DNA from: Ectocarpus siliculosus
Lineage: Eukaryota; Sar; Phaeophyceae; Ectocarpales; Ectocarpaceae
Length of the DNA: 64,000 nucleotides
Reading direction: 5' to 3'
Assembly (NCBI GenBank): GCA_000310025.1
Contig: FN649736.1
Location: 4,525,740-4,589,739, forward strand
Notes under the pieces: model-generated
The model's database searches: none
The model's input: the letters and a program-made list of their open reading frames with translations, nothing else
What the model was told of the DNA's origin: nothing
Translations under genes and position numbers: made by a program
In this document: one piece after another, positions 1 through 64,000 of the stretch
Position numbering within the stretch: position 1 is the stretch's first letter
Layout of the letters: each line of letters starts with the position of its first letter

Positions 1-518
1 TGACCCTTCTCTCCGCACCGGAAGCAGCGGCCGTGCATGCTACTTGCACCGCCGCCGCCGCCTCCGCCGCTGTTGCCACCACCACCGCCCCCACCGCCCT
101 TGCTGCCACCCCCTTTCCCCTTCTGGCCGCCACCACCGCCGCCGCCACCCTTGTTGCGGCCGCCGCTGCTGCGGCCGGGCGCTCCACCCCTGCTGTTACC
201 GTCGCTCGCGAGGAAAGCATGCTCCGCCTTGTGCTGGCCCTTCGGGGCCTTCCTCCCCTCCGGGAGGCTCGCGTGCACCGTGCTTACGATCCTGACGATC
301 TCGCCCCTGTCCAGCTATGTCGCCGTCTCCAACAGGAACTTCGCTTGTTGGTACTCGGGTGGAAGCGAGTCGACGAAGTGTGCGAGGACAAATGGTGTGT
401 CAGCGTTGAGCCCCTTTTCGCGTAGGCGCATGTATATCTGCTCGAGCTTGCTTAGGTGCTCGATTGGATTGCTGCTGCTGTGTGCCGGGATCGAGAAGCG
501 GAACATCTCTTTCATCAG

Positions 519-1085
519 GGCTTGTTTGGATCCCTGCGACTCGGGGTCGTAAACTTTTTCAAGCTCCGTGAGAACCCCCTTCGCCGTCACACAACTACTG
601 ACGACCGCTTTGTCGGTTTCTTTCACCACGGTGGTAGTGATGAAGTGGAACGCGGCGAGCCCACGTGCGACCTCGCTCCTAGTGTAGCGCAAGTCGTTGT
701 ATAGTGTGGAGGTGGGCATGTTCGGGTCGCCCACGGGGGCATGTCTCTCAGTACTCCCGATAAATTGACCGTCTAGTTCCACGGTCTTAGCGGCCTGGAT
801 GAAAGCTTTTCGCCACGTGCTAAATCCGCTGCTGCGGCCCCCCTCAAGGCGAGGGGCCACCACGTTCACTTTCTTCGAGTGATTGAAGCTATCGATGTAA
901 TCACCGTTACCACGAGTTGCGGGTATCTCACCTGGGGGGTTTAACCCCCTCGCTTCCCCGCGGTCAGCTCCTACGCCAGGCCCCACTCTCGCTGGAACCC
1001 CAGGACTCGCTCCCGGTATGTTGTCCCAGCGGCTTTCCCGCGGGTGATTTGGCCCATCACGGGCCGCTTCCCGGGAAAATGCCCC
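519..1085. repeat. Left copy of a 567-bp direct repeat flanking the gap
   Basis: By eye this stretch equals 1858-2424 base for base, at an offset of 1339. Both copies end exactly at a gap border: this one at its right end, the partner at its left end. This is the signature of a contig overlap that was not merged. Confidence 0.9.
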
Positions 1086-1857
1086 NNNNNNNNNNNNNNN
1101 NNNNNNNNNNNNNNNNNNNNNNNNNNNNNNNNNNNNNNNNNNNNNNNNNNNNNNNNNNNNNNNNNNNNNNNNNNNNNNNNNNNNNNNNNNNNNNNNNNNN
1201 NNNNNNNNNNNNNNNNNNNNNNNNNNNNNNNNNNNNNNNNNNNNNNNNNNNNNNNNNNNNNNNNNNNNNNNNNNNNNNNNNNNNNNNNNNNNNNNNNNNN
1301 NNNNNNNNNNNNNNNNNNNNNNNNNNNNNNNNNNNNNNNNNNNNNNNNNNNNNNNNNNNNNNNNNNNNNNNNNNNNNNNNNNNNNNNNNNNNNNNNNNNN
1401 NNNNNNNNNNNNNNNNNNNNNNNNNNNNNNNNNNNNNNNNNNNNNNNNNNNNNNNNNNNNNNNNNNNNNNNNNNNNNNNNNNNNNNNNNNNNNNNNNNNN
1501 NNNNNNNNNNNNNNNNNNNNNNNNNNNNNNNNNNNNNNNNNNNNNNNNNNNNNNNNNNNNNNNNNNNNNNNNNNNNNNNNNNNNNNNNNNNNNNNNNNNN
1601 NNNNNNNNNNNNNNNNNNNNNNNNNNNNNNNNNNNNNNNNNNNNNNNNNNNNNNNNNNNNNNNNNNNNNNNNNNNNNNNNNNNNNNNNNNNNNNNNNNNN
1701 NNNNNNNNNNNNNNNNNNNNNNNNNNNNNNNNNNNNNNNNNNNNNNNNNNNNNNNNNNNNNNNNNNNNNNNNNNNNNNNNNNNNNNNNNNNNNNNNNNNN
1801 NNNNNNNNNNNNNNNNNNNNNNNNNNNNNNNNNNNNNNNNNNNNNNNNNNNNNNNNN
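1086..1857. other. Assembly gap (772 unknown bases)
   Basis: A run of N sits inside the gag frame. The bases on its left edge and the bases far to its right belong to the same sequence, so the gap size is probably not real spacing. Confidence 0.99.
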
Positions 1858-2424
1858 GGCTTGTTTGGATCCCTGCGACTCGGGGTCGTAAACTTTTTCA
1901 AGCTCCGTGAGAACCCCCTTCGCCGTCACACAACTACTGACGACCGCTTTGTCGGTTTCTTTCACCACGGTGGTAGTGATGAAGTGGAACGCGGCGAGCC
2001 CACGTGCGACCTCGCTCCTAGTGTAGCGCAAGTCGTTGTATAGTGTGGAGGTGGGCATGTTCGGGTCGCCCACGGGGGCATGTCTCTCAGTACTCCCGAT
2101 AAATTGACCGTCTAGTTCCACGGTCTTAGCGGCCTGGATGAAAGCTTTTCGCCACGTGCTAAATCCGCTGCTGCGGCCCCCCTCAAGGCGAGGGGCCACC
2201 ACGTTCACTTTCTTCGAGTGATTGAAGCTATCGATGTAATCACCGTTACCACGAGTTGCGGGTATCTCACCTGGGGGGTTTAACCCCCTCGCTTCCCCGC
2301 GGTCAGCTCCTACGCCAGGCCCCACTCTCGCTGGAACCCCAGGACTCGCTCCCGGTATGTTGTCCCAGCGGCTTTCCCGCGGGTGATTTGGCCCATCACG
2401 GGCCGCTTCCCGGGAAAATGCCCC
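1858..2424. repeat. Right copy of the 567-bp direct repeat flanking the gap
   Basis: Partner of 519-1085. It encodes the same part of gag (from GGAFSREAARDG to SQGSKQA) in the same frame and orientation. Confidence 0.9.
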
Positions 2425-2661
2425 GCCGCCCTCTGACGGCAAGGACTCTCTCTGGCTTGGGACGGCAGCACCGCCGCCCCTACTGGCATCGCCCGCCACG
2501 GCGTCGCCAGGCTCCTTCCTCTTAAGCTCCATTACTATGCTCATCAGCTGCGATAACTGGCCCTCCAGTCTCGCAATCGCCGGGTCCTCGGCGTGTTGCT
2601 GTTGCATGGCTGAGGTCTCTTCCCCCAGCCCTTCGACCGAACCGCTGTCCGACACAGCCAT

Positions 2662-3000
2662 CTCCCGATGCGGCTATCCCTCGAGGGACAAAGAATCTAA
2701 ACTCTAGAGTGTTTGTCGGCCGTACTCCGCGTACTCATCGGGTATTGTTTGTGTAGTGTATTAACTTCAGACGGTGAGGCAACGCCCGTACCCAGGGCGC
2801 TGTCGTGCTCGGAAAGGAGGAGTGGCAGCAGGGCTGCTGCACACAACAAAAGGGGGCCCCGGTGCATCATCACCGTACCCCTACCTAAAAGGTTCTACAC
2901 CATCTGCGTCACACTTGTACGTACGGCTAACATATCCAAACCATGTCCGTAGACCCACGAACACTCTATAGACCTCGTTCTCGTCGAAAAGAGGGATAAT
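2662..3000 (-). other. Upstream flank of the gag gene, possible leader/LTR
   Basis: No coding signal is seen. The 5' LTR and primer-binding site of the copia element should lie here, but I could not identify a convincing tRNA-complementary site or LTR ends. Confidence 0.3.
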
Positions 3001-3028
3001 ATTTTGGCATACGATTCCCGGGGGGGGG

Positions 3029-3280
3029 TTGCGGAAGGGTCGCTCTACAGCGCGATGTTTGAAGGAGCCCGATATTTAGAGCCTTTTTTCCCCTCCTGGG
3101 GATGAACGGAAAAAATGTCGCGCTTAGCGCTCCGCGGCTCAATACCCGTTTTTTTTGCGGAAGGGTCGCTCTACAGCGCGGTGGTTGAAAGAGCCCGATA
3201 TTGAGAGCATTTTTTTCCCTCCTGGGAATGAAGAGCAAAAAAGGTCGCGCTTCGCGCACCGCGGCTCATTTTAAGAGGGT
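3029..3280 (+). repeat. Interspersed repeat, two tandem units of about 126 bp
   Basis: Each unit begins TTGCGGAAGGGTCGCTCTAC and ends near CCGCGGCTCA. The units start at 3029 and 3155. A third, inverted copy lies at 44408-44500, so this is a dispersed family. No coding potential is seen. Confidence 0.85.
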
Positions 3281-3382
3281 CAGCCTACAGTATACTATAA
3301 GCGAGTCGAGTCCGTGACAACCGATTTCGACCCTCTTGTATCGGAGCCCCCTCTTGTAAGGTACCCTCTTATAACGGAGCCA
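3275..3382 (+). repeat. CCCTCTTATA-motif repeat with short inverted arms
   Basis: AAGAGGGTC at 3277-3285 is mirrored by GACCCTCTT at 3331-3339. Then follow three GGAGCC / CCCTCTTRTA words. The same word order is found inverted at 19166-19330. It may be a small terminal-repeat element. Confidence 0.6.
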
Positions 3383-3394
3383 CTACTGTAAATC

Positions 3395-4445
3395 CATATG
3401 CCGGCTCTTGTGAAATAAGTGATACGTAGACGCGTTGGACTGATCGTGATGTGCGGCAACGAGCATGCCGGTGCGAAATGCGAACCGCGAAGTCCAGTGA
3501 ATGAAGTATAGTGAAGGTTCTAGAAAAAAACGAGTTCGTGTGTCGGTTAGAGTCGGTTCGGCCAGTCGGTTCGGTTCGGTTGGTTCGGTTCGGATTTGGC
3601 ACCCTGCACCCTGCACCCTGGCACCTGGCACCTGGCACCTGGCACCTGGCACCAGCGTTTTCGCTTGGGGCCGCAGGCCCTAGGCGCGGCAACTGGCGGT
3701 TGCCGCGCCCCCACGCCGAAGGCGTGGCGCGGCACTTCAGCCCGCCACAGGAAACATTTTGGACGAAATTCGACGTATTTCTTGCAAAAAATCGTTCAAA
3801 AACAGCGCAAAAGGGTCACTTGTTGTGTTTTTCACCCGTTTTGAGGCAGAATACGCCTCATTTTCCAGCGATAGCGAGAGATCGGACGAAAAACAGCCTC
3901 CAACTTTTTTTCTTGCCTTCGGCGAGAGAAAGAAGGGTGCAAAAACTTTTTTTTCGCCTGCGGCGAACAAAAGCGTGGCGGATTTTTTTGAGGCGCGGAA
4001 AGCCGCACCCGGGCCCCCGGGGCGTGAGTTTCCATGTCTCCAAAAAAAACACGGGGCCGCGCCAGCGCGCCCCATAAAGAGAACGCTGCCTGGCACCCTG
4101 GCACCGAGCACAGAGCTGCCGAGCACCGAGGAGATCTACGAACTACGAAGGAGTCACAGAAAAGAGAGACGCGTTTCCCAAAAACTGAGGGAAGGTTTTC
4201 TGCCAAGCTTGCAGGAGGGCCGGGTGGGGGCAGGTGGCACACATGTTGAACCTCACTCGAAAATCTGTCGTTGCAATCTCGAGAACATCGACGAACAAGA
4301 AAAACTCGCTTGTAGAGAAGAAACCGGACATCGCCAACTCAACATGTTAACCCAGTGACAAAACCAGGATGCGGCGCGACCTGGGCCAAAAACCTGGGGT
4401 CAAAGTCTAATATAGGTCTGAGAATTTCGCTGACACAAACTGAAT
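3395..4445 (+). repeat. Dispersed repeat, copy 1 (carries a 520-bp insert)
   Basis: Outside 3604-4126 this stretch aligns with the reverse complement of 13428-13890. Shared landmarks are GATACGTAGAC, the GTCGGTTAGAGTCGGTT tract, AGAGAGACGCGTTT, and a tail reading GAGAATTTCGCTGAC. The two copies lie in opposite orientation about 10 kb apart, one intergenic and one in an intron. No open frame is conserved, so it is probably a non-autonomous element. Confidence 0.8.
3604..4126. mobile_element. Hairpin-rich insert in repeat copy 1
   Basis: This block is absent from copy 2, where GGCACC runs directly into GAGGAAATCTACG. GCACC occurs at both borders, like a 5-bp target duplication. The left edge is a CTGGCACC minisatellite. 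The interior holds many short GC palindromes, for example at 3667-3680, 3683-3709, 3712-3726, 3913-3925, 3955-3965, 3995-4006 and 4008-4021, spaced by A/T-rich runs. No gene is recognised. Confidence 0.55.
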
Positions 4446-5484
4446 CGTGCCGCAGGGTACTGTGTGTTCTGAAGCATGCTGTTTGCATACCCTGAAAACA
4501 CTTTGTGTGTAAGTTCTCTGTTTCAAGGGCGAAATGTCCATGCATACTGCTGCTGTGCAGGCGTGGTTGCTGGCATGTACTGAGCAGCAGCAGCAGCAGC
4601 ATACCTGCTGCCAAACTACACAGCACATGCCTGCCACTAAATAGGATAGATAAAAAGAAATCGCACAGCTGTAACAACAGCGGCCCCGGCTAGACCGGTT
4701 CTGGCTACGAATAAAGGAAAAAGTTAGTGTAGGATGCGCTGTTCATCGTGTTGAAAAGTTATTCAGTGGTACGAAGACATGATCGATGTCTGGATAGATC
4801 CGTTCTTTCGCGCCTAGAAAAGAAGCTGACTAAACTATTTGATAGATCTCGGCCCCTGCATGCAGCACACGTCTCGCGCATCATAGATAGGTAGATCGAA
4901 ATCACACATCCGTGACAAGAACGGCAGACCTGACCTGGCGAGGCTACTTTTTAGCCTCACAAAAGAAGAATCGAGGATGCGCTGTTCCTACGTGATAGCA
5001 CGAGGAGATTTCATCGGGAAGAAAGATCGGTCCGTCTGGCTTTGCAAATCTTCATCCCGTTACTGCCGTGGCGTGCCCATTCTGCGGCGAGCGATGTGCC
5101 TTTTGGGGATACTTGGTTCTACAGGTTTGAAGGTAGGCCTCTTCTTGGGCTCTGTAACCGTCCGCGCGCCGTTGTCAGCGCGAGACTGTTCTAAACGTTG
5201 GAAGAGATTGCTGTGTGGGCGCGTCGTAACGGGTAACGGGCTCCTCTGTGCTTGCAGACCTGCCAGTGGACGCTGATCGAGTTCCATTCCCTCCACCAGC
5301 GCCTGGGCGGCACTGGGCGACAATCCATCGTCTCACGCCACCGGGGGTGCGCCGTCGTATTCTGTCGGGAGCGGCGCGAGGAGTGCGAGCAAGTACGAGT
5401 CTACACTTGCCGTAGTTCGGCTAAGTTCACGGATTTTTTTTTTCTGTTCATGCTCTTGTGTGGTAGCAGGGCTCGTCTTCACCC
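4446..5484. other. Non-coding stretch with a diverged 240-bp duplication
   Basis: Sequence around 4645-4750 resembles 4888-4995 (shared GAGGATGCGCTGTTC and AAATCRCACA words). A short AGC microsatellite lies at 4584-4601. No convincing gene is seen. Confidence 0.5.
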
Positions 5485-6425
5485 GACTGTGTCGGGATGG
5501 GTTGAGTTGGGCTGGGTTGGGGTTGGGCTGGAGTCTTGGGTTGAGGTTGGGCGAGATGTGTTGTCGTGGTTGTGGTTGTTGTTGTGGTTTGATTTTGGTT
5601 TTGGTTGGGTAGGGCAGGGCGGGTTTGGCCGGTCGGTTGGTCGAGTTGTGTGTTGGGGTCGGAGTGGGGGCCTGTCCATAGGGTTGGGGATTTGGGGTCG
5701 GGTTGGATTCGGTTGGATTGGGGTTAGGGTGGGTTGGGTCGGTCGGTCGGTCGGTCGGTCGGTCGGTCGGTCGGTCGGGTTGGGGCTGGTTTTGTTTTTG
5801 GCTTGGGTTGGGGTTGGGGTTGGGGTTGGGGTTCGGGTTCGGGTTGGGGTTGGGTAGGGTAGAGTAGGGTTGTCGGTCGGTTGGTCGGTCGATCGATCGG
5901 GTGGCCTTGGGCCGCGCCGTCGCTGGTCACGTCGCCGCCTCGCCGTGATGGGTTGGATTGGGTCGGTCTTTCGGTCGGTCGGTCGATCGGGCGGCCTGGT
6001 TCGTACGGACTTCTTCGTGGTCGCTCGGCTCCTGCGCATCGCCTCTATCTACATTTTTGTGGTGGAGTGCTATTGCGCGTTGGTGTATGGTTCTTTCTTT
6101 AGGAGAGGTCTTGATTAGGCCGTGTTGGATACATGTGTTACCCTGCATGTTGCATCGGTTCACTTGGGGATCAGGCGGGTTTTGGGGGTTGTTTCTTGCT
6201 CCTGGTGTTGGGTCCATCTTCACCCAACCCTGTTGGGTTCGTCTTTACGCGACCGTGTCGGGTTGGGTTGAGTTGGGGTTGGGTTGGGGTTGGGTTGGGG
6301 TTGGGTCGCCGCCGTCGATTGCGTCGCCGTCGCTTCGTCGTTCATCGCCGTTGGGTAGGGTAGGATAGGGTTGGGTTGTGTTGGGTTGGGTCGGTCTTTA
6401 GGTTGGTCGATCGGGCGGCCTTGGG
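5485..6425 (+). repeat. Strand-asymmetric G/T-rich simple-repeat tract
   Basis: The plus strand is dominated by GGGTTG, GGTTGGG and a GGTC microsatellite (about 5736-5779). A diverged segment beginning CTTCACCC, then TGTCGGGTTGGGTTGAG, recurs near 5478 and 6220. The opposite strand is read as Pro/Thr/Asp-Arg repeats, but the composition explains this. Repeated GGG runs could form G-quadruplexes. Confidence 0.8.
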
Positions 6426-6734
6426 CCGCGTTCTTCATCGATCGCGCCGCCATCGCTCCGTCGATCGTCACCGTCGGTCGCCCTTGTCGGAGAATAATAA
6501 TAGTCTACCCCCAACGGGTAGCAGGCATCGCCTCGGGAAACCCTAACCGCCTCTATACAAGGAGAAGCCTCAATAGTCTCAGACAGCATTGTTGCTGCAC
6601 CATCTCTCGTTCTCCCATGCTAGCGTCATTATCCTTTGTTGGGTGACCTTCTAATCAATAGTGTCCCTTCTTCCGCATCGTAGCAGGACAGGGATCGGAC
6701 AAGGAGGCCACCCGGACAGAAGTCCAAACACAGG
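6426..6734 (+). other. Upstream region of the MFS transporter gene
   Basis: About 300 bases between the G/T tract and the start codon at 6735. They should contain the promoter and 5' leader, but no TATA box or other site can be defended from sequence alone. Confidence 0.3.
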
Positions 6735-9700
6735 ATGGAAGCAATACCCAGTGCCCCTGGGCCAGGCAGCGGAAATGTCTCGACCTTTCCCATTCGCACC
6801 ATCGTTGTGCTGGCGCTCTGTGCGGTGGTACACTCCTACACATCCATCAGCCTATTCCCGTACGTGGGGACAATGGCGAAGGAGCTGTTGGACCTGGAGT
6901 CAACCAACACATCAGGTGAGCTCAGGGACCTAGCTGCCTTCATCTGTCCCCCGGCTCGCTACGCGTTTGTCTTCGATGCCACATGCCGGGGCGAAATTGA
7001 TGTACTGCTCTATTTTTGCGTCCGTCAGGGTTCTATCCTGCCTTGACAAACAATTTTGTGTGATCGTGTGTGCATCGGCAACGGATTAAACCCATAGAGA
7101 ACATATATACTTGTTCGTATACCCTTGTGTGTGTTGAAGATGCTTGTGTCACTTGTATTAAGGACAACGGACGAGATCAAGACTCTGAGACAAGGCAGCG
7201 GGAGAGAGAGTGAGCACGCAGCGAGCACTCCCAGAGACCTGGGCCCTGTAAATCAACAATAAACCCAACCCACGGTACTGTCAGTTCCTATCTGCGATAC
7301 CCCCTAACACAGTTCTGTCGGAATATCCAAACCCACCAATGTACACACCAACACCCTCCCTGGTTCCTAACGCAAGTAACTAACCACTGGTGTGCATGTA
7401 CACGCCGGATGTAGCCGCAAAAACGCGCGAACATTCCCAACGCGGAAGAAAACAATGCAGGAGGAGAAATCCTGCCTCCGGATCAAAATCCCCCACAAAT
7501 ATTCACCATTCAACCAAACGCTGTAACGGCTGCTAGGGCAAGATCAAGACATGCATACTTCCAGTCGCGCCAGAGCCCACGCTCGAAATTTACTTCTAGA
7601 GAAACGTGGGCGGCGTGCTATCATATTCTTCCTGCATGAAGTACCAAGATCATAACCCTGTTTCCAACAATGGCCAATCCCAACTCTTGGTAAGCAATAG
7701 CATGAGACCATACTGAGGAGTTGGTTCAAAGAGCTACCATGCGGCTGCACCGCTGTCTGTACTTCAAAAAAACATCGGACAAACATCGAAATCGTCCCCC
7801 GCTCGCTGGCGTAACTCAACGCACCGGGAGAAGAGGCAATTATCCAACATTTGCTGAGCGAAGCATTACCTGCATGTATTTTTCGACAACCCTACATTCT
7901 CGAGGAAGTACAACACTGGTGTCACGATTTCCTCATACGTCCCTTCAGCGATTCCATCAATATCCCATCTTCCTACACATTTTCGCAAACCTAGAGAACG
8001 GCACAACCTCAGCCGCAATCAATAAGGGTCTCAACCGAAGAGTTAGCAGGAAAATACTGAACATTTTGACGCGAACATCTCCGAGAAACACCGAACACCC
8101 TCCCTGGTTCTTCAACCAAAGTGCACTCATAACAACCAACGAGGAAACCAACTTCGCTACGAATACCGTCAAACACCAAATACCGTAAAGAAAGACGTGC
8201 ATTTCGAAGCACTGTGTGATGCAAGTTGCTCCCCTCCCAGCGCTCCTTCCGGCGTACAGCCTCGTCAGGAAAGGAGTTCCCGTTTTAGCACCACATTGTA
8301 TGTTGCCTCCCCCCACGCCGCGTCCGACGCGCCATGGGGCTGCATTTATTGTTGCCCTCCCGAGCCCCGTACATCGCGGCTATAGGCAAAAGGCCATTCC
8401 GCCGTGTTCTCTAACTGTTGCGCCCCCCTACGCCCCTTTTGTCGCGGCTATGGGCACACGACCTTTCGGCCGTTTTCTGTGACTCCACCCTCCCACACTG
8501 CTGCAATGGTGGCCATCTCCACCATCTCCAGCTGCTGCTGCTGCTGTGTGTAGATGGAGTGGGAGCGGTTACCCGCACGGCTTAGCGTCTTTCCCCCGCC
8601 TGTTCTTAGAGCAAGGACAGATGGCCACGGCCCATCTTTCAAAGCTTGGGCTATACCTTTACCAATGGAAATCGTGCCATTGTTTGGCCGCCACGTAAGC
8701 CGCCTGGAGATGCACCACAAACGACGCCGAGGGCAAGGCACAGAATGCCTTCGTCGGCGGCAAGGGTGACGACATGATAGCCCGACCGCGTTTGATTCGA
8801 CCACCTTTTTTTCTCCATGGCGGCTAGGACGGTATTGTCCAGCAGGAAAGAAGCCCGGATCTCTGGTAGGCAGGGTCAAAAGCAACGAAGGCATCGTCAT
8901 CACCGTTGAAGCCGAAAATTTATTAAAGTGCCTTATGTAGTGGGTTGATGGAAGAACAAAGGAAACGATGTGAAATATGAGATGGGGGGAGATGCGAATG
9001 TAGAGTTTTTGGAAAACGCGATTCACGGTGCAGTCGATAGGAGTGAGGACGTAGGCGAGGAATGCACACGCACAGTCGGCATTTGTGTGGAGGAAAATTA
9101 AATGTATTGTAGAGGCAGGGGATACAAAAACCTGTGGCTCACCTTGTCAACATTCTCACAAAGTTGATGGCATCGGCTTTTCCAGTGCAATGCTCCCAGT
9201 TTCGGATGTTCCGACGTTATCGACGCCTTTCGTTGTATATTTGATGAACACTGACGCCAGCGTCAGCCATGTTTCTTGAACGACGGTACGAAAACAGTGT
9301 AATGCTGGCGGTGTGAAAGATTCTTAATGCTATCTTATCTTTTCAGATATGCTACTGTCAGAATGATGTACGAGAGGACCATGCTGCGGACAAAAGACAC
9401 GATCACCACAAAGGCACACGGCCTGAACGTTCCGCCCAGGCGACCGCCCGTGCTAGCTTGGTCATGTTTTTACAACAAACTGCGGTGGACACAAATCAAG
9501 TGGAGTCATCGCGACAGTAGCTGACGCCAAACAAGCCAGTTCATTTGTAAATCGGGCGCGTGTCGTTGCTGCCGCAGCACGCCGAGATCTTCTCAAACAG
9601 GCAAGTCTCAAGCACAAGGCAGGGAAGGAAGCCCCAGCAAGAGGATGGAAGTGGATTACAGACCAAGTATATGCAGAAATTGACATGCAGGCTAAAGCCG

Positions 9701-12700
9701 ACGCTGCAGATGTGTGTGCGAAGGGCTCGGGAACTTCAGAAAAGAAATTCGACAGAAGCCTCGACAAAAGCCGCGCGCCGACTGTTCGCGCAAGTCTTGT
9801 GCCGTTTGATTTGGAGAACACTTCGTTTGAACCAACCACACACACATGTTCAAAGGAAAGAGGACCTCGGATTAAAGGCAGTCCTGCGTGAGTAGGGTAA
9901 TTTATCTGCTTTTAAAATCCAAAACACACTTACTTCCGCACCGCCAGCGCTTGCTTGTTGAAGAGCTGGGTAAGCCCTCCTTCCTGCGGAACGTCAAATC
10001 TCCTGCCGATGTTGACGTGATTATGTGGGTATGGAGCTCTTCGTCTTGAGGCTGGTGTCCGTCTCAAACAAAGCTAGCAAGAAGTGGTCCACCCCCTACG
10101 ATTACAAGACAGTGCCAAGCCTCTGTTTCCTCTGAACCTGTTCAGACCTCAACACCGCCGCTTTCGCACGCCTTACGGACGATGCGATTTCCCCCCGCAA
10201 GGTGTTGCTTGAATTGGCGCTACAGAACTCGTCGGCATTGATTTTTCTGCTGCCCAACTCCCCGATGGTGATTCCCCGCACAGGATTCTATGCCGGCTAC
10301 GTGGCCAGCGCGTACATGCTTGGACATTTTCTGAGCGGATACTTGTGGGGGTACGCTTCCGATTCCGTAGGGAGGAAGCCCGTGATTCTCGTCGGGCTAT
10401 TGGCTGTCGCGGTGCTGTCGCTGACATTCGGTCTGTCCACCACTTACGAGCTCGCCATTTCGTCCAGGTGGGTTATGGCCACGGGGGGGAACTGGCAGAA
10501 GTTGCGGAAGGTTCACAATGGCGGTGTCCGACCTGTGTGCGCCGAAACAATGATCAAATTGTTAAATAATGAGGTTGGAATTCGACTTTGGCCCGGGTGG
10601 CCCCGTGCCCGTTGCTTCTGAGCAACGCCCAAACGCCTGGGAAAATGTGTCCGCCGCTGGTTGGAGAACGTCATGGGTGCAGGCTTTCTGCAGCTGTTTT
10701 CGTTGCCCTGCAATCCACAACGAACAGATCTCCCGAAGCAACCAACAACCCGCACTGAATTGGTTATTAAGTAGGAAGAATAGCGCTTGTCGTGTTAAAC
10801 TTGAAGAAAACTGCGCTGTTCATCGCGGTTCTTCATGTTCATCGCAGGTTGTCTCAAGCTACTGTAGTGCAGGATAGCCCATTGCGTGGTATGCGCTGCT
10901 TGTATTGAAGCGATCTCCAACCGTGCCGCACTTCAGCGCGCATTATACTCCAAGACACGCTGTCATTTGCATGCGATTGTCCCTCCCAGGTTCGTCCTCG
11001 GGGTCATGAATGGCATCATGCCCGCGATCAGGACTACCGTGTACGAAGTGTGCACGACCAATTCGCACGTGGTGCAAGCGATGGCCTACATCGATGGTGA
11101 GGGGTGCCCAGAAAACCCTAAGCGAGGGGGCGCATCGATGCGCCCTCAACTTGTGGCTGATGTCAAAACGTAGTGGGGCAAGGATTCACGCTCCCCTCGG
11201 TTGACGTTTAGGGACCTCGCGGCCCTCGCAACAACTCTAGAGGGCGTTGACTTTGTACAGATTGCGGAAAGGCCTGAAATTCTCTTCCTCAAGGTCTTGC
11301 ACCCTTCGCACCGATTCTCCGCTTCTTCTTCCATCAGGTGCCAAAGCTGTTACTATAGTTTTCGGCTCGGCTATGGGGGGACTCCTGGTGCAGCCGGTTG
11401 ATCACTACCCGAACGTGTTTTCTGGCACAGGTCTGTTCGGGAGGTAAGTGCTTAACCAGCAACCCCATCATCAATGTACCGACATTCCCGATCTCACATC
11501 AATCTGTGGTGCATTTTCTAGGAGCGAACGTTCTGGAGGAAGAGGGGGTTGCTGTCGCCTGACTACGTTCTGTGTGGCGCTTGATCAACCACTTCGTCAC
11601 ACTGTCCGAACCCAGTTTATCGTCCGGGGTGTCGAGTGATCACAGCTTCCATAAGGGTCCTTTGTGGTAAACGGCACGTTTTGGCACCCCAAACCGCTTG
11701 TGCGTAAGCCTTGAAAGCGTCAAGGGGCGAGGAATTTGACGCTACATGGTAACTCAGATAGTCCAGGGAAGCCCCAACGGCGCGTTACCCGACAGTAACG
11801 AAACAAACGCGAGGTTAACGTGCTGATCTGATGCTGGACAAGGTCACAGGATGCTCACTTAGCACGCTGGCTCTTGGGTTTTTGACATGCTCTCCATTCC
11901 GTGCTGTTTATCGGGATGTCAAGCTGAGGTTCCCTTGTCTTCACACGAAGCTCCGGTTAAGCTTGTTTGTTGTCGGCTGGGCGCCCCGCTCGCACATCCC
12001 ATCCAGGTTTCCGTTCCTGCTTCCGAACCTCGTCGGGGTGGGCTTGGCGCTCCTAATCCTGCCGATAGTGATTGCGTGCGTTCCCGAAACTAAGGATTTC
12101 GAGGACACCTGTTCAAGATCGAGATTTAGTAGGTGAGAATAACGCCGACCAGTGCTTCAAAGGGCACGTGGCTGTGCAATAGTATTGCTTAGCCAGGGGC
12201 GTGCGTGCCATTCATTGGACGCTGTTGTGGACACTCGGCGCCAAGTTTCTTGTAGTTGTCTCCTATTGAAGTGAGAGGCTTGGTTGGGGCATCTAGACCT
12301 ACATGTAGGCAGACGTTTGGACAGAGCAAAGTCGCGAGAAAACAGAGCACATCGTGCAGGTTTAGGGCAATTTTTCAGGGGCGTGTACTACACGGATCAC
12401 GCATGACTCTCCACAGGCATACACGCTATTCATAACTCAGCAACCTTGGTCCCGGCGCATTCCTTCCCTGCGCCGTGTGTACCATCCATCAGCGTGAGTA
12501 GCGGCGAGGCGACGTCCGGCCTTTCCGCCGAAAGCTCACCCGCGCGGGATCGAACGATTGTCCGACGTCCCCCTAAAGGTGGGGCGTTAGCCTACACTTC
12601 ACTGGGGGACGAGGACGTCTCTGCTCAGCAAGCAGCACAGGAGCCCCGTAGCGTGAATGACTCCGGAAGCCGAGCGGCGCACAAGGAAGGTGGCCTCGAT

Positions 12701-15700
12701 ACCCGTGAGCCACCCCTCATCCGCAAACGAGAAGAGCAGAGGCTCTGCGGCCCTGGCGGCTTGCTGTCCGTGCCCAGGGTCAAGCCCCTCTTGTTTCTCG
12801 TGTGCGTTGTCCAGGTGAGACGCGCGGGCTGGCAATTTGGTGGGGATCCGGATATGGTTCTCTCATATGTAAAATCGGCGAGACAACAGAAGGGAACACA
12901 ATCGGCACGAATCCATCCCCAGCTGCAGGTCCCCAAACTTCTGTGGAATGAACGAACTTGTTGATCATTCATGCATTGTTCTGGCTGTTGGGCCTGCTTG
13001 AAAGTAACCTGGTGGCTCTTGGACGGGCTACGCTCACGGGGATCTCAATCGAACCCGTCACTCAGAGCAGGTCCCGGTGTTCCTCGTCTTTTTCTGACCG
13101 AAGCAGCCGAGGTGGGAGCCACAATACGTTGTATGTCGGTTAAGGCTAAGGAGGACTAGGTTGAGGTCACATGACGACCTTCATCGACATTCAATGCAAC
13201 CAGACTACCATTAGGGTCACCCGTCGAGCAGAGAAACATCGAATCCTCTCAGGTACGTTTCCTCGGATATGTCGATTTTGATTCTACATAGTGTGTTGCA
13301 TGGGAATGGGAATGCTTGGAACCCCCGACATGCATCGCATGACCCGTCCAAATTCGAAATATATATGTATAAAAATGTCACCGGGCCGAGTGGAGTACAG
13401 GTCTGAAGCCCGATAGGGATCCAGTTTTCGTCAGCGAAATTCTCAAACCTATGTTTGATTTTGACACCAGGATATTGGCCCAAGGCGCGCCGCATCCTGG
13501 TTTTACTTTGGTTTAGAGTTGGCGATCAAATGCTTCTTCTCTAAAATACTTTTTTTGTTCCATCGATGTTCGGGAGATTGCAACTACAGATTTTTGAGTG
13601 AGGTTGAAGATGTGTGCCTCCTGTCCCCCGCCCAGCCTTCTGCAAGTTTGGTACAAAACCTTCTGTCACTTTTGAAAAACGCGTCTCTCTTTTCTCTAAC
13701 TTATTCGTAGATTTCCTCGGTGCCACACCGAACCGAGACGAACCGACTGGCCTAACCGGGCCTAACCGACTCTAACCGACTCATTTGTTTTTGTTTGGCC
13801 TTCACTGGACTTCCTACCCTTACAATGCATGCTCTGTGCCACACACCACGACGTTTCTTCAGTCCAATGTGTCTACGTATCGCTATCACCTTAGGCAAGG
13901 GGCGGCATGGATTTTACGTCGTCAGGGCTGAATGAACTGTGGAATTTGTAGTCTCTCTCAAGACGCGGCACACATGGCAGCTCGTTTCTTTTACGGCACA
14001 CATGCAGCTCACTCCTTCCCCCCCCACAGATTGGTTTGGTGTCGCGTTAGTAGTTGCCTCTTTCGTTATTCGGTAGTGCTATTTTCGACACCGGCGTCGC
14101 AAAAAATTATTTACGACACCCCAAAAATACTTCAAACTTCCATTCTCTGTGTTCCTACGGCTCTTCGCTGTCGCGCAAGCCCTCATTCTCTCCATAGTGA
14201 CCGGTGGTCGCCGAGATATGGACCAAAGTGGTGTCACGGCACCACCTCGGCGGTGTCGCAAAATATGCATATTTACCACATCGCGCGAAACTTTCCGAAC
14301 ACACCTCCAACAAGCACGAAACCAATCGCGCTGTGTTCCCATGCCCACCAGCTGTCGCGTAAGTCGATATTCGGCCGAACCCAGCATGGGGTTCCCGAGA
14401 TACATGTTGTTGCCGCTATACATTTAGATGTACACCTACCTATCGTCTCGCTATAGGAACGATGCCAGGGTCAACTACGTATTCGGCTTCGTTCTTTTTC
14501 TCGTCCGCCGATGTCCATCTTCGGCTGAATCCTCCATCCTTGTCGGTCTCCGGGAATGGTCCTTCCGCCCCCGCGGTTTGGCGGGTGTCGCAGTACACCC
14601 GATGTGCGATCACACCTCTTCTCGCTTGACATCAAGACGTCTTCCTCGCGAGTCGAAACGTTTCGGCCTCCCTTTGTTGGGGGCCTGCGCTGGATTCGCG
14701 GTCGTCTGCTCACCGAGCACGTACTGGACGTATGCCCCGACTGTGGGTCTGTATATCCAGGGCCTGGTCAGGCGAAACTGAACGCAAGGTTTCGTCCACG
14801 TTCTCCTCGCTCTTGGCTATAATCGTGGTAAAGACTCGCCGCTGATTGAATGCCTTGCGGCGTTCTGCCGCACGTTTTGCACGTTCTGTGGAGTACACGC
14901 CCTCGTTGTCGTAGTCGTCGCCGAACGTAAGCCCCCAGTTGTGATCGTTCGCCGCTACTCCTATTCTTGCCCGAGTAGGCATCACTGCCGTCACCCTCCT
15001 TGTCATCGGCGCTACTCCTACCCTCTTGCCCGAGTAGGTATCACTGTCGGGATGCTCCTGGCCATCGCTGCTACTCCTATTCTTGCACTGTCGCCATCCT
15101 ACCCGCTAATGTTACCTTTCCCACTTTCCCCCCCCTCTCCACGCCATTCTTGGGCAGACTGCCGTCAATGAAACCATCGTTGGTGACAGTATCATTGCCA
15201 TCTGCTGTGCGCCCCCCCGAACTCTTGCCTCTGCCCATTCATTTCGGGGGTACCGGCATTGATCTGGCATGCGCTGCGTTGGCGTCGACAAGACAAGGAC
15301 AAGGAGGAACCGTCTGCATCCAACCTCTTGAATCCATCACCACAATGGATGAGGCGGGTTCGAGATCTTCATCCTCTTGGACATTGTATACGGTCCCAAA
15401 GCCAATATTTCGGTGTCCCACGTCCCGGTGTGAAACCGAGTTCCGATTCCGACATGCATATCTCCCTGGTTTGATCGAACCAGATGCAAAATATCGCAGG
15501 GCATAGTTGCTAAATATATCCGCTTCACTGTCACCTCTGAGGAGGGAAACTCGTCGATGTAACCGATATGAATCTGAAGCAATATTCTGTGTTTTCAGTA
15601 GCACGCCGCGGTGGTCGACATGCGAGCTTAGGAGTGAACGTGGGGCAAAACTCCTGTGGCATCCCAAAGAAATTGGTACCACCGTTGAAGAAATAGAGCT

Positions 15701-18700
15701 CCATGGAATTACGATCTTCAAGAAGTTCACTCATTCATTCTCGCCGATGACTTTCATAGGCACGCTTTCGGTGTCCCATGTTGCCGCGTGTAGCCGGGTC
15801 CCACTCCTTCCAAACATGCTGTTTCACTGTCGTAGCCCTACGTGAGAATTTCACTCCTTTCTGCTTGTCCATGACATTCATATCGAGGGCTATATGTGCC
15901 AGAAGTCCCGATCTGAATCGAGTCCCAACTCTGACCCGTATATTCCCCTTGTTTGATCGAATCAGAGGCATCACAGTGCAGGGCGTCATGCGCGATATAT
16001 GTTTCACTGTCAGCTTCGAGGAGGGTCGTTCGTCGAGAAAACCCTATGTATCTGAAACAAGGTTCTGAGTTTTCGGTAGTACGACACGGTGATCGCGTTA
16101 GCAGTAAAAGTTCTTCAACACCTGCAATATCCAAAAACACGTGGTCCCATGTCGTTCAAGAAATAGAACTTCACGGAAACACGGTATTCACGAAGTTCAC
16201 TCATACTTCTTGACGATGACATCCATAGGCAAGGCTTTCCGTGTCGCAAGTAGGGGTGTCAAACTGAGTTCCGACGTCTCCGAAATATTCTATTCATAGA
16301 CAAGGCTATAGTTGTCCCAAGTTGCGGTGTCAAACTGAGTCCCGACTTTTTCAAAACATGCTGTTTCACTGTCGTATTCCGACGTGAGAATTCACTCCTT
16401 CCTTCTTGTCGCTGACATTTGTATTGAGAGCTGGCTGTGCCCGAAGTCCCGGAGTCACACGTGCACCTCTCTTGGTTGATCGAATCAGAGGCATAACATC
16501 GCAGGGCGTCATTACGCAAAACATATATGGTTCACTACTGTCATCGTCGAGGAGGCTTCCTCGTCGAGGGAACCGATGTGCATCTGAAGCCAAAACTCTG
16601 CCTTTTTCAGCACTTCAGTAGCACGACACCCTTGAATAACGGGATGTGAAAATACTGCGAAAGCAACACGATAATCCCAGGTAAAATGGCGCCATGTCGG
16701 TGAAGTACTGGGACTACTACAAGCAAATGGACCGGAACAATTTCAATCCTTCCGTCCATGAAATTCGCAGCAGATTCGGCGGTATTCGGGGAAGTAGTCT
16801 ACACGAACTCTGACAAGCGCCCTTCCCCAATCGCCTTTCTCCCAAACCTATGCACCGTTCGAAGCAGTGCCCGATCCGCACGTTCTTGCTGACTTTGCTC
16901 CGCTGCTGCGGCGTTTCCATCGCTGATGCCCTCCGGCGCACTCGGCAAAGGATACTTGGCTTTCCATCCCCCACCCTCCTTTTACGCTTTGCTCGTGGAA
17001 ACTGAGGGTTGAGCGCTTCCTCCAACCCCTTGGGTAAGTGAGTCTAACCCCTTGCCGCCCGTACGCCCACCTCCTACAGATAGTCCACCCCTGTCCGCCT
17101 CTTTTGAACATGTGCCCCCCGCCGTGGGCATTCCACCTTCGTCACCCGTCTTCCCAACCCCACCGTATCCCTTTTTTACTTCCATTTGTTCGCCATTCCC
17201 CCTATATTTCTCCCCTCCACCTGCGCCCTCGTTCTCGGGCGTCGTAAGGCCGTCTTGAGAAAGGCAACATGTTGGTGTACATGAATAGCGGCAACCACGT
17301 GTTGGGTTTGGCTGAATGACGGCTTGTGTCACTGCCGGGGGTCTGGGAACACAGCTCGATTAGTTTCGTGCCTATTGGAGTTTTTTTGGAACGTTTCGCA
17401 CGGTGTCGTAAACAAGCTTGTTTTCGACACCGCCGAGATGGTGCCATGGCATCACTTTGGGCCATATCTCGGCATCCACCAGTCACCATGGGGCGAACGA
17501 GGTGTACATGTTCTCCAGATATCACTGCTGCTTGCTGTGTGCTGGTAGATTGTAATGATGACTACTAGAAGTAGTTCTGTGGTGGATCAACCACCCGGTC
17601 AATCGGTTCAAAAGTGCACACTCTGTGTTGTTTTCGTACACTAGAAGGAGGACACATTTATTCTGGTGGCCGTTTGCGGTCCATGGAGACCTTTATCCTT
17701 TCGTGGTGCAGTCGGGAGCCCCCCACACCTGCGGGGTCTCCCACACCTTCTACAGTTTTGCTAAAAGGCCCATGAGACACTCACGGGCAGCCCATGTGTG
17801 ACCCATGGGCCACCCATGGGCACTTTGTTGCCCATGGTTGACCCATGGCTGACCCATGGGCATGCATGCCCATGGGTAGCCCATGGGCTGGGCGGCCCAT
17901 AGGCAACCCATGGGAAGCCCATGGGCGGCCAATACAGCGCTTCAACCGGAACCAGTGTACTCCTAAACAATACACTATGTGCTTTGGAACGGGCATGATA
18001 GCGGCAAATAACCCTAAAACCCTAACGCTAACCCTACCCCTAACCCCAAGCCCACACGATGCGTGCTAGGTTGGTTGGCGTTGGTGGCGAATGTCTAGGT
18101 TGATGTGCAGGTAGCTAAGTTCTAGGTTGATATGCGGGTGGCGAAGTTCTAGGATGAAGTGCCCATGGTGGGCACTTCATGGGCACTTCATGGGCCGTCC
18201 ATGGACTGCCCATGGGTGATGAGGTGCTCATGGGCCACCCATGGGCCACCCATGGGTGTCCCATGCGCGGTTTAGCACAACTGTCAGTCGTGTGGGAGGT
18301 TGCACCTGCGGCGCACACCAAGCATCGCTCCGCCCACTACCCACATCGCTGATTCTATATTCTCAAGATATGTAGATAGATGTCGTCCAGCATGTGGGAC
18401 GGGTTTCCGGGGGAGGTCAAGCACATTCAATAGGCTGCAGACGTATGCCGGGAAGGTTATACAATTTAAAGGAACTCCACCAACCATCACGGTTCAAAAT
18501 CAAAAACGGAGAAAGATGTTGTCTCTTCCATCTTTCCTTGTTTCACTTCACATCGATGGACTCTCATATCCAGACTTGAATAATCCTTTCGTCACCAACG
18601 TGACCAACTCCCATCGTACTCGACTCCAGACAGACATACCGTCCCTGGGGGAAAATGGAAAGAGCTTCAGACGAGGCCGCGGCAACCCCCGGGTTGTTAT

Positions 18701-20314
18701 TTGGCATACATCACGGCTTTTCACGACGCGGGTATGTCTGCACGCATGTGTTGCACATATCTGAAGAAGAGAAACGTTGTTACTCCGAAACCCTCCGCCA
18801 TGGTGAGAATAGACTGCTTCGTGAGAGCTCCTGAGATGTCTCGGCGTCTGTACGTTCTTTTTTCGTGGCGACCGCCGAACCGAAACCGTGTTTGGCCCTG
18901 CACCAACGCGCACCTGTGCCATTCGCTGAACTAACGGCCTGTCCGCTAAACCTCCCCGTGCCGTCTTTGACTCAACCAACCGAAATGCGATAGAGCCTCC
19001 AATCGGGTTTTGAAGAGGTGTTTCCTCTTTGGGCGCTCTCCACCGTGAGTGTTGGAGGGCTGGGCTGGGGCACCATGGAGATCGGCAAGGTGTGGAGGCG
19101 ACGTAACGATGTGTTTGTTTCTCGAAAAATGGATAATCGACGAGGTTGACGGCTTCCAGTGCAGCAGTCGTGGCTCCGATATAAGAGGGTGCCTGTGAGA
19201 CGGGGCTCCGACATAAGGGTCGTTCTCACCAGAACCCAAAGAACCTGTTTTTCGTTCCCCGAACCCCGAGCCCCGAACCAACTTGCCAGAACCATGATTT
19301 TTCACGGAACCGGTTCTAGAGTTAAGAGGGTCGAGGGCCTTTGCCACGGAGCCATGACTGTGTATTGTATTTCCCGCTTGCTGAACCTCGATTCCGACTT
19401 GGATGCTCCAAGGGTTTCCATGTTCATCACGTTAATTTTCACCATCATGTCAAATAATCAAAGAAATGCGCGATCGTTACTTGCGCTTCCGTCCGAACAG
19501 GTTCTGTTCATGACGGGTTGTATTATGGTCGTGGCTCAGCTGCTCATATTTCCGTCGGTGATCAAGATTATTGGAGCGGTGACGTGGATGCGCACAGGCT
19601 GTCTTCTAGGTATTTCCACCTTGCTTGCTACCCCAAACGCCAAGCTCTTCAGCTGGAACTACACTACCCTGTTCGCAGCGTCGGTTGCGAGTGTGACCGT
19701 CGTCAACTGTTGCTTGGCAGCGGTGAGTCCCCGAAGAGCAACACATGGAAATGGGCCATTCAAACGCTACGAAAGGTTCTCCCGCACCATTGAAAGCCTC
19801 TTCCTTGCTGCATGCATACATACGTCACGCGATGAATCAAGCAACCAGATGTTACGTCTTGGTGGGTATGATGTTGCCCGTCTTTATATTGTTGGATGTG
19901 CTCTCTCCTATTTCCGCTGGGGCAATTTCCATTCCGCGGAGGTATACCTTATACGGACACTCCTTAATTTTCCCACGCCTGACTTCTCGAACAAAGGTGA
20001 GCATCACGTTGACAGTGGCATCGACTAGCATCGTCCCCTCCAGATTGCGGGGCAAGCTCAGCGGGCTGTACAGCTCAGCGGGGAGCTTGGGTCGGTTCAC
20101 GAGTGCCGTTGGCTTCGCGGTCTTGTTCGCGTGGTCAATTTCTTCCGACATCCTTGGTTTGATCGACCACCGGTTTGTTTTCTACTCGTGCGCTCTTGCC
20201 CTGGGTGTGGCGACGGTAGTGGCATGGCGCACTCTTCCTGCAGAGGTTTTTGGGGATAAATCCGCCGCTGAAAACGTGGAGGATGAGATCCATGATGCTG
20301 GCGTTACGCCCTAA
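6735..20314 (+). CDS. MFS transporter, ZIFL (zinc-induced facilitator-like) type
   Basis: A twelve-helix secondary transporter in a cell membrane. Exons read: 6735-6915, 10284-10467, 10990-11096, 11338-11443, 12007-12128, 12417-12814, 19501-19722, 19997-20314. Exons 1-4 join in phase. They give GFYAGYVASAYMLGH, the MFS signature WGYASDSVGRKPVIL, then GGLLVQP and PNVFSGTGLFGRFPFLLP, all matching the plant ZIFL/fungal relatives. Exon 6 is a long polar central loop followed by helix 7. The last two exons cover helices 8-12. The exon 5 donor must be GTAGGT at 12129, because GTGAGA at 12133 breaks the frame. The exon normally encoding the loop after helix 7 was not found in the 6.7-kb intron. Substrate is unknown; relatives move metals, auxin or potassium. 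Sum of exons is about 545 codons. Confidence 0.85.
9456..9891 (+). pseudogene. Unrecognised open frame inside MFS intron 1
   Basis: An open frame of about 145 codons without a good start ATG. It contains an Ala/Arg/Lys-rich helix (around 9540-9620), a Trp-containing motif GWKWITDQVY, and a basic tail ending at a TGA near 9889. Amino-acid composition looks protein-like, but no family is recognised. It could be a relic of a mobile element or an unannotated exon. It cannot be spliced into the transporter without breaking the conserved junction between exons 1 and 2. Confidence 0.3.
13428..13890 (-). repeat. Dispersed repeat, copy 2 (without insert), in MFS intron 6
   Basis: Reverse complement of the 3395-4445 repeat without its central 520 bp. 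It acts as an empty site that defines the borders of that insert. Confidence 0.8.
14710..15006 (-). pseudogene. Coding relic inside the inverted-repeat element
   Basis: A minus-strand frame of about 98 codons contains an acidic start (GDDYDNEGVYS) and a basic helix (ERAKRAAERRKAF). The signal continues leftward in another frame with an AT-hook-like NKGRPKRFDSRGRR, then hits stops. This looks like a frameshifted DNA-binding protein of a transposon. Function is not known. Confidence 0.35.
15390..16640. repeat. Three diverged tandem units of about 500 bp
   Basis: Each unit carries TTGATCGAAYCAGAKGCA, TTTCACTGTC, GAGGAGG and TCGTCGA words, then a block beginning AGAAATAGA (ca. 15690 and 16158) with AAGTTCACTCAT. 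Units start near 15420, 15900 and 16440. No shared open frame. Confidence 0.65.
17761..18272. repeat. CCCATGGG palindrome array around a telomere-like core (element A)
   Basis: The left arm (17761-17935) and right arm (18162-18270) are packed with GCCCATGGGC, CCCATGGG and one-base variants, each self-complementary and centred on CATG. The middle (17958-18102) is unique sequence with degenerate CCCTAA repeats, then CTAACCCCAAGCCCACACGA at 18040-18059 and GTTGGCGTTGGTGGC. The same middle recurs in element B (26490-26627), with a different palindrome around it. Confidence 0.8.
19166..19330 (-). repeat. Inverted copy of the CCCTCTTATA-motif repeat
   Basis: Reads GGCTCCGATATAAGAGGGTG, GGCTCCGACATAAGGGTCG and TTAAGAGGGTCG, the complement of words at 3275-3382. 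It lies about 170 bp upstream of MFS exon 7. Confidence 0.65.
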
Positions 20315-20848
20315 AGTTATCCGAAAGGTATCGTTTCCTGCTCTCGACCCGCTGGCGAGATGGACTTGACATATGATGCGCACTACAGCAGGCAGCGGGG
20401 CTTTGACATCATTGAGTTTTTGATTATGACTGAACCAGGGTGAAGGATTGGCCCCCCGCCCCCCAATCGGGCTGGGGGCCAACATCCAGGACGGATGGTG
20501 GTGAGTGTCCGGGAGGAAGGAAAGAAGAAGAAGAAGGGGAGAGGACTTGTAGGGGCGGGAAGAAGGGACGGTGTTGGGAGAGGCAAGGAAGTGGTGAAGA
20601 ATTTCGGCACTCGACGAGCGCGTGGTCCCGTCGGGGGTGAAAGGGACATGTCAGTCCGTTGTCTTGTCTATCGGAATCGAAAAGCCGAAAAATGGAGGTA
20701 TACATGATGTACATAACGATGGAGAAGGCCGACGAGGAAGGTACGAAGATAGGCAATTGCACCCCACTTTCAAAGCCGGTGTGAAAACCGCCGCAAGGAA
20801 GGAGTGCGAAGGGAACAAAAAAAAACGGAGACGTCGACGTTTACGTCG
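20315..20848. other. Downstream flank of the MFS gene
   Basis: Includes a purine-rich AAGAAGAAGAAGG tract (20522-20540). No gene, terminator or repeat could be supported. Confidence 0.3.
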
Positions 20849-21472
20849 TGGAACGATCCTTCCGTACAACGCAGGTACTCACCAATGCAAGACGGGGAGG
20901 TAAAATACCCATCGTGAAAGTCAAAGCGCGGTCATAACTGCATATGACTCATGCGCGGAGAAGTCGCCACGGGGACTGATCAACAAGAAGTTTGAAGGCC
21001 GGCTGAGAAGGTTTGAAGACACAAGCGCTTAAGCGGCGATGGCAAGCGCAACGTCAAAACTTCACAAGAAGGAAAGTGCATACAAAAAAAGAAAAGGCCG
21101 GATGCCGACCTATGGCTCTCCCGGAATGAAGGGATTCCCATAATTTCCAAAAGGTAATCCACAAGTATCGAGGAGGCCGACGACGATTAATGACACACAT
21201 GTGGTACACAAAGAAGGATAGGGGAAGGAAACACAAAGGAAACAAAATCGTACTTTCATGCAATCCTTCCTTATAACGCAGGTACTCACCAATGCAAGAC
21301 GGGGAGGTAAAATACCCATCGTGAAAGTCAAAGCGCAGGTCATTAACTGCATATGACTCATTCGCGGAGAAGTTACCACGGAGACTTATCAGGTTGAAGT
21401 TTGAAGGCCGGCTAAGAAGGGTTGAAGACACAAGCGCCTAAGCGACGATGGCAATCGCAACGACAGGAAGCT
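20849..21472 (+). repeat. Direct duplication, about 210 bp repeated at 407-bp spacing
   Basis: 20860-21065 and 21267-21472 share long near-identical stretches, from AACGCAGGTACTCACC through GGGGAGGTAAAATACCC to GACACAAGCGC. The spacer between them is only weakly similar. No coding frame is conserved. Confidence 0.8.
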
Positions 21473-22322
21473 GCCGTGACAACACAAGAGTCTCGACACT
21501 CGCATCACGACTTTCAGTAGTATTCTTATTTATTTATTTATTTATTTTATGTATTTTATTTTTGTTCTTCACTTCAAATCAGCGCTCACAGCACTAGTGC
21601 CGTTTATTCCAACCCGTGGTCACACAGAAGAGCCTCTCTCTACCCTCCCCTCCTGCGGTACTTCGCCTTGAATTTTGAATGCGAGAAGAGTTCAGCACTC
21701 TCTTCCTCTGTGTACACACGAACTAGCGCTATCCACTTGGCCAGGAGCGGAAGCGAGAGAAAAACTCACTTTGCAAGAAAAGCTCGCCTACGCCGGGATT
21801 CGAACCCCTGACCTGACCTCTAGAAGGTTACGATACATACAGTGGTATTTTTCCTGAGGCCGAATTTCGTTGTCCCTCCATAACTTTTGACTGAAGTGGA
21901 GAACAAAAAAAAAAATAACATGTTATTAACGCCCGCGAAGAGGCGCAAAAGAGTAGCGAGTCGGAAAAAAAAAAAAAAAGGGAAAATTATGCCTTTCGCC
22001 GGGGCTCGAACGTAAGTCCTGGGTCATTTTTGCACCATTTTTCTTTTTTTTTGCGTCGATTTTTTTTTTTTCTTTTTCTTTTTTTTGGTTGCAAACATGC
22101 GTCACGTCGAGTAAAACACCCCCAAACACCGCACAAACGCAGGTACCCTTCACCTACTGTACTGTATCACCCTACAGCAACTTTTGGCAACGAGCAACCG
22201 CACAAAATACGTGTATTCACACAAAAAAAAAAAAAACAGGTAAAAAAGATGAGAAAATGTGGCGAAAACAGGGGGAAAAAAGTCAGTGCTGGACAGCACA
22301 AGGAATACAAACGCATGCCTCT
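21473..22322. other. Low-complexity region with two tRNA-like B boxes
   Basis: Contains an ATTT microsatellite (about 21525-21548) and several long A or T runs (21905-22240). On the minus strand GTTCGAATC (21793-21801) and GTTCGAGCC (near 22003) each fit a pol III B box and each is followed by CCCGGCG. No complete tRNA folds, so these are most likely tRNA-derived SINE fragments. Confidence 0.45.
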
Positions 22323-25300
22323 CTACTTCCTCCACGTGTTCGGCGTCGGGCGCCTGTGGGACTTGAATTTCTTGTAGATCTCCTTGCCCGTGGGTCCAAG
22401 TGCACGTGCCTTCAGGTACACGAGGGCATGCGTGTAAGCCTTCTTGCAGTAAGCCTGGACTACCGCAATGGCCTGTCTATCCTTCTCCGGTCTAAAGCTC
22501 AACGGCACGTTTTTGCGCAAGCATTCCATCGAATATGTGCAGTTCTGGCGCGTCCAGTCCTTCGCACGGCCCCAAACGAGCTCGATGGGGTTGCACTCGC
22601 AGTGGTACTTGGGGAGCATCACGCAGACTCCCCCGTGCCGCCGCATCAACAGCACCAGACTAGAGTCAACTTCCTTGAAGTCTCGCTGCTCTCCCAGAAC
22701 ATGCTCCATGCTCATGCTGAGGTCCTTCTTCTCGCCCGTCCCCCCCAACTTCGACATGCCCTTCTTCAGCAACCCCCTCTCGAACAAGATCTGCCGCATC
22801 CCCTTCAGCTTCCCGACATACTCCGACGGTCGGAGGTGCTCGGCGTAGAAGGGGGGGTCGTCCCCCCTTTGGAAAACCAAGTGCTGTGTCGTGCCAGCTT
22901 TGAGGAGTGGCGTATCTTCCAGAATCGTCACGGCATCCATCGCCGCAAGCTCTTCTCCCTTTCTCACTCCACCGAAACCCACGTTCATCCCGCTCACCCT
23001 TGGCGCGCCGACCTCTAGGCAGTCATGGCAGGACGACCAGTCGAACAGGCACACAGGCTTGTGGTTGGGGTAGAGGACGGCCACCACATCCAGGACGTCG
23101 TTCGTGTGGTCCAGCATTTTCAGACCGGTCCAGTAGCCCTCCTTGTTCTTGCCGTACTCGAAGAGATGGAAGGACCAATAGTTGCCGTCGTCGTCGACAT
23201 GCAGCATGTCGATTGGCCGGTACTTCTCTGGTTTGATGTTCTCCCCTCGTCTAGCTGCAGCGGCCGACTCACGGCAACGTTTCTTCCGGTTGCTCTCGGC
23301 CTCAGCTACCTGGCTCGGCGACGCCGAAAAGAAGCCAACGTTGTGGATGATCGTTCCTGACACCATGATGCCCTGGCCGGGTGACTTCTTTATTACCACA
23401 CGCTGGTCTTTCCTGAACCACGCCCACTTCTGGTCGTCGTTGGCTGCCGAAGAAAGAAGAAGAAAACAGGGGCGGCCAAAAAAAAAAGAATCAGAGAGTG
23501 CAACAAAAACGTTCAGTACTCTGCTGTAATGTACAGTACTCCTACACAGTACTGCTGTATGTGCGAGACCACTGCACACAACCCAACCTTGTCGAAGTAT
23601 TTTTGCAACTTTAACTTCACGTGGTGGACGACAATTTTTGCATTGCTCTACAATATTTTTATGTTTTGACTTGACTTCCCACTAACCTCGGAAGATGCTC
23701 TCGTCCTGGTAGAGAAGCAAGGCCTTCTTCCCGTCCGGGTACGTTTTCTTGCTCTGTACTTTAGCTTGCAGGTCAGGCGACAGGTCCGCCAACGCCGATT
23801 GTAGATCGTCGACACTCACCCAGACACCGTCACCTTCCTGCATGCGGTCGGCCTCCGGCACTTCGTTCACATCAATGCCCCAGGCCTCGGCTTCCTCGTT
23901 CGGCACCGGAATCCACACGTCCATGCGGTCGCGAGCGTCGAACAGTTGCGGCAGAAAGTCGTTGTTCCGGTACTTGAGGGTCTCCGGGTCGTCGTGGCCG
24001 TCGAAGTAGAGACCCTTTTTGGCACCGTGGTACTCGCACCCTAGCTTCTTCAGCCATGCCGTTGCTGTAGACAGGGAGATGAAACGCTTCCCGGGAACGG
24101 GGGGCTCGCCATCTTTCTCTGTTGGTTCTTCCCGCCGCACTCTCAAGCCGTCGAAAGGGTCGAAGTCCTCCGTCTCCAGCGCCTCCAGCTTGGGCATGAT
24201 GGTCTTGTTGATCCACTTGCGGAAATCTTCTGCCGTCTTGTTGGCTTCACCGCCTCAGTATGCCGCAGTTGTCCAGCATCCACTGCTTCACCAGCTTTTG
24301 GATGCCTTCGTCGAGCTCCAGGAGAAAGGTCCGCTGGAAGCGACCTTTTTCTGGCGGCTTGATTTTGCCGCGTGCTAGAAAACCATGCTCCCAGTCGTTT
24401 ACGGTTCCAATGCTTCGTCTGCCCACTCGTGCGGCAGCTGCTAGCGCATCGGTGCGGTTGACCCCGTCTTGCTGGAGAAGGTACAGATGGAGCAACGTCA
24501 TGGCCTGTTGAACCACGTGGGCCAGCTGGTAGTTGGACAGGGCAGCCCCCGGTGCGCTTGCCTCGTCCTGTGGAGAATGCCGGAGGGAGAGAGCGAGGGT
24601 GTGGGGACGGGGGGGTCAAACAACTGTTGTCGATGAAATGAACGTTACAGTATTGCTTTCGGATGTGCACTGCACAGCAGAGGCGCCCATGGTGCTGGGC
24701 GGACGCAGCAGCAACTTAACAGCAGTGTTTTACAGCAGTATACTTATTCGAGTGGTGACACTGTACACAGCAGTACAGTGGTTAAAGGAGAAAGTAGTTT
24801 GCGGCAGTACATTACTGCTGTACAGCAGTTCTTTACACACTCAAAAAAAACACTCACATCTTCCAGTGCCGCTGCCGCACTGATGGCCTTCTGCGCATCC
24901 CTCAACACGGTATCAAAATACTCGATGCTGTCCGCGCGAAATTCATCCGCCGCCGCCTCAACCGCCCGTGCTCTGAGATCTGCCTCGCGAGCACGCTTGA
25001 TCTTTTTTCTAGCCTGCGATGTGTTGTACGTGCCCTTGTTCATGTACCTCTTCATCGCCTCATCGGCCATCTCAGGCTCAGTTGCCTTCCACGCCCGCAA
25101 CAATTCTGCCAGCGTCCCAGCTTGAAGTTCGAGTGCGCCTGGAAAGGCTTTGACGAGCTCCTCGCGCAGCATGGTAGCTCTTTCTCGCCGGGCCCTCTTT
25201 CCTAGGCTTCCTTTCTTCCTCCCGGCGCCCTCTCTGGCGCCGCCGCACCCTTCTCGCAACCTTTCGGCGCCTCCAACACCAGGTTCTTGAAGAGAACCAG

Positions 25301-25643
25301 GTGCGGGAGCTGCAAGTCTGACACCCGTTGTAACCCGGGAGGGTGGTTGCTGGATCGCTTCATGCTGGATGGTCTTTGCTGCAAGGTCTAAACCATGTTT
25401 GGCGCTGTGATGGTTCTGCATGCTTGAGACTCGGCGGGCTCTGTCTCTGCCACGTGCACTCTTCGTGGTGAACGTCCGGCTGTGCCACTGAAGTAACGGC
25501 TGGCCGGCCTGGCTGCTGTGTCTTGCTTTCAGACCAATGCGGTACTTTCGTGGAGCCCCTCTGTGCACCTCGAGTTCTCCGAGCTCGTACTCAGCAGGCA
25601 GAGTTCCCTTCACATGCAGCAGCGCATCTGTATCGGGGTCCAT
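22323..25643 (-). pseudogene. DDE transposase, IS630/Tc1-mariner-like, three exons, one frameshift
   Basis: Cut-and-paste transposase. Exon 1 (to a GTGAGT donor near 24860) has a basic AT-hook-like GRKKGSLGKRARR and a charged helix. Exon 2 (acceptor near 24570, donor at 23686) carries a helix-turn-helix-like region (NRTDALAAAARVGRRSIG) and ends at YQDESIF, the first catalytic Asp. Exon 3 (from 23443) continues ANDDQKWAWF, then LFDWSSCHD (second Asp) and CNPIELVWGRAK (catalytic Glu). It stops at 22323-22325. Near 24240 the frame shifts: one frame ends at a TGA while the next opens with ANKTAEDFRKW. The start ATG at 25643 is a choice; an ATG at the MLREEL motif is also possible. Family assignment rests on the DDE spacing and motifs. 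Confidence 0.75.
23510..23560. repeat. CAGTACTGCTGT words in transposase intron 2
   Basis: Three close copies of CAGTACT followed by CTGCTGT or similar. The same words fill intron 1 (24640-24840). They may be binding or subterminal repeats of the element. Confidence 0.5.
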
Positions 25644-26303
25644 GGTCCCGCCCAAGATCTGTGGCAAAAGCGTACCCTGCACGCCCTGAGAAATTTGAAA
25701 TTTTCCTCTGCTATGCAGACGCTCGGAGGTTCCAACCAAACGTTTTTAGAACCCATTTTTTGCGGGGATTCCAAAAATGGAACTTTTTTTTGCGGCAAAA
25801 AAAGTCTTCGTCGTCGATTGCGCGTTTTTCCTATTTCTCGCCGATTCTATGAAAACGGCCAACCCAGCGTAGCTCGTGCCCATCTAATTTGCCGCAGCCA
25901 AAAGTGTGTTCATTCGAAAGCTCTCGTTCATAGCTTTCACATGATATATAGTTTGCTGTGTGAATCGTCTGCATAGTGGAGATATTAATCAATTGTGCCT
26001 GGGCTGGGGGCCGGAAAAATACCATGCTTGGAATTTTTTGCTCTGGTTCACTTTTGCCTCCACAACCCGAGAATCCCACTGCTGTATCTCGACCTACAAG
26101 ACTCCAATCAACAAACCAGCACTGGCAGAAGTGCGTGGAAGATGCTGTGACAGCACAACTAAGTCGACACTCGTACGACTTCTATGTACAGTCGGCGTCT
26201 GGTCCATACTGCCGTAGAAATACAAAAATCGAGCCATTTTCTTTTTTCCATACTAATAACAAGAAATGTATCACGTCACGACGACCATCCTGTGAGTATA
26301 TAG
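25644..26303. other. Stretch between transposase and element B
   Basis: No coding signal. 26261-26302 (AAGAAATGTATCACGTCACG and following) is about 90% identical to 34483-34525, so it is part of a dispersed repeat that abuts element B. Confidence 0.4.
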
Positions 26304-26960
26304 ATAACATGATCATGACCCGATCATGACTCGGTTATGACATGACTCGGTCATGATCGGGTCATGATCCAGTCATCGAGATGGAGTCATTGATCGAGGT
26401 CATGTTTCGGTCACGGCCCTACATAGGTCAGGACAAACCCACCGAGTCATAGCCAGTTCATGACTCGGTCAGGACTAACGCAATCCTGGGGCTCCTACGC
26501 AACAGATTATTATCTGGTTTGGCATGGACATTAAACCGGCTAAAAACCTTGCACTAACCCCAACCCTAACCCCAAACCCACACGAAAGGTGGTGGGTTGA
26601 CGCTGGGTGGATAAGCTCTAGGTGGGGGTGCCGCCATCATCGGTGCTACTGCAGGCTGGCGTTGATTCAATCAATCTAGACAGGCCATCGGGTCATGGTT
26701 GAGTCACGATGGGGTGATGACAAGATCATTTCTCGGTCATGGTGCATTCACTGTGACCCAGTCATGACACAATGACCACTCGGTATGATCCAGCAGTCTG
26801 GCCGAACATTCCCCCGAAAGTGAAACAACGAACTAAGTCATGGCCGAGCCATGACTCGGTCCATGATCCGACCATGCTCCGGTCGGTGAGAGCCGAGTCA
26901 GGATTATGACCAAGTCATGACCGGGTCATGATCGGGTCACAGTCATGACCCGATCATGAT
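26304..26960. repeat. GTCATGAC palindrome array around a telomere-like core (element B)
   Basis: The left arm (26304-26480) and right arm (26685-26960) are built of TCATGACC, GGTCATGA, GATCATGAC and ACTCGGTCATG words, again centred on CATG. The middle (26490-26627) aligns with that of element A: CTCCTA, TTTGG, GGCATG, telomere-like CTAACCCC, then a 20-mer at 26566-26585 differing by one base from element A, and GTTGACGCTGGGTGG. The arms share no word with element A beyond CATG. Confidence 0.8.
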
Positions 26961-26996
26961 TACGATCAACGAGCTAACCAAGAAATGTCACTCATT

Positions 26997-27123
26997 GAGA
27001 GCTTCAAGGCTTTCTGTTGAACTTTGCATCGTGAGCTTTTGACCGCAATGTACAGAGCCTGAGAGCTTCAAGGTATTCTGTTGAGCGTTGCATCTTCATC
27101 TTTTGACCACAATGTACAGAACC
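26997..27123 (+). repeat. Tandem repeat, 2 x 64 bp
   Basis: Both units begin GAGAGCTTCAAGG and end near AATGTACAGA. They directly follow element B. Confidence 0.85.
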
Positions 27124-27239
27124 AAACAAGCGGATTCTTCGTACCTTGATTTGGGTCTCCGGTCTCCCCCTCCCTCAGAGAACAGTCCAAGGGAGAAAGA
27201 GGGCGGGGAAGACGACGCTGCTTCTCCTTAGACGCGCAA

Positions 27240-28862
27240 AAAATATACGATACAGTATGGAGAAATGGGCGGTGGAAACAATTGTCCATTTAGTCTATGG
27301 GATAAAGGGGAAGGGGAAATGTGGAGAGCTGATGAAGATGACAGTACGAAAAGTGCTGTCATGATGTAGACTAATGATAGACGGAGAACTGGCAAACATT
27401 TTCAACGCTGAACAGGGGGTGCCACAAGGTTGCATCTTGTCCCCAACATTGTTCCAGGTGTTCATCAACGATCTGTTGAAAGTTGTAGAGGCAGTCGGGA
27501 AGGAAGTAAAGGTAGGGGACACGGAAACAATGGTGTCGGGAATGCTGTTTGCGGATGATTTTGTTGGGATGTCTGACACCCCTGAGGGACTTAACTGCAG
27601 ATTGAGGCAGCGAAGGATTTTGCTTTACGTGGAGATTGTCTGCCAACGTTACGAACAATGCAGTCATCATGGCATGCAACGAGGACCGGAAGAACCTAGT
27701 AGAGTATAGATGGAAGTGGGAGTTCGAGGAGCTCGCAGTAGTGGATTAGTACACCTATGTCGGAGTAAAGATCGCAAAAGACTGCAGATGAAATGCACGC
27801 ATCATTTCCAAGGTTCCGGCAAAGGGCAAAGCACGAGCAGGGAAACTGCACCCAATACTCGCAAACCGGCACCTCAATACACGCATGGAATTGGCAGCTT
27901 TGAAGAGCGTAATCGTACCGTCGCTAGAGTACGCCGGAGAAGTATGGGAAGGAAATAAGAAGGTAGTCAAAGAGCTCGAGGCGGCGCAGATTGAAAGCAG
28001 CAAAAATCATTCTAGGACGCTCCAAGCGTACAACAAGTAATGCAGCCGTTACGGCAGAACTGGGGATCCAATCCGTACGATGGGGAAGAGACGCGAGGAA
28101 AGCTAAAATGGCAGTACCGCATGGAGGGTAAGGGAGAGGAAAGGTTGCCGAGACTAACTTGGGAGGCGAAGTGAGTAAATCGAGAAGGTTTTGTAGACAA
28201 CCCGTGGATGAAAGAATATGTAGATGACGTATTTAAGGAGTTCGAAATGGACGACGGTGATATACGGGAAACAGAAGTGGACTACATAGAGGGGTTCAAG
28301 GAGAAGATATACGTTGCTTTTGCCGAGAGAGAAAAACAGAATCTAACCAAAGAAACAAGGATCCGGAGGTCTACATGTTTACGAAGAAGGAATACGGTTC
28401 AAGGACTACCTACATGGAGATTGAATGCAGGGACAAAGCTGAAGATCAACTTTAGGGCGGGGGACATGGGCCTTCGAGAACGTAGACGAAGATTTTGGAA
28501 AAGGTAGACGATGAAGACAGATTCAAATGCGAATGCGGCTCCGAGTGCGAAAACCGGGTTAATGTGGTGGCGGGTGGTCTGTTGTAGTACAAAAATGAGA
28601 GGGAAGCGTACATGACGGAGCTGGGAAAAGTAAGAAGATACAGGGAGATGTTTAAGGCATGGAATGTCCAGGAGAAGACGGTGGTAGCCGTACTGGAGCA
28701 TAGGAAGTTTGGTTGATAAGGCCGGGAAGTGATATCGATAGGATAGATTTTAGTAGGGAACTGTTTTTGAGCCACCTTTGGCAAGTAGGAACGAACGATT
28801 GGCCATCGGTGATCGTCCCTGTGGGAACAATGCCCCGTCCTCTCGAGGACGCGTGGTCAAAG
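27240..28862 (+). pseudogene. Decayed LINE (non-LTR) reverse transcriptase
   Basis: Reverse transcriptase motifs appear in one frame: QGVPQGCILSPTLF and FINDLL, then the active-site box MLFADDFVGMSD. Downstream, in shifting frames, come YTYVGVKIAKDC, then IVPSLEYAGEVWEGN and a C-terminal Cys pair (FKCECGSE). Stops and frameshifts interrupt it every few hundred bases, so it is dead. The 5' half, including any endonuclease, is missing. The 3' end (28735-28890) has an inverted second copy at 38495-38650. Confidence 0.8.
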
Positions 28863-28895
28863 GTCTAGCCGCTGAGACATGCAAAACATAAGAGT

Positions 28896-28918
28896 CCCCC
28901 CCCCCCCCCCCCCCCCCC
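28896..28918 (+). repeat. Poly-C run of 23 bases
   Basis: An uninterrupted homopolymer just after the LINE 3' end. Its length is likely unreliable in the assembly. Confidence 0.9.
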
Positions 28919-30222
28919 GATGAGTAACCTGTGTTTGCGTGCCGGAAACGGACAACAAGTTAGACCCATGTTGGTCTACGAAACGAAGACAATGCATGTG
29001 TTGCTCAATAGCAGACACAGAGCAGACGTTCTTCTTTAGAACCCACTCTGGGACAGTGGGTGCGCCTTGCGAAAATCCGCCTGACGGACATTCTTCAATT
29101 AACGTCGGATCATGAGGGAAGCAACCAAGAGAAACAAAAAATACACGGCCGGGGTTGATCCCTGTGACATCAGCTACCACAGCTAGCTGCCAGGCCGTGC
29201 CGTATTTGCGCATTTGATGCAAGATTGGAATCTGACTGCCTCGGCAGACAAGCGTCTTGATTAGCGCTAGATGTTGATCCCGAGCCTGGTAGATACGGAC
29301 ACGCAAGAAGGAGTTCGCCCCCCTATCGTAGGATGAGCCTCGGTTTCCGACCGCACGACGATATTTCTACCCCTCACCCCGTCCGTGGTGCTTTTTCATG
29401 GTTTCCAACCCCCCATGTTGCTAAGCCAATCAAACTGCATCCATAATCAGCAACGTGGCAAGATACGTCTTGCTCCGACGACGGCAATGGAGTCGGATCG
29501 AACGCACACCATCCATGACGTTGTCAAACTAAGCGTCATGTGGGCTAACGAACAACGCGTGTCACACTCACCGTTCCTAAATTCCTAAAAATACATTGTC
29601 TATCATCAAGTTATCATCAAATGAACACAGACAACCGCCACAAAACGAAGCATTCTTCATGGAACGAGTCTTCCCTCCTCCCGACTCCCCACCACTTCTT
29701 CCAGATGCGATGAAACTCTACTGTAGCTAGAACGCACAGCACATGCCACTGCGGCGTGAATTCCAGAAGTATTTCTTGTCAGTCCTACTCCCCTTTGCCC
29801 ATCTACATTTCATAGAGAATCGACATTACTACGGTACTCCGGCGTGCGTTCATACATGGTTCCACACCCTCCCCTTTACCCCCCTGCGCCCGTGCGGTTT
29901 ATGTACGTTACAATCCCCCGCAAGCGTATGTGAAAAACGTTCTTTTGAGGCGATGCTCGGGAAACAAGATATACGCAGAAGATGGGACCGAGATGGCGCA
30001 ATCTAACCTCGAACCTTATACCCCAACAACACCAATTCCCAATGTCCCTTTCCGGCACAAACGGTTATTATCCAAGCCGTCCATGAAAGGGAAAAACACA
30101 CACACACGGGTTCCCTCGCGGAAGGGCGCGAATACGTTGAGAAAAGGGATAACGCGACTGAAGTGAGGCCGGGATCCCGTGATGATTGAGCGTGGCGGCC
30201 GTAGGGGGTGGCACCGCGGTAT
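28919..30222. other. Intergenic stretch downstream of the membrane-protein gene
   Basis: No exon, repeat family or RNA gene could be supported here on either strand. Confidence 0.35.
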
Positions 30223-33200
30223 TTAGGCGTTGGGAGCAGCGACTGCCTGTGCCTCCACGCTGGCCGACTCCACTTTGCGTTCTTCGATGTCACCCTTGCC
30301 CTTGCTCCACGCGCTGACGTCGCCACAGAAGTCGTTCTGGTCGATGGTTTCGGGGGTGGTGTAGTACATGGCTGCATGGAGTGGGCAGGCAAACGCATGT
30401 ACGGTAGAGAGGTAGAGGACCGAGCTGTGAAGAAGCATGGTTGCACATTCGAAAAATATGGATGCAGCTGAGGTACCCTCGGGGGAGTGGCAGTGTTCAG
30501 AATAACGTTGTTCGGTAGGAGGGACCAGAAGGGGGCGGCGGGGGGGGTCGTGGCGTCTCACGCGGTATCGCCCATGGATGTGTTTACAACGCAGTCGTGT
30601 GTGTTGTGTCGTCATGCGGAGGAGAAACGGAAGGATCGTTTCGTACAGCCGCGTGGACTATGATGTCGTAGGGCCGACGGGAAGGGGGGGGGGCAGGAGA
30701 ATCACACGTGCGGCGCTCGTTGTGATGGACTCTATATGGAAGATTCTCTGGAACGAGGGATTTGCTGCTGCTCTGGTTGGAGTATGGCTGTCCAAACGAT
30801 CAAAGTGCGTTGGAGGACAACCAAGAGTTTCCGTCGAAGCGCACGGGAATAGACCAAGTCTGCACAGAACGGGAACAGAGCATTGGGAACCGCTTTCCTT
30901 TGTACGAGCAACACGAGCAACGACTAAACTGGACACTTCCGACGATAGCAAGCTTTGGGAGGAAGAGAGGAAGCTGACTGGCGACAATCGAGAAGGCTGT
31001 GCAACTGAATGCTGACAGTGCTCCAAGTAGTTCGAGAAACGAACAAACACGCAAGAGCGGCGACGACGAGCTCAATGCGGGTGAAGCCTGTGCGGGTCTA
31101 AACCAGTGCTTGTAGAACGCCCGCCTTTCGACACGCGGCACCAACTGAAAGGCAGCTTGGTTGCTTACCATCGAGGTACATGGGGAACAGGCCGAGTCCG
31201 ACAACGTAGGCGACGGCCTGAGCGGCGAAGCCGGCGTAGCGGTCGACGATGTTGGTGGAAGTCGAACTCATCGTCACTTGGGACAGCACCTAATACGGAG
31301 AATGGGGGGATCACAACGGTCGCCATGAATCAAACATTAGACCTGTACGTGTTGGCCAAATAACGACTGCTGCGGAATTTCAAAGAGTTGAAAGTGCGGG
31401 GTCCAAGCATGATAGGGATGAATACCTCGTCGACATGGTCTGGGGGAAGGGCCGTTAGAATTTTACCGTTGCTGCTCGTTCCATCGTACAGATTTCGTGC
31501 CCCCTCCACGCGTGCCTGTAATCACCCTCTGGAGTTCCATTAAGAGTATAGCGAACTCTACTTCCTAACACGCGTTTGATGATCTCTTGCTTCGTTAACC
31601 CCCTCACCTGAATGCAGATGCTGAGGACAAGCACGAACCACGCGGCGAACTGGAACGCCTGAAGACCTTTGGCGTTTTCCCCGCTCCCGCTGGAAGGTTT
31701 CTGCTCGACAACAGGAAGAAAAGTGAGTTTGAACGAGGCTTAGTTTGCGATTGATCGACGAACCAGTGCAGGCAGCAGCGGCATCAACAACATCTTGAGG
31801 TGTCGCTTAACTTTGACAATGAAGAACAGCGACGGCATCATAAGCAAAGCAACAAGAAAAACCAACGAACAACCACCAACAGCCAACCAAAACACCACTC
31901 CTCTTCCTCTGCTAACGTTGAACCGCGAAACAAGCACGGGCACGTTGTTGAGCGTCAAAAAGAACCAAGTTGTCTACTTGCCAGAATTTGGAAGTGAGTT
32001 GGAGGGCCCAGAAAACTAAGAACCGTAGCTTCCAACATTTTGGAAAGTTTCCAGATATTTTGCCTTCGAACTCGCTTCTCTTTCCCCCACAATTTGGAAA
32101 CGTTCCAATTTTTTGGAAAATAGCGAACGCCCCTTTAGACTCGAGGACTTGCCTGGGTGGCGCGGACCATGATGTAGCAGCCGAGGACAAGCTGGAAGGC
32201 ACCGAAGGCTATGGCCAGTCTCGAGTACGTGACGAGCAACGGGCCGCTCAAGAAAATGGCGCCGAGGGGAGAGGACAGCCGGTCCTCGTCCACCTATGCG
32301 TCGTGCGCGTGAGCATGTTTGTGGTGAGATTCCAATCGTGCGATTTGTTTCTGGCGGAGGGGGGTATCTTGAGGGTGCTCGACATCATGGTGTTGCCCCG
32401 TTGAACGTTGCTGAACCTCGGCGTTAGGGTGAGGAGGGTTGATACTCGCCGACCACGCTGAGCCGAGCCAAAGACCGAGGAGCGAGGGCGACGGAAATGG
32501 AGCCAGGGTACCTACCAACAACTGAGGTTTCAAGGTTAAAAAATGAAAACCTTGCTACTGATCTCTTGTGCCTTCACGTTGAGAACCAGGGAGTCAGTGG
32601 GATGGCAAGTCCCAACAGAACGAGTAATCTAGGAGCACGCGACGGGAACACGCCCCGCGAAACCAACGGGGCGACGGTAGTGTTTGCTTCCGACCGTTTT
32701 GACACAAAAGCACAGTTGCTCTTTTTGCTTGTTTACTTATTGAGCCATCAAGCGGCAGGACGGAGGCCTTAGACCGAGGTAATAGGTCGCCGCGCTTTTA
32801 AAACAAACGCCGTCATAAGCGGTCGATGGTCGCCTGCCAGTGTCCAAACCTGAATAATCGTAAACTCACAGTAGACGGCTGGATGCGGAAGTGAAGTTAC
32901 TGCCAATGTATCCATGCAGAACACAATCACGTATAGCTTGCCCGAGGACGATAACACCAACATGTAAATCTGCGTTCAATCGGTTAAATCTTGAGTCTGT
33001 TCAACGCTCCGAGAAACGATCCTGCGAGTTGAACGGATCGTACTCGTTGTCTAATCGGTGAGGGAAAGAAAAGGGCAATGTCCAAACCTTGTCGAAGACG
33101 TAGGCCCCGAGAGCGAGCTGCACAGTGCCGGCGAGGAGCGTGAGCAGGCCAACAAACATGAGGGCCGTCTTGTAGAAGCCGCGATTGAAGCCCACCCACT

Positions 33201-36200
33201 GGTCAGACTGGTACATGAACATCTGGTTCAAACAAGAAGGGAGCAAATAGGAGAGGGACGGGTGCACACCCAGTGGGGCGAACGGTTTCTTGGCCGGTGT
33301 GGCCGGTGATAGTGAGGAGAGCGCCATTATGGCCATTTCTGCATATACATGCACCGTGTGTCGAGGTTACGGAATCAGGTCTTGGGTCATAGAATCCCGT
33401 CCTTTTCTTCAGCAGGACAAAGGAATAAATCAGTATCTCGTGCAAGAAACTGGCAAGGCGGGCTTGCTATCTTCACCCTCCACGTGTCCAGGTTGTGGTA
33501 CTGTAGCTTCAAGAATGACCGTACGTGGCAAGGGATGAAGACAAGCATGACAACAACAACAACGACGACCACCACCACCACGACGAAACCACCAGTGACA
33601 GCAACAACAGCGAGCTACTGTGCGTTACATCGTGGAAGCACGCGCACTCTGTTCAAGATGGCGCACGCACTTGTTGACCACACAAAAAACAGCACAACCC
33701 AAAAAAGTATGACAACCCAAAAAAGTATGCGCCGTCAATTCTCTCAGCCGCCTGCCGCGCTGTGTGGTACGAAGCACTACGCAAGCGCACCCAGGCCGTA
33801 CCTTGTAGTTGAGGTGGACGAGAGCGAAGAAGTTGTTGATCGCGTACGCGACGTAGGCGATGGCAATCATCGAAGCGACGGAACGGTTCTGTTGCCGGGA
33901 AAAATACAACACGACGAATGGACGGCATGAGGCGACGAAAAGGAGAAATGAACAGGTTACTAACACCTAGCTAGCTCGAAGCTTGTTTTCTTTCTTTGCA
34001 TTGGACTAGGTGTGCGCGGTGACCACAATGTAATATGGCGACACGTATACGTGCATCTGTTGGTCGGCAGCATCATGTGACAGGTGCATGACGGGCGCAC
34101 GATTGTTCGCATCGCATTGAAGTATGCTTCGTCGTCGGAGGGATATCCCATCCAGTCATGGTCGTCGCGGTAGTAGGCAAACGTTCTTGGTCGATGTTTG
34201 ATCTAGAGCGAGAATGCTGGAGGTAGTCTACATGTAGATTTATTTTTTTACTGAAGGAGATGTATTGTTAACTGTAGGTTGCCTTTACAGATGTTTTTGT
34301 ACTTGCACCAGCTGGTATCACAGATATAAATCATCAGTGTATTGTATAGACTTCAATAGACTCGAAATAAGTCTGTACCCAGCCGGTTTTCCCAGGCACT
34401 CACTGAAAAGACTCCACCACATCCCGTTCGAATGTGGGTATATCTCGAACAGGTAGTATTTCTGTGTGTGTATTTATTTTCCTAAGAAATGTGTCACGAC
34501 ACGACGACCATCCTGTGATTATATATGTGTAGATTACAGAGCCAGCATCAGAACTCCTTGTCTTCAGACCCTTAAGATATGTACTCCCCAAACCCAAAAA
34601 CAATTAATTAATTAAATCAAACACCCCATATATATTATTATTATTATCATCAATTATTAAGCCTCGAAAACCTAAAAGTAAGAACTTGAGCCCAATTTGT
34701 GCGCTCGATGAAAAAAAACTACAACAAAACATGTGTACGTACTACTATTATATTGATCATTCGTCGCATCATCATAGGAACTACAGTAGTAAGAACACCG
34801 CCTCGGCCAAAACTAGAGGTTCTTAGGTGCTGGCGCTACATAACTGTATTCACAGAAGAAGAAGTGCTGCTACTGTACCATTCATATCATGCATTCACAT
34901 TCATATTTTGAAAGATCCTAGACTACAACGAAAGGAGTGGTAGGTAGAGAGTGTAATAGTAGAACTCGAGGTTCCTATTGTAACACGTGACATGTACATA
35001 TTCTCTTTTTTAGACTATGAAACTCCGTAGAGGAGTTAATTTTTGGTTCTCACCTCGGACGTGGAAGCTCCGTACTCGGATGGGATGAAGTCGAAGCTCT
35101 CTTTCGCGGAGAGGAACCCGGTGTAGGCGACGGACACGGCGAAGGTGAAGAGCGAGAAGAACGAGCAGAACAAGGAAATCATGGTCCAGTGGCTGCAAGC
35201 TCCGCCGCAAACCAGGTACTGGAAGCCGACGGCCATCGACACGATGCTGAAGGTGATCTGGGTACACGCATAGCATGTGGTGCTAGACTTGAGAGGAGGG
35301 GTGTATGATGCTGTACAGAATTCTGGGCGAGTTGAAGATCGCATGCAGGAGGAGAGGGCAGCATATCTCAGTCCTGGGAACGGTATACCAATACGGGTTG
35401 GTGCGCCACCAACTCACATCAGATAATGATGTGAGCCATTAGGCATACGACGCCGACGGTTGGTCCAGCACCTCAGACGCTAGCATCAAAGACGATAACC
35501 ACGCTGTTGAAGCCCCAAAATAGACAGGACAACGAAAAGTCCAAACATTTGAATATTATCAACGGTTGTAGGCAGTTATGGTTTCAACGGCGCGCTTGTG
35601 ACGTCAGAATGTACATCATCCAGCTTTGCAACATAAGCAACACTCGCCACAAGTTTGTAGTCTGCGGTACGCATAGGTGTATAGCAGCCGAAAGTTGTAG
35701 TCTACATAGGCTCTGGGACAAGTTTTATAGTTCTTGTTCTTGCACAGGAAGATATATCATCTCCAAGCTGCTACATTAGTCTACACAGGGAACAATAAGC
35801 AAGGTCAGTTTCCAGAGCCGGCACCACGAGTGATGCTTAGTGCTGAGAGCACCTGTGACTACACATCTGCGCAAGCGGGGCAACGAAAACCTTGCTACTC
35901 CATCTCCTGCGTTCGCGGGGGGAGTTGACGTGCTACAGCAGTAAATAGGCGTATCCTAGGGAGGGCAGGCAAGGCGGGGATGGCGGGAGAATCCAGGTGC
36001 GGCTGGGCCCGGCAGATTTCCGCCATGTACAGCGATACATACCGGCGTCAACAAGGTATAGCCAGGTTGGATGTGCTTCAGATATTGCGGTAGGCGACAT
36101 GTGAATGGATCCCATCAGTCAGGGAAGTGCACTCAAACAGCAAACAATACACCAGCGTCGCGATGACGGTGGTGAGTTTCCAAGTTTTGCGACAGCTGAC

Positions 36201-37035
36201 ACACGAACGAAAAGACACATCTCCTGTATCCACTGCTGTTGTATCTTCAACGTTGCTTTCACACGCATGACAACTATTTTTGGCCTCGCAAAAGCAACTA
36301 AATTAGTAGCTGGTCTTCTCTGGCTGCAACTACATCACATGAGCTTGCGCCGCAATATTCAACCTCATACAGCGCTGTGGGGGTTGTAACGCTGGCACGA
36401 GGGGGCTGCTGGCTGGGTGATCCGAGACCGAGAAGGTACGCTAGACTATAAAGCCAGTCAACTGCAGTAGAATCAATGTCTCCCCGACTTGACGATGGAG
36501 CCAGTTTGCTTGCAAACACATCGTGTTGACCACACTACTGTAGTTCAACACCCCCTTTTCCCGGCGCGCCGCCAGCTTGGTACAGCGATGGTGCATGCCA
36601 CGACGCCACAATGATCTCGAGCTTTCATGTCAAGAGATGATGGCGTCAGACACCCCACATATTGCCACATCATCCGGCAGAACACCTTCGACGGCACCCT
36701 TTCGCTCAATCAAGCTGACTGAGAACAATAATTTTTCAACGAGAGACAGTCAGCATGGGCTTTCAATGCATATCAAAAGACAACCAATCCTAGTGCACAC
36801 GCCGCAGACAGACCTGGATGAGCGCTGCCAGGTGGCGGACGACGGGAGGGAAGACGTCGCTGTTTCCCGACCAGTCTTGCCCATCAATGGTCGACAAGCA
36901 GAGATCGTAGACGCCCGGCACGAGGTTTATGAAACCGAACAGGCAGAGCATGCCGGCCGTCACCGACATCTCTTTCGTGTACCGCCCGAAGGGGTCGAGG
37001 CCCAGCAGCCTGTTGTCGCCATAACCTGATGACAT
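30223..37035 (-). CDS. Polytopic membrane protein, about 423 aa, family not recognised
   Basis: Nine exons join without a frame break: 36814-37035, 35054-35257, 33802-33888, 33088-33222, 32850-32969, 32153-32293, 31608-31700, 31169-31289, 30223-30371. Introns 1-7 all fall between codons. About nine hydrophobic segments are visible, for example MSVTAGMLCLFGFINLVPGV, SMIAIAYVAYAINNFFALV, VGLLTLLAGTVQLALGAYVF and AIAFGAFQLVLGCYIM. Three segments share a pattern of Gly-x-x-Gln-hydrophobic-x-x-Gly, suggesting an internal repeat. The C-terminus is polar and Lys/Glu-rich. The exon 6 donor is CAG|GCAAGT, a GC-AG intron. Exon 5 is the least certain; skipping it would keep the frame. No function is proposed; the form suggests a transporter, channel or sensor. 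Confidence 0.7.
33543..33602 (+). repeat. ACA/ACG/ACC trinucleotide microsatellite
   Basis: Intronic run of ACAACAACGACGACCACC type, read as Val repeats on the other strand. Confidence 0.8.
34483..34525 (+). repeat. Short dispersed repeat shared with 26261-26302
   Basis: AAGAAATGTGTCACGACACG and the following CGACCATCCTGTGA match the sequence just before element B. It lies in an intron of the membrane-protein gene. Confidence 0.7.
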
Positions 37036-38494
37036 GTCTTTGGATTTGTCTTCTGCACAGAGAGTGCCTTGTGTGATGCTGCGTTGCGCGCTTAGAGCTG
37101 AACCTTGAAAGTAAGGTATGTATGTTGTGTGTTGGTGGGGGGTGGGGGGTCGGTGGGTACGGAGACAAAGCGCGCGAAATCCAGCCGTTTTTTCTCGAAA
37201 AAGATCTCAGATAGAGCCAGTCAGTTGGGAGCAAGCGAGAGAAAACGAAAACCCCAAAGAAATGAAGCGCCAAAACACGTAACAGCCCCGCAGAGTCGAT
37301 CATGGTTTGTCTTCATGCTGGCTGCAAGCATCGCACAGATATGGAAATACTTAAGCACCGGTGCACGGTATGACTAAAGTAGTTATTGTAGATGCATTTT
37401 GTCTACCACATGTATGCTATGTTTTGTGCGCGCCCAATCGATGTTTGTTTAAAGTTTCACCAGTAGCAGACCTACCGAAGCGCAAAGATGTGCTCGTAGA
37501 CTACTGGACTCTTTTCCAATATCTGTGAGTCGACAGCTAACTTTATTCTCGAACATCTACGAATACATGACCCCAGCCTTCGCGGTATAGAAGCCGTCTC
37601 AGGTCCTGCAATCATGTATTTTCCCGCGAGAGAGCTCACCACCCACCATCAGCAGAAGGTTAAGGTTTGTCCGTGCGTACAAGAGTGAGTGTTGTATCGT
37701 CTCATTTATCATGGATGTCAGTCTTATACCTGTATCGGTACATTTTTTTTGCGCATCAGCCAGGACCAAAGAGACGTAGGAACAGGGAATAGTCTACTGT
37801 GGTCAGGCAGCTGCCTTCACCTTTGAGCGTCTGTGGCGCAGGGGGGAGCCGGCCGGACTCGAAACCAACTACACTGTGTACATGTACACCGTATAGGTGA
37901 CTCCATGTGCGTGTACAGCGGCCTTATACATCACGTTTCGGCTATCAACTCTGGCTTTTGCACGACGCATCACGATTTGAACATACACTTGGGCGCGTGC
38001 ACTGCGCGAAAACCGTTCGGATTCCCCCCATCCGACCCTCTGTTTGGTGTTTACGTGTTCATTCCAACCATATATCGGTGTGCGACAAATTCTATCGCTG
38101 CTCGTTGTCAAGAGCGCCCATGCTCTCGGCCCGCTTGTAGAGACAAACTGCTCTCAAGGGCGCCGTTCTGCCCCGGCTCAAGCTCGACGATTGCCAAAGC
38201 GACCTTACTCTTCGATGGGTTGGCGACGACAACGAAGATCCCCTGCCCTCCTGGGATGATTGGCTCCTACTTGACGGCGGTCTTTGACTGCTTCCAATGC
38301 TGATGCCTAACCCTCTTGCGTTCCTTACGCTGCCGCCTCGGCCATGTTTGCTGTCAGTTCGAATGGGCGGCTTTCGCAGCGCCGTGTCCGAGAAAGAGAT
38401 ATTCACTTTTCTGGAGGGCGAGGATGCCAGAACCATCGAGTACGCCTGTTTGGGGTGCACAGGAGACAGGCAGAGGGACCAGCGGAGGGCGTAC
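37036..38494. other. Upstream flank of the membrane-protein gene
   Basis: Holds the presumed promoter of the minus-strand gene, but no site is identified. A minus-strand relic at about 38120-38290 reads GIFVVVANPSKSKVALAIVE with a stop just before it; it may belong to the LINE fragment next to it. Confidence 0.35.
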
Positions 38495-38650
38495 TCGTGT
38501 TTGGCATGCCTCGCTGCTAGACCATTGACCACGCGTCCTCGAGAAGACGGAGCATTATTCCCACAGGACCGATCGCCAGTCGCCAATCGTTTCTTCCTGC
38601 TTCGCCTAAGGCGGCTCAAAATGTGTGTCCCATTCCGTAATACTTCTCGC
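38495..38650 (-). mobile_element. LINE 3'-end fragment, inverted relative to 27.2-28.9 kb
   Basis: The reverse complement matches 28735-28890. Shared words are TTTTGAGCCRCCTT, ACGATTGGC, CCTGTGGGAA and TCGAGGACGCGTGGTCAA. A truncated second insertion of the same or a close LINE family. Confidence 0.75.
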
Positions 38651-39082
38651 CCGCTTGGGCCACTTCTTTACCAACGTATTATGTTCGTCGGGGGGTAGCT
38701 ATTCTGATTTGGATAAGGAGTGCTCCTCTGGTACGATGGCCACGACACAGGGCAATCTCCCAGAGATACCCTCTGTGAAAAGAGCAAAGGAAAAAACAAG
38801 AGAAGGGGGACCTCCAGGAGCAGGACCAGCGGGGGAGGGTACTCCTATCTTCTCGCGCATCTTGGTGATGAAATAGTTGAACACGCGACCCAATCAATGA
38901 GGGGCTCATATGCTCGTCTGCAGCGCACGGCGGTAGAGCTTCGCGCGGCTACAAGCCCGCGTCGAAGAAAGGCAGGCCTTTCGGCGACCTGACAGAAATT
39001 GCACCTAACCTCTAAGCAGCAATCTACAAAAAAGTTCCGAAGGGACATCTGCGCTGTCTTCTGCGATTTAAGCAGTAGCTGA

Positions 39083-42000
39083 CTAGACGCGTCTTTGATG
39101 GCTTCGTTCTGCTAACGACACGTCTTGATGGCCTGGATGTGACAATGACCGCGCCAACAAAGTCTTCCTTGCCTGCTTTATCTCTGCGAGCTGCGTCTTG
39201 AGAGCTTGATTGTCTCGCTTCAGGACCACGAAAGTCTCGAACGTCACTCCATCCCCGGCCACCTTCTGGAGCTCCGCCTCCACGTCTGAGGCAAACGCCA
39301 CTGCTTTCTCCAGCCGTTTCGCGGTCTGCCTCAGCTCTCTCTTTCGGGGGATGGGAGGGAACGAGGCATTGAGGAAAGATGAGTGGTGCGTGTGGAGAGC
39401 TGTATAAACTCTGAGGCACTGGATAACTGCAACCGTGTTGTTGTTGGTTTTCCCGAGTTCCCTATGTCTGAACGATTAATACGCGGGGGGCAACCAAAGC
39501 GTAGTACAAAGAACGGGAGGAGTGGGGCTCGGGAACGGAGTACGAGTATGGGGATGTCGGCCAGTGAAAACGATTTGGAAGACAAGGGACAAGCGACGAA
39601 AGCTTCCCCCCGCCGTTTGTGCCAGTTTTCGAACAGCAGGAACGCGATTATTTGGTTTCGGAGGCGCAGGAGGGCGGTATATCTTTGGTGGATTACATTG
39701 TACGATGCCCTTTACGTGAAATGATGGGGAAACTCCAGCGGCGGTTTCGTGCTGCGATCTCTCACACTCTCGGCAAATGCCTTGCAGGTCTACCCATCTC
39801 TCTGAGTGCAATGTACAGCACCCTACCCTTCACACCCATCACGGCCCATTCACAGGATCGATTCCGTAATATACGAACTTTCATATATTCGAGACACCGC
39901 ACTTGACATTGCCCTACACGCCTGCCCAACCTGAAGTTTGGCGTTGCTCTCGCGTAGAATCTTCTCGCTCTCTCTCAGCCGCCGTATCCCCGACCCGAGG
40001 TTCGATTCGTCTTCCACGTCGACAACCGTCGCCGCATTCTTCCTCGGTCCGCCGTCTAGAGAGGCAACCGAACCGTCATCGTCGATGTCGCTCCCGCCGG
40101 GACACGCGAGCGGAAGCGCGACAACGGGCTGCGGCTCCGCCACCTTTTCGCAGGTCAACTCTGGAGGGGGATCCGCCTACAGGAGGGTTCCCAAGTTGGG
40201 TTGCAGTGGCGTATGAGGGCCGGGGTATGCTGTTTTGATGTATATGACACCACCAACTGGAGGTATTCCGGAGCATCGGGTTTCGTGAGATTGCGGAACG
40301 GTTCAACTTTCTTCTCAACGCTACTGATTACCTCTCACCAGTATTGTCGGGGCACCACTATGGCCCTTGCGAACGGTGTTTCCGCCATTCGAGCGCCTGT
40401 TCCGATTCGGCACGGCCGGCAAAGGAGGAACCCTCTGGAATGGCTTCGTTCGTTCACGTCGGCCGCCGTGATACATGCGTCAAAGACCGAAGGCATGCCG
40501 GGGTAGTTTAGGGTTCTGGTGTACAGGGTGAAAGAGAAACACCGCGGTTTGCGTCTTTCTCGTGAATAAAAGGAGGGTTATAATATATTTGGCATGTGCG
40601 CGAATATTCCACCCGATATATTTGTGCCATTAAATCGCCCTCCATACCGTCGCTTAAGTAGATGGGCAGCATCAGCAACGCAAAATGCGTGGCGGCAGCA
40701 GAACAGCACGTATTTATCGTACCTCGATTTGAGGCCCCCCGTTGGGCGCGGCAAAATTATCTGCGACCGCTCGGAGCGCACGGAGCTCCCGCTCGACGCC
40801 CTCCCTTCGGAGGACTTCGCTTTTGGCCTGTCGGATACACAAAAGCGTGGGAGAGGCGAAATTTGCCCTCAGGGTGAGAATGCATGTCGACGGCAAGGTG
40901 TTCCTCTCCCTACACTCGAAAGGTGATCACAATGTCTTGTTCAACACACATGAAGAGTCTCGTCTCGCTTCTTCTGGGGAGCGAACGACATCCTCGTATC
41001 TCTCGTCAGATGATGCCAGCGGCCCGTGCGGCTGAGATTTAAGCTACTGCGGCTTGGCCAAGCAGTCCACGTGATAGCTTTGTCAGGCCTCGCTCGATCC
41101 AAACAAAGCACCAGCGCTTTCTCCTTGCGTGTTCGCGACAAGTGTATCCGACCGCGGATGGCAAATAGCTCGGCTTCGACACCTTCGCTCATCCCATGTC
41201 CTACTGAGTGCCACCCACCCACCTGTCTCTCAAGGTCAAGGCATCTCCGCTTCGCCGTTGACTCTCTCCGCGATACTGCACGGAGGCACCGCTGCAGGTT
41301 CACGACCTCCCTACGATCCAACGTAAGACAGTGAGAAGGGGGAGCAGAGGGGATCGATTGTGTCCAGGGGCTGGGTTGGGTTGGGGGGACGGGAAATGAT
41401 GCACGCATGGTTGATATCTACAGGCCAAGTTGGGGTAGGTGTGCTGTATAGTCACCCCGCATGGCTACAAATAGTGTCAAGTCGGGGAATTCGCCGAGTA
41501 GATATCGTTAGGGGGGACCGGGGGGGGGATGGCTGCCTTGAGTTTGGTCGGGATCGGAATAGTTGCCTCGACGTCGATGGCCAGACCGTCATCACCTGAG
41601 AAGAGCATCGATTATCGAGAAGAAAAGCAGTAGGTGGCCATAACACCTCCGTCCTCCCCCTCCCGACCATCATCTCGTGCTTTTCTTTACGTCAACGCTT
41701 CTGTCGCGACGTCAAACCTTGCCCTATGCAGCGCATTCGCATAGCGGGTCGATTTGTAACCAAGTCACCTTTGCGAGAGAACGCTCTCATCGTCATCCCC
41801 GTCGTCCATCCAAGCCGTCCCCAGGCTGTGCGTATAGCGCCCGGCGTTGCCGGTCACGTGAGTTTAGCGTGTAGTATAGAGTAGGAGAACGCGCCGCATT
41901 GGCGGGTGCAGTGCGGGACGAGTATCGGTAGATCAGAGCGTGGGGAAGTGCCCGTGGGCGCGAAAGTCCAACGGGAGATTTTTCATGAGGAAGGGGGAGG

Positions 42001-45000
42001 CGCTATGCTAGCAATAGCTTCTTTGCAACAGCTGAAACCAGTCGTTGCGGCGGACACCCGCACTTCGATTGCCAAAGGCGTTTTCAGCAGTACCACTCCT
42101 AACTCCTAATCCTTTATGATGATCCAATGAGTAATTCAGCTGTTACCGTGCCCTATCCGCCACGCGTAGTGACCCCTACATTCCCCCCCTCCCTCCCCAA
42201 TTCCCCCGCTCCGCTCATACCCTCTTCTTCTCCCATCACAACGACATCCAACGGAAGAGAGATACCGAAAGACAATGTGCGCATGCTGCAACGCTGATTT
42301 CGGCGGGATTGGGGTAGGTTTGATGGCGCTGCTTCTCACCGACTGAGCGCGGCCTGGCTGGTGTTGTGCCGTAGTTCTTCCACCTCCGACTCCAGGCGAG
42401 ACACATCCAGCTTCGCCCTTTCCTGCGCTGCCTGAGCTTCAGCAATCGTCGATGCAAACTGCTGTTTAAGCTGCACGGACGGGGGCATACACGCCGGGTG
42501 GCACAACACAGATGAAAAGTGATCGACAATATAAACACGCTAGCAATGCTATCGTTGACAGTGCGAGGGTGTCGGAGAAGAACGCCAAGTGCTTGTTAAA
42601 CTGTGCCAGCGTGTGTACAGATGCAGCAGACAGTAACCTTTGACAATGAGTGCTCTTCGATACGGTGTGCTATTGCCACGATCGGGAAACACGTACACAA
42701 GCGGCACTCGCCTTAAAATCTCGGGTGCTTCTTCAGCTACATAGATGATAACACAGCAACAACTCAGTCCAAGGCAAGGATTCTCCTTCACAATAAATTT
42801 AGTAATCAAAGACCATCAACCACAACAATTGATAACAACTACCGTGGCATCAACAATGCAAGTAAAAGTAGCAGCGGCAACAGTAGCAGTAGCAGCAGCA
42901 GCATGACAGCAGCAGGATGAGCAGCAATAATAGCAGCAAGCAGCAGCGAACAGCAATAACAACTACCAATCCAACGGTTTGCACCCAAAACCTGGACATC
43001 GTGTGGCAGATGCCTCCAAGGCACGTTCATGCATGCTCCCTTGAGGCTTGATTCCACGAACCCACCTGGGCCATTTCTGCTTCGAAGCGTTCCACTTGCT
43101 CTTGACATCTCCTCTCGACAGCTGCACGAGACGTTTCGAGGTCTTTGTTTTGAGCTAGAAGAACCCCCAAGGTCAACTCACTGGCTTCTTCCGCAGCCCG
43201 TGCCTTCGTTGTTTCGGCTTGTGCCTGTGCTAGCTGCGCCATCGCCCGTTCGATTCCTACATTCTGATGTTGTTTGCGATGCGACATGGGAGCGACGTCG
43301 GTATTGCTCAGCGCAACTACATACCCATGCACTCGTTGGGACGGCTCTAGGCCGTTCTTGTTTCTTCCTCTCCGGCACGCAACTTGCAGTGGCTCGTCCG
43401 TTCTTCGCCGAGTGTCCAGGGATTCAATACCCCTATGTTGGATGATATGGCAATACAAGCAGTCGTTTCTAAAAGCACCCATCTGCAAAGAAGATGTATT
43501 TACAGATCTCAACCATTCCCCGAATCTGTAGAGGTGGCGCTGCGAAGAAGCAAACAAACTAAGGGTAAAACAAATGGGCTACCTCGTGAAAGGTGCTTAC
43601 CGCTGTTGTGTCTACTCCATCGGTAACCTTGAACTCTTCTTCGTTCTGGTTGTTCGCGTTTCGCTTCTCGCGAAGGTCGGTTGCTCCATCCGGCACACGC
43701 TTCTCTCCCTCAAAGACCTTGTCCGAAGCCCCCAAGTGAAGAATGGCGAATAAATGCCGTTACGATTGGCGAGCAAAGAATATGCCCTTGTCATATCCAG
43801 CGTGCAACATACATATATTAATCGTTGAAGTGGCTTTGGTGGCCTCGGATGATATCGATTCTTAATACAAACGACAATCGGCACACCCAACGTGTCGTAA
43901 ACAACCTATCGAGTGACTTACCTACTAACGTTTGAACAGATTTCGCGGGCGGTGGTTAACTGCTACTGATTCAAAAAAGAGACGCCTGGATCTGGTCTTT
44001 GACCGGTGGATCAAGACATATACCATGGCTCCCACGTTACGAGATGAAAACACCAAATTTAGCTACTTTAGTGAAGAGAGCAGGGAGGGATGGACATCGT
44101 TATAGACTACTACAGATTCAGCACTAATATTTACTAGAGACTAGAATAGACAATTCTATGTGTACATATATCCCCCGGCGAATACCCGGTACGGTTCTAT
44201 GCATGAGTGAGTACGCTTGAAAACCGCAACAACGTGAGCATGAAAGACACTCACTTTGAGTTTCTTGCGTATCGCGTTGTTCTCGTCGATGAGTTGTCGG
44301 AGCACCTCCAGCGTGCGGATGTGTTTGTGCTGCAAGGGGGAGCACCGTTGAATACATTGATTGCTGAAAGGGAGGCAACCACCTACATTTATTGTATTTG
44401 TTAATAATGAGCCGCGGAGCGCGAAGGGCGACATTTTTTCCCTTCGTCCCCAGGAGGGAAAGAAAGGCTCTATATATCGGCCAAAGCTGCGTCGCACGAT
44501 ACAGGGGCCCCAAACTTGGTTTCCGTGAAGCCGATATAACCCACTTTTGGGACCAGAACGACATTTACAGGGCACCGATCGACGATCGATGTGCTTGCTG
44601 TTGAGGAAGAAGAAAAATAGCGCCCTCTGCGTCACACCGGTTTGGTCGTGCTCCGATACCGGATGGCTGTACTACTCAAGCGTTTGTGTCCAAAATTCGT
44701 AGGAGATCTTGCTCCCCAACCCCGGGTTTTCTCCGCGAAAAGGCGTGCACAAAAGCGGAGATCGCGCGCGCACGCGATTGAAACCACGAGAAGACACCGA
44801 GACAGACAGAGACAGCAAAACCAGGAGGGGTCGGGGCTATTCGACCTGTGCACCGTAGGTATAGTCATGCGCCATGTGTAACCTGGCGGCGATTGTTTAG
44901 TGATGTTGAGTGGGTCCAACCCACTGCTCCAAAAACAGCAGATCGATGATCACAAACGAACACAAAACATAGCACACCTTCCCAAGTCCAGATCACACCT

Positions 45001-45898
45001 ACCATCGAGAAAAACCGTCGAGCGCGTGAGGGTCTACTACTGCTGTGCGGTACCAGAATGGTTCCCCGCGGGATCGGTTCAGGCTGCGTACTTGCGCCGC
45101 GCTACTGACTGTCTTCGCAAAAGCCGTGCCCTGCCTGCTGTTGTTGCTGCTGCTGGGTCTGTTCCAGATGCCCAGATGTGCGTGTTTGCGTCCGCACAGC
45201 GGGGAGACTTCACATTTTATTTCTTCGTGGGCATGTGCATGTGCATCAACGGAAAAGAAACAACCGCATATAAAGTGCAAAATATTGAACGCGGGGGCCG
45301 CACATGCAGCCATCGTCGCTCATCCCGTCGCTCGCCTGTCCCTCTGGAGCACGCGAACTGCACCACATACGATTCACGCTGCTGTGTGTCGGGTTTCGTG
45401 CACCATCAGCATCGCAGATAAGACTACTGCAAGGTATTGAGTCGCTACCTCGCGCGGCTCATTTCCTCGCCCTATCTAGTATGACATAACAAAATCCATC
45501 TCTACCTCGCGCGGCTCCTTACCTCGCCCTATCTAGTATGACAAAACAAAATCCATCTCTATACCTCGAGAATAATCTAAGATTTTGACTACTGGCAAAA
45601 GAACACGTACATTTTGAGATAATTGTGTCCTCTGGGCCTCCGTAGTAGAGCCTCAGGCGGCATACACGTGCTTGGGTTATCATTCATCCTAGCTGGTGCG
45701 CGTAGGTCAGTGGTGTGTATATCTTGCAAGTGGAACAAATCAGTATCTCACACCCATTTTAACTAGTTGATCCTAGCAGGAACGCCAAACTAGACTACAG
45801 CTGACTCTTCAAGGAGATGCGGCGAGATTAACATAATATGTTTGGGGCATCCAGCTTACCCGCAGCTCGTCAGAAACTCGTCTAGCGTGGTCCTCCAT
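39083..45898 (-). CDS. Coiled-coil protein, about 437 aa
   Basis: Ten exons join in frame: 45860-45898 (from ATG; the exon may begin at 45926), 44255-44329, 43601-43717, 43066-43263, 42340-42470, 41769-41825, 41223-41310, 40723-40827, 39931-40176, 39083-39340. Nearly all encode charged helices with heptad character: RTLEVLRQLIDENNAIRKKL, AQAQAETTKARAAEEASE, DVSRLESEVEELRHN, REVVNLQRCLRAVSRR, RLRESEKILRESNAKLQ and KRDNQALKTQLAEIKQ. Two acidic linkers occur (WMDDGDDDE; GGSDIDDDGSVASLDGG). The last exon ends at a TAG at 39083, although CAG|GCAAGG at 39172 could be a GC donor. Further 5' exons upstream of 45926 are possible. The design suggests a structural or scaffold protein of the cytoskeleton, centrosome or flagella; that is inference. 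Confidence 0.7.
42862..42960 (+). repeat. Degenerate AGC/ACA microsatellite
   Basis: Run of AGTAGCAGCAGC and AGCAGCAATA words in an intron of the coiled-coil gene. Confidence 0.8.
44408..44500 (-). repeat. Inverted copy of the 126-bp interspersed repeat
   Basis: Starts GAGCCGCGGAGCGCGAAGGG and continues with TCCCCAGGAGGGAAAGAAAG; reverse complement of units at 3029-3280. It lies in the first intron of the coiled-coil gene. Confidence 0.8.
45445..45558 (+). repeat. Tandem repeat, 2 x 57 bp
   Basis: Both units read CTACCTCGCGCGGCTC, then CCTCGCCCTATCTAGTATGAC and AAAATCCATCT. Located in the first intron of the coiled-coil gene. Confidence 0.85.
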
Positions 45899-45926
45899 GC
45901 CACCTTTTTCGCGGATCGTAGCGGCT

Positions 45927-47099
45927 CTTCACAGCAAGCAGTTTCCTTTTAGTTTGTTTGTTTGTCGTCTCACACGGTCTCTGTGTCGAGAAACCGATTG
46001 AGTTCGTGCTCGCGCTACACATTGCACATTGCATTTGCCAACTAAAACGCGGCGGGATTGCCGTTGCCCGAACGGCAACACAAACCGAGGGAGCCCAAAT
46101 TCTGCACGCATTCACGGAGAACGGCACACCGCCACCCCGTATGGGGTTGCGGTCAAAATGCTTCATCCTGATGTCACCTCCTTCACAACAGCTAATGTGG
46201 ACCTATTGGTTGACTTCTTGGACGGAATTCAGGTCGAGTTCGGCTCGAATGCGAGACGAGACGGAATTGTCTCCTTTGCGGCAAGTGTTTGTGTGTTAAA
46301 ATGAGTCAACGCCATTGGGCGTTGTTTCCTTTCAGCCGATGTGTAAGTCAGGTGTGGCGTGCTATCTGATACTCTCAGGGGGAAGGTTCAACGGGCTGAA
46401 AGGCTTGGACCACACCACACGGGCACTGTCTCGTCACATTTTACTGCATTAATGTTGCACATGCTTGCAGACGAAATACGAAATGCGTAGGTTGCATAAG
46501 ACACCACACCCCCTGGGTGGATTTCCAAAGCACGATTAATTGATGACAATAGGGATGCCAAAATCGAAAGATACGTTTTTGGGAAACTCTCGACGAAGTC
46601 GGCACAACGCCACCATTTTCGGAAACGAAACTGCTGTTTATGCTGCAGAGTACAATCGAGCTTTGAAAATCGGTCAAGGGGGTGTGGTACCTCACGCAAC
46701 CTTGAGTGTACAATGACTAGTCTAGCTACATGTTACAGGGATGCCGCTGTGGTCTTCTCCTATGATATCTCTAGCGGGCCGCACATGGAAATGTGAAATG
46801 TGTCATAGATATATATAGGCAACCACGACGTTGCTGGTGTACACTTCACGTCAGACTCGGTACCGCGTACTGGTACCAAATGCCTAGCGTAGAGTACACT
46901 GCACTTCAGTGAACACTGTACAGAGGTAATTGTTTCCTTGCTGGAACATTTGAATACGTGGGTGTTCTGTGCGATGTGCGAAAGTGATGAGCGTCACGAC
47001 TTTCAATCAAACAAGGCAGATCTGCATGCGCAATCACGGCTTCTCTCATCAGTTGGAAAATTGTCCACGGAACATGACATGACCGTCGCGGTCCCGGGC
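45927..47099. other. Flank upstream of the coiled-coil gene
   Basis: No convincing exon seen. It may hold the promoter or an unrecognised 5' exon ending with two bases of a codon. Confidence 0.3.
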
Positions 47100-47990
47100 T
47101 AGCAGGTCCGTGTTTAGCGGCATGCCTTCAATAGCAGTTATAATGTCTCGCGACACGGCTGCACCCCAGTCAACCGCTAAACTGGTCCCCCCAATAGCGG
47201 TGACTGGAACTGTTTTCAGCCAATAGCAGTAATCAATTGAATGTGCCTGAGATCCCGCGCGCGCTTGGGCTTGCACACGCTCACAGCACCCAGCGAACGA
47301 CACACACACACACCATGCGGTGAGCGGATGGAGAGCTGTGCAAGCTTCCAGATGCGGAACTGGGTCCAACCGGGGCGCACAATTGTCGAGGTGGCCGTGG
47401 TGGCCGCATGCACGGCGGGTGTGGGGAGGTAGAGGACCCGGATGGCAGCGAGATGCACCGCATTTGCCACTCTTTTGCAACCAACGACAGCGCAGACTTC
47501 CCACGAGTCTCGAATCCACCCAAGCCCAAAGAGAGGTAGAAGGTGGCTTTCTAGCACCAGGCACGTAGAAGAAACCAACTCGCCAATAGCTGCACGCGGG
47601 AAACAAAACAAAAATCTATAGAGGACAACCCGGTTCGTGTACTCTTGAGACGTGAAAAATGTTCAGAAGAACGGAGGACGAGCTTTCTTTGTGCTTTCAT
47701 GAATTGAAAATAACCAATGTACTGTGTGTCGTCTTCTGAGGTGGCCACGTCTTTTATCTACACCTTCGTACAACTGCTGCAGTAAGACACATGCGTGCGA
47801 GACCCTATCGAGATGAGCTTTCGACGCTGCTCTTGCTGCGCAACAATTATCTTTTAGCGGTTCATAACCGCTATTGAGCCTCCCAGTGTAACGGTTCATA
47901 GCCGCTGAAGAGTTTGGCGGCGTTGCCCTCAAAAGCGGTTATAAAAACTCGTGACACTATGGACCGCTAAACCGGGACCCCGACAGTACC
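47100..47990. repeat. Region with AGCGGTT/AACCGCT palindromic words
   Basis: Two related blocks, 47124-47195 and 47930-47985, share AGCRGTTATAA, CTCGYGACAC, ACCGCTAAAC and GGWCCCC in the same order. Between them 47853-47905 holds AGCGGTTCATAACCGCT and a near copy, each self-complementary. It recalls elements A and B in using short palindromic words, but no copy of their shared core was found. Confidence 0.55.
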
Positions 47991-48504
47991 CAAATGGGCG
48001 ACACCGTAGGCCGTCTGGCGGGAGTCCTCCCGCGCTGTCAGCCCGGAAAATAAATTCCGCGTTTCAAGCACAAACACGTTAGCGCCACACTTCCGAGCGG
48101 GGCGGACAGAGCGGGCGATTCCGTGTGTTTAGGTAGGCTGGATAGGACTTTCACGCTCATGTTGTATGGTTTTCGTTGCAAGGCCGGTTTCTCCGACAGC
48201 TTAAATTTCGGGCTTTATGTGCTGAACGGAATGCGTTGTGTGTGCTGCCATCCCGTTTGTTCTGGAAATTGGTTGTGTTCCTCTAGGTATCTTGTGGACG
48301 TACTAGCCGGGGTCATACACGAGAAGAGTACACGGGATCTTCATACCCTCTCTCCATATATTCAGCCTGAGGTACTTTCCGTAGCATTTTCTGCGAGAAC
48401 GGTTCAGCCGTCCCTGTTCCTCGTCGACGGCGAAGCTGCTTTTTTGTGCCCACACGCACTAACCGTTATCAACGTGTCTGGGCATACAGAGCAAATACCC
48501 AGTG

Positions 48505-48600
48505 TTCGTGTGACTACAGCGAGATTCGAACAGCCGGCCAAACGTCAGATAGTTGCGAGGTTGCCAATTGAACCACCTGGGCAACCGGCTCATGGAATTC
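48505..48600 (-). repeat. tRNA-derived SINE-like sequence
   Basis: On the minus strand TGGTTCAATTGG fits a pol III A box, and GTTCGAATC about 45 bases later fits a B box. A GGTTGCC/GGCAACC hairpin overlaps the A box. The anticodon and T stems do not pair well, so it is not a functional tRNA. Confidence 0.5.
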
Positions 48601-49231
48601 ATCAAGCCTTTTTTACTTTCCCTTCCGGCAGCGTCAAATCGAAGCGTGTCAAACGTACAAAAAAGTAGGAACTGACGGCGGGGATTGAATGGCATGGTGG
48701 GATCCTGGGTAGGCGTGGACTTTCGTCTCGCAAATTGGTTGCTTCTGTGGTGCTAAATCGAACCTTGATTTTCCAGGGAGTGGAAACTCGACGCATACAG
48801 AACTATCGATACGGGGTTCCGGCGTTTTTTATCCCGTGTCCGTATGTAGGAGATCGCAAATGAACGATGCTGTGAAGCCAACTAAAGATCATCCTAGTAG
48901 TTGGGAGTGTCGTGGTTGCCCAGTACACACACATGGCATTCCACTCTATTCCTATGCTCAGTCGACACCAGCTCACACCTACACCTTTGTACTACATCTA
49001 TACTGCCGGGAGAAAACTTAACCCATACATATGGGTCGAAGCGTTGGCATCGATGCAGCACGAACCTATGACTGCTACTATTTCTGGCTGCTTGTTGGCG
49101 CACTGCACGCATCGCACGCACCATGGCTACGTTGTGCAGCGGGTGTGAGATGGACAATTCCACAAATGTTCAAGCAACACCAGTGTTTGAAGGGTTGTAG
49201 AAGGTTCGGGCTCTTTGTCTTACCATGTCGA
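48601..49231 (+). other. Upstream flank of the EF-hand/armadillo gene
   Basis: No supported feature apart from the presumed promoter. A frame upstream of 49232 is open in phase, so a longer first exon is possible. Confidence 0.3.
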
Positions 49232-52200
49232 ATGACATTCAGAGCTGCGGGGGCCAACCAGGCTCAGAAACAGGTTTGTTTGAAATTGTCTCTCGTCATT
49301 GAACAGGAGCTGGAAATGGCCTTTCGCCGTGTTCGGCGAAGGTACATCGACGCGAGAAAAAACAGCAACATAAAGTCTATCGTCGAAGAACTGTTGGGAG
49401 CGATCGAAGGCAACGGCATGACCATCCGCACCTGGTTCGAGATCATGGACCAGCTGTCCAACAACAACATGATCAACCAAAGCGAGTTCTCCAAAGGCAT
49501 GGAGATGCTGCAGAATCACAGTACGGAGAGAATGAAGCAACCCGTTTTGAGCGCCGAACAGGTGGGCGCTTGGTTACATACCAAGTGTGTAGAATTTCGA
49601 TTTTCGAAGTTTTCGGGGTGGTTTCTGATAGAATCTCTCTCGCCTAACCCTCTTTGGGGAAGAGGATGCACTCTGCACTCAGCACGTGATAACGACAAAG
49701 GGAAAAAGAAATACTGAATTGGTCGTGTTAGACAAACGGAACCCACCTAACGTGCGAATGAACCACAATTTCCCTTCAGGCTCTCCGTGTTCTCACATGC
49801 TGCCGATGTGCCCTTATCCTCCAATGCTTTCGATACGTACGCAATCTCCGACACCTCCGGTAGATCCAAGAGCTGTTTGTCTACATGGACGCCAACCACG
49901 ATGGCATACTGGTGCTCAATGAGGTGAGACAGAGGAGGATGAAACAATACTCAGAGTCAGTGAATGTGTCTCTTCCCTGCCCTATTGTCAATACCTAGAC
50001 TACGTTCGGATCTTGATTTTGATAATGGCCCAGTGGTGACAAGCATGGACAACACGATGACAGCTCTCATGATGCTAGCGTAGAGCAGGTCGTTCGGTTG
50101 GCCTACGCTTGTCATCTTCCTTTCCTAACGATCTACGTGCATTTTGTCAGGTAGCGCTCGCGTGCAAAGTGGAGCACTACAAGACGACATCTTCGCAAGA
50201 AATGGATGCCATCACGTCCATGATGCAGGTAGGTGACGAGATAAGACAAACCCAAACCGAAAGACAGGTTGACGATCTATTCCCAGCACAAGCTTTCCGG
50301 CCGACAGATAAAGATACGAACCCGCATCAAGCCCAAGACAACTTAAGATAGCGTGCGTGCGTGTGCTGGGAGTCGTGGACAGGCAGGTATGGCCAGCGGC
50401 AGAATGGCGCTAGCTTCGTGTCGACCACATTCATAAATGATGACCGTGTTCCCAACGTTGCTTAGATACACTTACAGGCCGCTGGCTCCTAGTGTTGGCT
50501 TAAACCCAATCACTTCGCAAGCAAAGCATATGGTACGACATTTATCTTTTGTGAGGTAGCACACACTCCACTCCTTTTCTGATACGAGAGACCAGTCTCT
50601 ACCTTCCGCATCGTTGTGGCGAACGTAACGTAGCATCTGGACGGTGTCTTCATTCTGATTTATCCAATGACAGGCTTTGGACGACTACATGGGAGTCCAC
50701 TACATGAAGATCCGGGACCTCTTCGTGCACCTCGATAGGTATGTGGGGTAATATGAAAGGTTTACCAAAACTTGGTCTCTGTCGCACTGCGCTCAAGGTC
50801 GTACCCATACCACCACAACTTTATCTCTGTGAGAGAGGGCACACCAATTAAACGTTGGCTGCACCCGGGGGGGGGGGCGGCAGGGACAAAAGCGACGGCC
50901 TGAGTCGAGCTGAGATCCGGTGCGGATTTCACGCGATCCAGGCGGAGGCCAAGAGGAAGCAGGAGGCTGCCGTTCGCCGGAAGCAAAAGGAAGCCGTGAA
51001 GAGAGCAATCAGGGAGGATGAAGCGAGGATTGCGGAAGCGAAAAGGTATCACGACATTGGGGTATTTCTGACTACATCGTTTTGTTTGCTGCTTCACGTT
51101 ATAGTGCTTGTCGTGCTGTGGGTGCAGGCGAGGTGTCGTGTGATTCTCGAACAAGAGAAAGGGGGAAACGCAACAAGATTCAAGGCACCAAAGTGTGTGG
51201 AAGGTGCTTGTAAGAGCAAGACCGAAGTTCTGGGGGGGGCTTTCTCGTTCCTACACCTGGTCCTGCAGGCGAGAGAGAGAGAGAGAGAGAGAGAGATGGA
51301 TGCACTCGTGATCATTGCATACGCTGGTATTTCGAGGTTACTGAACGTGGTGGGGTGTCGTCAGCGTGTACGTGGGGGGAGGGGGGTCGCACATGATTGC
51401 ATCATTTCGCAACTCTGAGGTACCCACCAGCGTGCCCACGACAATAGCGAGGAGAAAGAAGTGTCACTGCGCCGAGCGGTATCTTTTTTTGTGGTCAGTA
51501 GGCAGAACCGCCCTCGATTCTGGGCGCAGTCTTGAATGGCGTTGGCTATGCACACGATAGCACTAATAGAATACTAGAAGGGTGTCGGCGGATGTTGATT
51601 CCTACCGTTTCGATCGCCTACTCCAAGTGGGTCCCGATTTATGAATTACGCCGGCGAAGGCCTTGTCCGGTTTCTCATCTCTTTAGCACTGACTTGCCGC
51701 TCCCCGATACCCTCCGCTGGACGGGAAGGGATGCGGACCTTTCAAGACAGAGAAACGGCTACAATCAACGAGAGCCGACCCTTTCGATCCTGCCGCGCGA
51801 AGAGCTCCGCCATTACCTTCGTAACACGAAAAAAAACTCTCTCGTTCTCTTCGCTTCCCCCTTCCCCGTGGATCTGAAACATCTTGTACAAGGGAGGAGA
51901 TGGACCGGTTGGTGTATAAACAGCGGCGTTTGTCCATGGCAGGAGAGGCGGCGTGGATCCTCGCCCCTCTGACGAGCCAGCATGACCCGTGGGTGACAGA
52001 AGAGAACGGGCTGTTGTACAAGGCGGCGAGGGGGAGAGCTCCGGCGCAGGCGCTGATCGTCTACTTTCGAAGGTGGAAAACACTCCCGTTGTTCGAATTA
52101 AATGCTGCTGACGGAAACGCACTGCCCACTCCTGCGAAATGTTATATCTTTCGGAATCAAACATGAGGTAAAACTTTATATTTTCGAGTTGAGCGAAAAA

Positions 52201-55200
52201 TAATCCAGAATGTGAAATATGTTGTTGACAGAAAGTTCTTTTGAGAGCGTTGGTTGAGAGTGCTAAGTTACAAGAGCTCAGCCGTTGGTTCCCTGCTGTA
52301 GCAGCTTTAAATTTCCGGACCGTGCTCTAAGCGCTGTTGTCGCGGGGCAGACTCGACATTCCTTATTGGGTGTGAACCTACAAATGTCCGATGTGCACAA
52401 TGTACCAAGCAACGCAGAATTATAATGCTTTCGACAAACGTTGACGTAGAGAACATAGTAACGTGATCCCTGTTTATATGTTCGTGCCCTTTTCTCTTCG
52501 GTGCAGCTATAAACCCGACGATGGCCCGGTGTACGGCGTGATCATGCACCCTCGCGAGTTCCTTGGCAATGTCACCATGAGAGTCACGCTCCTCTTCAAG
52601 GTATGAACGTGCGAAGTAACTGTGAGCGCGGGTGGAAACACAACGGCAGTACATGGGTTTCCCCGCAGGCCATACTAAGTGAGACGTAATGCTGCCAAGT
52701 GTTAGAGGTCACCGTCTGCGACAATGACAGAAAAGTTTCGAGTGAAAGGGAATGCAAGACAAGTGACGTTTGTTCCGTTTGGTGGGAAGTTATTGTACTT
52801 GTGAAAACCTTCAACACGCACTTCGTGAAAAAGCGGGCAGGGAAGTGTATCCATGCTTTGAAAGAGGAGAGGTAGAAGCGAACAGGTGATGCGACGATTG
52901 ATGTTATAATTTTTTTTGCTGCGGACGATAGGTTTCGTTGTTTTCTTCTCCTGCACATGTGTCGTGAGTGCACAACATTCATACCGCGTTGGACCCCCTG
53001 TCGGGTTAGAAATGTGCGCTGTCTCGGTGTGAACTGTGAATGAAACAGGGTCAACGGCCTAAGTTCTTGACAAACGCTCGCTGAACTCCCCGCACCCGTT
53101 CTCGAATCCCGACTGTTTGTGGTTCTCCATGGACAACACACGCTTCAATGCGTGGACTACACCAGTACAACGATGACAAGTACGCGGGGCCAGCTCGCAT
53201 TTTGCACCCGACGGGGGGAGCATTTGAAGCAGCCAATGCATCCTCGGCCGCATTTGTGTCCAAGCCTGAGCTCAGGTGAGGTCAGAGAGGGCAGACACCT
53301 GGTCATATGTCTCTCCGTTTGGCAAAGCGAACCAGACGCTTGTTTACTCGTTCTCGTGATACACGGTAGATTCGTATAAACACGAGAGAAGTGGGGTGTT
53401 GGTGCCGTCGCGATGGTTCGGTTTCCGGGGCCTGCGCGGAAAGAACGAGGCAGGTATGGCATGGGAGCCGAAGGGGGGGGGCGGGACAACGGAGAGAGGA
53501 GGTGTCGTTTGAACGAGGCCCCACCTCACTGTCTGTTCTATGCATCCGTGGCCGACGTTCAACTTCCCACATGCTCTGCCTTCCAGGTACATTGAAACGG
53601 ACTCGGAGTGGCGAGATGTCATTGGCCGCCAGTTTGCCAGCAAGAGCGAGGCGCGCCTGCATCATATTTCCAAGTGGATCAGAGACCAGGTGTGAGTGAA
53701 TTTCGTCTCATCAACTTTTCAACATTGTTTAACGCAAGTTCGGACAAACCAAAGTGCTTAAACACACGTGCCGTTCGTTTCGACGGAGTTCGAAAAACAG
53801 GCCGTACCAACCTGTCAGAAACGTTTAGCTATTGGTTCCGAAAGGAATTTCAGCCCCTCCAACCCAATTGTAATTTTGCTGTTGTTGTTGTCCTCCTTCC
53901 CATCCGTACGTAGCTCGCAACACTTTCGGCGGCCGAAGAAAAGGAGCCCCGGGTATCGGCATCCGCCGTAAAGGAATCTTTGGGCGAAGTCATGGAGTTT
54001 GTCAACAACCCGGACAACTTGTGGGCCGTGACGAGGGAGATGCTAGAGACGATCGTGTCTTACATAAGAGCTCCGCAGTGAGTATAGAAGTCGTTGTTGA
54101 AAGAGTTTCGTGTTCCCAGCGTACCCCTCTCCGCTCGTCCTTATCCAAAATTTGAACTCCAAGCCCCAGCCCTATCGCCCTAACCCTGACACGTATCCTC
54201 ACCCACTGCACTACGTCTCTCTGGTCGTAGTTCAAACCCCCACGTTCTTGCGTTGTTCTCTTGCTTACATTCATGCCATACCCGAACCCTCCGTGAATTA
54301 CGAAGGTCTGAAAGCGACGAGGCACCCGTGCTTGCGGCCACAATACTATGGAAGCTCAGCGAGTACGAGGACTTCGTGTTGCCCCTGCTCAGGGCCGACG
54401 CGGCGGGAAAATGCGCCGCGGCGATAGAAGAACTCGGCCCTCCGCGGGCAGGCCCGTTGCAGTACTGGCTGCAGGTCTCGGTGCAGGTAGGAAGCCTACC
54501 CGATCGCCTCTTTTCTGATGGGTGCAGGGAGCACGGCGTGTTGTTGTTCACCCTTGCGTTTGGTTTGGGCGGTTGGTGTCCTTGTTGTCGTCCTTGCCGT
54601 TGTTAAATACCTCAGTTCGAAACTATTATCAATTCTGCTCTGCACGTCAAGTTTCTGCGGAGCAAAGGTTCATGGCGAAGGAGAAATGTGCACAAGCGTC
54701 CCATGACGTGATGTGTCCAAACTGGGAGCAATATTTTATGTTTTAAACGAACGGCTCTCCTCTTCGATGGCTTTTTGCTGTGTGCAGACACGGGTGACCG
54801 GCGTGCTGTGCCGGATAGGATGCGCCGCGAGCGTAGACGGTCCTGTGCGGCTTAGGGTGGCCAGCGCCCTCATCGCCGTCGTCGCTCGCCCGCGGGGACC
54901 TCTAGAGGTGCGTAGACGCAGGCAGCCATGACTATTAACGCGTTGGTACAGCACCGTGTGCATCTTCCCTGAAAGACGTCAACAGAATCTTGCACACCAC
55001 GAACGCGTCGCTGCTTGCGCTGTGAGAGGCCAAAGGCTGAACACCGAAAAAAAACGCTAGCGGAAACGAAAGTTCATCGATTCCCGTACGCCCGCGAACG
55101 GAAACGAAACTCATTAATTCTTCCCGTATTTGTTCACAAAAGATACCCCCTCGCCCATTCCCAAAACACGAACATGACACAAAAACATCAACAATGGCAC

Positions 55201-58200
55201 AAAACCACACACCGAAACAGGCTCGCAAGGACTACCGGGAAGGTGCCGACGGCAAGATCCTGTCCTTCGCCTCCTTCGCGCTGGGAAATCTCGTGGCGAC
55301 GTCCACCTCAATCAGAGGCAGCATCGCACACCGCTCCAGCCTGTTCGATGCGCTTGTGTCGGCCCTGCGGCCGGCCACCGGTGGAGCAGGCGGCGCTAGG
55401 GGAGGGAGGAGCGTCGGCGGTGTGCTCGGGGGGTCTCCTCTACAAGCCGTGGCGTGCGCCGCGTTCTGCCTGGCCCACGTAACGACGGGCGAGTCTGCCC
55501 CGCTCCTGACCCGAGGAAAAATCCTTTCGGCGTGCCTGACGCTGTCAGGCCTCTTGGACGTCTGCGTCGATCAACTAGAGGCGGGGGTAGGTGATAGTAG
55601 TAGTGCCAGAGGAGCGACCGATGGATCGGCCTCTGAAGTGTTCCCGATCACGGTTCCGAATGACGACGCTGCTGGTGCTGCTGCTGCGACAGGAGAGAGC
55701 GGCACGCTCTCGGTCACGATGGTTATGGAGAGTGCCGGAAAGGCTCTTTGGGGCTGCCTTTCCCACCTTTCTGGTAAGGTTTCCATTTACGTTTGGACAG
55801 ACCTACCTGCACAGCTTTTGACGTTTGTAGTCTTTGACGTTTCTGCGTCGCACTGCTATTGTTATCTGTCTTGGCCGCAATAATTTTCTTTTTCACTGCT
55901 TCCAACGGATGCTTGTTCTAGGTCAAACTCCAAGCATCTTGATTTCCTCGGAACCGTCGCCCTGTATGTTAGGGAACGTTTCTTTCCAAAACCACAGACA
56001 AGAATCTTTCGCAAATTCTAAACGATCGAATGCTGTCACCGCAAATGTTTGAGCAACGTTTTTTTTTCAGAAGCATACTAGTCCTGCATAGGAGTCTACA
56101 GGCGTATTCTGTTTGATAGGTTGCGGACTTGGGAGTATGCCAAGCTATCAGGCGTACATATCGGGCACGAGCTCGTTAGCCGGTATTGCGATCTGGAACT
56201 GAACAAAATGTATAGCAGTCGTCGGGTTGTTGACAACGTCTTGACGCCAGTGTTGGGATTTGAATTCAAACACACCGCACACCGCCCACACCTTTGTATT
56301 GCGCCCTGCCCCTCTTGATAATGTACTACATGTTCGGGTATCTCACGCACACAAAACGGTTTCGACTTGTTTCCTGTGCACTACACGCCTCCTACCTTCC
56401 TCCACCGGGCTGTCCGTCCACCTCCACCACTCGGGTGATAGCAGATGCGACCCAGTGAGCAACAATACACCGCTTCTGGCTGTACCCTTCCCTCAAGACC
56501 TCCTGTTGACTGACCCGTGCCAGCTCCTCCTACCTCACCTGCCTCTCCCACAAGCATGAAGCTACTCTTATGTATGCATTCTGCGTTTCGCCCGGCGTAC
56601 CCCTCGACCCAACTTTGCGTTGTGTGTGACCGATTCGACCGCCAAACATAGATTCAACAAACGGAGACGATAGTACATCCCGAAGCATACGCGATTCCTC
56701 CAGCTGCGAAGGATCTGTCGGAAGCCCCGATCGGACGGAGCTTAGCAGTGGCGGGATCAGCGGAGGTGCCTCGGTCGACAGTGGGTGCCAAGCCCCCGAC
56801 TTGAAGGTCGTCCAAAGTAGCAGCGAGCGATCTTCTTGTTGTGCGAATAGACTACCTGTTCCAATGAGGCTTGCGTCACCCCGCGCCTAAATGAAATTTC
56901 TGTTTACTTTGTGAAGATGTCCAGCTTCCTGTTCATTCAAAATATCTAGGATCAAAATGTTTCTCCACGCCTGAACTCAAATTAGACGCCGGAACAACCG
57001 AACCCCCGAGTCCAACCTTTCCCAAATCGGTCCTCTGGCCTGTGATTGTTGAAATGTGATTATAGGGCAATGAGCAGGGTGCCCTATCGGCAGCAGGGAT
57101 TCCATCCGGCAACGCCGAGGGTGGTGTCAGTATTTGTGGCGGAGATGATTCGATCACGGACAGGCCATCCATGTCTCCTCGCCACATCCTGTCCAAGTGC
57201 GCGCTGACACTGCTTGGACTCCTATCTCAAGTTGCCAAGCACCATGCGCACCGCCGCAGCAGTGTTGGTGTCGAATCGACAGGAAACGACCCGAACTGTA
57301 AAAGAATGAGTAGAAGCGGTAGAACGGGTAGCACAAGCAGCACCAAAGTGAGCAGCAACATCGACCACAGCGAAACGACCGGCAAGAGCAACAGCAACGG
57401 AGGCAACAGCAGCATCGGTGGTGTTCCTCACTCGATCGTCGCCATCGCGGGATCCTGCCTTTCGCGCGTCGCGCAAGACATTGACCTCGCCGCCGGCCCG
57501 CCTGGCGCCATGGAGTCGGTTCTGGCCCTCCTCTTGCCATCGGCCGGCCTGCTCGTCAGACAACAGGCAGCCCTCACCCTAAGCGCGATCGCTGGGCAAG
57601 GCTTTCAGACTTTGTCCGACTTTCGTACGGAGAAGGCGGCGGTGGCAGCGGCCGCGAGATGGTCTTGTGGCGGCGGGGGCAATGATAGTGAGAGAAACGG
57701 GGGCAGTGACGACGCAGCACAATGGCCGGGGCAGGGAGAGGGTGGGCGGGAAAGGAAACGGTTGCTTTTGTGGGGGACGTTTTGTGCCGGCGTGGTTGAG
57801 GGGACGGGCGCTCAGGTCAGTGAAGGTTGAGTACTAGAGTGACTTCAGTGGACAGCTGATCTTGAAAGCTTGTGTTGGATATCAGCGACGAGCACAGGCG
57901 GGTTGGTGGTCTAGTGTACATCGTGTACCCCGAGAATGTGAACCTGTGTAACCTGCGATGTGCGGGCCGTCGGCGGTTTCACAGCGTCGTCTATGTTCAC
58001 ACCGTACCAATTCCCGCCTGTCGTCCTGTGGCGGACACACACCATCGGCAACACACAGATCATCCTGGACTGTGCCTTACCCGGCCCCTCCTCAAGGCCA
58101 AACAGCCGCCTCCTACGAGAGCGAGCGGCGCTGGCGTTCTCCTTGGTCTGCCTCTGCGCCGGCCTGAGACCGGCATCCTCCGCCGTCCAGGGGGGAATTG

Positions 58201-61200
58201 TGTCCTTGTTGCGGTGCCGCGACGGTGAGGTTGTGGGCGGGGCCGCTACGGCGGCCCTGTGGGCCCTCTGTCGGGTTCCGGTAAACAGAAAAGCTTTCGC
58301 CAAGACCAGGTGCGCACTGCTTTTGTCTGGGCTGAATTCCTACAAACCTGAGTGCCACGAAATTAACTGTGCCTGACTTCAAGTTCCACAAACCGGAGTG
58401 CCAAGAAATCAAACGTAAATAGTCGTGTAGGTGTGATACGTCACCCCTTTTGGTAAGATTCATCAGGGCAAGTCCAGTCCATGACGTGCTGCCTGGATCC
58501 CCACGAATCCAAAGCAGTTTCCGCACAAAACTCTTCGAGTGATCTCGGCCGACTCGTCTCAACCCTTCACTAACTTCTACATTTTGTCGAGTATCACCCA
58601 CGCCGGCAGCGAACAATCAATGATTCACGACATCCAAATTCAAAAACCTAGTTCCTCCATGTTCCACCAAGTATTCACGATGCCGATGAGTCGACACTTT
58701 CGAGATTTGCTTCTCTTCAGATGTTTCGACTACCTACTTCTCACAAGTATCACTCGTTCACGAGCCCTCGTCTGTTGCACGCTTTCTGAGAACGAGGGAG
58801 TGGTTACCAGCTTCTGCTCGAAACGTCTTCAAAAAAGGCAGATCTATCCCATATCACTGTTAGTTGTGAGTCCATGAATTCAAACCCTTCTTTTATCAGT
58901 CTGTTGAGCTCTTGTCGGTGTTGCCCATTGTAGGAGTTTTCACACCTTCCACCAAGTTTCACTCCCCCCACAGCACTTCGAAAGGTTAACTTTCGCGAAG
59001 TTTGGAAGTATATCCGGAGTCACAGAGGTTTGCCGAGTCCGAACGGTCACTCCAGTGAGTTGTGCTGCATTGACGCGAAGTTGGGGGATTCATTGCTTCC
59101 CTTGTTGGTGGAATGTCAACCAGGTCCGATCATTTGACATGTATGAGAACACATCGTTCCGTCTAGATGCTTCATCTATCTAGATATAACTTTATGTGCA
59201 GCACGACGTGTTCATCTGAGTCGCAAGTCCAACACCTAGAGAAAGTGACGGCGAGCCAGTACTGACGAGGAGTACGTTTTTTGAACAACTCCTGTACGTC
59301 CGGAGGGGAAATCTTGCGGCGCAAAAAAGTGGACAGAGTAACCGACAGAATGGCTTTGATCTGTCGTGGTATGTCCAAGGCGTTCGACCCAACATTTTTT
59401 CCGGTGACCATTGATCGACCGATTCATCGAAATATCCAGGGTTGTGTCCTGCCTGATGCCGCTGAGCGAGTGGAGCCGTGAGAAGGGGTACAGCTCAGTG
59501 CACTTGTACTGCCTGGCCGCCCTGTATCTTCTTTCTCAGGTACACTTTGCGGGGACAACGGGGGTACATCGTTTGTGCTGCGAGAATATTTTACGTGAGT
59601 GATCTTCTTGTATCTTCTCCGTGGAAGAGGAACAAACGATGAATCCATCTCGATACGCAAGGAACTCCCTCATCTCCCCTCCTCGTTGCCCATACCCTCG
59701 CTATTTTAGGAGCCCGAGAACGCCCTCCAGATAACGAACCATGGAGGAAGCATTGCCAAGCTCGTCTCGTGGGCAACTCCCTTGAATGGCGATCACAACT
59801 CCGAGGATTTGTCACGCATGATTACCGTGGAGGACAACGCTAAGACCGCTAGCTGTCTCGGGGTGATACGAAGGTGTGACTGGCCATCGTGTTGTTGTTG
59901 TTGTCGTTGTTGTTGTTGTTGAATATTCCGTACACTCATGTTGTGGCAACTTGCTGTTGCCAATGTGTCCACAATCCCAAACTCAAAACGAGTCTTCCGC
60001 CTAGAACAATGGCGAAGTAGTGGAATTGAAAAAGATAAGCAATGACTTAGAGTAAATGGAATGGATAACAAGCCCGAATATCAAGTCCTGCACCCTGCGA
60101 ACTTGCTGTTTGTCTCCGAGCAGGTGTTTGCTGCTCCCCGAAGGAATGAAGGCGCTTGCCGACGGTCTCGCAAGCTACTCCCTGATCCAGCTCGTTCTGC
60201 AGTTGCTCAGGGTCGGAGTGTGGGTGAAATCCGTCCTTCCTCTGACCCTCAGAGAGGCTCAAGGCGTCCTCTTCGCCGTGCAGGTGAAAAATAACGCCTG
60301 CAGGTGGAAAGTATCGCCTGGCGTTTGCATGCTGATGCACGCGAAGGGGTCGCGTGCCAAGTGCCAGGCAATTGAATAGTAGTACCTCCCGCTGCTTTTG
60401 CCAAAGCTGCCGATGGAAGCGAGTATTATGAAAGTAGTATGGTCCTTCGTTTCACTGATCTGCATGGTTACTGATTTATGAGCTGGACGGGGCACCACCA
60501 CCGCCACGCTTGCCTGGGACGATTCAAACGGTGCAGGACCGAGCAGAGTATCGCGGCTACTGCGAGAGCATCTGCGGGGGCGATCCCTTCGGCGTAGAGG
60601 ACACCCTAGCGTTGCAGCTCCAGCGGCCGGGCGTGAAGTACGCCGCACTAGCCGGTGATGCCGTGGTCGGCTTGGCCAGCCTTTCGGTTACCCTCGCGTC
60701 TCGCCGCCGACTGGCCGTGAACGGCACGGTCGAGAGCGTTGACAGGTTGCTGGCGCGCAGCATGGCGATTGAAAGTGGTGGCGGCCGCGAGAAGGGATCA
60801 AAGGGCGATCACGAAGCTGTCAGAAACATGGTGAGCCTTGTAAGGACACGTCTCAGGGGGGTGTGCCAAGTCGTCATTCTCCTGTCTTGGAGATTCTAGC
60901 AGCTTTTGTGCGGGAACTTGTTCCGTTGTCCGGTTTGTGGTCAGTTCGAATGGGGTCAGTCTTGCGTTGGGCTTTCGATAACTGAATGGAGCCGATACCC
61001 CACGAAAACGTTTCGCGTGCAAGGGGAGAACCACACGCCCACAATCCGCGTCCCCCGACTCCGTAACTCGCCTTAGCATTTGGATGCTCAACACGTTGAA
61101 ACTTCCTCCCCGCCCGGTTTGTGCTATTTTCTATCTTCGCTGGACTGCTCTGTTACTCCCAGGCAAAACTCTTGAAAAACCTTTCGAGCGTACCCGAGGC

Positions 61201-63650
61201 GCACAGGCGACTCTCCAACCGCCCGCTTCTACCTCTCATCACCCGCCTCTGGGAGGAGAGCCCTGACGAGGCCACATCACAGCTCGCCTGTCACGTCCTA
61301 GCAAACCTCAGCCGCAGCGACGTGCCTGGCGTTAGGAATCGCCTTTTCCAGGTGAGCGTTGCTTGAAGTCGTCAAGCCTGACCTGTACTGGTAGCGATCA
61401 TGCTTGGTCTAGGAAACTGTCTCGGTTCAGTAGCTGTAAGGGGGATCTTCAGATTTCTAGAAGGTTAGTGTTTGAGTGCCGTGTTTCATACACCTATACC
61501 GTAGCAACGGGATCGGATGCGTGATATTTCTATCCATACTTTGAGTGGCAATATTATTTTTGGGGAGATTGAACTGCCGGTTGAAGCTCAGCACTTGCAG
61601 TAAAAAACTATCCTGTGACGACTTGGCGTATTATTGGGAGCAGGGCGTTGCTTTTTTTTTGTTCGCAGGTCTAAGGTGTGTATGGTGTGTCACAATTCTC
61701 GAGATCGCAATCGGTCTTGTGCGGGTTGAACTTGTAGATCTAGGTTATCAGGACGTTGTGTCGCGGGACGAGCGCTATAGCTTCAGGCTTCCGGGCATTC
61801 TTGGCGCAAAGCACATTTAGAAACAGCGTAACTGACATTGGGGAACACAAAGGTCAAGATGGGTCCAGGTTGCTCCCAGGGGGGGGTGAACACAACGCGA
61901 CGAAGAAGAGCCCTACCGGCACATCTGAACCATCGACGTTCCAACTATACTTGAAATTAGCGCCATTTCGTACATACACAGCACCTTGACCCCGCCCCCA
62001 CCGTGCTGCTTTGGCACAGCTACACCTGGCAGCAGAGTCCGAAGTAGTACGCCGAACAAGAGCCAGCGGTGGTGCCGGTACTACACCTGCTCCTATTGCG
62101 AAACAGAAGCCCTCAGCTGCCGTCCCCCGACAAGGCTTCGCTGCCTCTAGTACCGCAACGAGAGCACAGCACGGCGAGACCAACAGCCGAGACGACGACA
62201 CTGTGAGCCTTTCCTCGAGCGTGTTCCGCCGGGACGGCTTCGTTGAAGGCCACCGCTACAAGGGAAATGGCTGCACAAGTGACGCAAAGTCAGCCGCGGT
62301 GTTGTTGTCGCAGGAAGCGTTACGCCGCGACGCCCGCCGTGACGCACAATACCGTCTGCGTTTGATGCCCGCCGCCCTGTGGGGAAGCCGGGCGAGACAC
62401 GTCGACGACGGCTGCAGTGGAGGCGAGGATGGCCTCGACGTGGCGGGGATAGTGGAGAAGCAGCGGACACGGCAGACATTTTTGACGGCTGGATTGGACG
62501 AAGCTTCGGGGGCGGTAGCAGTGGAGTCGGCTACGGTAACATCAACGCTGAATGCGAGACACGATAGGCATCAAGCGAAGCGAGATGGGTCTTGCCCGTC
62601 AAAACAAAAAATAGGAGGCGCGGCTGCGGTTGTGGTGCAACCTTCTGTTGGCGACTTTGACGATGGTGGTGGCGATGGGATCGTGTTCCAAGGCACGGCG
62701 AAGGTGTCCCAGGCGGCGTCGCTGAAGAGACCCGCCGTTACCGCGAACGTGCCGCTGCGGTGGCAATCCAGGGTGGTCGCACTGTCGAGCCTTAGGGATA
62801 GCTTAAACGGCGGTGCGACTCGAGGTTCGCCATCAATGGGCCAGAGGATGGCGAAGGCGAGGTGTCGAGCCCGCCAACGCAGCAAGGAAAACAGGTGTGC
62901 GCGAGATTGGCCGACGTGTAAGGTACTTTCCGCAACAGTTCGCAGAATCTTACATACATCGCGCAGGGTGTGAACCGCATCGCCCTGTTCAAGGTCCATC
63001 GACCCATCATTGCCGTGGATGGTTGTAATAGTTATTGCAGCTCGACAATGACATACTACCTCTACCTAGAACCGATTTGTAGACGGAAGGGAAGGCCCAT
63101 TGTTGTGACGTGCACAATGACCCTCACATGTACTCCCTGCGTTTCCTTCGTCTCCTAGGCAACACGAATTCACCTCTACCACTGCTTGCAAGGATATGAA
63201 CAAAGGCAACAACAGCAACGAGACCCAAGAATCGAAAGAAGTCACTTCCTCCGACTCCGCCAGTCCCGACCAACGCTGCCGCCCTTCCAAAATCGGCGAT
63301 ACACGAATGACCCTTGCGGAATGGACATCGAGAGAAGACGTGCATGTACCGGGAGGAGAGAAAAGCACCGACGACAGTGGCGGGTGTGGTAGAGGCGCTG
63401 AAGGCATTCTTTCCTTGGTGGAAGGTGGAAGACCCTCAACTGCACCGATGCACTCGGATGGGAAGGTGGGCAAAAGGACGTGAATCTGTTGGTAGGGGGG
63501 TGGAAGTAGGCGTGGTGCTTTCTGATGTACTTGTTTTCTCGCGCCTCTTGATAGCTTGTGTTTCAGGCTTTGAGGGCGCGGAATATGCATGCGAGAACAC
63601 CTTGTCCTATCCTGTATGCGAAATGGATACGAAACCTGCATACGCCATAG
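49232..63650 (+). CDS. Large EF-hand, coiled-coil and armadillo-repeat protein, about 1,780 aa
   Basis: Twenty-three exons join into one frame: 49232-49561, 49864-49923, 50151-50228, 50674-50738, 50884-51045, 51893-52072, 52507-52600, 53166-53275, 53587-53689, 53914-54077, 54306-54486, 54788-54907, 55221-55773, 57097-57815, 58059-58309, 59440-59539, 59710-59873, 60124-60283, 60537-60830, 61163-61351, 62020-62894, 63159-63465, 63567-63650. Residues 74-85 are a degenerate EF-hand loop (no Asp at 1). Residues 119-130 (DANHDGILVLNE) are a canonical calcium loop. Residues 177-188 (DRDKSDGLSRAE) are a third loop, split by an intron. A Lys/Arg/Glu-rich helix follows (190-232). From about 450 to 1,360 helical armadillo/HEAT-like repeats appear, such as GGAATAALWALCRVPVNRKA and SQLACHVLANLSRS. 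The last 400 residues are polar and low-complexity. It is probably a calcium-responsive scaffold; no named family is claimed. The exon 14 start (57094 or 57097) is uncertain. Confidence 0.8.
51270..51296 (+). repeat. GA dinucleotide microsatellite
   Basis: About 13 GA units in an intron of the EF-hand/armadillo gene. Confidence 0.95.
59888..59921 (+). repeat. GTT trinucleotide microsatellite
   Basis: GTTGTTGTTGTTGTCGTTG type run in the intron after exon 17. Confidence 0.9.
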
Positions 63651-64000
63651 GTGATCATGAGGCCCCTCGGGCTCGGACAAGTCGACAATGGCGTACCTGG
63701 CGGGAGTTTGGAACCTCCGTCGGTAGTGTTCGAACCAGGTTCCTCACGGCTACGGACGCGCAGGATTATTCTTGATAGGTGAGTGAGGAGAAAAGACGTA
63801 GCGTTCTTTGAATTTGATGGTTTGTGTCTCATCGCGTCAAGCAGACCTGGAATCACAGCATTAATCATATTCCAGGGTGGGTGTCCACATCACTCGACGT
63901 CGTCGACCGTTTTCAGGAATTCCCTGCTCGTTAGAGAAGTCGATCGTGGCTGAACAGTTCCGTTTGGTGCGTGTTCAACATTTGGTGTAGTTTAAGATAC
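63651..64000. other. Downstream flank of the EF-hand/armadillo gene
   Basis: Presumed 3' UTR and intergenic DNA to the window edge. No polyadenylation signal or gene is defended. Confidence 0.3.

Follow-up and report, generated by a model that had tools for sequence, protein, structure and literature searches.

What kind of element keeps its centre when its arms are built from another word? The window, the whole stretch of 64,000 nucleotides that was analysed (part of contig C11), contains two short elements, A and B, with similar cores, and a preliminary description had taken their unlike arms to mean that the arm word is amplified or rewritten within each element. No open reading frame of at least 150 aa overlaps element B in the window. 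We consider element B likely to be a MITE-like and Foldback-like inverted-repeat DNA transposon that is non-autonomous and, in this copy, decayed; it would have family-specific predicted transposase sites in its arms, a core derived from a further family, C, and a word that was fixed in the founder of its family.

A common core between different arms

The B core (26490-26627) aligns with the A core (17958-18102) at 101 identical positions over 131 aligned bp, gaps apart, and the alignment score of 137 lies far above that of 500 shuffles (mean 37.6, maximum 62). The best 20-mer common to both cores has 19 of 20 positions identical, that is, the single mismatch reported before. The match is not due to the telomere-like CCCTAA run alone, because the parts on either side of the run are separately significant, with scores of 45 for the 5' part and 50 for the 3' part against a maximum of 35 in 1000 single-base shuffles each.

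The arms of B do consist of a different self-complementary word, TCATGA instead of the CCCATGGG of A. TCATGA occurs 10 times in 26304-26960 (mean 0.76, maximum 4 in 2000 first-order Markov sequences), and CCCATGGG 10 times in 17750-18290 (mean 0.13, maximum 3). As a strict 8-mer, GTCATGAC is found only three times in B, and TCATGA is the better form of the B word. Counting each of the overlapping sites in one array, a three-word TCATGA array with 11-bp spacing and up to two mismatches has 207 sites genome-wide (reversed pattern, 11), and a three-word CCCATGGG array with up to one mismatch has 485 (reversed pattern, 0). The limits first given for element B, 26304-26960, changed slightly at the left, where the copy now starts at about 26310 with its tip missing, and more at the right, where the terminal repeat extends to 26998 (Table 1).

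Table 1. Coordinates of the element A and element B copies in the window and of their parts.
Feature	Position	Strand	Remark
Element B, non-autonomous DNA transposon copy (likely reading), left tip missing	26310..26998	+	aligned to 846-bp consensus from consensus position 27; right end = terminal repeat
Element B left arm, TCATGA words often 11 bp apart	26310..26476	+	
Element B core, telomere-like C-rich run and GGTGCTAGGTTGGCG-type units, putatively C-derived; right limit approximate	26492..26664	+	consensus similarity to C
Element B right arm, TCATGA words and decayed forms	26680..26959	+	
Element B right terminal inverted repeat, reverse complement starts TCAATGAGTGACATT	26960..26998	+	
Element A, complete 569-bp copy	17734..18302	+	terminal repeats GGGTCTCCCACAC... 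and ...GTGTGGGAGGTTG
Element A left target-site duplication CACCTGCG	17726..17733	+	
Element A right target-site duplication CACCTGCG	18303..18310	+	
Element A core, homologous to B and C cores	17958..18102	+	sequence alignment
Element A left arm, CCCATGGG words often 11 bp apart	17791..17925	+	
Element A right arm, CCCATGGG words	18163..18264	+	

Four families of dispersed elements

Searches were run over the 189-Mb genome, in which the EsV-1-7 domain has at least 150 matches (best 150 of 880 candidates scored) and for which 14 control genomes gave none. This points to a brown alga; proliferation of the domain has been described for brown algae (PMC12477816). Element B as query gave 54 matches in the genome (best 40 of 163 candidates scored) and element A 107 (best 40 of 410). 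We fetched 60 loci at core matches, of which one (L056) had no detectable core and was dropped, 10 at TCATGA arrays, 14 of family D and 20 at A/D tips. Four families, A to D, could be told apart, with copies spread over many contigs. Family A is about 566 bp long, with the tips GGGTCTCCCACAC and CAATCTCCCACAC and the word CCCATGGG; family B is about 846 bp long, with the tips GGGGGCTTTGACATT and TCAATGAGTGACATT and the word TCATGA. Family C (about 578 bp, tips GAAAAATATTCGATGCACCC) has the core of A and B and no word array, and family D (about 1027 bp) has A-like tips, the word CTTCCATGGAAG and a separate telomere-like centre of its own. Consensus values come from 20 A, 15 D, 33 C and 11 B copies, which are mostly the best matches, so that the figures are biased toward well-kept copies. 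Loci L001 to L003 share flanks, as do L073 and L076, and neither group is independent.

Several loci are composite or unusual in other ways. An A and a B element adjoin within about 1.5 kb at L007/L042 (C10, around 2982400-2983950). At positions of about 1600-2200 of L070 (C11:544700-548000), a D element is bordered on both sides by a B-type arm with its flank, the two copies being in direct orientation, an arrangement that suggests a duplication or a nested insertion. By eye, short units at about 300-800 of L072 (C25:205800-207900) form a satellite-like run and resemble the right end of B. Finally, L093 (C18:71700-74620), chosen for its tip-like motifs, is a long inverted duplication with arms of about 1 kb, a short spacer and TACTTACA repeats near one end; this large palindrome looks unrelated to families A to D.

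Transposon ends and target-site duplications

Target-site duplications, which the preliminary description had suggested looking for at the outermost words, were found at the ends of A, C and D, with no clear excess for B. The comparison used the loci in which both ends could be placed, namely 20 of 29 for A, 17 of 35 for C and 8 of 16 for D. Duplications with at least seven of eight matches flank 11 of the 20 A copies (1.6% of 380 mismatched pairs) and five of the eight D copies (1.8% of 56), and 8 of the 17 C copies have at least eight of nine matches (0 of 272 mismatched pairs). Matching flanks connect L032 with L034 (A, both positive) and L083 with L091 (D, both negative); if each pair is counted once, A has 10 of 19 and D has 5 of 7. 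The duplication is 9 bp long in C and 8 bp, possibly 9 bp, in A and D: in A, 8 bp fits most copies with a repeat, and 9/9 matches are seen in 5 of 20 copies if the ends may shift. The A copy of the window is flanked by a perfect 8-bp duplication. The consensus ends of A, C and D pair as terminal inverted repeats, and those of B have TGACATTATTGGGTT in common. Since copies of A, C and D are dispersed and carry both terminal repeats and duplications, these families are non-autonomous inverted-repeat DNA transposons.

The tips connect some of the families. Among the four left and right comparisons between A and D tips, three score above all 1000 shuffles and the fourth has a p of 0.010. Weaker similarity is found between B and A tips (p 0.001 on both sides) and between B and one D tip (p 0.007), and by this weak resemblance of its tips B may be a distant relative of A and D.

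At nine B loci, the best matches between the flanks were not clearly above mismatched pairs. This would suit a reading in which B is no transposon of its own and spreads together with an adjoining reverse-transcriptase pseudogene, as part of a retroelement or by segmental duplication; the right flank is common to L001, L002 and L003, the left flank to L002 and L003, and L073 and L076 also have common flanks. The flanks of the other inspected B loci, however, look unrelated, and the tips GGGGGCTTTGACATT and TCAATGAGTGACATT recur there. Moreover, the sequence 3' of B as query gave 40 scored matches including itself (best 40 of 286 candidates), and 39 of these 40 do not extend back past position 218 of this query. 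We therefore regard spreading with the pseudogene as very unlikely and continue to treat B as a transposon. The sequence 3' of B, at 26999-27900 of the window, leads into what by eye resembles such a pseudogene, and it is common to L001-L003 behind B.

Arm words follow the family

Among the elements with word arrays, one word dominates in each. Around 19 B core instances CCCATGGG is absent, and around 29 A core instances TCATGA occurs once or not at all, except for two instances with three each, which are a single locus fetched twice and have a B neighbour. As the arm classes were assigned from word counts, the finding of one dominant word is partly definitional, whereas no such circularity attaches to the near absence of other words.

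If the word were repeatedly rewritten inside each element by conversion or amplification, arms should differ where other parts are common, and the arms of A, B and D indeed differ while the core (A, B and C) or the tips (A and D) are common. We compared this with a maximum-likelihood tree of 78 of the 87 core instances, from which eight cores with unclear arms and one duplicate (L042, a part of L007) had been left out. In this tree, whose bootstrap had not settled and whose root is arbitrary for want of an outgroup, family A forms a single clade (support 100/99) and 18 of the 19 B cores group together (89/85); the remaining one, which is the left core of L069, is placed among the 31 C cores. 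The tree requires three changes of arm type, compared with a mean of 36.2 after shuffling, and the arms were therefore not switched locus by locus. Furthermore, the arms of a family's copies, including the spacers, align copy by copy to one consensus, which speaks against rewriting element by element. Descent of all arms from one ancestral sequence, the outcome that the preliminary description had set against its own proposal, is thus what we see within families and not what we see between them. Rewriting of the word within each element is accordingly not borne out, and we consider it extremely improbable.

A core that may derive from family C

The consensus cores are similar over different lengths, with 86.8% identity over 136 bp between A and C, 87.8% over 229 bp between B and C and 90% over 131 bp between B and A. 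The B copy of the window matches C over 126 bp at 81.7% and A over 133 bp at 78.9%. The stretches in common with C differ between A and B, yet they overlap.

In four of the 19 B loci (L013, L018, L069 and L077), a match to the terminal repeat of C lies between the core and the B words; the match in L077 is weak (20 bp, E 0.003). L069 (C11:3472300-3475600) is a B element of 1.9 kb; it contains two oppositely oriented cores, and beside each lies a piece of a C end. C ends beside B cores are the expected outcome if C had inserted into a B ancestor and had then been trimmed, and the sequences suggest that the B core is what is left of a C element that had been nested in this way. A search for the C end at A cores in 31 loci found none apart from one 19-bp match in L110. 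Since C ends are missing at the A loci, the direct case for capture applies to B only, and for A we infer both the capture and its direction from the overlapping homology.

The order of events would then be as follows. A family C transposon, with its own terminal repeats and 9-bp duplications, would have inserted into the B ancestor, lost its ends by deletion and from then on propagated as part of B. Family A would have gained an overlapping piece of C independently. The word of each family would have been fixed in its founder, and later copies would have decayed by point mutation and deletion.

Alternatively, the core could be a separate mobile or functional unit, such as a telomere-like G-quadruplex module, that was repeatedly inserted into unrelated transposons and kept because it is helpful. 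The presence of the core in three families with different tips would agree with this, as would the telomere-like centre that D has of its own and the quadruplex-type motif found in 20 of 31 cores in C and 17 of 29 in A, against 20 of 325 control pieces. However, only 2 of 19 B cores contain the motif, and elements do without a core: two A copies with ends and words lack it (L094, 149 bp; L107, 79 bp, a boundary call), and L078 is a short B without it. The C ends inside B loci also suggest that the core arrived within a C element. We thus find an independent core unit unlikely and prefer descent from C.

Predicted role of the words

In A (121 intervals, 26 loci) and in B (58 intervals, 17 loci), words most frequently follow one another at 11 bp. 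In D the commonest spacing is 20-22 bp (65 intervals, 16 loci), so that 11-bp phasing is not universal. The words adjoin the tips, occupy both arms, are often one helical turn apart (A and B) and are specific to the family, which is why we predict a role in binding. According to the explanation we favour, the arms would be long end regions made of a CATG-centred palindromic word, repeated mostly every 11 bp and thus about once per helical turn. The words, of which the first lie directly inside the terminal tips, would be predicted sites at which a dimeric transposase binds in trans, each word (CCCATGGG in A, TCATGA in B, CTTCCATGGAAG in D) being read by the putative enzyme of its own family, and the core would lie outside the binding machinery.

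On balance, a trans-acting transposase that binds the words is the better supposition, and the Galileo transposons of Drosophila offer a precedent. Galileo has multiple transposase-binding sites in its long terminal inverted repeats; a THAP site lies within the family-specific part and more sites are found in the internal repeats (PMC3688188). Its subfamilies have tips of about 40-50 bp in common and subfamily-specific interiors. In D. buzzatii, the G protein binds weakly to K ends and not to N ends; it also binds D. ananassae ends, and cross-binding does not strictly follow the subfamily (PMC3688188). New Galileo subfamilies have been proposed to arise by exchange between copies (PMC3573991). 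For the A/D lineage, a tentative and rather doubtful extension would be that the palindromic sites of both arms, about 20 in all, were replaced as a whole array by another symmetric word, that the tips and the CCATGG centre were retained and that cross-mobilisation was thereby escaped, in which case the letters of the word would be a transposase binding code.

The word arrays could also be a by-product, with fold-back strand switching and slippage amplifying an arbitrary self-complementary word near the tip. The words are self-complementary and the two arms pair as inverted repeats, as this process would produce, some D spacers are nearly palindromic in the consensus, and A and D have common tips and different words. 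Conservation points both ways. In family A (20 copies), identity to the consensus is 0.870 in words, 0.797 in spacers and 0.924 in the core, and the modestly better preservation of the words, which counts against a by-product, could reflect either constraint or the difficulty of aligning a repetitive array. In family D (15 copies), the values are 0.895, 0.878 and 0.904, with no peak at the word centre; words hardly better kept than spacers give no sign of selection on them and suit a by-product. However, the recurrent spacing of 11 bp and of 20-22 bp fits binding sites better, as does the position of the first A and D word next to the tip, and CATG is kept in the words of A, B and D. A by-product is therefore conceivable but the weaker candidate, and binding sites remain our preferred reading.

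Searches for an autonomous partner gave no candidate among the inverted pairs of C ends (about 390-580 bp apart, from a pattern with 44 places), nor among the matches listed for the pattern of A/D tips (100 of 216 places) or for the word arrays (100 places per array). The 9-bp duplication of C agrees in length with MULEs, for which 9 bp is typical. In four of 45 MULE matches, 10 kb of each locus contained no arrays of the family words and none of the end motifs searched, including the C end, and in the one MULE locus whose tips were inspected these differ from those of the families. The Pfam KDZ profile was uninformative, matching nothing in the genome and nothing in the controls either. An 8-bp duplication has been described for Zisupton (PMC12730594).

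Young MULE elements of about 6 kb with terminal repeats of about 118 bp are present at L113-L116 as two pairs that are 99.8-99.9% identical, and the one at L113 stops about 3.6 kb short of the window. Within the window, open reading frames at 22323-24197 and 24744-25739 on the minus strand resemble, by eye, a broken transposase gene; Pfam gave no match to them at E 0.001.

Comparison with known systems

In the literature searched, repeat-library supplements aside, we saw no description of families of this kind in brown algae. The repeat study of Ectocarpus lists giant KDZ elements and 51 DNA families classed as unknown, and its main text, in the parts available, does not use the terms "palindrom", "subterminal" or "foldback"; families A to D may already be in the Ectocarpus repeat library, without a description of words and core. 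Two features are new as far as this literature goes, namely family-specific palindromic words over common tips and one centre in three families with different ends. The overall kind of element is already known. What the families add is an example of gene-less DNA transposons whose tips, subterminal words and centre vary independently within a single genome, so that the replacement of putative transposase-binding arrays without loss of mobility, and the way in which the internal sequence of one transposon settles in another family, can be tested in one organism. Repeat libraries based on core similarity may lump unrelated families of this sort.

Like MITEs, the elements are short, gene-less and dispersed and have terminal repeats and duplications. 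MITEs ordinarily have conserved ends and a variable centre, in contrast to the three families here, which have the same centre and different ends. A conserved centre with varying heads and tails is also known from the core domains of SINEs, but these are retroposons and the families here are DNA transposons. The modular non-autonomous elements of the ModuleOrganizer study (Foldback, AtREP21 and SIDER2) are, like ours, built from recombining modules, and family-specific palindromic words are not among the features described in the available part of that study.

The closest likeness is to Galileo, of the P superfamily, and Foldback in Drosophila, and the earlier view that no element class had been described in this way was too strong. 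Both have long, internally repetitive inverted ends and many copies without a working gene, as here, and the subfamilies of Galileo combine common tips with interiors of their own, just as A and D have common tips and different words. Unlike in Galileo, the families here are known without a transposase, and the duplications are 8 or 9 bp long, compared with 7 bp in Galileo. The repeat here is a short self-complementary word at a spacing of one or two helical turns, and the centre, again unlike that of Galileo, appears to come from another transposon family.
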